A DNA stretch of 64,000 bases from Piezodorus guildinii (taxonomy: Eukaryota > Arthropoda > Insecta > Hemiptera > Pentatomidae): positions 88,422,021 to 88,486,020 of the forward strand of contig CM041297.1 in assembly GCA_023052935.1 (NCBI GenBank), given 5' to 3'. Position numbers and translations under genes: made by a program. The stretch's first letter is position 1; the number at the start of each line of letters is the position of its first letter. The notes beneath the pieces are model-generated. The model saw nothing but the letters and a program-made list of their open reading frames with translations. It was not told the origin of the DNA and did no database searches. Positions 1 to 64,000 of the stretch are shown piece after piece.

Positions 1-977
1 GATCATCAGGTCCTTAAAATGTAAACAAAACAAAAGTCGTGTACCCGTTCAACCAAGCCATTACTCATATACGAACGTCTGTTCTGAGAGTGTCTCCTAA
101 CCCACATCATGGTTCCGTTAGGCATGATTGCTTCTGTGATTTTTTTTAGTATTAAATTTTAAAAAAGAATTTCAGAAAGTTTAAATCTTAATAGATGAAC
201 TGAGATTTATCTATTTTATAATTTATATTTAGATAGAATTTCTATGACTTTGAGGAAAGTCTTGAAAGCTTTGAGTATGAAAGAGATTGGCAGAACTGAT
301 ATTATTATGAGTTGAGCATTACCACATTGTATTATTTCTCAGAAGCTGATAATTTAGCTTTCATCTAAAGTTCGGAAAATCCATCCTATTAAAAAAAAAT
401 TGTATTTCTTAATCTGTTTATTAAAGATCTATGCTCAAACATGCGTACCGGGGCGGACCTAAGTAGGTTATCCCATTTATTTCAAAATCCTTAAAAATTA
501 TAATCTAACTTATTGACTTATTTATGTTAAATTAACTAAATTTTTATATTATTTATGAAAAACGTATCAATACGTTTACATTAGGTTGGACTCTTCAGTA
601 ACTATTTGTTGAAAATTTATTCTGTACGGCAACGAGCGATTATAGACCAAAATTCAAAATTTTTAAGTTTCCAAGCACTTTTCCCATAAACGAAAATAAC
701 CAATTATTTAAAATTTTTACTTTGTCAGTGTAGATCTACTGCTACTGCTACTAATCCGCTGCTAATCTTGGGGTTTAATCTGAATCTTCAGCTCTGCATT
801 TAGTAAAAATAAACATTATTATGTATTATGCGTGATATATTATTAAGAAATTGTTCGAATTAACAACACAAAAGAGGGAGTCTTCAAAGTTGATACTATT
901 ATTTCAGTTTGGAAATAGTTTGAGCGTTCTGAGTATTGGAATGAACTTGAGGCAGTAATACTCAATTATAAAAAAAA
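1..977. other. AT-rich intergenic stretch
   Basis: No coding region, repeat unit or RNA gene could be supported. The sequence is AT-rich with short homopolymers. A run of CTACTGCTACTGCTACTA near 737 is a short imperfect trinucleotide repeat. Confidence 0.5.
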
Positions 978-1510
978 TGGTGCGTGCAACACTCGACTTT
1001 TACTTACTTCCGTTGTTAAAATTATTAAAGAATTTTTAAAAACTTGGAGATAAGCAAAGATAAAAAAATTAATTACATGAAGTTTCGATAGAAATACGTG
1101 TTTTATTTAATAATCTATCATATTTTTATTTAAAACAATCAGTTAGTTTTATCGGCTTTACATTACCCTCCATTAAAATCTTTTTCTTTCCAACGTTATA
1201 TTATACATCTATATTATTATCCTTATGTTCAAAAACACAAAAATTGCATAAAAGATTATGTTTGCACTTTTCTCTTTTAGCTGTTAATCAAATTCGCTCA
1301 ACTTGCATATTAAACCGTTATTTTTCGATGCTAACAAGATGATATGCCTAATTTTATGAAATCTATAAAATTAAAGGTACTTTAGAGGCATTTAAGCCCT
1401 GTCAGTCTATTTCAATTCTGATTTATTCTGATAAATCCTACATCAAATTGAAGACCATTAAATTCTACATCGATATGGTGAGTTTAATCAAAATCGTTAG
1501 AGCCATTTTT

Positions 1511-2405
1511 ATTGCGCCCTAACTCAACCTCCACTGGCTCATACCAGTGATGCGGCTGAGAGAGGGGCTCTAGGATCTCTTGTATCCTGCTTTTTCCTCC
1601 TCAAGGGGGGGAAGAAGCCCTGTCTTGGGTCCCTTTAGCAGATTGTATATATTTATGATTGTATGATGTTTAATTATTTGCCGACTTTGTATTTATCTCA
1701 AATAAAGGTTGTTGTTTTGATTTGTTTCTTTTATTATTATTTTATTGTATATATATGAATTTATTTATTTTCTATTTTATGTACTTAAACTTTATCATTA
1801 TTTTTTGTACATATATGAAGGAAGTTACGCAATTTCTCACAGGGCATGGGGGCTTTCGAGCTAAACTCTCAGGCTTTGGGATAGATATCGATCCCTTATG
1901 CCCTAGCTGTGGAGTACTCGACTCTGCTGAGCATATCCTGTCAACTTGCACCGCCTTTGAACCCCAACGGATCAGACTTCTGAGGAAAACTGGACTCTAC
2001 GTCTTATCAGACAACGAATTTCCTCAGCTGGTGACTAAAAGAAACTGCCCGTACTACAAAGAGTTTGTATACGGGTGGAAAACAGCCGTGGGCTAAGACC
2101 ATTTTAGGATCGGGAGAAGACCAAAGAATAGAAGGCAAGAGAATAGAAGGCGGAAAAGGTGCTCCTTAAGGGTAAAAATTAGAAGACTGACAATCTTTAA
2201 GAATATTGTTAGCAACGTCAACTTCTTGCTATAACTGGCGACTAGACGTTGTCACAACCCGTGTTGCATATTATGCAAGGAAGGGTGTTCAAATAAATAA
2301 ATAAATGTACATATATGAATGTGGTCTCATATCACTATTAATATTGTTCATTTTGTAACAAATTGTAATATATCTCAATAATTAAATATTAAAAAAAAAA
2401 AAAGT
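1511..2405 (+). mobile_element. LINE 3' end with poly(A), itself carrying a nested LINE
   Basis: The insert lies inside the repeat copy at 978-2846 and is bordered by CATTTTT at 1504-1510 and 2406-2412, a plausible 7-bp TSD. It ends in about 14 A residues (2391-2404), as expected after target-primed reverse transcription. The left part (1511-1805) is non-coding and looks like a 3' UTR, with AATAAA near 1700. No reverse transcriptase remains, so the clade cannot be named. A second LINE is nested at 1820-2305. Confidence 0.6.
1820..2305 (+). mobile_element. 5'-truncated R1-like LINE, ORF2 C-terminal tail
   Basis: The reading frame 1820-2096 encodes about 92 residues ending in TAA. It contains TQFLTGHGGFRAKL followed by CPSCGVLDSAEHILSTC, the CX2CX8HX4C zinc-binding tail seen at the C terminus of R1/I/Jockey-type ORF2 proteins after reverse transcriptase. 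The 3' UTR ends in (AAAT)n. The 14-bp TSD TGTACATATATGAA occurs at 1806-1819 and 2306-2319, so this is a genuine short LINE insertion into another LINE's 3' UTR. It has no RT or endonuclease and is a dead copy. The R1-like label is by motif style only. Confidence 0.7.
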
Positions 2406-2620
2406 CATTTTTGAGTAAATCGTAAAAAGGTGAAAAATGCATGGTATAAGTTCCACTTCAGCTTATACAATAGTTCCGTCAGCCGATTTTAGTGAAAAAG
2501 TTGCTGTAACATCTCGGGCTTATAGTTGTTTTAAGTATGAGATTTCAGTTTCGTACGACTTTTTGTTTTTGTGCAGGGCTTACCACAAACACACGGACAT
2601 ACGGATTCACAGACAGACAG

Positions 2621-2705
2621 ACACACACACAACACACATACACACATACACACACACACACACACACCACACACACACACACACACCACAACACACACAC
2701 ACACA
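2621..2705. repeat. (CA)n microsatellite
   Basis: Interrupted CA/ACAC tract of about 85 bp inside repeat copy 1. Shorter CA/TG tracts sit at the homologous place in other copies (11318-11332, about 23360, about 15195), so the tract probably grew from a seed carried by the element. Confidence 0.9.
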
Positions 2706-2846
2706 TACCTTTTTTGCGATACTTGGTTATTTGGACTCAGGGGACCTTTGAACGTGTATTTTCGATGAAAACTGGAATTCGAAACTTTCACGATCACAAT
2801 ACTTCCCCTAAGAATATATATTTTATTTGCAGGTAAGAGAAAGTAC

Positions 2847-3357
2847 AAGTGATTACCTTCTATGTTTCTGGGATCTTTATTAATTTTTTTTAAACTCATG
2901 ATTATTCCATACAAACGCTTTCCATTCATTCTTTAAAATATTCCAGTTTTTTTTTCCCTTAGTAATCAGTTATTTTAACAGAAAATCTTCCTGAAAAAAA
3001 CGATAAAGCCAACGTTTTAAAACACCATCATTGAACTTCATTCCTTCACTTTCCCACATGGACCTTCATAAGGAAGATGATGAATATATATTTGATGCAA
3101 ACTATGGAATCCTGAGAAAGTGTTACTGTTTTCCGTTTTCTCTCATTTATTTTCGTACTAAAGTTTGGCATTAATACGATTATGCTTTGAAATAAAACGT
3201 GGAAAGATTTCAACCTTAGAACAATTCATGAGATTTTAAATATAATGTAAGTTTGGGCTGATGAGTGATACACTTTACTACATGCGTAAAAGCTATAAGC
3301 ATCTCTTTTTTTAATAATGAGGAAATAAAATAGCTATATATGTGTATCTGCTATATC
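2847..3357. other. AT-rich stretch without genes
   Basis: Nothing coding or repeated could be supported here. Confidence 0.4.
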
Positions 3358-3880
3358 TCAAGAAACTGGTCGCCGCTTTCGGTTATTTCAACACTTACTA
3401 GACAGACGCTCTAACATTCCACTTAACTACAAAAGGCTCATCTACATGGCCATCATAAGACTTATCTGGACTTACGAATTTGAGCTTTGGGGCTTCACAA
3501 AACCATCAAATTCTTCCCGTCTTCAATCCTTACAATCCAAAATCCTCAACGCTCCTTACTTTGTCACGAATGAGCTAATTCATAAAGACCTTAATATTCC
3601 TTATGTAGCTGATTTGGCCCGAACTAAGTGTCAATCATTCCATTACAAACTCAACTCCCACACTAACTCACTAGTTTCAATCCTTGCCTCTTCCATTCCT
3701 GACAATCCTCCAAGGTGTATGAAAACAAGATGGCCTCGAGACCTTCTAGTTTCGATTACCAACTGGAGTGCTGCCAATGGGCAGTTTCTCCTCATGTATT
3801 TTTCACGTATTTTATCTCATAGCTCATTTTCTTTTGTATTAACCAATACAGTTGTAAATATTAATAAACAAAAAAAAAAG
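3358..3880 (+). mobile_element. 5'-truncated Jockey-like LINE, RT C-terminal end
   Basis: The frame 3446-3889 encodes residues matching the C-terminal end of the LINE reverse transcriptase at 60378-61295, including LWGFTKPSNSS, LQSLQSKIL, NAPYFVTNELIHKDLNIP and PDNPPR. The copy begins within the RT C-terminal domain near 3358, lacks the catalytic core and ends in a short A-rich tail around 3863-3880. Relative to its relative it lacks three codons after SKIL. No clear TSD was found. It is one of at least four copies of this family in the window and cannot be active. Confidence 0.75.
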
Positions 3881-4136
3881 TTTTGTTAATCTTCAAAAAT
3901 AAATGAATTATTGAATTAAATCACATTTAATCAACCACCACTTTTAAAAATAACCAGCTTATATTAATGTTTAGGCGTTAGGATGATCGTTGGATGGCCT
4001 AGTATTTTTGCAGCGATTTTGAAAAGAATTGGTGCTGTAGATTCGAAGAAATGCTGCGAACGGCGGATTATGGACAAACGGATTTTTTTATTCCTCATTC
4101 GGTTTCTACGTATCTAGAAACTTGAGGGAGGCTCAT

Positions 4137-4199
4137 TTTTTTTTTTTTTTTTTTTTTTCGATCACAAAGGTTCATTATTGAAAATAATAAACCAAAATT
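4137..4199 (-). repeat. Poly(T) plus short block shared with 53161-53220
   Basis: A run of T (4137-4158) is followed by CACAAAGGTTCATTATTGAA. The same arrangement occurs at about 53161-53200. Read on the minus strand it is a short conserved end followed by poly(A), as in a retroelement 3' terminus. No coding sequence is attached. Confidence 0.4.
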
Positions 4200-4457
4200 A
4201 TGCCTTCCCTTACTCTCGAAACTTTCGTGAACTCTCACAAGACCTTTCTCTCACGAATTTTCACCTACCTCTTCTCTCACCGTATAGCGGAGCCTGATAG
4301 AATCCCTAGCCTTCACAACCTTCTTAGAGCTGTCAGAGGTGCTCATTACCTTATTACAAGTCACGACTTCTTAGCAGTCCATCTGCATAATATCTCCCTT
4401 CTCACCTCTCCTCGGTGTCCTCTTTTTAGAAAAGAAACAGATATAAAGCATCCTTGA
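4200..4457 (+). pseudogene. LINE ORF2 C-terminal tail fragment
   Basis: The 85-residue frame contains LITSHDFLAVHLHNISLL and SPRCPLFRKE, similar in style to the tail at 46620-46955 (ITSHDYHAKHLHRIGVV, SPLCCICYENSE). This resembles the C-terminal RNase H/zinc tail of Jockey-type LINEs. The second cysteine of the CX2C pair is missing here (CPLF), so the copy is decayed. The upstream part is AT-rich and the true fragment boundary is uncertain. Confidence 0.45.
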
Positions 4458-4650
4458 ATATCTGGCAAGTTCACCACGTAGCTGATCCAAGCTACAGAAG
4501 AACTGTACAAAATATTTGTATATTAACATTTTATTAACACTATTAGTAACCCACCCCAGCTTAAAACGGGTGTAATTTAATGTGGTGTCATTTAACATAT
4601 TTCTAAAAACCTGTTTTAGAGTTTATAGCTATGATAATAGAAGTTCATCG

Positions 4651-5022
4651 TAACGAACATTTCACTTTATGATATATTAAATATATCAGATGTTAAATAA
4701 AAACAGCTGTTCGGATTGTGAGAATAATAATGTATGGTTCCTAAGTGTTTAATTATTTAATAGCATTAAGCAGATACAAGATTAGCAACGAGGATGGGAC
4801 TCTTGTGAGGAACTTCTCCAATCTCGTAAGCTGACTTTTGCAAGCTGCATGTTTTGATTTAAATTTATCCATTGTCGCCAATATTATATATGCTTAATGA
4901 TATTAAATAATTACGCACTTAGGATCCATACATTATCACTCTTTATTGTTCTCACGATTCGAACAGCTTTTTTTATTTAACATCTGTTGTATTTAAAATA
5001 TAATAAAGTACAATGTTCGTTA
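4651..5022. repeat. Foldback/MITE-like element with ~120-130 bp arms
   Basis: The left arm (4651-4770) begins TAACGAACATT and includes CAGATGTTAAATAAA, CAGCTGTTCG and the stretch ending GCATTAAGC. The right arm (4889-5022) is its imperfect reverse complement, ending AATGTTCGTTA. The arms are separated by about 118 bp. A further partial piece with the same CAGATGTTAAATAAAACAGC block follows at 5042-5096. There is no coding capacity, and no convincing TSD was identified. Confidence 0.65.
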
Positions 5023-5096
5023 CAATCAACTTACACACTATTATATATTAAATACTACAGATGTTAAATAAAACAGCTGTTGTATTTAATGTATAA

Positions 5097-6330
5097 TACA
5101 CTTAGCAAAAAATTATTATGCCTATATCCTAAGGTCCATTCATTATTATATTTGATCATATGCAAAATTAAGAAGTATATATCTTCCAATAAATCAAAAT
5201 CGTTTCAGTTCATTGGTTTGTTATTTCAAAGTGAAATATAGATACAAATTTGTCTATGGTCTACAAATTTAACAGCAAATTTTATGTGTCCTTGTCAAAG
5301 CTTTGTCATTACTTGATTACAGTTAATATGGAATGCAGTTCATGCCTATTAAGGAATGGAGTCATGTTCAATGTTTACTGATCAGTTTACATATAATAAT
5401 ACAATAATAATAATATTTATTTATTTACGGGATAGTCCCCTTACAAAAGGAGTTGGTCATTTCAGTTCATATATTGACAATATTAACAGTATCACAAAAA
5501 ATAAAAACAACCGAAGACTATTTACAGACATTATTAATATAAAATAAATAAAGCATACTTTTTGAAATTACAAAAAAAAAAAAGTAAAACAAAACAAAAA
5601 AAATAAAAATAAAAAATCGAACAAGTTAAAGTAATCTGTTAACAAACTATAAATCTTTTAATTTTTATAACCTAATATAAATTAGACTAAACAATGTAAA
5701 ATAATACAATATTTTAAGTTAAAGAAAAAAAGTAATAACAAAGTAAATAAAAAATAAAACAAGCCTATTTCACTTCACTTTTTGATAATAATTAATGAGG
5801 AATTAACAATTCATAAAAATGATTAGTTAACATAACGGAGTAAGAACTTTTTTCGTTTAGGAGTGAGGCCAGAAAGGAATGTATATGCAGTTGTCTATGC
5901 ATTAGCGAATGCAGGATTTTTGAAAGAGATATTGGCTAGTCGCATATTAACTTTTCTAAACTCTTGCGCATTCCAACGATTTATATTTTCCTTTATAAAG
6001 TAAAACATAATTGCTATATATTTTACTTAAAAACTAAGCAATCCATTAATCCTCTTGGGCTAAGTATATATCAGCAGTCATATTGTTTCAATTTCAAATG
6101 GCTATTACCCCATCTTTGGGTTCTCCGCATTGTTGAGCCTAATGTAAGCCGAATAAGATTGTCCCAACTATGGTTCGCCCCATGGCTGAAATTATGGAAT
6201 AAATAATTATCCCCCAATAACAGGTTAGAACCAAGATCCGTAGATTAGTTGATGTTAGTTCAACCCATCCAGTTCCAAGATTGAACTTGTATAATTGATA
6301 TTTAATTTATTTATATATATATATATATAA

Positions 6331-6367
<37 letters not shown>

Positions 6368-6780
6368 TGAAAATTGTATTTAAATGAAACGAACCTCGTT
6401 TAGTTGTTGTTTTGACACCATTGAATGGTGATTTGGCTGCTTCAAAAGATTTGAATTTAGAGTGTTGTGTATTCTCAGAAAGTAGAGGACTTATGTGAAT
6501 GAACTTTGTCATTCAAAGTTCAATCCCATCACAATTAAGACTGTTTAGGAAATTTTCTCGAGAGTGAACAAGGGAAACCCGGAACCTTTTGTCAAACTTG
6601 ATGACTGTTTAAGTACACCGTCTCCATTAGCTTCTCGCCTTTTAGATATGTCCTGAGCTTTCCTTACTCGTGAGATTTATAGTGTAAATGCAAATGCACA
6701 ATAGTCAATGAGGCCTATAGCCTGCCGTAAATAGTCGGCTAGAAGTGGTTAAGTAAAAAAAAAAAAAAAAAAAAAAAACC
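5097..6780. other. AT-rich stretch with simple repeats and a LINE-end-like block
   Basis: No gene was supported. At 5417-5452 a block TTTATTTATTTACGGGATAG followed by TCCCCTTAC resembles 37313-37345, possibly a minus-strand 3' end of one repeat family. A poly(A) tract lies at 6752-6778. The rest is low-complexity AT sequence. Confidence 0.4.
6313..6365. repeat. (TA)n microsatellite
   Basis: Two TA runs separated by a short ATATTTA interruption. Confidence 0.9.
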
Positions 6781-6869
6781 GTTAGGTGCGTGAAAGTGGC
6801 CAATACTGGCGCTTCCTGTGTACTACATTTTTAAGACGAGGCCTCTCTCTTATCGGAACTTTCTGAGTG

Positions 6870-6930
6870 CCGCTCTGGTGACTTGATGGTCTCTAGCTCT
6901 GACCTTCAAAGTGAAGAAGTTCAATCCCTG
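6870..6930 (+). repeat. tRNA-like SINE head (candidate)
   Basis: A possible Pol III A box, TGGTGACTTGATGG (6876-6889), is followed 29 bases later by AGTTCAATCCC (6918-6928), close to the B-box consensus. The stretch between reads like a degenerate tRNA anticodon arm. It is too divergent to be a functional tRNA gene. The neighbouring sequence (about 6960-7100) is repeated in opposite orientation at 61309-61430, which supports a dispersed repeat. Confidence 0.4.
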
Positions 6931-7139
6931 CTTAATTTTTATTTTCATAGCTCCTATAAACATCCTTGTTAGTCGATTTTTTTGTTTTAAGTGAAAACTT
7001 CTTTATGCGATTTTTGGCAGCAGTGAAAAGCTTTGATTTCTTAACCATTGTGACGTTACCAATACCCTCCATACTGACGTAAGCATAGCGGTATACCTTT
7101 CCACTAGAGATAGGATATTGATATCAATTTCCTTGGACA

Positions 7140-8042
7140 TTATCGATTTCGATGTAATATCGGTACAAAAATATCGAATTTATAATATCAGTATTTAATT
7201 TAATTAAAATAATAATTAAGTAGCTAATGAAATGAGTAAAGGCATTCTAGATAAACTATGGCTTAGAAGTTACCTCTTGCTGTATATAAAGTTAATATAA
7301 AGGATATCTTAATTCTAAAATATTAATGACACTAAAATATTAACATTTGTAAATTATTAAAACATTACTTTGCATGAAAATATTTAAACATACGAAACAA
7401 AACTATGATGATCTTATTGTTAGTATTTAAATCGTAGGCAAACGAAATTGACAAAACTATCTTCATTATATTAGCAAAGAAAATTAAATTAATTTTAATA
7501 CTAAAGAATTCAACTAAGAACACATATACATCCTACAACAAAAAAAAACTTTAGTTCTGATTAAAACATATTTTTTTCGTTTGTTTTTTTTTTTGCTTGG
7601 AAGAGAGGCTGGGGTTATCGCTTTGTTGCATATTTATCAGTGTTTCACACCTACAGATATTCCAAAATATGTTTCAAATAATGATTACTTTTGAACTTAT
7701 AGAACTCAGTTTAGGAGGTTATGTATCAGAACGTTAATTTTTGATAATTGGTCTTAAGAAAAAAATCTTTTTTTTTTTTGTATTGCATGTTAAGATTTTT
7801 ATATTAAAAATTAAGTTGGGCAGCATTACTTGTTCAATAAAATGTATCTCTCTAGCGAAGAAATATCTATATTTTAAAATATCGTAACATCTTTATTACT
7901 GTGTATTTCGATTAATAAAAATCTATTTAAAAAGGTTGAATTACCACAAGGAGTACTATTACAAGGTAATAGTTGTTGGAATTAGACGAATATATATGAG
8001 AGTTATAGTTTTCACTTCTACCGGCAGTCCCTGCGACTGTCA
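7140..8042. other. AT-rich stretch without genes
   Basis: Nothing coding was seen. Poly(T) and poly(A) runs lie at about 7540-7600 and 7768-7780. Confidence 0.4.
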
Positions 8043-8172
8043 TCTTGTAAAAAAATAAATGACAGAATATGGGGGAATCAATTTTCAAACCGCTTAAATT
8101 TTTACATTCTAGAACGTCCCCTAAAACGGTGAGAGTAGGTTCCTCTTAATCTGCCCCTTACCAAGAGGACGA
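8043..8172 (+). repeat. Direct repeat unit A
   Basis: It begins CATCTTGTAAAAAAATAAA and ends in CTTAATCTGCCCCTTACCAA. It is repeated in shortened form at 9338-9430. Two LINE tails lie between the two units. Confidence 0.65.
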
Positions 8173-8236
8173 CTTTTTTTTTTTTTTTAATATGTCATAT
8201 CTTCACGTGTTTTTATTTAATTAAATTTATTATCCA

Positions 8237-8692
8237 CATATATTCTTAAGCCAATATGGACTTACGCTTCACAGATTTTTGGTTCAGCAAAAAAGACACG
8301 CATACAAAAACTGCTATCATTTCAATCCAAAATTTTAAGACTCATAACGACAGCTCCTTGGTACGTAAACAACAGAACCCTACATACGGACTTACAGCAA
8401 CCAACAGTTGACCAACATATACGAACACTCTATTCTCGTTTTTACATTAAACTTAACGGACACGACAATAGACTGATTAACGACATGTCAGTAGCTGAAA
8501 TGCCGGTCAGAAGAAGGCTAAAACGAAGCTGGATGAGGGACCTCCTCTGCTAGATTAAAGCCTTGGAAGGGGTGCTGTTGGGCACTATACTTCCTCATGC
8601 CTACCATGTCTGATCTTACTTTTGTCCAACACATTTGCTGATTGTTAAACATCTTCTGACAGGTGTAAATAAAGATATAAAGAGAAAAAAAA
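8237..8692 (+). mobile_element. 5'-truncated Jockey-like LINE tail
   Basis: Conceptual translation from about 8243 gives PIWTYASQIFGSAKK, LLSFQSKILRLITTAPWYV and RRRLKRSWMRDLL before a TAG stop. This is the C-terminal end of a Jockey-type RT protein and is distinct from the 60378 family. It ends in an A-rich tail, and ATTATCCA flanks it at 8229-8236 and 8693-8700 (8-bp TSD). The catalytic region is missing. Confidence 0.7.
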
Positions 8693-8869
8693 ATTATCCA
8701 ACGTGCACTTTAATGAAATACAAATTTTGAGATCGTGTCGACTCGGGTCCCCACATGTCAAGTTTTAAAGAAAGACTCTCAACCAGCGACTGAAAGTATT
8801 ATTCTCTCTTCCTCTCTTCTATCGGAATCATCAAAACTAAAAGTTATTCAGAAACTGAAAACATACGCA

Positions 8870-9326
8870 TACCTCCCTCAACCCATTTTGACCTAAGCCT
8901 CACAGATTAATGGCTCAGCAAACTCAGATTTATTTGATGAGTTTTTACTCATGTGCAAAAACTGCAATCATTTCACTCAAACATTTTAAGACTTGTGACG
9001 GCATTCCCATGGTACATAAAGAAGAAAATCCTACATACGGACATAAAACAACCGACAGTTTACCAACACATAAGAACTCTCTATTCGCGTTTTCATATCC
9101 AACATGTATTGACACGACAATAGACTTATAAACGATATTTCAATAGTTGAGTAAGAAGGCTGAGGAAGATCTGGATGAGAGACCTCATTAGCTAAACTAA
9201 AATCTAGGAAGGGTGCTGCAGGGCACTATCCTTCCCCATGCCTATCGTGTGTACTGCTTTAGCACATTTGCTTATGATTTGATAACTTCTGACAGACAGG
9301 AGCAAATAGAAAAAAAATAAACATTA
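8870..9326 (+). mobile_element. Second copy of the same LINE tail, more degraded
   Basis: It matches 8237-8692 along most of its length but has an inserted or replaced stretch near 8920-8945, in-frame stops and an altered start of homology. It ends in an A-rich run near 9326. No TSD could be defined, so boundaries are approximate. The close spacing to the other copy could reflect local duplication, since repeat units A and A' bracket the pair. Confidence 0.6.
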
Positions 9327-9337
9327 AAAAAAGAAAT

Positions 9338-9430
9338 CTTGTAAAAAAATAAAAGACAGGCTATGGTGTCCCCTAACACGGTGAGAGTAGGTTTTCCTCT
9401 TAATCTGCCCCTTACCAAGAGGGCCGACTC
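9338..9430 (+). repeat. Direct repeat unit A' (shortened)
   Basis: It matches unit A at 8043-8172 but lacks about 38 bp in the middle. Confidence 0.65.
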
Positions 9431-9943
9431 GTTAGCATTGACAACCAAGATGGTCTCTTATATAAACCAGAAAGGAAATATCTTTAGAGGAATTACTGAA
9501 TAGTGGGCGATTTAATTATTAAATTTACGGTTTATCAACAACGATAAGGTACGTGTGCTTGCGCCGCGCAATTTTTCGGAAGACTAAGCCCGGGCTACTG
9601 AAAGGTATTTCTGACACTTTCACCGTTAGTTCCATCCGACCAATATGACATCAAGAAACAAAGGTAAATCAATTAGATAATGTATATCTTGAATTTAAAA
9701 TTAAGATTGTATTAAATGAAATGAGGTAGTGCATAAGGAATTAGGAAGGCTCCAAAGAGACAGAATGTGTGAGATTAATGTGAATCATTCTTTGTCACCT
9801 GAAAAGAAGCTGAGAATTTAATTTATCTAATGGGAAAAGTCATATTTGGTAAGGCGCTGTCCATAGAACTTAAGAACCCTTTGGGTTCTTTTACTCTTTC
9901 GTGAAGCAGAAGTAGCAACTGTTATCTACCTACCGTTCGGACG
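9431..9943. other. Intergenic stretch with a partial direct repeat
   Basis: No gene was seen. Bases 9850-9930 resemble 10935-11003 (shared TTTGGGTTCTTTTACTCTTT and GCAGAAGTAGCA), a dispersed repeat on either side of the LINE at 9956-10807. Confidence 0.45.
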
Positions 9944-9955
9944 ATTTCCAACCAT

Positions 9956-10807
9956 TCTTTTTTTTTTTTTTTTAAATTTATTTACTGATGTTTACAACTT
10001 TATTGATTAATACATCTAATAAATTAGCTGTTAAATAAAACACGAGAAAAAGACATGAGAAGAAACTGCCCTTTGGCAGCACTCCAATAGGTAATCTAAA
10101 CTAGAAGGTTTCGAGGCCGTCTTCTTTTCAGACGCCTCGGAGGATTGTCAGGAATAAAAGAAAGCTAGGATTGAAACTAGTGGGTTAGAGTGGGAGTGGA
10201 GTTTGTCATGGAAGGAATGATACCTGGTTCAGGCTAAATCACCTACATAAGGAATATTAAGGTCTTTAGGGACGAGTTTATTCGTATCAAAGCAAGGAGC
10301 GTTGAGGACTTTGGATTGTAAGGATTGAAGACGGGAAGAATTTGATGGTTTAGTAGAGCCCAAAAGCTCAACTCTGTAACTCCAGATAGTTCTTGTGATG
10401 GTCATGTTGATGAGCCTTTTGTAGTTTAGTGGAGGGTTAGAGCGTCTGCCAATAACTGTTGAAGTAACCGAAAGCGGAGAGCAGTTTCTTGTCGTTTCAG
10501 TCTAGTCTGCTGATTCCATGTCAGATGTTTGTCAAGTAGAAGTCCTAAGTAGCGGATCTGTTAAACTGGAACAAGCGGAATATCATTAAAGGATACTGCA
10601 GGGAAGGATGTGATAGGTTTACGACGAAGAGTAAAGTTTATCTGGTGAGATTTGTTGGAAATTATTTTGATTCTCCATTTCTGACACCATACCTCAAGAT
10701 CTCTGCTGTGGGATTGGAGGGTTTAAGAAGCAATAGTTGGATCGTTATTGACTGATAGCACACAAGTGTCATCAGCCTAGGTAGAAAGGAAGGTGTTAGG
10801 ATGTGTT
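9956..10807 (-). mobile_element. 5'-truncated Jockey-like LINE, minus strand
   Basis: Read on the minus strand this is a relative of the LINE at 60378-61295, running from just before the RT active-site region (the YADD codons are damaged) through the RT C-terminal domain and 3' UTR to a poly(A) tail (poly(T) at about 9956-9974 on the plus strand). ATTTCCAACCAT lies at 9944-9955 and 10808-10819, a 12-bp TSD. Stops and small indels break the frame, so it is a pseudogene copy. Confidence 0.8.
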
Positions 10808-11189
10808 ATTTCCAACCATAAATAAATATTTACAATAAAATAATTTTCCAATGTCATGTCGTCCACATACCACTTGTTGAGAAAGTTAAAATACACGACA
10901 TTAATATAACTTAGAAGTGTTCTAACTTTGGAAATGCTCTGTCCACAGGGGTCAAAAACCGTTTGGGTTCTTTTACTCTTTAGAGGTGCAGAAGTAGCAT
11001 CTACTTACAGTTATAAATATTTTCAAGCGGTAGAATATACAAACTATACAATTCATTTGGATTATAATTCTGTATATTAAGCGTCTGCCGATGCCGGAAG
11101 TGCGGGTGTAAAAATGAGATCCTATTTGTTTCTTTGTAAAAAGACTTCATCATCATCAAGGATCATGGCAATGGATCCCAACAATTTTT

Positions 11190-12080
11190 ACTTTCACTTA
11201 CTACATATATTAAGCGTAAGTATTGCGATCGTGAAAATTTTCGAATTCCAGTTTCAACGGAAATACACGTTTTAGGGTCCCCTGAGTCCAAATAACCAAG
11301 TCCCACAAAAAGGTCTGTGTGTGTGTGTGTGGTAACTCCCGGGCGGAAACGGTAAGTCCTATGAAACTGAAATTTCATATTTAAGATAAATATACGCCCG
11401 AGACGCTACAAAACCTTTTTCATCAAATGAGCTTACCAGAAGATCCACTTTATACTATGCATTTTGCACCTTTTTTTCGATTTCATCAAAAACGGCTCCG
11501 ACGATTTTGATCAAACTTGCTATATCAATGTAAAATTTAATAGGCTTCAACATTAAGTAGGTTTCATTCTGATTAAAATAGTCTTATAATGACAGGGCTT
11601 TAATGCCTATATTTTAAATTTTCTTCTTCTAAAGTACCTATAAGTTTTTAGATTCCATAATAATAACCATATTATCTTGTTAGCATTGATGAATAACAGC
11701 TAAATATGTAAGTTGTGCGAATTTTAAAAACAACAAAAGCAGAAAACTGAAAAAATATTTTTTTAATGCAATTTTTGGTTTTTGAACATAAGAATATACA
11801 TGTATGATATACCGTTGGAAAGAGAAAGATTTTAGAAAAAATATCATCTTATACACAAGCTTTTAAAATTTAATGATAGTGATGAAAAACCGATACAACT
11901 AAGTGATTATTTTAGATAATAATATAATAGATTTTTTAATAAAACACATGTTTCTATAGAAATTCCATTTAATTTATTCTTTAATGGTTTCACTCATTTT
12001 TATCTCTTACTGTATTTGAAAATTCTTTAATCGATTTTAAAAACGGAGGTAAGTGAAAGTCGTGTGTTGCTCGCACCAGA
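11190..12080 (-). repeat. Copy 2 of the TGGTGCG...GTAAGTGAAAGT repeat family (complete)
   Basis: On the minus strand it starts TCTGGTGCGAGCAACACACG, continues ACTTTCACTTACCTCCG, and ends in GTAAGTGAAAGT (the inverse of ACTTTCACTTAC at 11190-11201). At 891 bp it is one of the two cleanest copies. It has no ORF and contains a short TG microsatellite at 11318-11332. It aligns throughout with 14445-15364, which is in the opposite orientation. Confidence 0.8.
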
Positions 12081-12261
12081 TTTTTTTTTTTTGCTGATCC
12101 CTTCATCCAATCAGTACTAGCAAAGACTTCCTAAATTCAAAAAAGTCCCTCATCCGAATACATGTAAAGAGTTCACAAGTCCTTAAAAATTACGGTTTTT
12201 TCAAAATATTCAACTTTAATATAAATTCGAATTCTTGTCTGTGATAATAAAATATAAGAAG

Positions 12262-12266
<5 letters not shown>

Positions 12267-12341
<75 letters not shown>
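12267..12341. repeat. (TA)n microsatellite
   Basis: About 75 bp of almost pure TA repeat. Confidence 0.95.
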
Positions 12342-12344
<3 letters not shown>

Positions 12345-12527
12345 GAATCTTGAATGTTACGAAAGAATTGAAATATTATAATGCTATAGTTAAAGATGGA
12401 AAATCCTTAAGATGGGTTAGGTCCCAAAACATCGTAAAGGAAATTCAAAAATCCTTAAAGAATTGCATTCAGTTTCGTTTGAAACATTTTTTTTAGATTA
12501 AATAATATAACAGTATAGAATTGTTAT

Positions 12528-12753
12528 TGTTACGGTCAGAAGGATAATGGCAGGTAAACCATGGACCCCAACAGTCTAGAGGGATCCAGATTTGCCTAGA
12601 GGCTTCTGGGACCTTCTGGACAATTCTTGTAGTGCCTAGAACGACCCATTTGCCTCCCTGCATTGTATTTGTACATTTAACTAAGTATTTAACAAATATT
12701 TGCATTTTTTAAATTGAGAGTAGCTTATTTTTCACACCCAGTAGCCCTTTACA
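12528..12753 (+). mobile_element. Solo LTR related to the gypsy element at 16371
   Basis: It begins TGTTACGGTCA and ends with CACACCCAGTAGCCCTTTAC plus A, matching the start (TGCTACGGTCA) and end (CACACCCCGTAGCCCGTAAC plus A) of the 550-bp LTR at 16371-16920, with a shorter middle. TTAT flanks it on both sides (12524-12527 and 12754-12757), the same 4-bp target as the full element. No internal gypsy sequence is adjacent, so it is best read as a solo LTR left by LTR-LTR recombination of an older, shorter-LTR relative. Confidence 0.75.
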
Positions 12754-12757
12754 TTAT

Positions 12758-14444
12758 GTATAACAATCACCTAGAGTTTATGCTCTATTCGCCACTTTAC
12801 ACAAATTTGTATATGATATAACTTTTATTTCCAAAATGTTCACCTTTTCCGTTGGAAAGGTATACCATTGAATATACCGTTGTACATCATTAATCTGTAT
12901 TACTATTATTAAGTTAAAAAAAGGAAAAAAAAAGACGTAAATAAATATTTTTACTCTTTTCTTAGCCGTTTTTTATAAATGCTAATTAGATGACATGGTT
13001 AATTTTTTTTGGAATCTACCTAATGAAAGGTACTTCAGAGAAGAAAATAAAAAAAATAAAAAAATCTGCATTAGAGCACTGTGACATGAAATGAAAAGAA
13101 ATTTAATTCTGGAATGCTAGTCCACTGAGAATAATATAAATGAACAATAAAAGATTTAACTCCAGGCTATATAAATTTTATCACATGATATACAACATTT
13201 TATGGATTACAAACTATATTACATTTGGATTCATATATACATGTACATATTTATACATATATTCACACACACACACACACATATATATATATACATACAA
13301 GCTAATATTACCTTATTATTATAATACATACTACCTTAATGAAATACAAATAATAAAACATGTTCAAGGAGATGAATAAATAGTTTATGCTTGAAAGAAG
13401 TTAATGATTGGGATATACGAATGGACATGGGTAAGGAATTCCAAAATGAAGAAGCGTGAATAACGAAAGATCTCTTAAAGGAAGCAGTTCTGTAGGAGGG
13501 AATAAACAGCAATGCATCTACATCTTATTCAATAATCATGTCGAATATAACTTATAATTTAAATTTAAATCTAACGAATATACTTTAGATTATTAACATC
13601 GCCTATGCTTTAGATGTTAGTGCGTAGGATTTTCGTCAAGACCAAAGTGGATTGAAAATTTAGTTTATTTTTTCCATACACTCTCTTTATACATAGCACT
13701 TAAAAATTTATGGTGATACTTGAACTAAAAATAATCTTTTTTTTTCTAAATCCTTAATTTTTTTGTATTCCTTTCATTTTCCCAATTATATACAGAGGAC
13801 TTGAAATATCTCAAAGTCAAAGGCCATCTTCCACAATGAAAAGATTCTTTTTCAAGGTTCATTACATAAATTTCTAATATTCCGCCGCCCATTTCTTAAG
13901 GTTACTTTGTATTTATTTTTTAAGATATTTTACAACAGGGACATTGAATGATGGATTCATATGGGCTCATGCAAGTTACTTATCACAATATCTTATTATG
14001 AATATTTTAGATTTTCCTTGTGTTACATTTGTTTTCCCGGTGGATTTGTATATGCTGATCGTCACCGAAGCTGCACTAAAAGATTCCGATTGTATCCCTT
14101 TCCTTTTCAGCAATCCAGAACCGGATCGGAGAGAAATTAATATTCATTGCCTCCCAAGAAGATCCGTTATTGCGCAACGTCGAAAGCAACAAAACACGCG
14201 CTAACAGGTGCTCTCTCCCTTTTTTATAGATAATAATTTTCGAAATTTATTCTGATTCGAAAAATCCAGCTCATTTTTTTACCGGAATTCGAATCCGAGT
14301 TTCTTGACGTATATAACGAACGAGTTCTTTGAACGAAAGGCTTTACCGATTTGCAAGTTTCATGAGTTCGAAGTAGTTGTTGAAATCAAGGGAATGTTGT
14401 AATAATTATGGCTCAAATTACTTTTAAAATATATTTATAAAAAA
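12758..14444. other. AT-rich stretch with repeat relics
   Basis: Bases 12840-13060 are a degraded minus-strand relic of the 0.9-kb repeat family (GTTGGAAAGGTATACC and following). Bases 13410-13510 contain AAGGAATTCCAAAATGAAGA, loosely like 37770-37810. A short CA/TA microsatellite lies at 13263-13294. A possible exon at 14112-14206 is listed separately. No gene could be assembled. Confidence 0.4.
14112..14206 (+). other. Possible isolated exon (weak)
   Basis: A strong acceptor-like tract (CCCTTTCCTTTTCAG) ends just before this segment, and one frame is open throughout, including EKLIFIASQEDPLLRNVESN. The downstream AG|GTGCTC is a poor donor. No neighbouring exon or homology was recognised, so this may be chance. 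Confidence 0.15.
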
Positions 14445-15364
14445 TCTGGTGCGAGCAACACAAGACTTTCACTTACCTTATTTTCACACGTTATTAAAAT
14501 CAATTTAAGAATTGTTAAATATAGAGATAAAATAAGTTTAAAGAATTAATAAAATTGATTTTCGATAGTAACATGTGTTTTATTAAATAATCTATTATAT
14601 TATTATCTAAAACAATCAGTTAATTTTATCCGCTTTTAATCACTCTCCATTACATTTTACAACTTTGTGTATAAGCTAATAGTTTGACTAATTTTTTTAG
14701 CTTTCCAGCGGTATATTATACATATATATTCCTGTTCTTATGTTCAAAAACAAAAAAAATGCATTAAAAAAATATTTTTTCAGTTTTCTCCTTTACTTGG
14801 ATATCAAATTCGTTCAACTTATATATTTGCTTGTTTTTCATCAGTGGTAACAAGACAATATGGTTATTTTTATAGAATCTACATAATTAAAGATACTTTA
14901 GAGGAAGGAAATTTAAGCTATCGGCATTTAAACCCAGTCAGACTATTTCAATCAGAATAAAACCTGCGTCATATCAAAGCACATTAAATTTTACATCGAT
15001 ATATTGTAATAGTAACTTTAATCAAATTCGTTTTTTAGAAAATCGTGAAAACGTGCAAAATTCATGGTATAACGCGGCTATTCTGGTTAGTTGATTTCGG
15101 TGAAAAAGTTGCTGTAACATCTCAGGCATAGACGCTCGTAAAATATGAAATTTCAGTTTTATACAGCTTATAGTTTTTGCGCTAGACTTACCACATACAA
15201 ACACACGGACACACAGATAAAAGATCTTTTTGTGGGACTGGATTATTTGGCTCAGGGAACCCCCCTAAAACGTGTATTTCCGTTGAAAACTGGAATTCGA
15301 AAATTTTCGTGATTGCAATACTTTCCCTTACTATATATTTCACATATAATTCGTAAGTGAAAGT
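14445..15364 (+). repeat. Copy 3 of the repeat family (complete)
   Basis: It starts TCTGGTGCGAGCAACACAAG and ACTTTCACTTAC and ends CGTAAGTGAAAGT. At 920 bp it aligns with 11190-12080 over its whole length in opposite orientation. It is non-coding and carries a short CA tract near 15195. Together with copy 2 it defines the family boundaries. Confidence 0.8.
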
Positions 15365-15624
15365 AAAAGTATATATTCTCAATTTTTACCTTAGATAATA
15401 TTTATTATGATATATAAACACGAGGAAGTACAGGTGGGAAGTAGGATTAAAGGTTAAATATTTGTCCACTTCATTACTTGTTAGTCTAAGAATATACACA
15501 TATTTTAATTGATCAAACTAAATGACAGAATGAATATTACCACAAAGTGACAGTGTTTTTTTTTATAATGAAGATTATTGAAAATAGATATATATTAATT
15601 TGTTTATAAATTATTGGTATATAG

Positions 15625-16366
15625 GAAGTCCTGGATAGAATCTGTGCCTGGGCAACTATGAATAAACTAAGGCTAAATGCTACGAAAACTCAGGCGATTG
15701 TTATAGGTTCTAATTCCCTCCTCAGATCCCATACTACATTTCTGAGTCTAACCTTAAATGATCACCCAATCACCTTCACTTCCTCTGTCAAAAACCTAGG
15801 CATTACCATTGACAAAACACTTTCCTGGAAACCCCATATTGCCCAAATCTCCTGAAGAACAATAAGTACCCTCAAATTTTTCCATCACTCCCGCCATCTT
15901 CTTCCACAAACCACCCGTAATCTTCTTGTATCCTCACTTATTTTCCCCACTTTGACTACTGCTGCGGGGTATATGGTGGCCTCTTGACTGTGCTCGAGGA
16001 CAGGCTAAGGGGAATTATGAATACATTTTTAAGATTTGTCCTTGGCACACCGAAGAGTTCTCAAGTGAGCCATTTATACAGTGAGTTAAAGTGGCTCCTT
16101 CCCTCAAACCGCATTTAATATTTCCTAGGATCGTATCTTTACCAAACCATCAACTCCAAGCTACCTCCTTATATCCACAGACTTCTGCAATTTAAATCAT
16201 CAGTCCGCTCCCTCCAAATTAGATCGTGCCATTCTGACCTTTATATTCCTGCCCACAGAACAACCAGTTTTGATCATTCCTTTCTTGTCCGCCAAGTCTG
16301 ATATTACAAATCAAATATCTATTCAAAGAGAAAATTTATTGTTCATGTTTCTGTATGGATCAATTA
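15625..16366 (+). pseudogene. LINE reverse transcriptase fragment, interrupted by the gypsy insertion
   Basis: Translation from about 15625 gives ICAWATMNKLRLNATKTQAI, then VKNLGITIDKTLSWKPHI, the RT palm/thumb region following the catalytic motif in Jockey/CR1-type LINEs. An in-frame TGA follows at about 15852, after which homology continues with further stops (FFHHSRHLLPQTTRNLLVSS, KSSVRSLQIRSCHSDLYIPA). The fragment runs into the gypsy insertion at 16371. Sequence after 22992 may be its remaining 3' end, though this is not certain. Confidence 0.65.
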
Positions 16367-16370
16367 TTAT

Positions 16371-16920
16371 TGCTACGGTCAAGACAATGACGGGTGGACC
16401 ACGCCTGGAGGGGCCTAGATGAGGCTAGAGACTTCTGGACCTGGACAGTCCTCAAAGTGCCTGGAAAGGCCCACCGCCTTACCTGCGCCCGGGTCTAGAA
16501 GATTCGGCCGTGGTACAAATAGCGGTCCCCTGAGCCTGGGTGAGTCAGTCTTAATCCGGCTCAACAAGCATCTGGGATGTATCAGTGAACAGTGACAGTG
16601 AACAACTCGTGACAGTGTGACAGTGTAGTGAAACTGTGTGTCAATATTGTGATAATCGGTCGGTGGGAAATTAGAAGACTGTAGTTTATATATAATTTAT
16701 AGTTGTAAGTCTTAGAATAAGTCTAGCCGATTGTAAGTAGTTTATTCGTTAGGAATACCTCATTTTATATGTATACTGTTTAGTAGTAAGCTGGTAATTA
16801 CATTATTATTGTTAATATAGTGGTTAGTAATCCCTTTGTATTTGTACATTCTGTATTTAATAGATATTTGTAATTTGTAAACTGGAGTAGTTCATTTCTC
16901 ACACCCCGTAGCCCGTAACA
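16371..16920 (+). repeat. 5' LTR of the gypsy element
   Basis: It begins TGCTACGGTCAAGACAATG and ends CCCGTAGCCCGTAACA, with TG...CA termini. It appears identical to 22439-22988. TATATATAA near 16688 could serve as a promoter element, but the transcription start cannot be read from sequence alone. Confidence 0.95.
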
Positions 16921-16923
16921 ATT

Positions 16924-16941
16924 TGGTGTCAGAAGTGGGAT
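16924..16941 (+). other. Primer-binding site, tRNA-Leu-like
   Basis: TGGTGTCAGAAGTGGGAT begins 3 bases after the 5' LTR. It is complementary to a tRNA 3' end of the form ATCCCACTTCTGACACCA, which resembles tRNA-Leu acceptor and T-arm sequences. The isoacceptor is an inference from memory. Confidence 0.75.
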
Positions 16942-17004
16942 CATTGTAAATGGTTATAATTTTGGTTTTCTTGTTTTTGTAATTATTGGGCTACTGTGTG
17001 GAAA

Positions 17005-20000
17005 ATGACTTCTCAGAGTGTTAGACTGAATGATTTAAAAGTTGCAGACTTAAGACGGGAGTTAGAAGAACGAGATCTGGATACTTCCGGAACGAAATCA
17101 GTACTGCAACAACGCTTGCGCCAATTTTTTGTTGATTCCGGGGAAAATCCAGACGAGATTACGTTTGAAAATGATTTCAGTAAGTTGTCTGCAACTTTTA
17201 AAACTGAATTAGGTAATGTAGAAAAGAAGTTAGGAAATGTAGAAAAGAAGTTAGGAAATGAGTTAGATAATGTAGAAAAGAAGTTAGGAAATGAGTTAGG
17301 TAATGTAGAAAAGAAGTTAGGTAATGAGTTAAGTACTGTTAAAAATACATTGGAGGCCAAGTTAGGCAATTTAGAAACTAAGTTAATGGAGAGTGTAGAT
17401 AATAAGTTAGCTGATGTAGAATCTAGATTAGGAGAAAAAGTCGATTCAGTAGAAAATGAACTTAGGGTAAGAATAGAAGCTCTAGAAGAACGTATGAGCA
17501 ACCCACCGACAATCGACACCGACCAACCCTCTGAGAGAAGCCCTCACAACACCATTCCCTCCGCCAATGCTGGGATGCCACCAACGCACAACACCATCCC
17601 ATTGTTCGACGGGAAGACGCCGTGGGAGGACTACATGACTCTCTTCGAGACAGCGGCTTCGATCCACGGGTGGTCAAAGGAGACGCAAGCATCAGCGTTG
17701 TGCCTAGCCTTGCGTGGAGACGCCTTAGGAGTGCTACAGGGGATGCCCATGTCGGAGCGGTGCAACTACAGTGAGCTGATGAAAAGACTGGAGATGCGTT
17801 TCGGCCATCGCCACATGGACCAACTATACCGTTCCCAGTTAAAGAACAGGGTCCAGAAGACCAACGAGACGCTGCAGGAATTTGAAGCAGATATCGCCCG
17901 GCTAGTGAGGAATGCCTACCCAACGGTCACCGACGACGTCTACGAGAGCTTGGCTATCGACAAATTCCTGGATGGACTTCGAGACCCGGAAACCCAACAG
18001 GCAGTGAAACTCGCACGACCTAAAACTTTGGGCGATGCATTGTCGCAGGCCATGGAATTCGAGGCTGTCAGGCAGTCAGTCCGTGGACATGCACGAGTTC
18101 GAGCGGCAGAAGTGGAGCCTAACGCGGCCCCCACCATCGAGGACATAGTAGCAAAGGTTTTAGAAGCCCTCAGGACCCGCAAAAAGGAGATACGCTGTTG
18201 GAGCTGCGGTCAACTTGGACACCCCAGAAGCAAGTGTCCTACCAGGAAGCCGGAAAAAGCCACAGGAAAACTAAGGAGGGTTGATGGGAAGGGGCAACTG
18301 TCAACCCGTAGCATCGAAGGCCCCAGGGTCGCCGTGAGAATCGCGACAATAGGGAGCAAGACAAATAGTTTTTATGTGGATGGAATGGTGAACGGGCAGC
18401 TGCGGAGTTTTCTGCTGGATACCGGCGCAACCATGACAATACTGAACCCGAAGGCAGTTAACGCTAAGAAGATATCACCTACCACTTGGGCGTTACGGAC
18501 AGCCACAGGACAGCCAGCCGAGGTCTACGGGGAGACAGTTGCCACTTTCTTCATCGGGGGCCAACGTCTAGAGCACCGCGTTCTCGTGGCGAAAATAGAC
18601 GAGGAAGTCATCTTCGGCATGGACTTGATGATCAAATACGGGATCAAGCTGGACATGTCGAGAGGTGTGATGACGCTGGGAGACGAAGAGGTCATCCTTC
18701 GGCAGGGAAAGGACCTCTATGCACGAGTACTCCTACTAGAAGACACCACTTTACCTGCACGGAGTCAAATTCTGACGCATGGGACGATCAATGGACGACT
18801 ACCGGAGGGTCAATGTCTTCTACTTGAACCTGGGAAGCACGAGGAGCAGGAAGTCGGACGCGGTGTTCTGGTTGCAAGGTCTCTCATCAAGGTCGGACAT
18901 ACCACCCCAATCCGACTGATGAATCTGAACAGCTTCCCGGTGACACTAAAGAGAGGAACACCAGTCGGAGAATGTACGGCCGCTACCTCAGTAGTCCGAC
19001 AGCTACAACGCAACCCCACCGAGCAACGAGGACTACCCGAAGAATTAAAAGGATTCGTGGAGGAATCATGCAGAGAACTTTCGCCTGAACAGAGCGAAAT
19101 CGTGAAGAGATTGATTACCCGATGGCAGGACGTTTTCGAGATCAGTTCAGGACCACGGGGTAGAACGAACATCGTCCAGCACAAAATTGACACCGGGGAT
19201 ACAAAGCCCATCCGACAGATCCCGAGGAGGCTGCCGCTAGCTAAACGAAAGGATGCCGAGGAGATTATTAAGGATATGGCGAATGATGGTGTCATCGAGC
19301 CCTCGAGTAGCCCATGGATGTCTCCTGTCGTACTGGTGAAAAAGAAAGATGGGACGACAAGATTCTGCGTAGATTACCGTCTTTTGAACAACGCCACGAA
19401 GAAGGACAGTTACCCACTCCCAAGGATTGACGACACGCTGGACACACTAGAGGGTTGCAAACTATTTTCTACCTTGGATCTCCGCAGTGGATATTGGCAG
19501 GTTGGATTGGCACCGGAAGATAAGGAGAAGACGGCATTTTCAATCGGCACTGGCCTCTGGCAATTTACGGTAATGCCATTCGGGCTTTGCAATGCACCTG
19601 CAACGTTCGAGAGGCTGATGGAAAGCGTCTTAAGAGGCCTTTCTTGGGAGATATGCCTGGTTTACTTGGACGACATCATTGTACTGGGAAAATCCTTCAC
19701 TCACCATCTGGAGAATCTGGAGCGGGTCTTCGAACGGCTGCGTGCAGCTAATCTAAAACTGAACCCGAAGAAGTGCAATCTCTTCCGAAGGCAAGTCAAC
19801 TACCTGGGGCATGTTGTATCAGACAACGGAGTTGCTGTTGACCCAGAGAAGATTACAGCGATCACCAATTGGCCAGCACCTCGAGATAAGCACCAAGTGA
19901 GAAGTTTCCTCGGGCTCTGCACCTACTACAGGAGGTACGTGAAAGGATTCGCCAACATCGCAAAACCTCTTACCAGGCTCACTGAGGAAAAACGGACTTT

Positions 20001-22458
20001 CCTTTGGGATCGCGAGTGTCAGGCTTCATTTGAGGAGTTAAAGAAGAAATTGAGTAGTGCGCCTATTCTAAGCTATCCACGTCCCGAGGGCAAGTTCATT
20101 CTTGACACAGATGCCAGCAACACTGCTATTGGAAGCGTCCTTTCCCAACTCCAAGACGGGGAAGAAAAGGTTATTGGGTACTTCAGCAAAGCACTGTCAG
20201 CTCCAGAACGCAACTACTGTGTCACAAGGAAAGAGCTTCTGGCAGTGGTTAAGTCCATAGAGCACTTTCATAAATACCTGTATGGAAGAAGATTTCTACT
20301 GAGAACGGACCACGCAGCTCTAATGTGGCTGCTGCGATTCAAGTCACCGGAGGGACAAGTTGCACGGTGGATCGAGCGCCTTCAGGAATATGACTTCGAA
20401 TCTGCTCATCGTTCTGGAACGAGTCACCGGAATGCGGATGCGCTCTCAAGGAGACCCTGTGACGGAGAATGCAAGCATTGTTCTCGACAAGAAGAAAAGC
20501 AAGCAACAGTGTTGCGGACTACGGTCGTTACCGACGGTTGGCAGGACACACAACTGGCAAAGGAACAGGACGAGGACCCGGACTTGAAACAAATAAGGGA
20601 ATGGAAGCTATCAGGCCAAAGGAGACCAAGCTGGCAGGATGTTGCTCCAATGTCGAAAAATATAAAAACCTATTGGGCTCAATGGAACTCCATTCTACTG
20701 GACAAAGGTCTGCTGAAACGAGCATTGGAGAACACAGAGGGAGATCAGCGGAGACTACAGCTCATCGTACCAAAGATTAAAGTGCCCGAAGTACTGAGGG
20801 AATTACATGATGGAGCATCTGGTGGCCACCTTGGAGTTCACCGGACATTAGAAAAGGTTCGTGAACGCTTTTACTGGGCAAACCTCAAGGACGATGTGTT
20901 AGATTGGTGCCGGCGGTGTGCAACTTGTGCCGCCTCTAATGGACCGATAAGGAAAAAGAAGGCACCTATGAAGAAATACAACGTAGGAGCACCATTCGAG
21001 AGAATAGCGGTAGACATCGCTGGCCCTTTTCCTGTGACAGATAATGGCAACCGATATATTCTCGTGGACATGGACTATTTTTCAAAGTGGGTGGAAGCTT
21101 ACGCCCTTTCGAATCAGGAGGCCGCCACGGTTGCAGATGTTCTCGTGAAGCAGCTCGTCAGTCGGTTTGGGGTGCCCATGGAACTTCATGCTGACCAAGG
21201 AAGAAACTTTGAGTCGGCAGTCTTCACCAGGATGTGCGAGGCTCTAGGAATACGGAAGACCAGAACGACGCCTCTTCACCCTCAGTCCGATGGCATGGTA
21301 GAGCGCATGAACAGGACGATGGGTCGATATTTGGCCAAGGTAGTTTCTGACCATCAGCGAGACTGGGACCAATATCTTCATCTGTTCCTGCTAGCCTATC
21401 GTAGTTCAGTCAATGAAACGACAGGGCAGACCCCCGCCAATGTCGTGTTCGGTAGAGAACTACGCTTGCCTTGCGATCTGAAATTCGGTTTCAAGCCTGA
21501 TGAGGAGGTCGCCGGAGAAGACTACGTCACGAACCTACGGAAGCGAATGAACACTATTCACGAGAAGGTTCGCACAAACATCCAGGGAGCAAGTGACAGA
21601 ATGAAGGAGCGTTACGACATCAAGGCAGAGAAAGGTGGTTTCCAACCTGGAGACTTGGTCTGGCTACACGATCCTCGAAGAAGGCAAGGCTACTCACCGA
21701 AGCTTCAAAACTCCTGGGACGGACCGTATGAGGTCATCAAGAGGATCAATGATGTCATCTATAGGATCAGGAAGCAGCCCAAAGGAAAACCCAAGGTAGT
21801 CCATTTCAACCGATTGGCTCCATACATGGGAAACCATGGCCCTACAGAGGAACAGCAAGTGAGGAACCTCACCGACAAGGACCTAACTCCCCATCCTAAG
21901 GCGCCAGACTCCCTTAGGGTAACGCAGACAGTTTACAGAGACATATTCTCGTTACCGGTAGACTATGCTCTAGCACATTGTGTCGCCGAACATCTGAGGA
22001 ATTCCCGGGGGATTGCGACGGTCTTCAGGAAGAAGTTCGCTGGAATTGAAGAGCTGGAACGCCAGGGACCAAGAGTTGGGAAGACTCTCCATCAAGAGCA
22101 TGAAGGCCGGCACCTGTTTTACTTGGTTACCAAGAGTTCATCAGAGCAGAAGCCGACATACGACACACTGCGCCGGAGTCTTGACGACCTGCGGAGAAAG
22201 CTTCTGGAACTGCGTGTCACCAAGCTCGCCATCCCGAAGTTGGGTTGTGGATACGATGGCCTGGAGTGGAGGATTGTCAGGAACATTGTAGAAGAGACGT
22301 TCGCCAACTCTGGAGTCATCATAACGGTATGCACGTTCAACCCCTGGAAAGACAAAACACCTACATCGGAGGAAGATCAGCATCGCTCAGCTTCTGCAAT
22401 CTGTGCTCTGGGGCAGAGCACGTCTAAGGAGGGGGTAGTGCTACGGTCAAGACAATGA
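17005..22458 (+). CDS. Gag-Pol polyprotein with N-terminal SAP-like domain and C-terminal TARG1-like macrodomain
   Basis: Single uninterrupted ORF of 1,817 residues from the ATG at 17005. In order: a SAP-like DNA-binding motif (about 6-42), a coiled coil of NVEKKLGNEL-type repeats (about 68-150), Gag, a CCHC zinc knuckle (C398, C401, H406, C411), protease DTGAT (D472), reverse transcriptase YLDD (887-890), RNase H (D1034), an HHCC integrase zinc domain (from H1268), integrase core D1337, D1397, E1433 (DDX35E) and a GPY/F module (1573-1575). After these comes about 150 residues (1640-1787) with the macrodomain signatures DIFSLPVDYALAHCV, YLVTK and LGCGYDGLEW. K1710 and D1751 match the spacing of human OARD1/TARG1 catalytic Lys84 and Asp125. 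Gag and Pol share one frame, so no frameshift is needed. The stop codon lies inside the 3' LTR. The macrodomain may remove or bind ADP-ribose; that role is inferred. Confidence 0.93.
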   Translation: MTSQSVRLNDLKVADLRRELEERDLDTSGTKSVLQQRLRQFFVDSGENPDEITFENDFSKLSATFKTELGNVEKKLGNVEKKLGNELDNVEKKLGNELGNVEKKLGNELSTVKNTLEAKLGNLETKLMESVDNKLADVESRLGEKVDSVENELRVRIEALEERMSNPPTIDTDQPSERSPHNTIPSANAGMPPTHNTIPLFDGKTPWEDYMTLFETAASIHGWSKETQASALCLALRGDALGVLQGMPMSERCNYSELMKRLEMRFGHRHMDQLYRSQLKNRVQKTNETLQEFEADIARLVRNAYPTVTDDVYESLAIDKFLDGLRDPETQQAVKLARPKTLGDALSQAMEFEAVRQSVRGHARVRAAEVEPNAAPTIEDIVAKVLEALRTRKKEIRCWSCGQLGHPRSKCPTRKPEKATGKLRRVDGKGQLSTRSIEGPRVAVRIATIGSKTNSFYVDGMVNGQLRSFLLDTGATMTILNPKAVNAKKISPTTWALRTATGQPAEVYGETVATFFIGGQRLEHRVLVAKIDEEVIFGMDLMIKYGIKLDMSRGVMTLGDEEVILRQGKDLYARVLLLEDTTLPARSQILTHGTINGRLPEGQCLLLEPGKHEEQEVGRGVLVARSLIKVGHTTPIRLMNLNSFPVTLKRGTPVGECTAATSVVRQLQRNPTEQRGLPEELKGFVEESCRELSPEQSEIVKRLITRWQDVFEISSGPRGRTNIVQHKIDTGDTKPIRQIPRRLPLAKRKDAEEIIKDMANDGVIEPSSSPWMSPVVLVKKKDGTTRFCVDYRLLNNATKKDSYPLPRIDDTLDTLEGCKLFSTLDLRSGYWQVGLAPEDKEKTAFSIGTGLWQFTVMPFGLCNAPATFERLMESVLRGLSWEICLVYLDDIIVLGKSFTHHLENLERVFERLRAANLKLNPKKCNLFRRQVNYLGHVVSDNGVAVDPEKITAITNWPAPRDKHQVRSFLGLCTYYRRYVKGFANIAKPLTRLTEEKRTFLWDRECQASFEELKKKLSSAPILSYPRPEGKFILDTDASNTAIGSVLSQLQDGEEKVIGYFSKALSAPERNYCVTRKELLAVVKSIEHFHKYLYGRRFLLRTDHAALMWLLRFKSPEGQVARWIERLQEYDFESAHRSGTSHRNADALSRRPCDGECKHCSRQEEKQATVLRTTVVTDGWQDTQLAKEQDEDPDLKQIREWKLSGQRRPSWQDVAPMSKNIKTYWAQWNSILLDKGLLKRALENTEGDQRRLQLIVPKIKVPEVLRELHDGASGGHLGVHRTLEKVRERFYWANLKDDVLDWCRRCATCAASNGPIRKKKAPMKKYNVGAPFERIAVDIAGPFPVTDNGNRYILVDMDYFSKWVEAYALSNQEAATVADVLVKQLVSRFGVPMELHADQGRNFESAVFTRMCEALGIRKTRTTPLHPQSDGMVERMNRTMGRYLAKVVSDHQRDWDQYLHLFLLAYRSSVNETTGQTPANVVFGRELRLPCDLKFGFKPDEEVAGEDYVTNLRKRMNTIHEKVRTNIQGASDRMKERYDIKAEKGGFQPGDLVWLHDPRRRQGYSPKLQNSWDGPYEVIKRINDVIYRIRKQPKGKPKVVHFNRLAPYMGNHGPTEEQQVRNLTDKDLTPHPKAPDSLRVTQTVYRDIFSLPVDYALAHCVAEHLRNSRGIATVFRKKFAGIEELERQGPRVGKTLHQEHEGRHLFYLVTKSSSEQKPTYDTLRRSLDDLRRKLLELRVTKLAIPKLGCGYDGLEWRIVRNIVEETFANSGVIITVCTFNPWKDKTPTSEEDQHRSASAICALGQSTSKEGVVLRSRQ
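17205..17335 (+). repeat. Tandem coding repeats (coiled coil)
   Basis: Near-identical units of 21 or 33 bp (GTAGAAAAGAAGTTAGG core) are repeated inside gag and encode NVEKKLGN(EL) heptad-like units. Their DNA-level identity suggests recent expansion, so unit number may vary between copies. Confidence 0.85.
22426..22438 (+). other. Polypurine tract of the gypsy element
   Basis: AAGGAGGGGGTAG sits directly before the 3' LTR. It is still within the Gag-Pol reading frame, which crosses the LTR boundary. Confidence 0.8.
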
Positions 22459-22988
22459 CGGGTGGACCACGCCTGGAGGGGCCTAGATGAGGCTAGAGAC
22501 TTCTGGACCTGGACAGTCCTCAAAGTGCCTGGAAAGGCCCACCGCCTTACCTGCGCCCGGGTCTAGAAGATTCGGCCGTGGTACAAATAGCGGTCCCCTG
22601 AGCCTGGGTGAGTCAGTCTTAATCCGGCTCAACAAGCATCTGGGATGTATCAGTGAACAGTGACAGTGAACAACTCGTGACAGTGTGACAGTGTAGTGAA
22701 ACTGTGTGTCAATATTGTGATAATCGGTCGGTGGGAAATTAGAAGACTGTAGTTTATATATAATTTATAGTTGTAAGTCTTAGAATAAGTCTAGCCGATT
22801 GTAAGTAGTTTATTCGTTAGGAATACCTCATTTTATATGTATACTGTTTAGTAGTAAGCTGGTAATTACATTATTATTGTTAATATAGTGGTTAGTAATC
22901 CCTTTGTATTTGTACATTCTGTATTTAATAGATATTTGTAATTTGTAAACTGGAGTAGTTCATTTCTCACACCCCGTAGCCCGTAACA
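22439..22988 (+). repeat. 3' LTR of the gypsy element
   Basis: It is 550 bp and appears identical to the 5' LTR. Its first 20 bases encode the last codons of the polyprotein and its TGA stop (22456-22458). It is followed by the TTAT target duplication. Confidence 0.95.
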
Positions 22989-23083
22989 TTATGGATCAGT
23001 TTCAATGTTAAGTTTAGTTCAACATATCAGAAGTTATTTATTTATTTTATTCTTTTAGTTATTTTACTCTTTTGTTTAAGCAT

Positions 23084-23285
23084 ATCTCCGAGATAAAATA
23101 CATGCTAACCTAATTGAATATCGCCGTCTAAGAAACAAGGCTAAAACAGCAATACGTACAGCGAAAAGGCAAACTTGGGAGGAGTTCGGCAAAAGTCTTG
23201 ATGGAAACCACCGAGAAAATTCCAAACGGTTTTGGCAGACAATAAAGTTCCTGAAAGGAAAACACAAAAAGCCAATTCGTTCATG
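23084..23285 (+). pseudogene. LINE fragment between endonuclease and RT
   Basis: A 66-codon open stretch encodes YLRDKIHANLIEYRRLRNK, AKRQTWEEFGKSL, then RFWQTIKFLKG, ending in TGA. The pattern of an R/K-rich helix, W-E-E-F and FW..IK.L..G is typical of the linker between endonuclease and reverse transcriptase in CR1/RTE/Jockey LINEs. No catalytic part is present. It abuts repeat copy 6. Confidence 0.6.
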
Positions 23286-23917
23286 AAAAATTTTGAATTT
23301 TATTTTGCACGTTTTAGAGACCCTGAGTGAAAATTACCAAGTCCCACAAAACGGTCTAAGGTGTGTGTGTGTGGTTAGTCTAGTTCCAACAGACTGGAAG
23401 TTAAACTTTATACTCCGTATTTTGTACCTTTTTATGACTTCATTAAACCATATTTATTAAACTCTCTATGTCAAAGTAAAATTAAATAGACTTAAACATC
23501 AATTAGGTTTTATCTTCTTTGAGATAACCTGAATCGAGGCAAAACTTGGCATTTAAACAAATGTCTGCCTCTGATGAGACTTTAATTTTATTGATTCGAA
23601 AAAATTAATGATGTCTCCTTGTTGGTGTTAATTAGGAAAGAGGAAATAAGAAGAATGAGTTTATAATATACCATTTGAAAGAGTTTAGAAAAATTAATAA
23701 TTAACTAATAAAGTCATATATATTATTAGAGGGTGACATAAAACCCAATCTTTATATATTTTTGCTTTTATTATATACAGATGTGTCTATGGTAAATAGA
23801 TAGAATTTCTTTGAAAACTTTTACTATTAATATTTTACAGTTGGTATAAATTTTAGACACATAAAATTTATTTCAAGCAATGAAGTAAGCGAAAGATATG
23901 TGGTGCGTGCACTAGAT
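23286..23917 (-). repeat. Copy 6 of the repeat family (truncated, diverged)
   Basis: Minus-strand copy ending at TGGTGCGTGCACTAGA-like sequence near 23917. It contains the shared CCAAGTCCCACAAAACGGTCT and TG-microsatellite region and lacks the other terminal core. It is more diverged than copies 2 and 3. Confidence 0.6.
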
Positions 23918-24130
23918 TTTTATATTTAATAAAATATTAATTTCTTATTTAGAAGGAAGATGGTCCACATTGGGGTCATGAAAAAAACAACAAAATGGTA
24001 TTAACTATTTATTACCAACCATTCTAACCCACATTGTATGTCTTCTTCTGGGAACCTTAAGCTGCAGTAGATTGGAATAGACTGCTGTTCCTCATTCAAT
24101 ATTTTCCTAACTGCTGTACTTTGAGGTGAT

Positions 24131-24165
24131 CTGATGAAGATCTACTTGTAGGTCGAAACATTGGC
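24131..24165 (+). ncRNA. Hammerhead-like structured motif (candidate)
   Basis: CTGATGA (24131-24137) plus one A, a 7-bp hairpin (GATCTAC / GTAGGTC, 24139-24154), then GAAA (24155-24158) and CATTGGC. The order CUGAUGA, stem, GAAA is that of a hammerhead ribozyme core, as reported in Penelope-like elements. The extra base before the stem and the lack of an obvious stem I argue against a functional ribozyme. A second example of the same layout is at 54312-54346. Confidence 0.3.
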
Positions 24166-24414
24166 AATGAGTAGTCAGGGCTATTTCACTGTTTTTCTTC
24201 ACCATCTGAACTATATTTCTTCTGGATTTCCAAACAGTGTACTATTTTTATTAATTAATTTCTAATACTTGATAAACTAAGAATGTTAAAACAAAAACCT
24301 CTTCTTAAGAAATAACTAATATATCTTATAACCCTAAGGCTCTTGAGGCTCTGGATATGCTCATGAATATATCTACTTTTGAACATAATATTGGACTGAT
24401 AGTGAAGTTAACAT

Positions 24415-24806
24415 GGACATGGACCATGGCAAAGGAGATGTATCAGAGGTTGGCCACAATTGAGCGAAGGATACTCAGAAAGATTTTTGGACTGATGTTC
24501 ATTGGTGGAGAGTAGAGGAGAAGGAAAACACAAGATTTAAGTGTAATCAAGCGACATCGCCTAAGATGGGCTGGACATGGGGCCAGGATGGAGGAGCATG
24601 AAACTCCTAAAAGATTATAGACTGAAATAGTCCGGGGCCGGAGGATAGTTGGCCGTCCCCGCCTTCGATGGACTGACCGTGTGGTTGTGGATGCGAGGAA
24701 TTTAGGTGTTCACAACTGGATGACTGCAGCACAGGACAGAAACATCTGGAGTTTGCTGGTTGAGGAGGCCTGGACGTGTCAACGTGTTGTAGCGCCAAAC
24801 CAATAA
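24415..24806 (+). mobile_element. 5'-truncated RTE-like LINE tail
   Basis: The tail encodes LATIERRILRKIFG, IKRHRLRWAGHGARMEEHE and GRPRLRWTDRVVVDARNLGV, the C-terminal region of RTE-type LINE proteins. One in-frame TAG lies near 24617. It is flanked by AGTGAAGTTAACAT at 24401-24414 and 24807-24820, a 14-bp TSD, and has no long poly(A) tail. It is non-functional. Confidence 0.8.
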
Positions 24807-25210
24807 AGTGAAGTTAACATCCATGAATATTGAAAGTAGGAGTTGTATTCCCGTCCCTTCAAGTACCAATGCCTTATGGCTCTTTTTGTGTTTATTATTC
24901 TAAAGGACCAATTTTCGTCAAGAAAAAGGTAGGTGTAAACATTAATGTATTATGAGAAGAGTCTTTTATTTTGTTATGGTTTGTAAGGCACCTAACTAAA
25001 ATACTAAGTTTCAATAGTTGAGTATATTCTAGCCCTCAGGAAATATACAGAAGAGAGGGGAGTGAACTTAATTAAGAAAAACATTAATCCTTTTCTTCTC
25101 AGAGGAATGCTGTAAAATTATCAATATCTGATCCCTTTATAAAGTGCTACTTTTCTGATGGTTTATGTCAGCCTCTATAATGTGGGTAGCCAAATAGGAA
25201 AAAAAGCTAG

Positions 25211-25602
25211 CAGTTGAGTGTGATCTCGGCCTAATCACCTTTATGCACAGTCGTCAGCCTAGAAACAGTACGAATCTCTATATGTACTCAGCCCAAGACC
25301 CTTTGTGGGTTGTACAGGTTCAGGTTAATTGTATTGTACTTAAGACCATGCTTAATTGCCATTTTTATTATATTGAAAATGGAGAAAATGAGCCTACTAA
25401 TCCTATTAAAATTTGGCATGTGTAATTACAGATAGTTTTTAAATATCCTAGAAGGGTCATCTCTATGAAAAAAAAACAAAAACAAACCTGTTCCTCTACA
25501 ACCCAAGGGCCTTGGGCTCAGTACATATAGAAGAGATTTGTACTGTTTCTAGGCCAACAGCTGTGCAATGAGGTAATTAGGCCGAGATCACACTCAGCCA
25601 CC
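25211..25602. repeat. Foldback element with ~110-bp arms
   Basis: The left arm (about 25211-25322) includes GAGTGTGATCTCGGCCTAAT and GTCAGCCTAGAAACAGTACG. The right arm (about 25486-25602) is its imperfect reverse complement, including TACTGTTTCTAGGCCAACAG and ATTAGGCCGAGATCACACTC. The roughly 160-bp spacer is AT-rich. It is non-coding. It could be a MITE or two inverted SINE copies. Confidence 0.7.
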
Positions 25603-27623
25603 AGGTATTTTCCTGTAAAACTCCATCAAGACAATGAGGAGGTTAAAAAATACAAAAGTTAAGATTTGAAATGTTTTAATAATTACTATGTACAACAGAA
25701 ATGTTGTAAAAAATATGTACATACATATCAGTAATTAAGATAAGTTAGAATATAAATAAGAATAAATTATAATTACATGATATCTATTATTTATACAAGA
25801 TTGGTAGAGGGGATTAAAAAAAAAAATGTTCATAAGGTACAACTTGTCACTACACAACTTTCAACATATTGTTCCCCCTCCCGGAAGATATATGTGCATA
25901 ATATAGTTCATATTTTTTATTTTATTTTTTTGCAGTAATTATTTTTCATTTTTTTTAACTTCAAATACAAGTTGTATGAACTATGTCCGACATTCTTCAT
26001 TTCTTAATTCTTATGATAATTGATTTTATAAAATGTAGAACAGCATATTTATTGGCACAAGTTAGGAATTGTTGCCTCATTTAATTATTATAAAAAGACA
26101 TTCCTTTTTATACCATTAAACATATGTTAGACACTTTCCAAGATCATTTATAGAATATAATTATATTCGTAGACAACCTACTATGTTTTTTTATCCAATC
26201 ATTACTGTTTAAAGCATCTAAAATTGAATAAATTAATTGATTTTAAATGAAAATATAAAATATTATTTTGATTTTACACTCATAAAAACCTTAACAACAA
26301 AACCTAACTTATGTTATTTTTAGTTTTTACAAATTTTGAAATAACAAAATATAATAAAATAAGGTATTCATGGTTTTCTTTAACCATTTCTTAAAAATAT
26401 CTCTTCATTCATTGAGAAGAGTGTTTAATAATAATGTAAAAGTGCATTCCTATTATAAGCTTCTTTTGTATTTATTTTTTTTATAAAAAATTACATTCAG
26501 TAATTATATATTATATTATATAAACTTCTATAAGAAAAATAATTGTTCTATCATTCCTCACATCTCTATAGCTTAATGTAAAACGAAAAAGTGTTAGAAT
26601 TTCTAATTTAGGTTGAAAATAAGTTAGAAAATCAACAAACTGCTTCATAATTTATTTTTATTAACAAAATCGCTTGGAGTTAAGTATTAAAATGTATAAC
26701 ATTGTTTGACTAGAATATAGAAAAGTGTTTTGGAAAACTTTAGGGTGGACTTAAAACGCATTTATTACTGTCCAAAATTATTTTACCTTTATGCTTATTT
26801 CTTTGAAATCTTTGAGTAAAAGTAAGTCATAAAATTTTATTTCTAACAGCCTATTTTTTTCTTCAATATTTTGGAACTTGGAGTGACCATTGGCCATCCT
26901 GTGATTCAGATCTAAACCCTATAATATCAATAGTATGAGTTGTAAAGATGGGACCCTCACTTAATCAAATTAGTCAGAAAATTGATAATATTATTAAAAA
27001 AAATAATGAAATATATCTTCATAATAATAATAAATAAAAGTACATAATACACAAATGTACAACTATATATTATAAAAGTAAAATATGTTTTTGTAAAACA
27101 TTATTCCTGCAACACAGCTATATATTTCTGAAAAAAATTGTTTAAAATAATATACTTCTATTTTGTGAATTGAGATATTAAAAAAAACATTTAAAATTTT
27201 CATTAAGCTTTAAACAGCTTAAATTAATTTTTTTTTTGTATCATTTGTATTATTACCTTCTGGAAATTATTTAAAATGATAACACAATAGAGTAGTAATG
27301 ATTCTTGTTATGAGCACAAAATAAAAAAAAAGTTTAAATTAAATAAATTATAAACAGAAAAGAAGCTTATAATAAATCACATATTGTATAGAATAGTTGT
27401 TTGTTTATAATTTAATATGTCCTTTCAATAAAATAGAATACGCCTTCATTTCCTGATTTAATACAACACGTAAAAAAAACAAAAAAAATTATATTCAGTC
27501 TAAAAGTGATACTTCTGCACAGTATTTAAATATGGATTATTCGGAGAGATCCTAAAACCACCTCTAACTCTTTTGATAACCTGAAAGTCTTCAGGCCTTG
27601 TACTGTACGTTCGGGGCACACTG
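25603..27623. other. AT-rich stretch downstream of the host gene
   Basis: No other gene was found. The 3' UTR of the minus-strand host gene should lie in the upper part. A minus-strand ATTAAA (27416-27411) about 208 bp past the stop is a possible but unproven polyadenylation signal. Confidence 0.4.
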
Positions 27624-27775
27624 TTATGATGATTTCTTCACTTTGCTCTCTTGTATTTCTATTAACGTAGGATTCTTAGAAAATGCTTTTGGTAGGTTAA
27701 ATGATGAGTTGTCAACAAGATCCTCTTCCTTAACTGGTTTTAGTAAAATCAGTCCTGCCTGTAGTCCTTTTGGAA
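27624..27775 (-). CDS. Host secreted-protein gene, terminal coding exon
   Basis: The acceptor TTCAG ends at 27776. The exon opens with two bases that complete a split Val codon (G+TT), giving a 49-residue tail before TAA at 27626-27624. The tail starts PKGLQAGLILLKPVKEEDLV and ends in a Lys/Ser-rich stretch. Other frames of this segment contain early stops, and the phase matches the donor at 31603. It is the C terminus of the protein described under exon 36944-37180. Confidence 0.8.
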
Positions 27776-27970
27776 CTGAAAAATATTAAATATCGCAGAT
27801 TATCTATGTGGGAACAATAAATAAATTTGAAAGCATGTTACACTTTAATAACATACACCGTAATAAATTAAGTAACGTAATATTTATACCAGATTATTAT
27901 GTTATTTATCTATTCTAGAAATATTCCTAGTGGATAATAATAAAATTAACTATGTCATGGCTTAAATTAT

Positions 27971-28420
27971 CAACGGTTCTTTACGGATGTGAAACGTGGC
28001 CGCTTACTTTGAAGGATGAACAACGGCTTAAGGTTTTCGAAAATAAGGTATTGCGTAAAATATTTGGTCCAAAGAGAGATGAGGCCACTGGGGAGTTTAG
28101 AATGTTGCATAACGCGGAATTGCGGAACTTGCATCCTGTGAATATAATTGAGCTGATTGCATCGCGGAGACTCAAATGGGCGAGTAAAGTTGTTGGGCTC
28201 GATGACGAGCGGATTCCGAGAAAGTTGGTATTTGCTGATCCGACTGGTAGGCGTCCGAAAGGTAGGCCGAAGCGGAGATGGGAGGATTGCGTTAAGGCTG
28301 ATCTCGGGAGCTTGGGCTTGAATGGTGAGCATTGGACGAGTCTGTGTAGGCGGAATTTGGTGGTATCGGCATCGAACCTTCGGGTTCGCTAAGCCTATTA
28401 TTATTATTATTATTATTATT
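27971..28420 (+). mobile_element. 5'-truncated RTE LINE tail in a host intron
   Basis: The frame encodes TVLYGCETWPLTLKDEQRL, IIELIASRRLKWASKVVG and GRPKRRWEDCVKADLGSLGL, the C-terminal region of RTE-clade LINE proteins, with a stop at 28390-28392. The 3' end is a (TTA)n tail, typical of RTE elements. ATGGCTTAAATTAT occurs at 27957-27970 and 28421-28434 (14-bp TSD). It lies in the last intron of the host gene, about 180 bp upstream of the terminal exon in gene orientation, inserted antisense to the gene. Confidence 0.9.
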
Positions 28421-28651
28421 ATGGCTTAAATTATAAAGGAATATTGACTATGAAATCAAGGGCAACAAAATTGGGAAAGAAATGATATAACATATAACTT
28501 CACTGCAGTCAACCAGTATATACAGCTCTATAGGATGAAATTGGCAAGTATATGACTGATGGGGCAGATATGAGAAAAGATATTCTCTCTGATAAAGATA
28601 GGAATAAAATAATATTTACAATTAAAGGGATAAAGCCAATTCACCCTAGTA

Positions 28652-29690
28652 TTGGGTTGGCAAATTTGTGAAAAGTCCAATCTGTTTTTATGCTCATTTT
28701 TACGTCACTATGATACACTTCTTATCTGTTTAATTAATCCCTAAGCCAGATTGTTTATTCTGTTTGTTATATGTCTACAACTATATCTGTTAACTCTTGT
28801 TGAAGACGTTTACTTCCGTGGGGCCCCCCAGTGATAACTCGGGAAACTTTCTAGACCCCAGGGGAACTTCCCATATCAGCCCCGCCTTCCTTTGTCTGAT
28901 AGCAAATCGGCAATTTCCAAAAAAAAAGGATTTTCGGAAAGAAGAGGGGGTGAGGTGATGAGGTTGGAAATTTAGAATCAGAGAAGGTCAGTCGAGTTCC
29001 AGCTACAAGAAGAGGAGAGTCGTATAGGAGGGACCGAAGAAGCAGAGATTCGAGAGAGGTCCGTTGGAGGATCTAAGAGTCCAGAAGGGATGCCTGAGAC
29101 AATTTCCACCTCCGCCAGCCAACTAAGTTTCAGAAGGTAACTTTTTATTGTAATATTGTTTGGCAAGGTCAACTTGAAGGAATCCCTCAGTATTCTCAGG
29201 CATTGTTTAAATAAATTGTATATGTGTAAGCTGATTTTAAATAATAATGTCATTTTTTAAAACCTGGTTTAATTTAATATTCCCCTGCATGCAATACCTA
29301 CTGGGATTGGTAAACACGATACCTTTGGAAAGGAAATCCAATGGTTTCATTAAATGTAGTCTATATATTGATTAAATATATCAATTAATCTAGTTTATTG
29401 AAGGTATCACTGCCTTAGAAAAACAGTCGGTCAAAAACATAGCAATGCCTACTGTACCCCCCAGTCAAAATTGGTTTGCCAAATTTCATTCAGGAAATTT
29501 TGACATCAATGATGTTTGCGAACATGAAATTGAAACAAGCAATGTTAAGGCCATTGTTCATCAAAATCAAATAATCAATAATGTTAAATAATGGTCAATA
29601 TATTATAAATTAAAATCAATTTTACGTCTGTAATACACTGAGTTTCATTTCATCCTGAAAAACCGTAAGGACTTATATGCCAACCCAATA
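28652..29690 (+). mobile_element. Decayed mariner relic carrying an inserted GC-rich block
   Basis: The ends are TTGGGTTGGCAAATTTG (28652 on) and, inverted, TTGGGTTGGCATATAAG (ending about 29690), with TA at each flank. Inside, bases 29466-29550 encode NWFAKFHSGNFDIND, the helix-turn-helix end of mariner transposases. The catalytic region is absent. A GC-rich block (28799-29280) separates the left end from the transposase remnant. It is located in the last intron of the host gene. Confidence 0.65.
28799..29280 (+). repeat. GC-richer block, possible solo LTR
   Basis: It starts TGTTGAAGACGTTTACTTCC, includes GGGGCCCCCC, has AATAAA near 29209, and is richer in GC than its surroundings. Start, composition and poly(A) signal are LTR-like, but a clear CA end and TSD were not found. 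Confidence 0.3.
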
Positions 29691-31602
29691 TAATACCGAG
29701 AAATTGAGGCATCTCTTGGAAAACAGAAGAAAAATTGTATTATTATTTGTTTTCTATTCTAGATGCAAGATTCTTTGAGATAATTCCATACCTTACATGT
29801 AATTTTTTGATGGCTTAGAGGATGCTCAAAATAAGCAACTTAAGGTAACAGATTACTAGGTTGGATCTGTAACCTCCAATATTTAATTTATAAGTATATT
29901 TTATATCAATAGCACTAATTCAATTATTTAATTACATTCAATACATATATAAAATCACAATTAATTATGTTATATAATTTTTTAAGTGTTGCTTGCTGTG
30001 TTTGATGATTCTAAATCTACATACAGTAAATTAGGGTTATAGTTAATAATGGTAATGTAAAACATTAATATTTCTTACACTTCAGTAAGATTTTATGTTT
30101 TAGTTTACATTCTTAATAATTTCTACTCCTCTTTTTTTCTAATTAATTAAATATACTCACCTCCACTGTACTAACCTTCAAATTAAATCTGAGTATTTCC
30201 CATCATTGACAATTTATAACATGAGTTGTAATGTATTTATAATATAACTTTAAATTAATTATATGTGCATAATAAATCACCACCACATCCAAAATAAAAT
30301 TTCTTAATTGTTCAATTTATTTTTTTTTTGGCTATGACTGATGTTTGACATTTGTTTAGATTGATTACTTTTTTTTCCAATCATTAATCATTTAACTAAG
30401 AAAATTCATATATTAAATTCAATGACTTTTGCTCAAATGCTATCAATATGCCAATGTCAATCTCATTTTCATTTTGCCCCCAAAACACATATACCTGTTA
30501 CATCATGCAAGTTAATATTTTCTACACCTCAATGTCAATATGTTAGAAATATTCACTTGATGGTAAATAGAAGAGAAATAATTACTTTTTTTGATTAATG
30601 TTAGAATAATATTAAATTGTCATTACTTAAAATGAATTTTGGAAACAATTATAGTTATATAATTTACAAAACATCATATAAAACTGTAATAAAATAAAGT
30701 ACCTACCTTCCCTATCGATATGTTAATAAATTTCAATAAATATGGATATTATCTTTTGTAAAAATTCAGTCTTACTTTTTTAAGCTGATTCCCTCAGGGC
30801 AATGCAATATTTATAAAAATACTGTTGTCAATATATTAAATTTCACCCTTAATTAAACAGTCATAAAAAATTTTTAATCAGTATGTTAATGTCATCTTTG
30901 AGTGGTTGGAAATGTCAGATGTCCAAGTGTAGTCAGTTGAGCCCTTGGCTGGACATTAATGTAACTAAAAAAATCAAATTATTAACACAGGGATAAATAA
31001 ATAAATTTGCAATCTAGGCTGATTAAATTTATTTTCCAAAATAGAAAATATTTTATAGCTGAATTGGAAAAATGTAAATAATTGAAAGCTACTTGATTTT
31101 TCCTGTTTCAGAAATCATTTTTGTTTATTTTGATAATTAAATATGAGATATACAAGTTATCATTGGAAAGTCGCTTTACACAAATCGTTCCAATATTTGG
31201 TCTATGAGCACTCTATTTAATGTATTTTCAAACTGGTTGATCCATTTTTATTTTATATCTAAGGAGACTGTTTCAGAATTTATTAATTTGTTTTGTTTTT
31301 CATGCTATTTGTGCAATGTTCATAAATATTTTGGGTTCAATTTTATAGTATTCTCTAATAAATCAAGGTCTACTAATCCTCTAAGGTAGTCCTCTAAGGT
31401 AATAAAGGTCTACTGAATCAAACTGTTTTATCATAAAATATTCAAATAAAATTATAGTAAAAAGAATTTAAGTGATTCAAATAACAGTCACCTCCCTTTC
31501 TGAACATTCATAGGACTAGAATAGTGAACAGAATTATATTTTAATCTTACAAGATAAGTAGGAGCTAAAATTAAACTAAAATTTCCATATAAAAACTTTT
31601 AC
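29691..31602. other. Last intron of the host gene, upstream part
   Basis: AT-rich intronic sequence with no further exon or recognisable element. It runs from the donor GAAG|GTAAAAG at 31603/31602 (minus strand). Confidence 0.5.
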
Positions 31603-31974
31603 CTTCTTTCTTTTGAATAGGATGATGAAGTCCCTGCTGGAGATGGTGAAGGTCATGGTGTGTGTGATGATGAACATCATGGTGTATCGTCGGTGGCTCG
31701 GCATAGTGACCAGCTGCCATCAACCAAGACTCTGGCGCACTGTGGAAAGCCGCTGTTGGGGGAAGGTAGTTGTTTGATGGAGGAGGTCCATTGTAATCAT
31801 ATGAATGTGACCCATGCCCAGGAGGTCCGTAGCTTGGAGCGGGAGCTGAAGGTTTACTACCGTGGCTGTCGTGGCCTGGAGGGCCATAACTGGTTGGAGG
31901 AGCTGCTGGAGGGTAATGGCCTCCGTGGGAGGAAGGTGGTGTGTATGAGTAGCCTGTGCTCCCTGTACCTGAGC
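31603..31974 (-). CDS. Host secreted-protein gene, Pro/Tyr/Gly/His-rich exon
   Basis: The acceptor TTTCCAG ends at 31975 and the donor GAAG|GTAAAAG begins at 31602. The exon enters with two bases completing a Gly codon and leaves after one base, consistent with both neighbours. It encodes about 123 residues: a Gly/Ser/Thr linker (GSGTGSTGYSYTPP), two SYGPPGH repeats (TSYGPPGHDSHG and PSYGPPGHGSHS), then a His-rich stretch (HHDVHHHTHHDLHH). This low-complexity, Tyr-rich composition is common in insect cuticle, chorion or silk-like extracellular proteins and suggests a structural or metal-binding role; that is inference. The mariner at 32067-33351 ends 92 bp upstream of the acceptor. Confidence 0.85.
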
Positions 31975-32066
31975 CTGGAAATTAGAAATATATTATTTAT
32001 AATGGCTGCATGTGTGCCCTACATCACATTTTATGGTTATTATTTTATAAAATATATTTATAACTA

Positions 32067-33351
32067 TCGGGCTGATGCGAAATTAATGCAGGTTTCCTCT
32101 ATTGCAATATCTTAATTCCAATTGTGTAAACAAAGCTAATCCTAACATTGATCATTATTATACCAAAACAAACCTTATCTAATACCCTCTCTTTCACCAT
32201 GAATTTGTTTAGTAAAATCGTTTTGTTCAGTGTGTTCAAAGGTCTTGAATCGAAAATGTCAAAGTGCGATTTTCGTCAAATTTATTTTTACGAATTTAAA
32301 TTAGGGCGCAGCGCTGCGCAAACGGCTCGTAATATTAATGAAGTGTGGGGTCAGGGGGCTATTAATGAGTGCACGGTGCAGCGTTGGTTCCAGAAGTTTC
32401 GCAGAGGAGATTTCGACCTCGAAGACAAGGAAGGTCGGGGCCGTCATCTTGCTCTGGACAACGACCAGCTGAGGTCAAAAGTGGAAGAAGACCCAACCAA
32501 AACCACACGAGAAATGGCGGCGAAATCGGTGTGAACCAATCCACAGTTGTACGCCACTTGGAAGCAATTGGTAAGGTAAAAAAGTTGGCCAAGTGGGTGC
32601 CACACCAATTAAACGACCACCAAAAAAATCGCCGCTTTGAAATCTGCTCCATGCTTGTGACACGCAATAAAAATGATCCATTTCTCGATCGCATTGTGAC
32701 GTGCGATGAAAAATGGATCTTATACGACAACAGAAGGCGTTCTAGCCAATGGCTGGGCAAAGATGAACAACCAAAACCTTTCCCGAAGCCCAACCTGCAC
32801 CCAAAAAAGGTTATGGTCACAGTTTGGTGGTATAATGCTGGTGTTATTCACTACAGCTTTCTCAATCGAGGTGAGACTATAACTGCTGACAAGTACTGTC
32901 AAGAAATTGACAGCATGAATCAAAAATTGCAACGTCTTTGCCCAGCATTGATGAATCGGAAGGGGCCGATCCTGCTCCACGATAACGCCAGACCACACGT
33001 TGCACAACCAACGCTTCGACGACTGCACGAGTTGGGCTACGAAGTTCTCCAACATCCACCTTATTCACCTGACCTCTCTCCTACAGACTTCCACTTTTTC
33101 AGGCATCTGGACAACTTTTTGAGGGAGAAAAATTTTCAAAACCAGGACGACATTGAAAATTCTTTTCGTGATTTCATTGAGTCCAGGGATTCGGATTTTT
33201 TTTCTGGTGGAATAAGAAAGCTTGTTGAACGTTGGCAAAAGTGCATTGATTCAGATGGAAATTACTTTGATTAAATATATATGGTTAAAGTAAAGATATG
33301 GCGTATTTACAATACCTACTAAAAACCTGCATTAATTTTGCATCAACCCAA
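32067..33351 (+). mobile_element. Full-length mariner (cecropia-like) in a host intron
   Basis: The 1,285-bp element has inverted ends of about 29 bp (left TCGGGCTGATGCGAAATTAA; right, inverted, TTGGGTTGATGCAAAATTAA) and TA duplications at 32065-32066 and 33352-33353. Length, ends and transposase match the mariner family. The protein is strikingly like Hsmar1/SETMAR-type sequences, placing it near the cecropia subfamily (family knowledge, not a search). It lies antisense in the host gene's second resolved intron, next to the 3' splice site. Confidence 0.93.
32256..33274 (+). pseudogene. Mariner transposase with one frameshift
   Basis: The ATG at 32256 begins MSKCDFRQIYFYEFKLGRSA, the N-terminal HTH domain. 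The frame shifts near 32515-32525, by what looks like a one-base loss, and continues in another frame to TAA at 33272. The catalytic triad is present: D in VTCDEKWILYD, D in LLHDNARPHVAQ, and D in YSPDLSPTDFHFF, as DD34D. WVPHQL and the YFD-like end are also conserved. Apart from the shift, the roughly 340-residue protein is nearly complete, suggesting a fairly young copy that can no longer make transposase. Confidence 0.9.
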
Positions 33352-34660
33352 TAGCTGTTGTCGACGACTTCGTCTGCGTCAATTTCTGTTATTATGATCG
33401 CTATTAAGAAGTTATTAAAAGAATATATTTTAAAGTACTTCTGCATAAATGACATTTTTAGTTTTATTTTTTGTGGCAGAAGAACACACTAATTTTCTCC
33501 ACAAACCCGATCTATAGGTAAAACGATTCCTACGTGTTTAAATGTTTACCCCTCTGATATATTAATTGTTGTGCCAAAAGATAAATTAATGGGAAATTGA
33601 ATTATTTTAAAATTAAAAGGTAAATCATTTGGATGCGAGGTTAATTTTCCCCATTTTTTTCCAGATTTTCAACTGATTCTTCACTCCTATTGCTCGCAGC
33701 ATGATGTTATATAGCCTTCCTCGATAAATGGACTATCCAACGTAAAAATAATTTTTTGATTCGAACCAGTAACCTTTGATGGCTATTCAAAAAAATAGGC
33801 ATAGGGAGTGATGACCCTATCCCATAAAGTGTCATCGAATATCGGGGTTTGGAAACTTAAGAAACCATACTGCCTGGCCAAGGGCATTCAAGGCCTGCCC
33901 GCCACCCAAAAAAAAAAAATTAAGTCCATATGGCTCAGAGAAGTGAAGGGTGAACCGGTCCATCTCAGCGTTTCTTCAAACCTTTTCTGATAAGGATTTA
34001 CAGGCCATAACCAAATAGAGAAATAGAAGACAAAATAAGGATAAGAAAATGGAGCTTGATCAGGCCCATCTTAAAGATAAAAGAAGGCATGGCCTGGGAA
34101 GCTATAGAGTGGAAATCCTAAGGACAGCCTTAATTCAGAAGACAAAAGCAGACTTCTTGGATAAGCTCTATCCTCAATAAAGCTTAGAGTCTAAATCAGA
34201 CTTGGGCAACCCTCTAGGAAATGGCTCTAGATGATAAAAGGAACAATAATTTGTCTAGGCCCAACATAGGATTAAAGGAAATAAGTCAAAGTATAATAGC
34301 TATATCCCATTTTCATTATGGTAATATTATCTTTGCACATTTTATCTATTAACAAGCAGTTTAAAAAACACAGTTACATTGCATTAAATTAAAACACCCT
34401 ATTTTTTATTTTACTATAACACCAAATCTGAATGGCAAACTATTGCTTTATATATCAGAGGTTAACATAATTCCAATTGTTCTCTTTGCAAACTAATCTT
34501 TTTGTAGTGTGATAGCATTAAAATGCTAAATCATATAGTTATTGGAATGCTAAATATAATTTAAATTTTCTTCTGATCAGATATCCTCTGAGGCATAGTC
34601 ATAATTTTTTTAAAATGATTTTTAATTAAAATTCATTGAATAAATTAATACTGAATATAC
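33352..34660. other. Host gene intron, upstream of the mariner
   Basis: AT-rich intron sequence. No exon or repeat was recognised, apart from short A-runs near 33908. Confidence 0.5.
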
Positions 34661-34916
34661 CTGTGCTGCTGTGGTCATAACTAGACATATGGACTGGTGT
34701 TAGAAGTGCTTTGGTGGCCAGGTGCTTTCCGAACTCTGAGATGGCACCTCCTTTAGTCTCCAACAGCTTTCCTTTGGCCTCCACCAAATGACCCTTCACC
34801 TTGATCAACTGTCCACTGAGGGCGATCACTCCACCGGTGATGGCTTTAATGGACTGAAGTAAGGCGCTGAGGATAGCCTTCTTGAATGACCAAAGGCTGA
34901 ATGACTTAGTTTTATA
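34661..34916 (-). CDS. Host secreted-protein gene, amphipathic Lys/Gly-rich exon
   Basis: The acceptor CCCATTTTCAG ends at 34917 and the donor ACAG|GTATAT starts at 34660. It encodes 85 codons plus one base. The residues form a hydrophobic/basic segment: SFSLWSFKKAILSALLQSIK, then GGVIALSGQLIKVKGHLVEA, then KGKLLETKGGAISEFGKHLA. The regular K-G spacing and alternating hydrophobics suggest a long amphipathic helix or membrane- or self-association segment in a secreted protein. I do not recognise the family. The phase fits PPPLD before it and the Gly-rich exon after it. Confidence 0.85.
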
Positions 34917-35354
34917 CTGAAAAATGGGCACAAATAATAATTATAAATTAAAATTGTGAAAGGTAATATATCTAACTTTTCAAAAAATGCAATTATTACA
35001 AATTAAGTAATTTGTTTTTTGAAAAGCCTTACAGATTTAATGTAAAATGTCCATTAGAAGTACAGACATGTAATTCAATAGCACACTTTTTATATGATAG
35101 TTCAGAAAATGTGATCTATTGAAAAAAAATGTCTTACTTGAGCATAAAACCTCTTTAACTGTTTACATTACAAGATAATGGCATTGCTCTATTAGATTAC
35201 AATATATTCATGTAAGTTATTAAAAGTTGTTTACAATAATTTGCATTTATAATATATTATTGATCGTAAGAGTCAATTATATATTACAAATAATTATGAA
35301 TGAAACTTCCAGCCTAAACTAACTAGACAAATAATGACGCAATTGCTATCATGT

Positions 35355-35504
35355 CTATGTGTCATTTTCTTCTGTGTGTGGGACCTTGCTGGTCCAGGAT
35401 CTTGCAACTGTCAGGATGTCCTCTTCAGATAACAATGTTAATGAAACTAACCCAACAGTCTTCAAGACCTTCTCATTGCCATCCAGAATTGTGATATGTG
35501 TCTT
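35355..35504 (-). other. Possible alternative or relic terminal exon
   Basis: The acceptor-like tract TTTTTTTTGCACAAG ends at 35505. It is followed in phase 0, the phase required after the donor at 36944, by 49 open codons (THITILDGNEKVLKTVGLVS, then LTLLSEEDILTVARSW) and TAG. The LxLLxxxxEED[IL] pattern loosely echoes LILLKPVKEEDL in the terminal exon 27775-27624. It could give a short isoform or be an old duplicated exon. The acceptor AAG is not optimal and chance cannot be excluded. Confidence 0.3.
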
Positions 35505-36943
35505 CTTGTGCAAAAAAAATTACAGGAAAATACTAATTTAGTTACTTATTAAAAAGTTGAGGAAGTTCATGTTATTGTATATTATCACTTATGTTTGTAA
35601 AAATGATAATATTATTAAATGATATTAATATAAATGATAAATATATAATATATGTTATATTAGTGATGATATAACGTGAACTTTATTGTATGTATATTTT
35701 TTATCACAATAAAACTTTTTTTTCTTCTTTTTCTACCTATGCCAACTCTTCACTCACTTACTTTTGATATAAAATGAATATGATTGTGATATAATTCTAT
35801 ATTAAAAAAAAAAAAAAAATATTAATTAAAATATTTGTGTGAATAAAAAAATATTTTTCACATTATCTGCGTTACTTTAGTATTGAATTGCATTATCCTA
35901 TCAAATATATCCAATGCCTAAAATATGTTTCAAAACCAGATGTTGACCTCTTTGATAGAAAACTCCTTTATTAATATTTTTTTCAAACATATCTTCTGAA
36001 GAATGTCTAATATTTTTTAATCATAATATCAGTTTAATTTTTAATGTTTGATTTTTCTTTATAAAATTTCACGTTAAGAGGTGCTACCATTACTAAAGCT
36101 TTACCTTACCCAGTTTTAATAGAAAAACAAAAAATTGTATAACAAATAGTGACCTGATCATACATAATAATTATTTAATACTGTTCATAGGCATCAATAA
36201 AAATAATTATAGATCAGTTCTAATTGTCCAGTTTTATTCTTTGATGCACATCTCATGTTTTATCTTAGCTCTTCTTCCATCTCCATTTAATGCTACCTAT
36301 CATAAGAAAGAATATTTTAATGCAATCATCAAGTTGATGCGACTTAATGCCACTTCATTTTTTTTTAATGGCACCCTGATATTACTTTTATTATTAGTTA
36401 TCAGTGAATAAAACTTTTGAAAGTTAATGTGGATGGGTCAATGAGTAATGAAATCTCTTATGCCTCACATCAATTAATCAATCCTTTGGTGAAAAATATG
36501 TTGAAGGAACTTGAATAAGGCAGACTTCTTACATAAGAAATCCTATGATAAGACACTGAGGAGGTGGTATTCTATATTTAATTAAAACATTTTTAACAAA
36601 CACCTGAACAGGTTTCAGTCCTGGTTTACGAAATAGGTTGATGAACCACTTATCAGATCCTAGCTTTAATGGGTGAAGATTAATAGATTCATCAATTAAT
36701 CTAGATGATTTAGTGGTTGATATATTATCTGTCATCCAACTGGATCTGGTGCTTTTTCTCTGTAGAATGTTATCTGATGTTATAACTATTTGGGGTGAAT
36801 GGGCATTAATAATGAGCAGAAATAGGTTATTACAAAATGCATTATGTAAGAAGGTCCATGAAGCTAGCTTTGATTGATTGATATATATTGTTTACGGTAA
36901 ATTGTTTTACCATTTACTTCTCAAGGAGGTGGCAATTACTTAC

Positions 36944-37180
36944 ATCTAAAGGAGGTGGGCCGTATTCATCATGATGTTCATCTTTGGGCGAGGACCCGCT
37001 AAACCTCTTGGTGGCCTCATGCCTCCTGTTCCTTAGGATCTCTTCTTGAGCTATCGCTTCATCAACCAATGCCTCTAACATTGCCTGTTCATCAGGACCA
37101 AGAGTCAGACCTTGCGGAGGAGGTGGTATCGCTGGTGCGGCCAAGCAGTCCACCGTCAGCCAAAGAACCAGCAGTGTCAC
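36944..37180 (-). CDS. Host secreted-protein gene, signal-peptide exon (first resolved)
   Basis: The acceptor TTCTGTTGACAG ends at 37181, and the donor GAT|GTAAGT begins at 36943. Translation starts mid-protein with VTLLVLWLTVDCLAAPAIPP, the hydrophobic core and probable cleavage region (CLA-AP) of a signal peptide, so the initiator Met must be in an upstream exon not identified here. An acidic stretch (LGPDEQAMLEALVDEAIAQE) and a charged, His/Tyr/Pro-containing region ending YGPPPLD follow. Joined by phase with 34916-34661, 31974-31603 and 27775-27624 it gives about 338 residues. The protein appears to be a secreted insect protein of unknown family, perhaps extracellular-matrix related. This is the only convincing non-transposon gene in the window. 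Confidence 0.85.
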
Positions 37181-39470
37181 CTGTCAACAGAAGGCTTAAT
37201 TTAATCGACAGACATACACATAGTATTAAAATTTTTCTCAAAATTCATTACTACTAATTTATTAAAACTAGTGAAACTCAAAGTATTAATAATAATAATA
37301 ATAAAAATAATTTCTTTATTTATTCTGGGACAAGTCCCTTTAGAATAATACAATATACAATAATGAGAGAATTAATGTCTTAGAGTAAGATTAAAAAAAA
37401 AAGAAAGAAATATACAATGAATAATAAGTAAAAAAGAAACCATAAGAGAAATGACAAAAATAAAAAAATTATAAAACAGTATATATCTTCGAAAACTAAT
37501 GGCTGTAAAAATATTTGTAAAAAAAAGATATATGATGATTAAAGAATATAATAATTAAATAATTATCATATTTCCATACATAACCTAGACTAAAAAATAA
37601 AATAAAATTCTTACTTAGTTAAAAAAATAAAAAACACTTCTTTAACTTTTTCTATTTACATATTTTCATGGAACTGGATCATTCAGGATTGTTTGGAAAT
37701 TGAATGGACAGGAGGTAATGGAATAGACAAGGTTTAAAAGTGGGAAGGGTAGTAGAATTACGGATATCAGAAGGAATAGAGTTCCATATGTAAGAGGATC
37801 GGATTATGAAAAATCTGTCGAAAGCAGCGGTTCGATGGGGCGCAATATACAAATCAGAAGGCTGTATACAGGTGTTGCGGGAATGTATTGAGGATTTGAA
37901 TAATAAGAGATCAGAGATGTATGATGGACGGCGGAATCAGATAACTTGATAGACGAAGGAAGACAGGAAGTATTTTCGACGGTAGGATTACTATTATTAC
38001 TGTTACTATCGAAGAGATTTTGTTGTCTATACCTCTTCAACCTTTTAAATAAAATCCATTGCCTCCAAGTATTAATATTACATGTTTTCTCATCCCAGCT
38101 CTCTCTCTCTTTATATTTCGATTGCTACATTTACTATATATCACAAGGATTGAATAGTATGAAATGTATGTTGGTAAAATCAGACTATCTGTTATGAATA
38201 AAATCTCTGAATGTTAAATAAAAAATTAAAATAATTTTTAAATCAAAACTTCAGTGTGGTTTGCGCATCACACATTTCCCTCTTATAACTCAAGATTGAG
38301 CAAAAATTAATTTATACTTAAGGAAGATTAGTGAAATTTTAAATTTTCCATTTGATATTTCCGTGAATGTTTCTTAATTTATAATAGTTCAAAATATTTC
38401 TAACCAATATATTTCAAATACACTTGGAAACCAAAAAGCACCTGATGGATTTCTGAGGGATTAACAAATTTCCACACAGGAGTTTCTTAATAAACTGGTT
38501 TAGAAAACAGGAAGATAGCCATTTCCAAATAGATATCTTGGAACATTAATAGGCTGATCCAGGATAGGATAGTTATATAATCTATAATCTGTAGTTTCTC
38601 AGTAGGATGCATTTCATTTGCACTTCACACTAATTAAATAATGAAACGTTGCATGTCTTAGTATTGCATGCTGCAGTATGCTGTTAAGTATCATTTAATA
38701 TTAGTATGGTACTACGAAGACTTCTTTTTTGCTTGCTATCGTGTAGCAATAAGTTTCAGAATTGAGTATTATATGACTAAGTTTCTCATTACATTATTGG
38801 TATGTCCATAATAAAAATATTATACTTCATTTAAGAAAATTAGATTATATATTTTGAACTTTGCTGTTTAAATTATGATGCAAAGCATATAAAATTTATT
38901 GGTGAAGTGGGGGAAGGATCCAATGATGGAATTGCAGAATAAGTCTTTCCCTTACAAAAACAAAAAAATACTGTTGGCGATGAATCATATATTCATTATG
39001 TATAGTTTTTTGTGGATCTTATTACTGTCTGACATTTTAACTTAAGAGGAAATTTGATTATTATTTTCCTATTAATGGGAAGTTAGAAAAATAATGAAAT
39101 CAAGATCAAAATTTCATAGGACTGTAAATGTTTTAATTCTTATTAAATACTTAATAATCCTTACAGAGCATTATCTAAGCTTGTTAAATCCCATTTGAAA
39201 TAAAAAAAGCCTAAATATTTGTTTCAAAACTGAAAGTGTCCTATGAAATTTACATAATTGTAATGCATTACTGGAAAAACGATTTCACAGCCCTCAAAGC
39301 AACTCGTGAAATTTTAAATGTGAATGGAAAGGTTTCCTTGACTGAATGGCATTTATTTGAAATATTAAGCAATGGAAATAGGATGGAAAGGAAGAAGAGC
39401 TCCAGGTGACCATTAATGGATATTGAAAAGGTTTTGCAGGAAGGTGTTGAGTCAAATCCATCCACAAGTA
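37181..39470. other. Upstream region/first intron of the host gene, with repeat relics
   Basis: The first exon of the host gene should lie here or beyond but was not found. AAT repeats lie at 37289-37303. A CTTTATTTATTCTGGGACAA block (37313-37345) resembles 5417-5452. Bases 37680-37960, with GAATAGAGTTCCATATGTAA, look like a decayed dispersed repeat on the minus strand. Confidence 0.4.
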
Positions 39471-39481
39471 CTTGCAAACTT

Positions 39482-40831
39482 TTTTTTTTTTTTTTTTTCT
39501 TAGCCCCTTATTTTTTTTTTCTTCTAAGCTCCTGCAATGTTGGTAAGTTCTCCTTTTTCTGCAATCGTGCATTTTAAGGAGTTGCAAATCTTTAACGTAA
39601 CTTCTGGAGAGTAATAACATTATGAATAATAATTCAGGTGATGGGGCTCACCTTCTAGTTTGTTTCGGCCTTACTACTAAAACTTAAACTAATTTATTTA
39701 TTTGTTGAGTTTCTGCCATCGCTGAGGTATTCCTGGGGGTTTTAGTTGATTAAATATAGGGTTATTTACAAATTTCGTTGATTCGAAAAACTTTAAATTC
39801 CTCTCACTCATAAAATTTTTAATTGTTGGCATTTTCATCTCTTCATGTAATTTCTTTGTTTTTACTCTTTGGAATATCGTCCCTTTTGCGATTCTTCTTA
39901 GAATGCCGTTTTGAAATGCCTGGACATTTTTTTCCGTTGATTTCGCTACGTGTGGAAAAAGTTGTGAGCCATACAACAGTGACGGACGAAGAATTGTTTT
40001 GTATATCATCGCTTTTAGTCGGAGAGATATACTTGGAGATGAAATCAAATGGTTAAGCCTAAACATTTTTCGCCTTACAGATTTAATTTTTTTAGAAAAG
40101 TGGACTGAAAATTTTAAGTGTCTGTCGAACGTGATTCCAAGATATACAATATTTTTAGACAGTTTAATTTGGCAATTATTGAGATTAAATCCTGAAGGAA
40201 GTTTTTTCTTACCCTTCTGGAACGAATAAACAATAGCCTTTGTTTTGTCAGAATTAATTTCTATGTTTAGCCACTTTAGCTCTAAAGCTATTTTTTGACA
40301 GGCACTTTGGGACTGTTTGAGAGCCGTACTGGCATTGGAGCTGCTGCTCGTGACTGCAATATCGTCGGCAAAAGCTAATACAGTGGCTTTCTCGTACTTC
40401 CTTCCAACGATGTCAGAAGTGTAAATGGAGAACAATATAGGAGACAGCACTGCTCCTTGTGGAACACCACATGTAAGTGGTACCGAACCGGAGAGCTCTT
40501 CCGCAACTTTTACAGCTAAGTAGCGATTGCTCAAAAACGATTTAATGACGAATACAGTTGTTCCGGACACTCTCGTTCAATCAGTTTTTGGCAGAGGATT
40601 TCGTGAGTCACAGAGTCGAAAACTTTAGAACAGTCGAGGGCTATCATAGCAGTTGCCTTGTTCGAGTTTAAGTTCCTGGTCACCTCATTGTGCAGTTTAA
40701 CCAAACAATGTTTTGTGCTCAATTGAGATTGAAACCCTGCTTGTTCCGGTGGGATTATCTCATTTTGATCGCAGAACATCCTTAGGTAATTAAGGATCGT
40801 TTTCTCAAATTTCAAACGAGCGTTCTCGCAA
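39482..40831 (-). mobile_element. 5'-truncated Jockey-like LINE with RT, minus strand
   Basis: The TSD CTTGCAAACTT lies at 39471-39481 and 40832-40842. A poly(A) tail is seen as poly(T) at 39482-39500. The coding part reads QAGFQSQLSTKHCLVKLHNE and ALDCSKVFDSVTHEILCQKL, then after a frameshift near 40565 continues FLSNRYLAVKVAEELSGSVP, GVPQGAVLSPILFSIYTSDI and LAFADDIAVTSS (RT catalytic FADD) to a stop at about 39698. These are RT motifs of Jockey/CR1-type LINEs. The endonuclease is absent. A roughly 200-bp 3' UTR follows. The frameshift and truncation make it inactive. It lies upstream of the host gene, on the same strand. Confidence 0.88.
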
Positions 40832-40842
40832 CTTGCAAACTT

Positions 40843-42041
40843 GTGTGGTGAGTTGAAATATACTGTTAGTTGCCAATTAATATCTATGGGAAAGGGGAAT
40901 AGCCAAATAGGCCCCAAGGCATTTACAAAAAATAATCAGTACAATAATAAAATATAGAAATAGTTTATTAGGTATAATATTTGTACTAAACCTCTTTGTT
41001 TTTTAACTTACAAATATTTTAGAGAGTCAATTTAAATGGTATTAAGTGTGTTGAAAAATTATATTTTTTGGCTATTTTTTAGTTACTCTATACATCTTTT
41101 TGCCAGAATTGTTCCCTTCACCTTAAGGGTCGCCAATTGGTCACAATTTTCGGGCTACCACTGAGGTTACCTGTGATGTACTGGCAAGGATATGCAGGTT
41201 TAAACCCAGCAGATGACCCTAGGATTTTTAAATGGTGTAAAAAATCCTTGGTTATGCAAAATATGCACTTCGGAGGGGACATATAATGGTGGTCTAAGCC
41301 TGTGCAATGTCAGGTACTTATTAAAGATCCCTATCCTAATCGAACCTGGATAGGCAAAATTTAGAACCCCACTGCTGCATCGTCCAATTAGCCCCATTGA
41401 CATTAAATAAATAAACAAAAATTTATTTGTATTAGTACCAATAGAAACCTTCCTTACTGAGGGGTCCTGCAGTATATCCTTGCCAAGAGCCTAAGAATGT
41501 CTAGATCTAACATTCATTCAAATATATTTTTGACAGCTTACATAAAATTAGAGAAAAAAAAGGCCAACTTAATCTGCAGCTGTATAAAATCTCAACTCCT
41601 GGTTTTCACTACGATAAAAAATGTTCTTGTTCTGACAAAAATACTAATTCAGACCCAATTTAATATTAAACATTGTCATGAAAAGAATAATATTGTTTTT
41701 TTTTAAAAAATGGTTTTCAGATATGTTTAACTATTTACCAAATACTATTTACCAACTATTGTTAATTATTTATTAACAATAGTTACAAAAGCAGCCATAA
41801 CAAATTGTAGCAATTTATTTTGTAAAAAGGAGAGTTCATCAATAAATGAAGCAATTTATTTTTAAAAACAGACTGAATTTATTTATTAAATTTGCATAAA
41901 ATCATCTAGTATTGTGATATTCTTAAAAAGGAAGTTAAAGAATACAGAAAAAATTATTCAAATCATCTGATTGATTTTAACTTAATTGATAATTCATTAC
42001 ATTGAGAATTTCTCTAAAAAATTACAAGTTTTATTAAATAC
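40843..42041. other. Intergenic stretch with an unclassified short repeat
   Basis: Bases 41176-41490 are bounded by related inverted segments (CTGGCAAGGATATGCAG at the left and CTGCAGTATATCCTTGCCAA at the right) and contain AAATAAATAAACAAA, so they may be a small non-autonomous element. No gene was found. Confidence 0.35.
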
Positions 42042-42386
42042 CGCAAGAGGTCAGCACTATCCAATCATTTAAATAGCATAGAATTAGTTTAATTATCTGG
42101 CAAAAGAGCGCAGCACTACCTTAGCCTCGGGCCAGGGTCTAAAACGCGATTTCAAAAACTAAAGTTTGTAATAGGAGGTTAGGAACCTAAAGGAGCTCAA
42201 CAACTGCGCCACCTAGCGGCGTGCTTAGTTGTTGAGCTCCTTTAGCTTCCTAACCTCCTGTTACCAACTTTAGTATTTGAAATCGCGTCTCAGACCGGTC
42301 CCTAGGTCAAGGAAGTGCTGCGCTCTGTGGACAGCAAAACAAACTAGTCTGTTTAATGAATGATTGGACAGTGCTGGCCTCTCGCG
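42042..42386. repeat. 345-bp palindromic foldback element
   Basis: The left arm (42042-42205) and right arm (42227-42386) are imperfect reverse complements over roughly 160 bp: GCAAGAGGTCAGCACTATCC against GGACAGTGCTGGCCTCTCGC at the ends, and GGAGCTCAACAACT against AGTTGTTGAGCTCC near the centre. The 21-bp tip contains a mini-hairpin CGCC/GGCG. It is GC-richer than its flanks. There is no ORF. It is likely a foldback transposon or MITE. The tip includes CCGCTAGGTGGCGC on the minus strand, close to the CTCF core motif. Confidence 0.85.
42206..42219 (-). promoter_or_regulatory. CTCF-like motif at the palindrome tip
   Basis: Read on the minus strand, CCGCTAGGTGGCGC contains AGGTGGCGC, the core of the insect CTCF consensus as I recall it. 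A single match in a transposable element; binding is not shown. Confidence 0.3.
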
Positions 42387-42771
42387 ACAGTTCCTAAAAC
42401 TAATTAATGTAAACAAAATTGTGAATCTTTTCCATTGTATCAACGAAATAAATAAAGTCGAAATATTATATTAATGTTTTGCTCTTTTTGTGTCATACTA
42501 ATTATTTTTTATTGTTAGTCTATTAATTTTATAGTCATTTTATTACAATGTTTATGTGTTATTCTAATAAAGTATTGTAAATGTGAACATTGTGGTATTG
42601 TACAACCCAAATCTATATTTTTGTGCTTTTTGATGAAGATAATTTTAGAAGTGATACTTGCATTTCTTTTTTAAATAAATGTAACTATTTAATTTATGTT
42701 ATGGAATTATTTCCGCCTAGGAATTAAAAATCAAATCAAATGCAATCTAAAAAAAAAAACAAAAAAAAAAC
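42387..42771. other. AT-rich spacer
   Basis: Nothing coding. A-rich runs lie at 42750-42770 just before repeat copy 4. Confidence 0.5.
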
Positions 42772-44353
42772 GGTGTGGGCAATACATGACTTTCACTTAC
42801 CTCCGTTTTTAGATCCATTAAAGAATTTTCAAATACAGTTAGAGATATAAATAAATGGAACTATTAAAGAACTAATTAAATTGGATAGATTAAATATCAT
42901 AAAAGGAATATTATAAATAAGTATTATAAATACAATAAAAACATTTGTTTTATTAAAAATACATTACATTATTATCTATAACAATAAATCAGTTTTATTG
43001 GCTTTTTAACTTTTACAACCTTGCGTATAAGATAATATTTTTTTTCTAAAATCTTTAGCTTTCCAATGGTATATTGTACATGTATATTACTGTTCTTATG
43101 TTCAAAAACAAAAAATTGCATTAATAAAATATGTTTTCAGTTTTCTCCTTCTGTTGGATATCGAATTCTTTCAACTTATATATTGACCTGTTTTTATTAA
43201 TGGTGAAAAGATGATAGGATTATTTTTATAATTTATACAAAATTAATATATTGAAATATCGGCATGGCATTTAAGCCCTGAAAGACTATTTCAATCAGAA
43301 TGAAACTTACATGATATTAAAGCATGTTCAATTTTACATCAACGTAGCAAGTTTAATAAAAATCGAAAAAAGGTGCAAAATGTATGGCATAAAGTGGCTC
43401 TTCTGGTTAGGTGATTTTGATGAAAAAGTTTCTGTAACATCTCGGATGTATCGTTGTCTTAAATATTTGATAGAATGATGAAATATATTGTGAAAAGTAC
43501 TTGTCTTAACTGGTGTACCTTAATTGATATGTGTTAGTGCATAGCACATGTACATATCCATAGCATAGCATTGTGCATGTATTGTATATGCATACCCAAG
43601 AAACAATTAGCATTCATGTAAATATAATTCTATTTTATTAAATTATGTGAGTGAGCAAAGCCTTTTATGATAAATTCATTACAAAAAAAACTTTGTTTCA
43701 AATTATTATAATAGTAACAGAGTATTTACTTTCATGTTTTAAATTTAATCAAGGAAGAAAAAAATAAAACATTATGTAAACACTATATTTGAAGTCATTT
43801 TCAAACATTTTAATTGGATGTCAAAACCAAATAATTGTAAGATTGTATACACTAGTTATCCTAAATGCCTGTTGCTTCACATAGCAGGTCTGAGGATTGG
43901 GGTATTTGCTTTGAAACATTATTATATGTTATTAATAATAGAAAAAAAAATTGAAACTTTAAAAATTGATGGTTTAAGCACATACAGGCTATTTCAGATA
44001 GCATAACACCCACATGATAATTAAATCCCATTTAAATGTATATAAGTATAGAGAGAGAGAGAACAAAATCTTTGGAGCATAGCATAAAGTGGCTCTTCTG
44101 ATTCGTTGATATTGGTGAAAAAGTTGCTGTAACATCTGTGGAATATAATTTAAATATGAAATTACAGTTCCCTACCACTCATTTTTTTTATTCGAGTTTG
44201 GCTTACTACAAACCAAGACCTTTTTGCAGGAGTTGGTCATTCGGACTTAGAGGAACCTAAAATGTGTATTTTTCCAATAAAAACCTGAATTCAAAATTTT
44301 CACTATTGCAATACCTTCCCTTACTATATGCTTTATACGTAGGTAAGTGAAAG
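42772..44353 (+). repeat. Copy 4 of the repeat family with ~600-bp insert or duplication
   Basis: It starts GGTGTGGGCAATACATGACT and ACTTTCACTTACCTCCG and ends ACGTAGGTAAGTGAAAG. The block around GGCATAAAGTGGCTCTTCTG and GATGAAAAAGTTTCTGTAAC at about 43385-43445 recurs at about 44085-44140, so a segment was duplicated, or two copies recombined, around unrelated AT-rich sequence (about 43475-44075). Confidence 0.7.
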
Positions 44354-46619
44354 AAATATGAAAAACTTATTTTCTTAACTTACTTATGATTTTTTTTTTT
44401 TTTGTAATGAAAAAATATCTGTATTCTCAGACCAAGCACCTTAAACGAAAACAGTGAAATGAATGGTTACTATTTTATATAATGTTTCACGCACATATCT
44501 TCGCAAACATACACATGCATGCAATAAAATTTATTTTAACAATTGATTATTGATACTCAAATATGTGACTAAACAGTTGGGGCTTGAATAAAGAAACGGA
44601 TTCATTTTAGGGATAGAGATAGGCAGCTAATTAAAAAAAAATGAGGAATGAACTAGAAACGAGTTGTGAAAGGATGCAGATATATCTGATGGAGTATATT
44701 GAATGGATTTTGGTGTTCAATGATTGGATGTGGAGTTTATTTATATTGGTTTACCATTTTTTTGAGTTTGGAATAGGTAAGAATTATGGACATATTCCAT
44801 TACACAGATTTATGCTTCCACTTAAACTGAATATAATAGTTAGAAATATGGTCACACCTTTTGATCCAAAAGATAAATCTAATAAAATAATTCATAAGTA
44901 GTTTTAATTTTATTCCCTACTCTTGGTAAGTTTCCATATATCGGTTACTTAAGTCAAAGTTGGGAAAGTTTAAACTTATTTTTTTTTCAAAACCCATTTA
45001 CAGTTGTTTGACATGTCGCATTACATTCTGTGGTTTCTGTTTTTTATTGCCTTTTGCTGGAACTGAGTTGAATTTTGAGGAGTCTTCTGGTACATTTGAT
45101 GATAATTTTATCATATGGTGTTAAAAGAGAAGAAACAATTAACTGAAGGGATTTTAAAAATAAGGATTTACAGAATCTGTAGAACTGCTTAAGGATAGAA
45201 ATGGGTTTTCTGGATATTTTTAGATACATACTTATTCTACGATTGTTTTTGGTTAAAAGTGATTTTCAGGTTTGATGGGCCCCATTTACTATTGTACTGG
45301 TAAAAGTATTCACAAAGAAATAAAAATCTTATATTTTCTTTTTGTAGAGCTATTTATTCTTTTACCGCTTCTTCAACATCATCAGATCAATAAGCTGAGT
45401 TATAAGTTATTTATAAAATGGAATATTTTATTTTATCAGCCATAACATAATACCTACTATTGAACTATCATATTTAATAGCAATTTTATTGATTTGAGGG
45501 ATATAACCAACGTCAAGAATCAGCAAAACAGTTGGATTACACAATACGTTCAGTAATAAAAAAAAATACATATCTAAAAACAGTAATATTACGGAATAGA
45601 CCATTGACCCCGACGCAATCATGTTCTGATGTAACATGTGTTAAGTCCGTCTTTGTATTACTTCAAATCCGGATGATAAAATTGCATTTTTTGTAGGACG
45701 TTCATAAGACTATGAAGCAATCTTGTTTTGTTTGCTATGTCTTGAAAATTTCAAAACCTAGTTAGAAATAAGTCTATTCAGTTTAGATATTCTCTCTTGC
45801 TATGATTTTTAAGAAGAGAAATTTGCAGAAGAGAGCATTGCATTATTTCCAGGGATTGTACTGTCCTGGGCCTTTTATAATTTTCAAACTACATGACAGT
45901 TTTGATCGTTTTCAGTGAGCATTGAGGTCGCTGTATAGCGGAACTCGTTGGTTCAACTTGACTGTTTCATTTTAACTAGAATATTGCATGTTGAATTAGT
46001 ACGGACGAATATGGACAAAACAATTTCTATCCCAAATCAAAAAGTAGATTTTTTTTTTTTTTACTTTTCAATCCCAAATTTTAGATCGGCTTATAACTTT
46101 TTTTTTTTTTCTTTTTTTACGTAATGTTTATATCCATAGTTTCTTTGGAGCCTTCAGATACTCACACGCGATTAGATATAATGTTAAATATAACTTGTAT
46201 TATTAACTTTTTTTTAATCGAATTTATAAAGTTATGGAAACTATTTCAGATGAATGCTGTCTGATGATTAGTTCTTGGATCTTTGAACTTCGATTCGATT
46301 TTGGTTCATTTAAAGAGTGAGCACAAAATAGATAGATAGATTTTTTTTTTTTTTTTTTGAGGAGGGAGGGGATTCAAAGTTCTTAGCGGCCCGAAGTAAG
46401 ACAAAAAGGATTTTCCCCTCGAGTTTACGTTCTTTCCTATCCAGTAATATCAAACAGACGGATCATCCTAGAGGTAACCAGCCTATTCTAACAGCCGATT
46501 CATTTCAAGGGATCACTCAAGTTTCATTCCAGACTGATCTAAATCTGGTATGTGATGCGTTTATTGCGAAGACATTCATATATTTTAAACGACTGATATC
46601 TGAGATCTGAGGAGTCTAG
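44354..46619. other. AT-rich stretch without genes
   Basis: Several poly(T) runs (46052-46063, 46109-46127, 46343-46360). Open frames here are short and of biased composition. No support for a gene. Confidence 0.45.
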
Positions 46620-46955
46620 ATTTAATGAACAAGCACTGGGGCAAACTCCTTCTGGAGGAAGAACGGATACCGGTAGGTTTGAAGAGAAGAGATGCTGTTG
46701 CACGGTTCGGAATGATTACCAGTCATGACTACCACGCAAAGCACTTGCATAGGATCGGAGTGGTAGAGTCTCCACTTTGCTGCATTTGTTATGAGAACAG
46801 TGAAATGGATGCAGCGCATCTAGAAGTATGCTCCCGATTACAAAATATAAGAGCTGAAACTCCATCAAGTTCGGAGTGGTATTGGGCTGCCAGATCCCTT
46901 ATGGAGGAAGACGAAATGGGAAGGTATAATTAAAAAAAGAAAGAAAAAAAAAAGA
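46620..46955 (+). mobile_element. LINE ORF2 C-terminal tail with A-rich end
   Basis: The 102-codon frame includes RRDAVARFGMITSHDYHAKH, LHRIGVVESPLCCICYENSE and MDAAHLEVC, a CX2CX8HX4C tail like that of R1/Jockey-type LINEs and related to the fragment at 4200-4457. An A-rich tail follows (46932-46955). The rest of the LINE is missing. Confidence 0.7.
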
Positions 46956-46965
46956 AGTCTTGATA

Positions 46966-47075
46966 AATTTTAAAGAGCTGCCAATGGGTAGTATCCTTTC
47001 ATATGAATCATAACATAGTTTAATATTGTATCACATTTACTGGGTATTTAAAAGATATTTTTTAAAAATTTAATA
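46966..47075 (+). repeat. Fragment of the 60378-family LINE 3' UTR
   Basis: GAGCTGCCAATGGGTAGTAT and TATCACATTTACT match the region just after the RT stop in 60378-61295 (GTGCTGCCACTGGGTAGTGT). There is no coding part. Confidence 0.5.
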
Positions 47076-47194
47076 TGTAATAAGTATCGAAATCTTTTCA
47101 GCATTTAGTAGTTTTTTAAATTTTAAAGTTGGACCTTAACCTTGATTTCGCATGTCAGAACCTCTTTGAGGTAACTTAAGTCACGTCATGGTCC

Positions 47195-47582
47195 TGTGAT
47201 GGGCCTGATGTGTGTGAGGGAGTGAGGTTATAACACACAGCTGGTGGGAGCAAAGAGGTTATGTGAAATGGATTTGTCACTGCCTCAAACATGTTTATAT
47301 TTTAGTTTTCTTTATATTTAATTGAGGGTCATTTTTATTTATTATTTTATTTTCTGTGTTTTATGATAGTAGAAAGATTATTTTATTTTACAGTGGCAAA
47401 TCCATTGCAACCTCTCACCAGCTGTGGTTTTTGATCTATCTGGATTAGTGTGTGCTCCTCATATTGCTTTCCTTTTTTTTATATTCTTTTATTCTTCATT
47501 TTATTCAACTGTCTGAACAATAAAAGAACCATTTGAACCCGTAGTGCCAGGCTGTAGTCATTTCGCCCTCACCTCCTCTAAA
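47195..47582 (+). repeat. 5' LTR of the CsRn1-type element
   Basis: 388 bp, identical by eye to 51634-52021. It contains AATAAA at 47519-47524 as a likely polyadenylation signal. Confidence 0.93.
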
Positions 47583-47583
47583 G

Positions 47584-47597
47584 TGGTGACCCCGACG
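47584..47597 (+). other. Primer-binding site, tRNA-Trp
   Basis: TGGTGACCCCGACG, one base after the LTR, is complementary to the conserved tRNA-Trp 3' end CGTCGGGGTCACCA. CsRn1-clade elements are known to use this primer. Confidence 0.85.
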
Positions 47598-47663
47598 GTG
47601 AGTGTTGAACTATTTTTTTTCTTCTCTTTCTCCTTTTTTTATTTTTCCCTCAATATCTTTATA

Positions 47664-48497
47664 ATGCCGTTTGACTTATTAACGCTGGACTTAGAGGACA
47701 AGAAAGTGGAGGTGGAGTCAGCATCGGCCCCCAATGCGCTGGCGAGATTGCCATCTTTTTATAGAGAAGAGCCAGATCTGTGGTTCATTCAAGCTGAGGC
47801 GGTATTCAGCTCATGTAAGATCAGCAATAGTAAGAGCAAATTTCAGCTGATTATCGCCCAGCTTGATTTTCAGACTCTTCGACAAGTCGCAGATCTGGCT
47901 CGTAATCCGCCTGTTAATGAGCCCTATGAAAGGTTAAAAGAGCGGCTACTTTCCAGCTTCGGGCAGTCAGATAGCTGGAAGATGAAGAAACTCCTGGAAG
48001 AGCAGAAATTGGGCGATCAGAGGCCTTCCCAATTTCTGCGAGAGATGCAGCAGCTGGCAGGAGAGAAGGTCCCGGAGGACATGCTTAGTACTTTGTGGCT
48101 CCAGGGGCTACCTGAGGGAATGCAGGCGGCTTTGGCTGCTACCGATCATACTGATCTGACCAAGTTGGCCCGCATCGCAGATAAAATAGCTGAGATTCAG
48201 CAACCCCCAGGTAATCCGATTATGGCTTATCAGCCGGAGCCAACTCCGGGGCCTTCAAGAAGAGATGGAGGAGACATAGGTGCTGCCATCGAGCGCCTGA
48301 CTGCCGAAGTAGCCGCTCTCAAAGCGCAAATGGGGGCCAGGACAAGTCGGCGAGACAGCGGATCGCCTAGTCGGAATCGCAGGGGCTCTAGAAGCAAGAG
48401 TAGACGGCGTCTCTGTTTTTACCACGAACGCTTCAGAGATAAGGCGACCAGATGCCGTCAGCCCTGCGACTGGAAACCGGCTAGGGCTTTAAACTAG
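47664..48497 (+). CDS. Gag of the CsRn1-type element
   Basis: 277 residues from the ATG at 47664 (MPFDLLTLDLEDKKVEVESA). The frame is open further upstream into the LTR, but this is the first ATG after the primer site. Central Gag motifs include ARLPSFYREEPDLWFIQAEA, LLEEQKLGDQRPSQFLREMQ and LWLQGLPEGMQAAL, typical of capsid regions of this clade. An SR/RS-rich basic stretch precedes C251, H254, C264, C268 (CX2HX9CX3C), the unusual CHCC box of CsRn1-like Gag instead of CCHC. It ends ALN-stop at a slippery site that would give the Gag-Pol fusion. Confidence 0.9.
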   Translation: MPFDLLTLDLEDKKVEVESASAPNALARLPSFYREEPDLWFIQAEAVFSSCKISNSKSKFQLIIAQLDFQTLRQVADLARNPPVNEPYERLKERLLSSFGQSDSWKMKKLLEEQKLGDQRPSQFLREMQQLAGEKVPEDMLSTLWLQGLPEGMQAALAATDHTDLTKLARIADKIAEIQQPPGNPIMAYQPEPTPGPSRRDGGDIGAAIERLTAEVAALKAQMGARTSRRDSGSPSRNRRGSRSKSRRRLCFYHERFRDKATRCRQPCDWKPARALN

Positions 48498-48532
48498 TCA
48501 TAGCGGCGAACAAGGCGGGTCCCGTCGCTATG
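48488..48532 (+). promoter_or_regulatory. -1 frameshift signal: TTTAAAC slippery site plus hairpin
   Basis: TTTAAAC (48488-48494), in the gag frame as T TTA AAC, immediately precedes the gag TAG. The pol frame is -1 relative to gag and open from 48485. Four bases downstream, CATAGCG (48499-48505) can pair with CGCTATG (48526-48532). Heptamer, phase, overlap and hairpin fit canonical programmed -1 frameshifting. Confidence 0.8.
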
Positions 48533-51500
48533 GCTAACAACCGTCGACTCTTCGTCTCTGACAGAAAGTCCGGGGTCAGATATCTGGTGGATACTGGAGC
48601 CACCCTATCTGTCTACCCGGTGACGAACAGGACGAAGTCCACCGAGGAGTTCATGTTGTATGCTGCCAATGGGACGCCCATTCCAACGTATGGCACCATT
48701 GTCCAGAACCTTGATCTGGGGCTCCGGCGGAAAATGTCATGGCGATTTTTCACTACAACATGATGGTAGATCTCGCCGGGTGCCAGCTAGTGGACCAGAG
48801 GACGGGGCTGACATCTAGAGGTAAATTGGCGAAGGTACCGGTGCCCACCATCTGCTCAGTACCTGCAGGAGAATGGTACTCCGCCCTGCTGCGCCGGTAC
48901 CCTTCTGTGACTCAGCCTTCGTCCTTTATGACAGAACCGAAGCACGATGTCGTCCATCACATTGAGACCAGGGGAGCCCCAGTCACCGCGAGAGCCCGCC
49001 GCCTGCCACCGGGAAGATACAACACCGCCAAGAAGGAGTTTATGCAGATGATGGATGAAGGGATCTGCAGACCGTCGAATAGTCCTTGGGCCAGTCCGCT
49101 GCACATCGTCGAGAAGAAGGATGGAGGTATCCGGCCCTGCGGCGACTACAGGCAGCTCAACGCTAAGACGGTCCCGGACAGATACGCTGTGCCCAACTTG
49201 GCGGATTTCAACGTTAATATGCACGGTAAGAAGATCTTCACAACCTTGGACCTTAACCGTGCATATTACCAGATTCCGGTGGCAGAAGAGGATATTCCGA
49301 AGACCGCCGTCATCACACCTTTCGGCCTCTTCGAGTTCCTCCGTATGTGCTTTGGTCTCAGGAATGCATCGCAAACCTTCCAACGGTTCCTAGACCGTGT
49401 GCTTCGAGGGTTGGACTTTGCCTGGTGGTTTCTCGACGATATTATCATCGGCTCAAGAGATGAAGAGGAGCACAAAGCACATATGGAGGAAGTGCTACGG
49501 CGGCTGCAGGATCACGGCCTCACGGTGAACCTGACGAAGTGTGTCTTCGCTCGTCAGGAGGTCGAGTTTCTGGGACATAGGGTGAACTCCTCCGGCATCA
49601 GCGCCCAGTCAGCGAAGGTGGAGGCCATAGTTTCCTATCCTAGGCCGGCTACTATCAAGGACCTGCGGCGTTTTCTGGGTATGTTTAACTTTTATCGCCG
49701 TTGCATACCCAGAGCGGCGGAAATGCAAGCTCCGCTCAACAGGTTCCTTGCTGGAGCGAAGAAGAATGACAAGAGGCCAGTAGAATGGAACATCAAAGCC
49801 GTAGAAGCGTTCGAGCGCTGCAAGACTGCCATCAAGAACTCCGCGGTACTGGGACATCCTAAGGCTAACGCTGAGCTTGTCCTGGTATGTGATGCCTCCA
49901 GCACAGCTATGGGAGCAGTCTTGCAGCAGAAGGATGGCGACGTTTGGCGGCCTCTTGGATTTTTCTCCAAGGCTCTCGCTCCAGCGCAACAGAAGTACGC
50001 CACGTACGACAGGGAACTATTGGCCATCCATCGCGCCATCAAGCACTTTCGCCATTACCTAGAGGGGAGACATTTTGCTGTCTGGACGGACCACAAACCG
50101 CTGGAACAAGCGTTCTATCAGAAGCCAGAGACAGCGACGCCCATGCGGATTCGGTTGGTGAACTTTATCAGCCAGTTCACAACCGACATCCGCCACGTAC
50201 CCGGGGAAGACAACGCAGTTGCCGACGCGCTCTCGAGGGTTGAGGACATCGACTGTACCGAGGACTATGAGCGCCTTGCGTCCGAGCAGCAGAAGGATCC
50301 GTCGGTTTCTGGGCTTCAGAAGAACAGCCGTCTTCAGCTTCGCTGGATCCAGCCTCCCGGTAAAGCCTCGTCTGTCCTCTGCGAAACCTCTACGCCTCAA
50401 GCGCGACCATACGTTCCTGAGTCCATGCGAGAAGAGATCTTCCACCGCCTGCATGGGCTCAGTCACCCCGGGATACGGACCTCGAGGCGGTTGGTCACGC
50501 AGCGTTTCTTTTGGCCAGGCATGAACGCCGACGTCTCGAGGTGGGCACGCTGCTGCATTCTCTGCCAGCGATCGAAAGTTGTCCGTCACACAGTGACTCC
50601 TCCAGGTACCTTTGCACCCAGCGGAAGGATGGAGCATATCCACGTGGACATCGTTGGGCCTCTGCCACCCTCCAACGGCATGCGTTATTGCCTCACGATG
50701 ATAGATCGATTCACGCGTTGGCCTGAGGCGTGCCCGCTAGAGGAAATTACAAGCACCAAGGTAGCAGAAGCAATAGTGGGCACGTGGATTTCCCGTTATG
50801 GTACGCCTGCAAGGATTACTACCGACCAAGGGCGCCAGTTTGAGTCAGACCTCTTTATTAGCCTCACTCGCGTCCTTGGTATCCAGAGGAGCAGGACTAC
50901 GGCGTACCATCCTCAGTCCAACGGGTGCGTGGAGCGGTGGCATAGGTCCCTTAAGGCATCCCTAAGGGCAACGTTGGGAAATATGGGGTGGACTAAGGTG
51001 CTACCCACCGTCCTTTTGGGTCTTCGGTCAGCGGTGAGAGAAGATGTTGGTGCCAGCGCTGCGGAAATGGTCTTCGGCCAACCACTTCGCCTCCCTGGAG
51101 AATTTTTTGAACCCTCTGAACGGCGGGAGGACGCGGAGGCGACATTGAAGACGCTGAGGGAGGCGATGAAGATGCTCCGGCCAGCTCCGCACCGCAGCAG
51201 TACGGCTCGCACCTTTGTTCACCGCGACCTCAAGGACTGCACCCACGTTTTCCTTAGGGATGACACCGTCCGACGCCCACTGACGCCGCCTTACACCGGC
51301 CCTTATCAGGTTCTCTCGAGGGAGGAGAAGACATTCAAGCTGCTGCTACCGACAGGACCGAAGACCGTCTCCATGGATCGCCTGAAGGTAGCACATCTTC
51401 TCCCGGGACCGGCAGAGGACAGCGGCAACAGGGATCTGCCTACTCCATCGCCCTCTGGTGTGGCCAGCGGCAAGTGCGATCACCCCACTCCTTCTCCCAC

Positions 51501-51621
51501 ATCGGCGGACTCCGGACCTTCAAATGACCTCGACTCAGAACAGCAGGACACATCACCGCCTTATCGCACCCGGTCTGGTCGGGTGGTAAAGCCTAAGGTT
51601 CGTTTCTGTGCCGATGTCATT

Positions 51622-51633
51622 GGGGGGGAGTGA
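51622..51633 (+). other. Polypurine tract of the CsRn1-type element
   Basis: GGGGGGGAGTGA lies directly before the 3' LTR. Its last three bases are the pol stop codon. Confidence 0.8.
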
Positions 51634-52021
51634 TGTGATGGGCCTGATGTGTGTGAGGGAGTGAGGTTATAACACACAGCTGGTGGGAGCAAAGAGGTTA
51701 TGTGAAATGGATTTGTCACTGCCTCAAACATGTTTATATTTTAGTTTTCTTTATATTTAATTGAGGGTCATTTTTATTTATTATTTTATTTTCTGTGTTT
51801 TATGATAGTAGAAAGATTATTTTATTTTACAGTGGCAAATCCATTGCAACCTCTCACCAGCTGTGGTTTTTGATCTATCTGGATTAGTGTGTGCTCCTCA
51901 TATTGCTTTCCTTTTTTTTATATTCTTTTATTCTTCATTTTATTCAACTGTCTGAACAATAAAAGAACCATTTGAACCCGTAGTGCCAGGCTGTAGTCAT
52001 TTCGCCCTCACCTCCTCTAAA
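51634..52021 (+). repeat. 3' LTR of the CsRn1-type element
   Basis: 388 bp, identical by eye to the 5' LTR, with AATAAA at 51958-51963. It is followed by the GTCC duplication. Confidence 0.93.
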
Positions 52022-52025
52022 GTCC

Positions 52026-54197
52026 TATGCGATTCGTCTTGGGCCTAGCCATACTTCAATCAGTCATGCTATAGTGCGGTCATCGATAAAGCACTGTATT
52101 ATATCCACAAGTTCAGTCATGTAGTTATACGTTTCTGACAATGCTCTTATTAATGGGATTTAACGGATCGATAATTGATAATTTAGTACAATAATATATA
52201 CGTGGACCTAACTTAGCAGGAACACCCAAGCAGGAGACCCCAAAAAATTGTTGGGACTCTAAGAAGAGAATGAATGTACTGCATATCTTGACTCATTGCT
52301 TGTTAAAAGCACATGGTTTCTAATTCAATGGTAGTGCAGGAGATTATTTGGCAAATATCAGGCTCAAACGCCGGAATTTTACCCCCAAAGAGGGGAACCC
52401 ATCTCACAGAGGGGCTGAGTGAGCCATAGAGGGTCTCCCTACCTCAGGGTTGATCCACTGGCTAATGAAAAAGAATAAAATATCATTTGCCGCAACCGGA
52501 CATGAAATCAGAACAGGAAGATAAGCATTCTATTGATGGAACTACCCCTTCCTCATTTGGAATATTCAATCTATTTAATTTAATACATTTATTATGCGTA
52601 GATTGAACTTTGCAATAGGATTGATACTGTATGGAATATCAGACGGCAAAAAATTTAACTTTAGAATTTGTGAACAATATCAAACTGTAAAATGCAGTTA
52701 ATTATTAAATCAAGCTTCAAATAAAGACCGAAACACCGAAATTAACAAAGATCCTATTGATATAAGAAAAAAAACCGCTGCAAATTATTACACAATGGTT
52801 TATTATTTCCAAATAACAATATTAGGGTATAAATGTTTATACAGCTGTTCATAAGCAATCAAGTGATATGAAAATAAATAAATAATTCTAAGGACAATGG
52901 CATGTCACCAATGCTAATTTTAAAACGTCATATATCTGCTAGTTCTAAATCAATTTCAATGATTTTTTTTTTTTTTTTATTTTGTAGAAAATGTAATTCT
53001 GTATGAAATAAAACTGAGAGCTAATAAGAGCATTTGGTATTTATTCATTCTTTTTTTTTCGTATTTCTTTTACGGATTTCTTTTTATTCGTTATTAGGAT
53101 CCTACGCATCTTGACTTGACAAGTAAGCCCTCAAATTTTGAGAGGGGGGGCGAGGTAATTTTTTTTTTGGTTGATTACAAAGGTTCATTATTGAAAATGA
53201 TATACCAAAACTTGAATCAAGTTTTCAGTTATCAGGGAGACGACATGTACTTAAAACATTTCTTTTATAACTAACAGCTTACTGCTAAAACAATAAAAGC
53301 TATTTTTGATATGAAACTCCTACACTTTAGCCATGTTATAATTGTACTGTTGTTTATGTAAGTGTGTGGAATGAAATAATAATGTTTTTTTTTCCCCACT
53401 ACTATATAAATCAAACGTTAAATCTTTAGTGAACTAAACAAAAAAGAGGCATCGAAATAATCGATAAGATATCAATTAAATATTCTGGGTTTTCTTTTCT
53501 TGAATTTTTGTTAAACATTCGAATTGTTAGTATTTATTGTTAGCATTTCCAGGCAGTCAGCTGTAGCTGATTTAACGTGTGAAAAGCGAAGTTACTTAAC
53601 AACTACCCTAACTGAGATCAAAAAGGCAATGGTGATCTGATTTAATTTGCATTCAATTTAACAGCAGCAGGTAACTGTTGTTATGTAACTTCACTTATCC
53701 CTCCGTTTCTTTGCAGATGTCGTGGAATGAGGTACTATCTCTTGGTGGGGTTCTTTTTTTTAAGACTATGGATGTGAAATGTGCTGCATATTGTCTTCAT
53801 GGGTGTGAATTTTTTCCTCTTTATTTTCTTTCCTGATGATGCATGGCTAGGAGAAAACGTCGACTTTTCAGTTACATGTGCTTTTGGAGACTTTAGGCTT
53901 CGTGTATGGAATATATCATAGAAACTATTGTTTTTACTTTCACTTACAGGAATATATAGTATTTAATAAGGAATATGCAATATTTAATAAGGGAAACTAT
54001 TGCGATAGCGAAAAATTTCGAATTTTGTTTTCTACGAGAAAAAACAAAACAAAGCAAAACAAAAGTATTAAAAATTAACTAGCCCATCAGCAATCATTAT
54101 TTTTTCATTGTTTTTCTTCTAAAGGGGACTTGGTCCCAGAACACAGACTTTTTTTTTTTTATATTGAGGATGTATGGTCGACTGTAGAAACTATTTT
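52026..54197. other. AT-rich stretch with repeat fragments
   Basis: 53161-53200 shares the poly(T)/CACAAAGGTTCATTATTGAA block with 4137-4199. 53936-54040 is a short minus-strand end fragment of the 0.9-kb repeat family (ACTTTCACTTAC at 53936-53947). No gene was found. Confidence 0.45.
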
Positions 54198-54394
54198 AGG
54201 TGGAATAATCAGGAATCAGTCATTTTTTTAAAAAAGTTTTTCAACTTTTATTTTTTTAATAATTTTTTTTTAAACTCAGTTTATGCTTGGACATGGCTCA
54301 GTAATCATCAGGATGATGGCTCACAAGCTTGAGCCGAAATGTTGGCAAAATTAAAAAAATTTCAAAAAATGACTGATTCCTGATTATTCCACCT
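54198..54394. repeat. Foldback with 31-bp perfect terminal arms and a hammerhead-like core
   Basis: Arms 54198-54228 and 54364-54394 are exact reverse complements (starting AGGTGGAATAATCAGG). Between them, GATGA (54312-54316), one T, a 6-bp hairpin GGCTCA/TGAGCC, GAAA (54336-54339) and TGTTGGC repeat the layout seen at 24131-24165. Confidence 0.75.
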
Positions 54395-54429
54395 ATAAGA
54401 CTTTTTTTTTTCATTTCATTTCATTAAAT

Positions 54430-54815
54430 CGGAGTAGAGTTAAGAGGCTGTACTAAACCACCAAATTCTTCCCTCATCCAAAATCCTTCGTAAAATCCTG
54501 CTTACTTTGTCACGAATAAACTCATCCATAAAGAACTTAATGTTCCATATGTTACTGAATTAGCCCGAACCAGTTATTAATCATTCTATGAAACACTCCA
54601 TTTCCACTCTAACCCACTAGTTTCTATCCTACCCTCCTCTTCAATACCTGATAACCCTCCGAGACGTCTGAAAAGAAAATGGCTCCGAGACCTTCTAGTT
54701 TAAAACATTTTTAGAGTGGTGCCATTGGGTAGTGTCTCTAAGTGTATTTCACTATTGTCCATCATAGTTAGTTGATTCAATTTAATACAGTTTTAAATTA
54801 TGTTTAAAAAAAAAA
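54430..54815 (+). mobile_element. 5'-truncated LINE, same family as 60378-61295
   Basis: It starts CGGAGTAGAGTTAAGAGGCT, equivalent to the LINE RT C-terminal region, has stops and small indels, then the shared 3' UTR and an A-run. TCATTAAAT lies at 54421-54429 and 54816-54824 (9-bp TSD). Confidence 0.8.
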
Positions 54816-54824
54816 TCATTAAAT

Positions 54825-55620
54825 ACCACCTTCTTATTATGCCTTATTAGAAGTACAAGAAAAGATTATTTTGGAAGTATTAATGTAATTGAAAATTAAT
54901 GGAAAAATACTAGATAAATAATAATTTACATTAAAAGTCTTGTAATATAAAAAAATAAATGCGGAAAGAGAAATATTTCCAAAGCGGCCCAACCTTGAAG
55001 CTTACAGAGACTCATGTAACTGCCCCCACCGGTTACACCATAAACTCCTCCCCAGTTTTAGGGAAGTGTCGCCTGGCCACTTTCTTCGCTTTCACTCTCT
55101 GTCTACCGTTTACACTTCTATCTTATCTATGTCTCAGTATGTTTATAGAATTATTTGCAGTATTCACTCTTGGAGAAAACAACTCCTAGTCCATTTTTCG
55201 CCCGCTTGTATCATTTAATAAACTGAATTCTCTACGCTTAGGTTTACTCTAAATAAATAAATAATAAATTAATAACAATAATAGGCTTACCGAAACAGAA
55301 GATTTGATGCCGATCCTACCAATCTAACACTTTTTAATCGAGTGACCCCATCCAAGCCAAACCCATTAGATCAGACGCCTTCTAGTCAGTTTAACGCATA
55401 TTAATTCTCAGAAACAATTCTTTATTGAGTAATATTACAATCAGTCCAAATCAGAACATTTTTAATAGTGATAAAGTACAACATTCATACTACAAAATCA
55501 ATAAAAATATATACAATAGTCACTCATACCTATATACAATTCTCAAGCATACAGCACGTGAATGGAGAATCTAGCCAATGCTAGAACTCCAATATACATG
55601 TTACAAGAAGTCCGAGGCCA
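54825..55620. other. Stretch without recognised genes
   Basis: Open frames such as 54959-55189 lack recognisable features. AAATAA repeats lie near 55250. Confidence 0.4.
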
Positions 55621-55742
55621 CTGCCGTTTCAACCTTCTAGGGTGATAGTAAGGATGTGTGGAACTGGATAAGGATTGAGCTAGTGAATTAGGGTGATGAA
55701 TAAGGTTCTGATGGAATTTAGAGAATTTTGATGGTATAAGGT

Positions 55743-56060
55743 CTAAAATAAATGGAATAGGTCGCGGCGTAAGGTATGGTAGGTGACATAATAAGGAGCA
55801 TTAACTATTGTTCCGAGGTCTTTGGATTGCAAGGGTTGAATGCGTTTGATGTTAGATAATTTGTTTGTCTCCCACAGTTCAAGTCTGAATGTCCAGATAG
55901 ATTTTAATACTGTCTTGTATATTAGCAGTTTGTTTTCGGTAGATTTAACGCATTGTAACATTTTAGAAATGAGTTCTTCACTATGCCTAACAACTTCACA
56001 TAAAAATATCGATTTAGTAGCCGAAAAACTTTTTGTCAAATTAAGGTAAATAAAAAAAAT
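55743..56060 (-). pseudogene. LINE RT C-terminal fragment, minus strand
   Basis: The minus-strand frame includes LLIYKTVLKSIWTFRLELWE and IKRIQPLQSKDLGTIVNAPY, parallel to IIYMTIIRPIWTYGVELWGS and LQSKILRKILNAPYFVTN of the 60378 LINE but more diverged. It belongs to a related Jockey-like family. The 3' limit is unclear and may extend to about 55620. Confidence 0.65.
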
Positions 56061-56450
56061 CCTTCTTTCGGTTGCAATTTGAATGTGGTGTCATCCATGT
56101 ATAAAAATGAACTGTTTGTTCGATTTAGAGTTAATCGCAGAAACCAAAAAGAGAAAGTGACGTAAGAACAGGAATATTCAATTCCAACTTTCATGGATAA
56201 CCATAGATTTAGAAGAAAGAAATGGGTAAATTAATATAACAAAAAAATATGCCTTCTTACACCAGCGAGGTTATGCTTTGTGTATATATTTTAGAAAAAA
56301 ACAGGCATTAGAAGGTTACTATATTATTCGGTTCATTATTATTTTATTTTTCAAATGATCTATTTAAAATTCGTATAAAAAGGTTAAATTTAGTTTCTAT
56401 GAAATTCCAATTTAGTTGAAAGTGAAATAGCCGTTTTCATGAAATAATCT

Positions 56451-57660
56451 TTAAAGTTCGTTCGTCTGGCTCAACAACTCATCACTCAGTTGGGGCGCCT
56501 CCAATTGTAAGGCTCTTGCATCTTCTGCAACAGAATCCATCCACCTCGCTCTAGGTCTGCCCACACTTCTTGTCACATGAATTTCTTCAATGAGACTCCT
56601 ATTTGGTATGAGCGTATCATTCATTCTTGCAACGTTGCCTGCCCATCTTAACCTTCCCAACTTGGCTACCGTAACACCACCCGGACAGCTGTATAGGTTA
56701 TACAAATCCTGGTTACTTCGCCTTCTCTACATTTCACGCACCTTTACCATGGATTTTCCGTAGGGTTGTTCTCTCAAAAAAGAGAAGTCTTTTATCATAT
56801 GACTTTATTATAGCTCAAACCTCTGAGCCACAGATTAAAACTGGTCGGATGAGTGTTTTATAGACCATTACTTTGTCTCCTTTGAGTAACTTACAGACAA
56901 ACTGCCTCCTCAGGCTACATTAACATCTGTTGGCAGTATTAATTCTCCTACTGATCTCTTAGGAGATCTCGTTTTTCCCGTTGATTTCTGTTCCCAGGTA
57001 AACAAAGCTGTCAACAGAATCAGATCTGAATGGACCAGCTACAAAGTATTCTTATTTTCCTTCAATACCTCCAAATCGCACATACTTGGCCTTCCATACA
57101 ATGATCTTGGCTGCCCTTTCAAGCGAAAGGAATGCTTCCACCACTACTCTTTTAAATCTGGTTTTGACGTCGAGATCATCCGCATACCCCAGGATTTGGA
57201 TAAGCTAGTTAAAAAGGGTCCCTTCTAACTGTATTCCCGAATTCCTGAGGGCTTTTTCTTCAGCAAGATGGAAAAGTAGACTGACATGGACGTCACCCTG
57301 TCTTACTCCTTCGTCGATGCTGAACTCCTAGAGATCAGATTCAATTCTCACCGCGCACTTGGGTCCTTTCATTGTCATTTTCACAAGACGGATTAGCTTC
57401 TTGGGTATACTCATCTCTTCTAGGGCTTGAGTTCCCTTCGATCCACATTATCATAGACAGTTTTGAAGTCTACGAAGAGGGGGTGAGTAACTACTTTATA
57501 CTCTGTGCACTTCTCCATTATTTGCCTAAGTGAGAATATCTGGTCAATCGTTGACCATCCCTTTCTGAAGCCTGCTTGGTAGCTGACGAGTTTTCTCTCC
57601 GCATATGGGATAGTCCAACATACAGAATGTTCGGCAGAACTTAATATGCACAAGAGAGGG
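56451..57660 (-). pseudogene. Decayed RTE-like LINE, minus strand
   Basis: Two recognisable parts in order on the minus strand: RT at 57653-57420 (SYQAGFRKGWSTIDQIFSLR, VVTHPLFVDFKTVYDNVDR) and the C-terminal tail at 56705-56451 (KLGRLRWAGNVARMNDTLIP, RSVGRPRARWMDSVAEDARA). Between them lies frame-broken sequence with RT-like pieces (near 57250-57330). The catalytic YADD is not intact. An old, non-functional copy. Confidence 0.75.
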
Positions 57661-58140
57661 GGGTGATTCCTTAATTTTAAAAGTAGAAATAATTAATAAC
57701 AATGCCAATTTGTGGATTTATAACAATTTTCCTTTACTTTAACAACTTACCTACGATTTGGTACATAATCCTGAATCAAGGTGGCGGGACAGACCATTTA
57801 AACATAAGGACAGTAATATAGATGTATAATATACCGCTGGAAAGCTAAAGCTATCGGAAAAATATTATCTTATGTACAAATTCGTAAAAGTTAATGTAAA
57901 GTTACGAATAGTTTTAAAATAAGTTACATAATTTAGTTTTTTTTCTACTCCCCATGTGATTTGGGGTTAAAAATAGGAAATAGAGGAAGGAATCTGGGAT
58001 CTCTTCTGCATTACATGCATTCTAAGAGGAGACTAAGGATACGTAAGTTTTCGTTATATGGGAGCGAATGGGAGTCACCTATAGTGATAGTTACATAATA
58101 ATTTTATATTGTTTTATTATTTAATCCAAAACCATATATT

Positions 58141-58156
58141 TTCAACGAAATTGAAT

Positions 58157-58202
<46 letters not shown>

Positions 58203-58216
58203 ATTCAATTTCGTTG

Positions 58217-58218
<2 letters not shown>
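58141..58218. repeat. Perfect 78-bp palindrome around (TA)n
   Basis: TTCAACGAAATTGAATACAA (58141-58160) and its exact reverse complement (58199-58218) enclose 38 bp of TA repeat. Confidence 0.9.

Positions 58219-58299
<81 letters not shown>
58219..58299. repeat. (AT)n microsatellite
   Basis: About 80 bp of AT repeat adjoining the palindrome. Confidence 0.95.
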
Positions 58300-58304
<5 letters not shown>

Positions 58305-58379
58305 CTTTAAACTCTTTTATAGTTCTTAAATTGATTTTAACAGCCAATGTAAGGGAATGTCGTGTGTTGCCAGCACCAA

Positions 58380-59374
58380 ATATTGTAATACAAAGGACAG
58401 TTTTAATATTTGGACAGTATGTGTACGAAAGTACTAAAATATGCGACGGTGGGAGGAAGAGCGTGAAAATTGGGGATTTAATGGTATTTTTTTATGCATA
58501 ATTTTTTTTTAAGTTGAAAATATTTATTTATATTTATTAGATATATTACAATCTGTCACAATGGACAATAATAATAGTGCTACAGGATCTCATTCATATA
58601 ATGCATAATTAGAAAAAAAAAAAAAAAACCAAAAATTAAATTTCAGGCAGTCATAAAGACTGCCGATAGAAGTGAACATTTTTTTCTAATTCGCTATTTG
58701 CACTGGAATTTCGTTGGAAAGAAGAGTACGTTTGTAATAGTAGATTATGTTGAGAATGCATGTTTTGTTATTATCGTTTCATTTAACAGTAAAAAATCAT
58801 CACTTTGTAGTGATATATCATTTTGAATTATGCCATCGTTATCTGAATGTGACTGTATACAGTATGAGTTGGCGGTATAAATAGCACCATTTTTTTTTTA
58901 TGGACCTGCCATTGGTATCACTGAAATACGGACATTTAGGAATATGCTTTATATCTGTTTCAAAAGATTAATCTATCTGTGAAAGGATAAAATTAATGGC
59001 TCTTTTTTTTTTGTCTTTGTCGTTGACTTTTTTGCCTGTGTTGATATTGACGACCCCTAATTTTCTTCTGGAATCTCGGAATTATAATTCGAATTATTCT
59101 CAATTAGAAGATTGATCCATCTATGAAGTATTGAATTGGATGATATTTTTCTTATTTATACCCCACCGTTTTTTTTTGTCTGTTTTATTTTTATATATAT
59201 ATTTTTTTGTTTTGTTTCTAAAGGGCGCTTAATTTTCTCTTCTCTTCTAAAGTTATTGTTAATTTGAAAGTTGATGTAGAAATTTGTTGATGAGACTATT
59301 GAATAATTTTTCTTCTTGTCCCTATATCGCTTATACCTATTTTTTTTTCTCCTTTGAATTGAAATTTGTAAATA
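58380..59374. other. AT-rich stretch without genes
   Basis: Many T-runs. No coding or repeat signal recognised. Confidence 0.45.
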
Positions 59375-60282
59375 TTGGGTTGTTTCACATGAAATGTCCG
59401 TATTTATAGTATCTGAAATACATAAAGGATTTTGCAGGTCCCTGTTGTTTTCTTCCGAATGTTTACATATTTAAAGTAAACAGTTACTAATCCTCTACCT
59501 TTGTATTATAAACATTAGCTTCCCAATCAATTACCCACTTTTTAGTATACCTCCAAATATGAACATGGAAACACGCGATTTTCGAGTAATATTTTTCTAC
59601 GAGTTTAAACTCGGCCATTCAGCAGCTGAGGCCGCTAGAAATATTTGCAAGGCGTTAGGAGAAGGGAGTGTTAATGAACGGACCATTCGCCTTAGTTTTC
59701 AGCTGGGGATACCGACTTGGAAAACTTGCCACGAGGAAGACCTCCGTCCGTAATAGACAACGATGTCCTCAAACATTCAGTAGAAGGAAACCCCTACCAA
59801 ACAGTTAAAGGAATCTCAGCACAACTGAGTGCATCTACCGTTTCCAGACATTTAAAGTGTATTGGGAAAATAAAAAAACTCGATACATGGGTACCTCATG
59901 ATCTCACTGAGCGGTAGCAAAACCCCATGTTTCAAAACATACCGTGCAAAAATTGAAAGAACTGGGCTACGAAGTTCTTCCGCACTCACCATATTCTCCC
60001 GACTTGTCTCCAACAGATTACCACCTGTTCAGGAATTTAGACAACATCGTCAAAGAAAAACTTTTTGAAAATGATGATCAAGTGAAAAGTGCGTTTTCAG
60101 ATTTTGTTTCACTTCAAAGCTCAGAGTTTTTCAGTTCGGGGATAAAAAAGTTGGTGTCACGTAGGGAAAGATATGTAGAAAAAGAAGGTAAATACTTCGA
60201 ATAAAATTATCTTGTTTTCATATCGTATTTTTAATTAAAATCCTTTAACTTGAAAACGGACATTTCATGTGACACAACCCAA
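59375..60282 (+). mobile_element. Internally deleted mariner, copy A
   Basis: The ends are TTGGGTTGTTTCACATGAAA (left) and, inverted, TTGGGTTGTGTCACATGAAA (right), with TA at 59373-59374 and 60283-60284. It is 908 bp against about 1.3 kb for a full mariner. The ATG at 59559 begins MNMETRDFRVIFFYEFKLGH. A lesion near 59700 shifts the frame (second part IDNDVLKHSVEGNPYQTVKG), and after WVPHDLTER a deletion removes the region with the first two catalytic aspartates. It resumes at HVSKHT-like sequence, then VQKLKELGYEVLP and YSPDLSPTDYHLF (third D). Mobilisable in trans at best. Confidence 0.9.
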
Positions 60283-60377
60283 TACAACTAAAAGGAGGGG
60301 ACTTCACACTACATTTCTTATACATAATTTAATGAAAAAGGAAGCTATTTAAAAAGACAGTTTTAAATAATGAACAG

Positions 60378-61295
60378 GCAGCATCCTAGGACCTGTTCTT
60401 TATACAGTCTATACAGCTGATATCCCAACCCATCCTAACACATTCCTTTCTACCTATGCTGATGACACGTGTGTGCTATCAGTAGATAATGATCCAGTTA
60501 CTGCCTCCCACACTCTTCAATCCCACATCCGAGACCTTGAAGTATGGTGCCAGAATTGGAGGATTAAAATTAATTCTAACAAATCCCACCAGATAACCTT
60601 TACCCTTCGTCGTAAACCAATGACTTCCTGCCCTACAGTATCCTTTAATGACACTCCACTAGCCCCTGTTGAACAGATTCGATACCTAGGACTCCACCTT
60701 GACAAACGTCTAACTTGGAATCCCCATACAAGACTTAAACGACAAGAAACTGCCCGACGTTTTCGACTACTTCAACACTTACTGGACAAACGCTCCAAAC
60801 TTCCACTTAATTACAAAAGAATCATTTATATGACCATCATAAGACCGATATGGACTTACGGAGTAGAGCTATGGGGCTCTACTAAACCATCGAATTCCTC
60901 TCGTATCCAGTCCTTACAATCCAAAATCCTTCGGAAAATCCTCAATGCTCCTTATTTTGTCACAAACACACTCATTCATAAAGACCTTAATATTCCATAT
61001 GTTGCTGACTTAGCCCGAACCAGGTACCATTCCTTCCATGAAAAGCTCCATTCCCACTACAATCCATTAGTTTCAGTCCTTGCTTCCTCTTCAATCCCTG
61101 ATAATCCTCCGAGGCGTCTGAAAAGAAGATGGCCACGGGACCTTCTAGTTTAGAGTGTTTTTAGAGTGCTGCCACTGGGTAGTGTCTCTACATGTATTTC
61201 ATGACAGTTTTACATATTAACATCACATTTACTAGATGTATTTTTATTTAATACAGTTGTAAATATCAATAAATATGTTAAAAAAAAAAAAAAAA
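60378..61295 (+). mobile_element. 5'-truncated Jockey-like LINE with poly(A) and 13-bp TSD
   Basis: AAATAATGAACAG is present at 60365-60377 and 61296-61308. The coding part runs from RT motif SILGPVLYTVYTADIPTHPN through YADDT (RT active site) to a stop at 61151-61153, including WRIKINSNKSHQITFTLRR, IRYLGLHLDKRLTWNP and PRRLKRRWPRDLLV. It has a 3' UTR and about 18 A residues. The frame is uninterrupted, so this is the youngest of the family (others at 3358, 9956 and 54430), but it lacks endonuclease and most of RT. It lies between two inverted mariners. Confidence 0.92.
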
Positions 61296-61308
61296 AAATA
61301 ATGAACAG

Positions 61309-61430
61309 ACCGCTGCGTTTGGATTGGTCTAGAGCATGTTGGTAACGTCACCATGGTTACGAAAACGAAGCATTTACCTCTACCAAAAATCGCATAACGC
61401 GTCTAAAGAAGTTTTCTCTTAAAAAAAATG
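61309..61430 (+). repeat. Block shared in inverse with about 6960-7100
   Basis: GGTAACGTCACCATGGTTAC and CAAAAATCGCATAA with AAGAAGTTTTC match the reverse complement of 6960-7090, next to the tRNA-like SINE head. Likely part of one dispersed repeat family. Confidence 0.5.
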
Positions 61431-62687
61431 GTTCTTGAAAAAATAAAACTCTGGATAGGAACACCTGAATCACTTAGCGGTATGAAATATACTTTAGGAC
61501 TCTCATACCTAACAAATATGCATAAACAAATTTATATAAATTGGTCGAGCTGTTTCGGATGAGTACGACCACAATTACATGAGATTTTTATATTTATATA
61601 TTATATCCAACCAGTGTCACTTTATTTCATAACAGTTATAGTTTTTAATCATTTCTTATATTTACTTTTTTTAAGTTACATTGATAAACTTATGATTGCA
61701 TTTCGTAACTATTCCGTAACAAAAATACATAATTTTACTTATCCAAAGCAATCAGATTCATTGACAGCTTTTAAAGAAAAGTCCTGTAACAGCTGCATTT
61801 TTCGGAAACTCCAAAGTATAAGAACGTTACCTAACTCTACGTTTATTAGTTCATGAGAAAACAATTACTCAATATCTCTTCCTTTGACAGATTATTTTCC
61901 CCTTTTTTCAATTGCTTAGGCAATTCCGCATCACTTCCAAGTATTCCGTATTACATGGAGCGTGAGATTCCGCCGCTCTAGATATTACGTCTCCAAAATA
62001 TGAGACAAAGATATTAAGTCAGATGACAAAATATATGACAAAAGTGATGAGAAAACTGACTTGTTTCGGCCATTTCATGTGACCAGTATTCTAATTACGT
62101 ATGTATAATCCTGCAATTTCGGAAACGACTCTTTCAGTTATAATGCAGGCAATCAAGCCTTCTATATTGCATACGATTTTTTATATTATTTTTCAAAATA
62201 ATCACAATCGAATCAATAATACTTATGACTTTGTAATAATCTTCTGAAAATTTGTTTAGATTGTATATTGGATGTATATTGTGTATTTTCATTTTCACGT
62301 AGCTATATATAAAATATATAGTAAGGGTAAGGATTGCTAACAAGAATAAATGATTATTCTTGATTATCAGATATTAATTTTATTCAGTCGAATCTTTAGT
62401 AACGTACTAGTAGCAAGTAGCCATACCCGTGATTATCTAATAGTGACATTTTTGCTTTAAAACATCCCAACTTTTTTGTAACGTATTTTTCCACTCTGGG
62501 ATGAACCCTTCCACTGAATAAGCTCTCATTATTTTAAGGATTCAGAACTAAGTTCTATTATCTTTTCAAAACTTAAACATTTTCAGCCTATTAATCATTT
62601 TAAAAAACCAACAACTGATAGAAGCCTATACAGAAAATATGGCTATGAAACGATATATATCCAAATATATTTGTTATAAGTATTTTC
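61431..62687. other. AT-rich stretch without genes
   Basis: Short open frames only. Nothing recognisable. Confidence 0.45.
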
Positions 62688-63590
62688 TTGGGTTGTGTCA
62701 CATGAAATGTCCGTTTTCAAGGTAAAGGATTTTTATTAAAAATACGATATGAAAAAAAGATAATTTTATCCGAGGTATTTACCTTCTTTTCCTACACATT
62801 TTTTCCAACGTGACACCAACTTTTTTATCCCCGAACTGAAAAACTCTGAGCTTTGAAGTGAAACAAAATCTGAAAACGCACTTTTCACTAGATCATCATT
62901 TTCAAAAAGTTTTCCTTTGACGAAGTCGTCTAAATTCCTGAACAGATGGTAATCTGTTGGAGACAAGTCGGGAGAATATGGTGGGTGCGAAAGAACTTCG
63001 TAGCCCAATTCTTTCAATTTTTGCACGGTATGTTTTGAAACATGCCGCTCCGTGAGATCATGAGGTACCCATGTATCGAGCTTTTTTACTTTCCCAATAC
63101 ACTTTAAATGTCTGGAAACGGTAGATGCACTTGCATTTAGTTGTGCTAAGAGTCCTTTAACTGTTTGTTAGGGGTTTCCTTCTACTGTATGTTTGAGAAC
63201 ATCGTTGTCTATTACGGACGGAGGTCTTCCTCGTGGCAAGTTTTCCAAGTCGGTATCCCCAGCTGAAAACTTAGGCGAATGGTCCGTTCATTAACACTCC
63301 CTTCTCCTAACGCCTTGCAAATATTTCTAGCGGCCTCAGCTGCTGAATGGCCGAGTTTAAACTCGTAGAAAAATATTACTCGAAAATCGCGTGTTTCCAT
63401 GTTCATATTTGGAGGTATAGTAAAAAGTGGGTAATTGATTGGGAAACTAATGTTTATAATACAAAGGTAGAGGATTAGTAACTGTTTACTTTAAATATGT
63501 AAACATTCGGAAGAAAACAACAGAGACCTGCAAAATCATTTATGTATTTCAGAAACTATAAAAACGGACATTTCATGTGAAACAACCAAA
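62688..63590 (-). mobile_element. Internally deleted mariner, copy B (inverted relative to copy A)
   Basis: It is 903 bp with the same inverted ends as 59375-60282. TA follows the right end, but the left flank is TC, perhaps mutated. It shares with copy A the frameshifting lesion after VNERTIR and a central deletion. Here LTER joins directly to HVSKHT, 11 bp shorter than in copy A, and it carries 6 bp (NAS region) that copy A lacks. So the two derive from one already defective lineage and then diverged. No functional transposase. Confidence 0.88.
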
Positions 63591-63884
63591 TAGTATCTAT
63601 GTTATTACTGATCAGATTAAGAGGATTTTGCTTCTAGGTCGTTACAAATTTGATTGTCACTCAAATAGGGACTTATAGTTTTTGAGTTATTCGAAAAACA
63701 ATTTTGTTTTACGTTTTCTAAAAATATTTTTTTAAACCACTTAGAGCACGAATTTTCCCAAACTCAGCCTTATTGCACATCTAGACGGTAAGACGAACCT
63801 CCAGGAGAAATTTCAACTTCACAACCACAGTCGTTTTTGAGAAACTGCGATGACCAGAAAATCGAGTGAAATGGCACTTTCCTT
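63591..63884. other. AT-rich spacer
   Basis: No gene was recognised. Confidence 0.45.
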
Positions 63885-64000
63885 TATAATTATATAAGAT
63901 AATACAACGTTGGATAGCTTATGATTAAAAAGAATATATCTATTACATGGAATTGTAGAAGTTAATGGAGAGTGATGAAAAGCCGATAAAACTAACTGAT
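63885..64000 (-). repeat. Copy 7 of the repeat family, cut by the window end
   Basis: ACGTTGGATAGC and AGTGATGAAAAGCCGATAAA match the interior of copy 2 (minus orientation). The remainder lies outside the window. Confidence 0.5.

Follow-up and report, generated by a model that had tools for sequence, protein, structure and literature searches.

A TARG1/OARD1-type macrodomain at the integrase end of a young Ty3/gypsy element of Piezodorus guildinii

TARG1/OARD1 is a stand-alone macrodomain of the ALC1-like class, for which the TARG1/OARD1/C6orf130 structures PDB 4j5q, 4j5r, 4j5s and 2l8r served here as references. Papers are cited by PMC number. The substrates of TARG1 include ADP-ribose linked to Glu and Asp or to phosphates at nucleic acid ends, as well as thymidine adducts, and the protein interacts with PARP1 (PMC7050489, PMC8501950). 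In its catalytic dyad, numbered Lys84 and Asp125 in PMC9411070, the Asp deprotonates the Lys, which then attacks the ribose (PMC9411070), and TARG1 K84A did not rescue DarT toxicity (PMC8501950). The second residue is named Glu125 in PMC7050489, whereas the human TARG1 chain aligned here has Asp. DarG of the bacterial DarTG system keeps the Lys but is described as being without the Lys/Asp dyad (PMC9411070).

Macrodomains also occur in mobile genomes. Those of coronaviruses, alphaviruses and rubella virus are held to counter PARPs by their processing activity (PMC7050484), and macro domain ORFs in fish epsilon-like endogenous retroviruses are credited to Basta et al. 2009 by PMC4977317. LTR elements of bdelloid rotifers have captured other enzymes (GDSL, DEDDy) as separate ORF3s of other families, with no macrodomain mentioned in the available part of PMC5408684. 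That retroelements capture domains is already known, and macrodomains in retroviruses have precedent. Chromoviruses carry a chromodomain behind the GPY/F module of the integrase, where it is held to steer integration.

The window analysed here, 64,000 nucleotides of Piezodorus guildinii contig CM041297.1, holds a 6.6-kb LTR element at 16371-22988 (+). As in chromoviruses, an extra domain stands at the integrase end, but here it is a macrodomain and a predicted enzyme. The element shares with the fish retroviruses a macrodomain in an LTR retroelement; as far as the description in the available source allows comparison, theirs are additional ORFs, whereas the window's is fused to the integrase of an insect-type Ty3/gypsy element.

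The element and its terminal domain

The features of the element, in window positions, are as follows.

16371-16920, + strand: 5' LTR, 550 bp, with TTAT just before it, identical to 22439-22988 over 550 bp
17005-22458, + strand: single Gag-Pol frame, including the macrodomain (the ORF listing starts at 16996 with GTG; in-frame ATG at 17005)
17026-17130, + strand: SAP domain at the Gag N-terminus (PF02037, E 9.5e-12; residues 11-45 counted from 16996)
18376-18630, + strand: aspartic protease (gag-asp_proteas, E 3.9e-10)
19336-19815, + strand: reverse transcriptase (RT; RVT_1, E 3.5e-37)
20005-20391, + strand: RNase H (RT_RNaseH_2, RT_RNaseH)
20767-20940, + strand: zinc-binding H2C2 domain of the integrase (E 8.3e-20)
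21010-21282, + strand: integrase catalytic core (Pfam rve, residues 4-94 of translated 21001-21900, E 1.1e-14)
21649-21825, + strand: C-terminal SH3/p58_C (GPY/F) module of the integrase (SH3_Tf2-1, E 3.4e-8; Integrase_p58_C, E 7e-15)
21826-21927, + strand: linker joining the integrase to the macrodomain, conserved less than the parts on either side; its length is 102 bases in each of the 28 copies read
21928-22344 (approximately), + strand: TARG1/OARD1-type macrodomain, by sequence, profile and fold comparison
22003-22011, + strand: Ser-Arg-Gly loop, typical of element-type copies (Gly-Ala-Gly, residues 41-43, in human TARG1)
22132-22134, + strand: catalytic lysine (in YLVTK), aligned with TARG1 Lys84
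22255-22257, + strand: catalytic aspartate (in GCGYD), aligned with TARG1 Asp125
22426-22438, + strand: polypurine-rich stretch, in frame, before the 3' LTR
22439-22988, + strand: 3' LTR, 550 bp, with TTAT just after it

The LTRs start with TG and end with CA, and TTAT on both outer sides is the target-site duplication; since both LTRs are identical over 550 bp and TTAT stands at either flank, the element is young. The LTR pair, the target-site duplication, the order protease, RT, RNase H and integrase, and the GPY/F module place it in Ty3/gypsy (Metaviridae). The frame opens with the SAP domain, a repeat-rich stretch, Retrotrans_gag and a weak zinc-knuckle match, continues through protease, RT, RNase H, integrase and macrodomain, and reads through the polypurine-rich stretch to a stop codon 20 bases into the 3' LTR. 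This stretch, at which the relatives P0005 and P0006 share the C-terminal ending of the window element (KEGAVLR), is probably the priming tract. The macrodomain takes up the region from the integrase end to the 3' LTR, where env would be sought; no other ORF of at least 120 amino acids lies there, and hence no env frame of the kind that marks errantiviruses and env-bearing gypsy elements. Nor did Pfam find a chromodomain behind the GPY/F module, as 21841-22455 matched only Macro up to E 1. At 47544-51633 the window contains another gypsy element, whose integrase comes without a macrodomain.

The Gag-Pol ends in a macrodomain of TARG1/OARD1 type whose Lys-Asp dyad is in place. It matched TARG1 with E 1.2e-32 as a single sequence and 4e-47 with an eight-sequence profile; the next-best class was DarG, at 6e-6 and 1.5e-8. 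Fold comparison likewise gave the TARG1 fold, with DarG the next most similar class, and the Ser-Arg-Gly loop precedes the first helix of the structural model. In having both Lys and Asp the domain differs from DarG, and with NF048014, the NCBIfam equivalog for DarG, it scored 43.7 bits against a cut-off of 250. The Pfam Macro model alone gave 17.8 bits, under its cut-off of 22, and such a domain can therefore escape routine annotation. The initial annotation had proposed, from the letters alone, that an intact ORF of a young element runs on past the GPY/F module into a macrodomain whose YLVTK and GCGYD residues are spaced as in TARG1. All of this was borne out: the frame is open throughout and the two residues lie 41 codons apart. 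Of the extent given for the domain, 21922-22365, the location stood while both edges moved inward. The structural match to macrodomains, the occurrence in other copies and the grouping in a phylogeny, which it had put forward as checks, are now in hand as well, and sequence, fold, copies and tree together support a TARG1-like domain at a gypsy integrase end that is intact, young and recurrent.

Copies, relatives and descent

A DNA search of the insect's own 1.2-Gb genome gave 493 candidates, of which 40 were scored, each at 100% identity (rounded) over 466 bases. Twenty-eight of these 40 places were read, one being the window copy; having been chosen as best matches, they do not represent the whole range of the family. 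In all 27 other copies, which lie on six contigs (C1, C2, C3, C5, C6 and C7), the 417-base domain was open and began 102 bases past a GPY/F module 97.7-99.4% identical to that of the window; ten were identical to the window domain, one had a silent change and 16 had one amino-acid change. The stretch from integrase to stop was open to the same stop in six of eight copies, the window's included, and was broken in one inside the integrase and in one just past the macrodomain. A gap in the integrase alignment was seen in three of the 28. The 5' LTR was sought for 18 copies and found in 14; against the copy's own 3' LTR it had no mismatch in ten (one pair being compared over 331 bases only) and one to three in four. 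So few mismatches show that the family was recently active.

Could the domain be that of a host TARG1 gene adjoining, or mis-joined with, a retrotransposon? Two Macrosteles gene models bear the name OARD1-like, which might speak for such a gene, but the window domain lies in one open frame between identical LTRs, the arrangement recurs in the 27 further copies and in other sources, and Macrosteles has a separately annotated TARG1 (P0053) that groups with the cellular ones. We give this reading next to no credence, and a host gene next to the element is refuted by the further copies. A PF01661 family search of the genome returned two short matches and missed known element copies, so it tells little of the host TARG1.

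Relatives were found well beyond this species. A search of short proteins returned five (three with integrase modules; two Macrosteles gene models named OARD1-like), and one of longer proteins returned 34, of which 24 came from the longhorn beetle Molorchus minor and two are labelled Erysiphe pulchra. At least one retroelement-type Pol domain stands in the precomputed Pfam list of 33 of the 34, the exception, P0033, having a zinc finger only. A profile search gave 939 TARG1-like proteins. Among the 120 matches listed were fly and mosquito OARD1 of the cellular kind, together with more element-type pieces, which came from Brassicogethes, Aromia, Pyrocoelia and Callosobruchus, probably also from Leptinotarsa and Diabrotica. 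A CCCH zinc finger directly follows the macrodomain in P0012, P0014, P0034 and P0016 (Molorchus), the matches of P0034, P0014 and P0016 scoring under the models' cut-offs; the window element has none. In P0038, known from one contig only, the macrodomain, recognised by sequence comparison and not by Pfam, lies between RNase H (ending at 694) and the integrase H2C2 domain (starting at 1061). No relative was confirmed by a single-protein scan of viral contigs or by a scan of prokaryote genome contigs, and an alignment scan of viral contigs gave 15 more distant loci with 31-38% identity.

In a tree of 69 rows, 23 of the 24 element rows and P0067 formed one clade (98/92) with the unplaced P0050 as neighbour, whereas cellular TARG1 of flies, mosquitoes, flea, leafhopper, fish and mussel fell outside it. 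Fourteen of the 24 have an integrase by Pfam (own or precomputed) and P0046 has an integrase end in its flank; the remaining nine, including two rows of the leafhopper Macrosteles, owe their label to the linker, a zinc-finger tail or the clade. The clade held (99/91, 20 rows) with eight of the 15 viral-contig domains as outgroup, of which L011 fell among animal TARG1. A single gain of the C-terminal form is thus likely. Because elements can move between hosts, finding the domain in two insect orders is not enough to date the gain. P0038 lay outside the clade in both trees, among cellular and unplaced TARG1 rows. An independent second capture in P0038 was set aside, as a single clade of all element rows including it was not rejected by the AU test (p 0.51), it shares the Ser-Arg-Gly loop and it comes from a single contig. 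An RT tree, in which no branch was starred, was left out of the descent argument.

Constraint on the macrodomain

After dereplication the dyad Lys was kept in 22 of 24 element-type rows, with Arg in P0060 and P0089, and the Asp in 23, with Glu in P0089; both residues were present in all 106 other TARG1-like rows. This conservation across diverged elements serves here in place of codon rates with regard to neutral evolution of the dyad, which the initial annotation had named as refuting. Outside both sets are P0041 (which ends short of the dyad), P0045, P0047, P0050, P0067 and all Molorchus rows except P0016. Before dereplication (49 element rows), Lys was found in 46 and Asp in 47 of the 48 rows with a letter there. 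In the loop, mostly Gly-(Ala/Lys)-Gly in TARG1/OARD1, Ser and Arg were each found in 22 of the 24 element rows, and Arg in only two of the 106 others. Of 41 columns at least 90% conserved in element rows, 25 hold the same letter at 90% or above in other TARG1-like rows (P 1e-8, kinship of rows being ignored).

The window element was compared with ten relatives. In the macrodomain P0008 was 86% identical and the remaining nine were 48-63% identical; the corresponding values were 98% and 66-91% for RT (present in seven), 92% and 63-85% for the integrase core (present in nine), 81% and 23-70% for the protease, and 54% and, where alignable, 33-43% for the linker (21826-21933). With P0008 and P0038 left out, the macrodomain had 51-63%, against 74-91% for RT and integrase core. 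Judged from these identities, constraint on the macrodomain is tighter than on the linker and looser than on RT and integrase, with a rate of change about that of the protease. Its faster change relative to RT and integrase core would fit a host-facing part, and would also fit looser constraint. The latter, together with the two rows without the lysine, is what might be expected of a passenger, captured long ago by chance and tolerated without function. However, the domain forms one clade over many diverged elements that retain the dyad, is open in every further copy read and is better kept than the adjoining linker, and we regard a passenger as very improbable.

Within the genome, the near identity of the domain beside 3' LTRs that diverge by 3-9% might be read as slow change at the protein level. 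We rejected it as evidence of selection because silent sites are equally unchanged; exchange between LTR variants and shared coding parts, along with the choice of best matches, explains the contrast better. Copies differing by 0 or 1 of the 417 domain bases are too alike for an informative dN/dS.

Possible role at integration

The kept dyad, the kept fold and the fusion at the integrase end together suggest an eraser that is delivered to the integration complex, and we hold it on balance probable that the macrodomain is an integrase-borne ADP-ribosylhydrolase that strips host-added ADP-ribose there. The domain would act as a hydrolase, would stay joined to the integrase after processing and would be carried by it to the integration site, where it would remove ADP-ribose that host PARPs attach to proteins of the element, to cDNA ends or to chromatin close by. 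The benefit to the element would be escape from host ADP-ribosylation, a form of counter-defence, which the initial annotation had suggested with capsid, integrase or chromatin as possible substrates. The integration site is proposed because gaps and free DNA ends arise during integration. It was reported that PARP1-3 modify DNA-end phosphates in vitro and that TARG1 reverses the modification (PMC8501950). A link between PARP1 and the gap that retroviral integration leaves has been reported with conflicting results, PARP1 being said both to help and to hinder integration (PMC7050484); removal of ADP-ribose therefore need not favour the element. The two rows in which the dyad lysine is replaced, P0089 having Glu for Asp also, count against an eraser.

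The main rivals of the integration-complex eraser are a reader that steers integration and an eraser that acts on element RNA or particles. As a reader, the macrodomain would bind ADP-ribosylated chromatin and direct integration to it in the manner of a chromodomain, whose place behind GPY/F in Pol (PMC5408684) it shares; the ALC1-like class includes readers as well as erasers (PMC7050489), and a replaced Lys could be borne by a reader. Yet reading does not need the catalytic dyad that nearly all element rows keep, and the domain of P0038 stands before the integrase rather than after it, so that a reader appears unlikely to us.

The other rival would have the domain act in the cytoplasm, before integration, on element RNA that carries ADP-ribose at its 5' phosphate, or on Gag that has been ADP-ribosylated. 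CCCH zinc fingers are often RNA-binding, and their presence behind the domain in some relatives agrees with such a role. So do the removal of ADP-ribose from nucleic-acid phosphate ends by TARG1 and the proposal that ADP-ribosylation marks transposon-derived or viral RNAs (PMC7050489). The visible Pol neighbour is the integrase, however, or for P0038 both RNase H and the integrase, and never Gag, and we think this placing of the activity rather improbable.

In Drosophila without PARP-1, eight mobile elements changed significantly, five up and three down, and the authors left indirect causes possible (PMC7712786). Returning to an eraser at integration, a wider scenario is possible, if doubtful: insect Ty3/gypsy elements would long ago have equipped the integrase with an eraser of TARG1 type against an ADP-ribosylation-based antitransposon defence acting on integration complexes, cDNA ends or target chromatin, and would have kept it across hemipteran and beetle elements, with a zinc finger added in one branch and a second uptake, or a move across the integrase, in P0038. 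To our knowledge, hardly any case is known of an LTR retrotransposon countering host defence by an enzyme, and in insects a part for ADP-ribosylation in antitransposon defence is not established. Such a defence could be tested directly in a clade of elements whose integrase retains an eraser of this type, as one residue separates the enzyme from the rest. A natural integrase-tethered hydrolase, as predicted here, would also offer a handle on the role of PARPs at retroelement integration sites, on which reports conflict (PMC7050484).

A literature search, with most subscription papers and preprints outside its coverage, showed among the papers listed no fusion of TARG1 or a macrodomain in Ty3/gypsy. 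Within the literature searched, a predicted eraser of TARG1 type that is fused to the integrase and retained across insect elements appears to be undescribed. For annotators, gene models named OARD1-like, such as Macrosteles P0003 and P0004, are probably pieces of such elements.

LTR variants and coding body of the macrodomain element

In the 27 other genomic copies of the Ty3/gypsy element that were read, all chosen as best matches (L001-L004, L006-L008 and L026-L045), the 3' LTR has 90.7-96.9% identity to that of the window copy (22439-22988), whereas the macrodomain coding DNA of the same copies is 99.8-100% identical to the window's. Within each of the 14 copies checked, the two LTRs of the pair were near-identical. 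From these sequence comparisons, one coding body seems to be common to several LTR variants, perhaps as a result of recombination.

Gag region and other elements in the window

17026-17130: SAP domain, at the start of the element's Gag
17165-17461: run of direct repeats following the SAP domain, spaced 12 to 33 bases apart
32369-33274: open frame similar to a mariner-type transposase, with an unusual N-terminus, recognized by eye
47544-51633: second gypsy-type element, with Gag-like and Pol in separate frames

Weak Pfam matches suggest that the protein encoded by the Gag repeat run resembles coiled-coil families. The frame at 32369-33274 looks like a mariner-type transposase, and the second gypsy-type element has no macrodomain.

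Macrodomains in related proteins and viral contigs

Two Macrosteles quadrilineatus gene models, P0003 and P0004, are annotated as ADP-ribose glycohydrolase OARD1-like. Because both carry a linker resembling that of the element and are placed by the tree inside the clade of element-type macrodomains, they are probably pieces of elements under mistaken host-gene names. P0009 and P0012, Pol proteins with a macrodomain that are labelled with a fungal name (Erysiphe pulchra), group in the tree with insect elements, for which insect contamination and transfer are both candidate readings.

In one branch of related elements the macrodomain is followed immediately by a zinc finger of the CCCH type or by a tail that looks like one by eye (proteins P0012, P0014, P0034 and P0016; flanks of P0017, P0042, P0043, P0044, P0048, P0049, P0060 and P0067).

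In P0038, the Pol of another Ty3/gypsy element whose RT-RNase H has 60% identity to that of the window element, a TARG1-type macrodomain (residues 817-955) lies between RNase H and integrase. In P0074 (251 aa) a partial integrase H2C2 domain is joined to a TARG1-type macrodomain which groups with cellular macrodomains in the tree; this protein could represent a further capture or else a gene-model join.

TARG1/DarG-like macrodomains were found in 15 viral contigs (L011-L025), and the one at L011 groups in the tree with TARG1 of fish and mussel.
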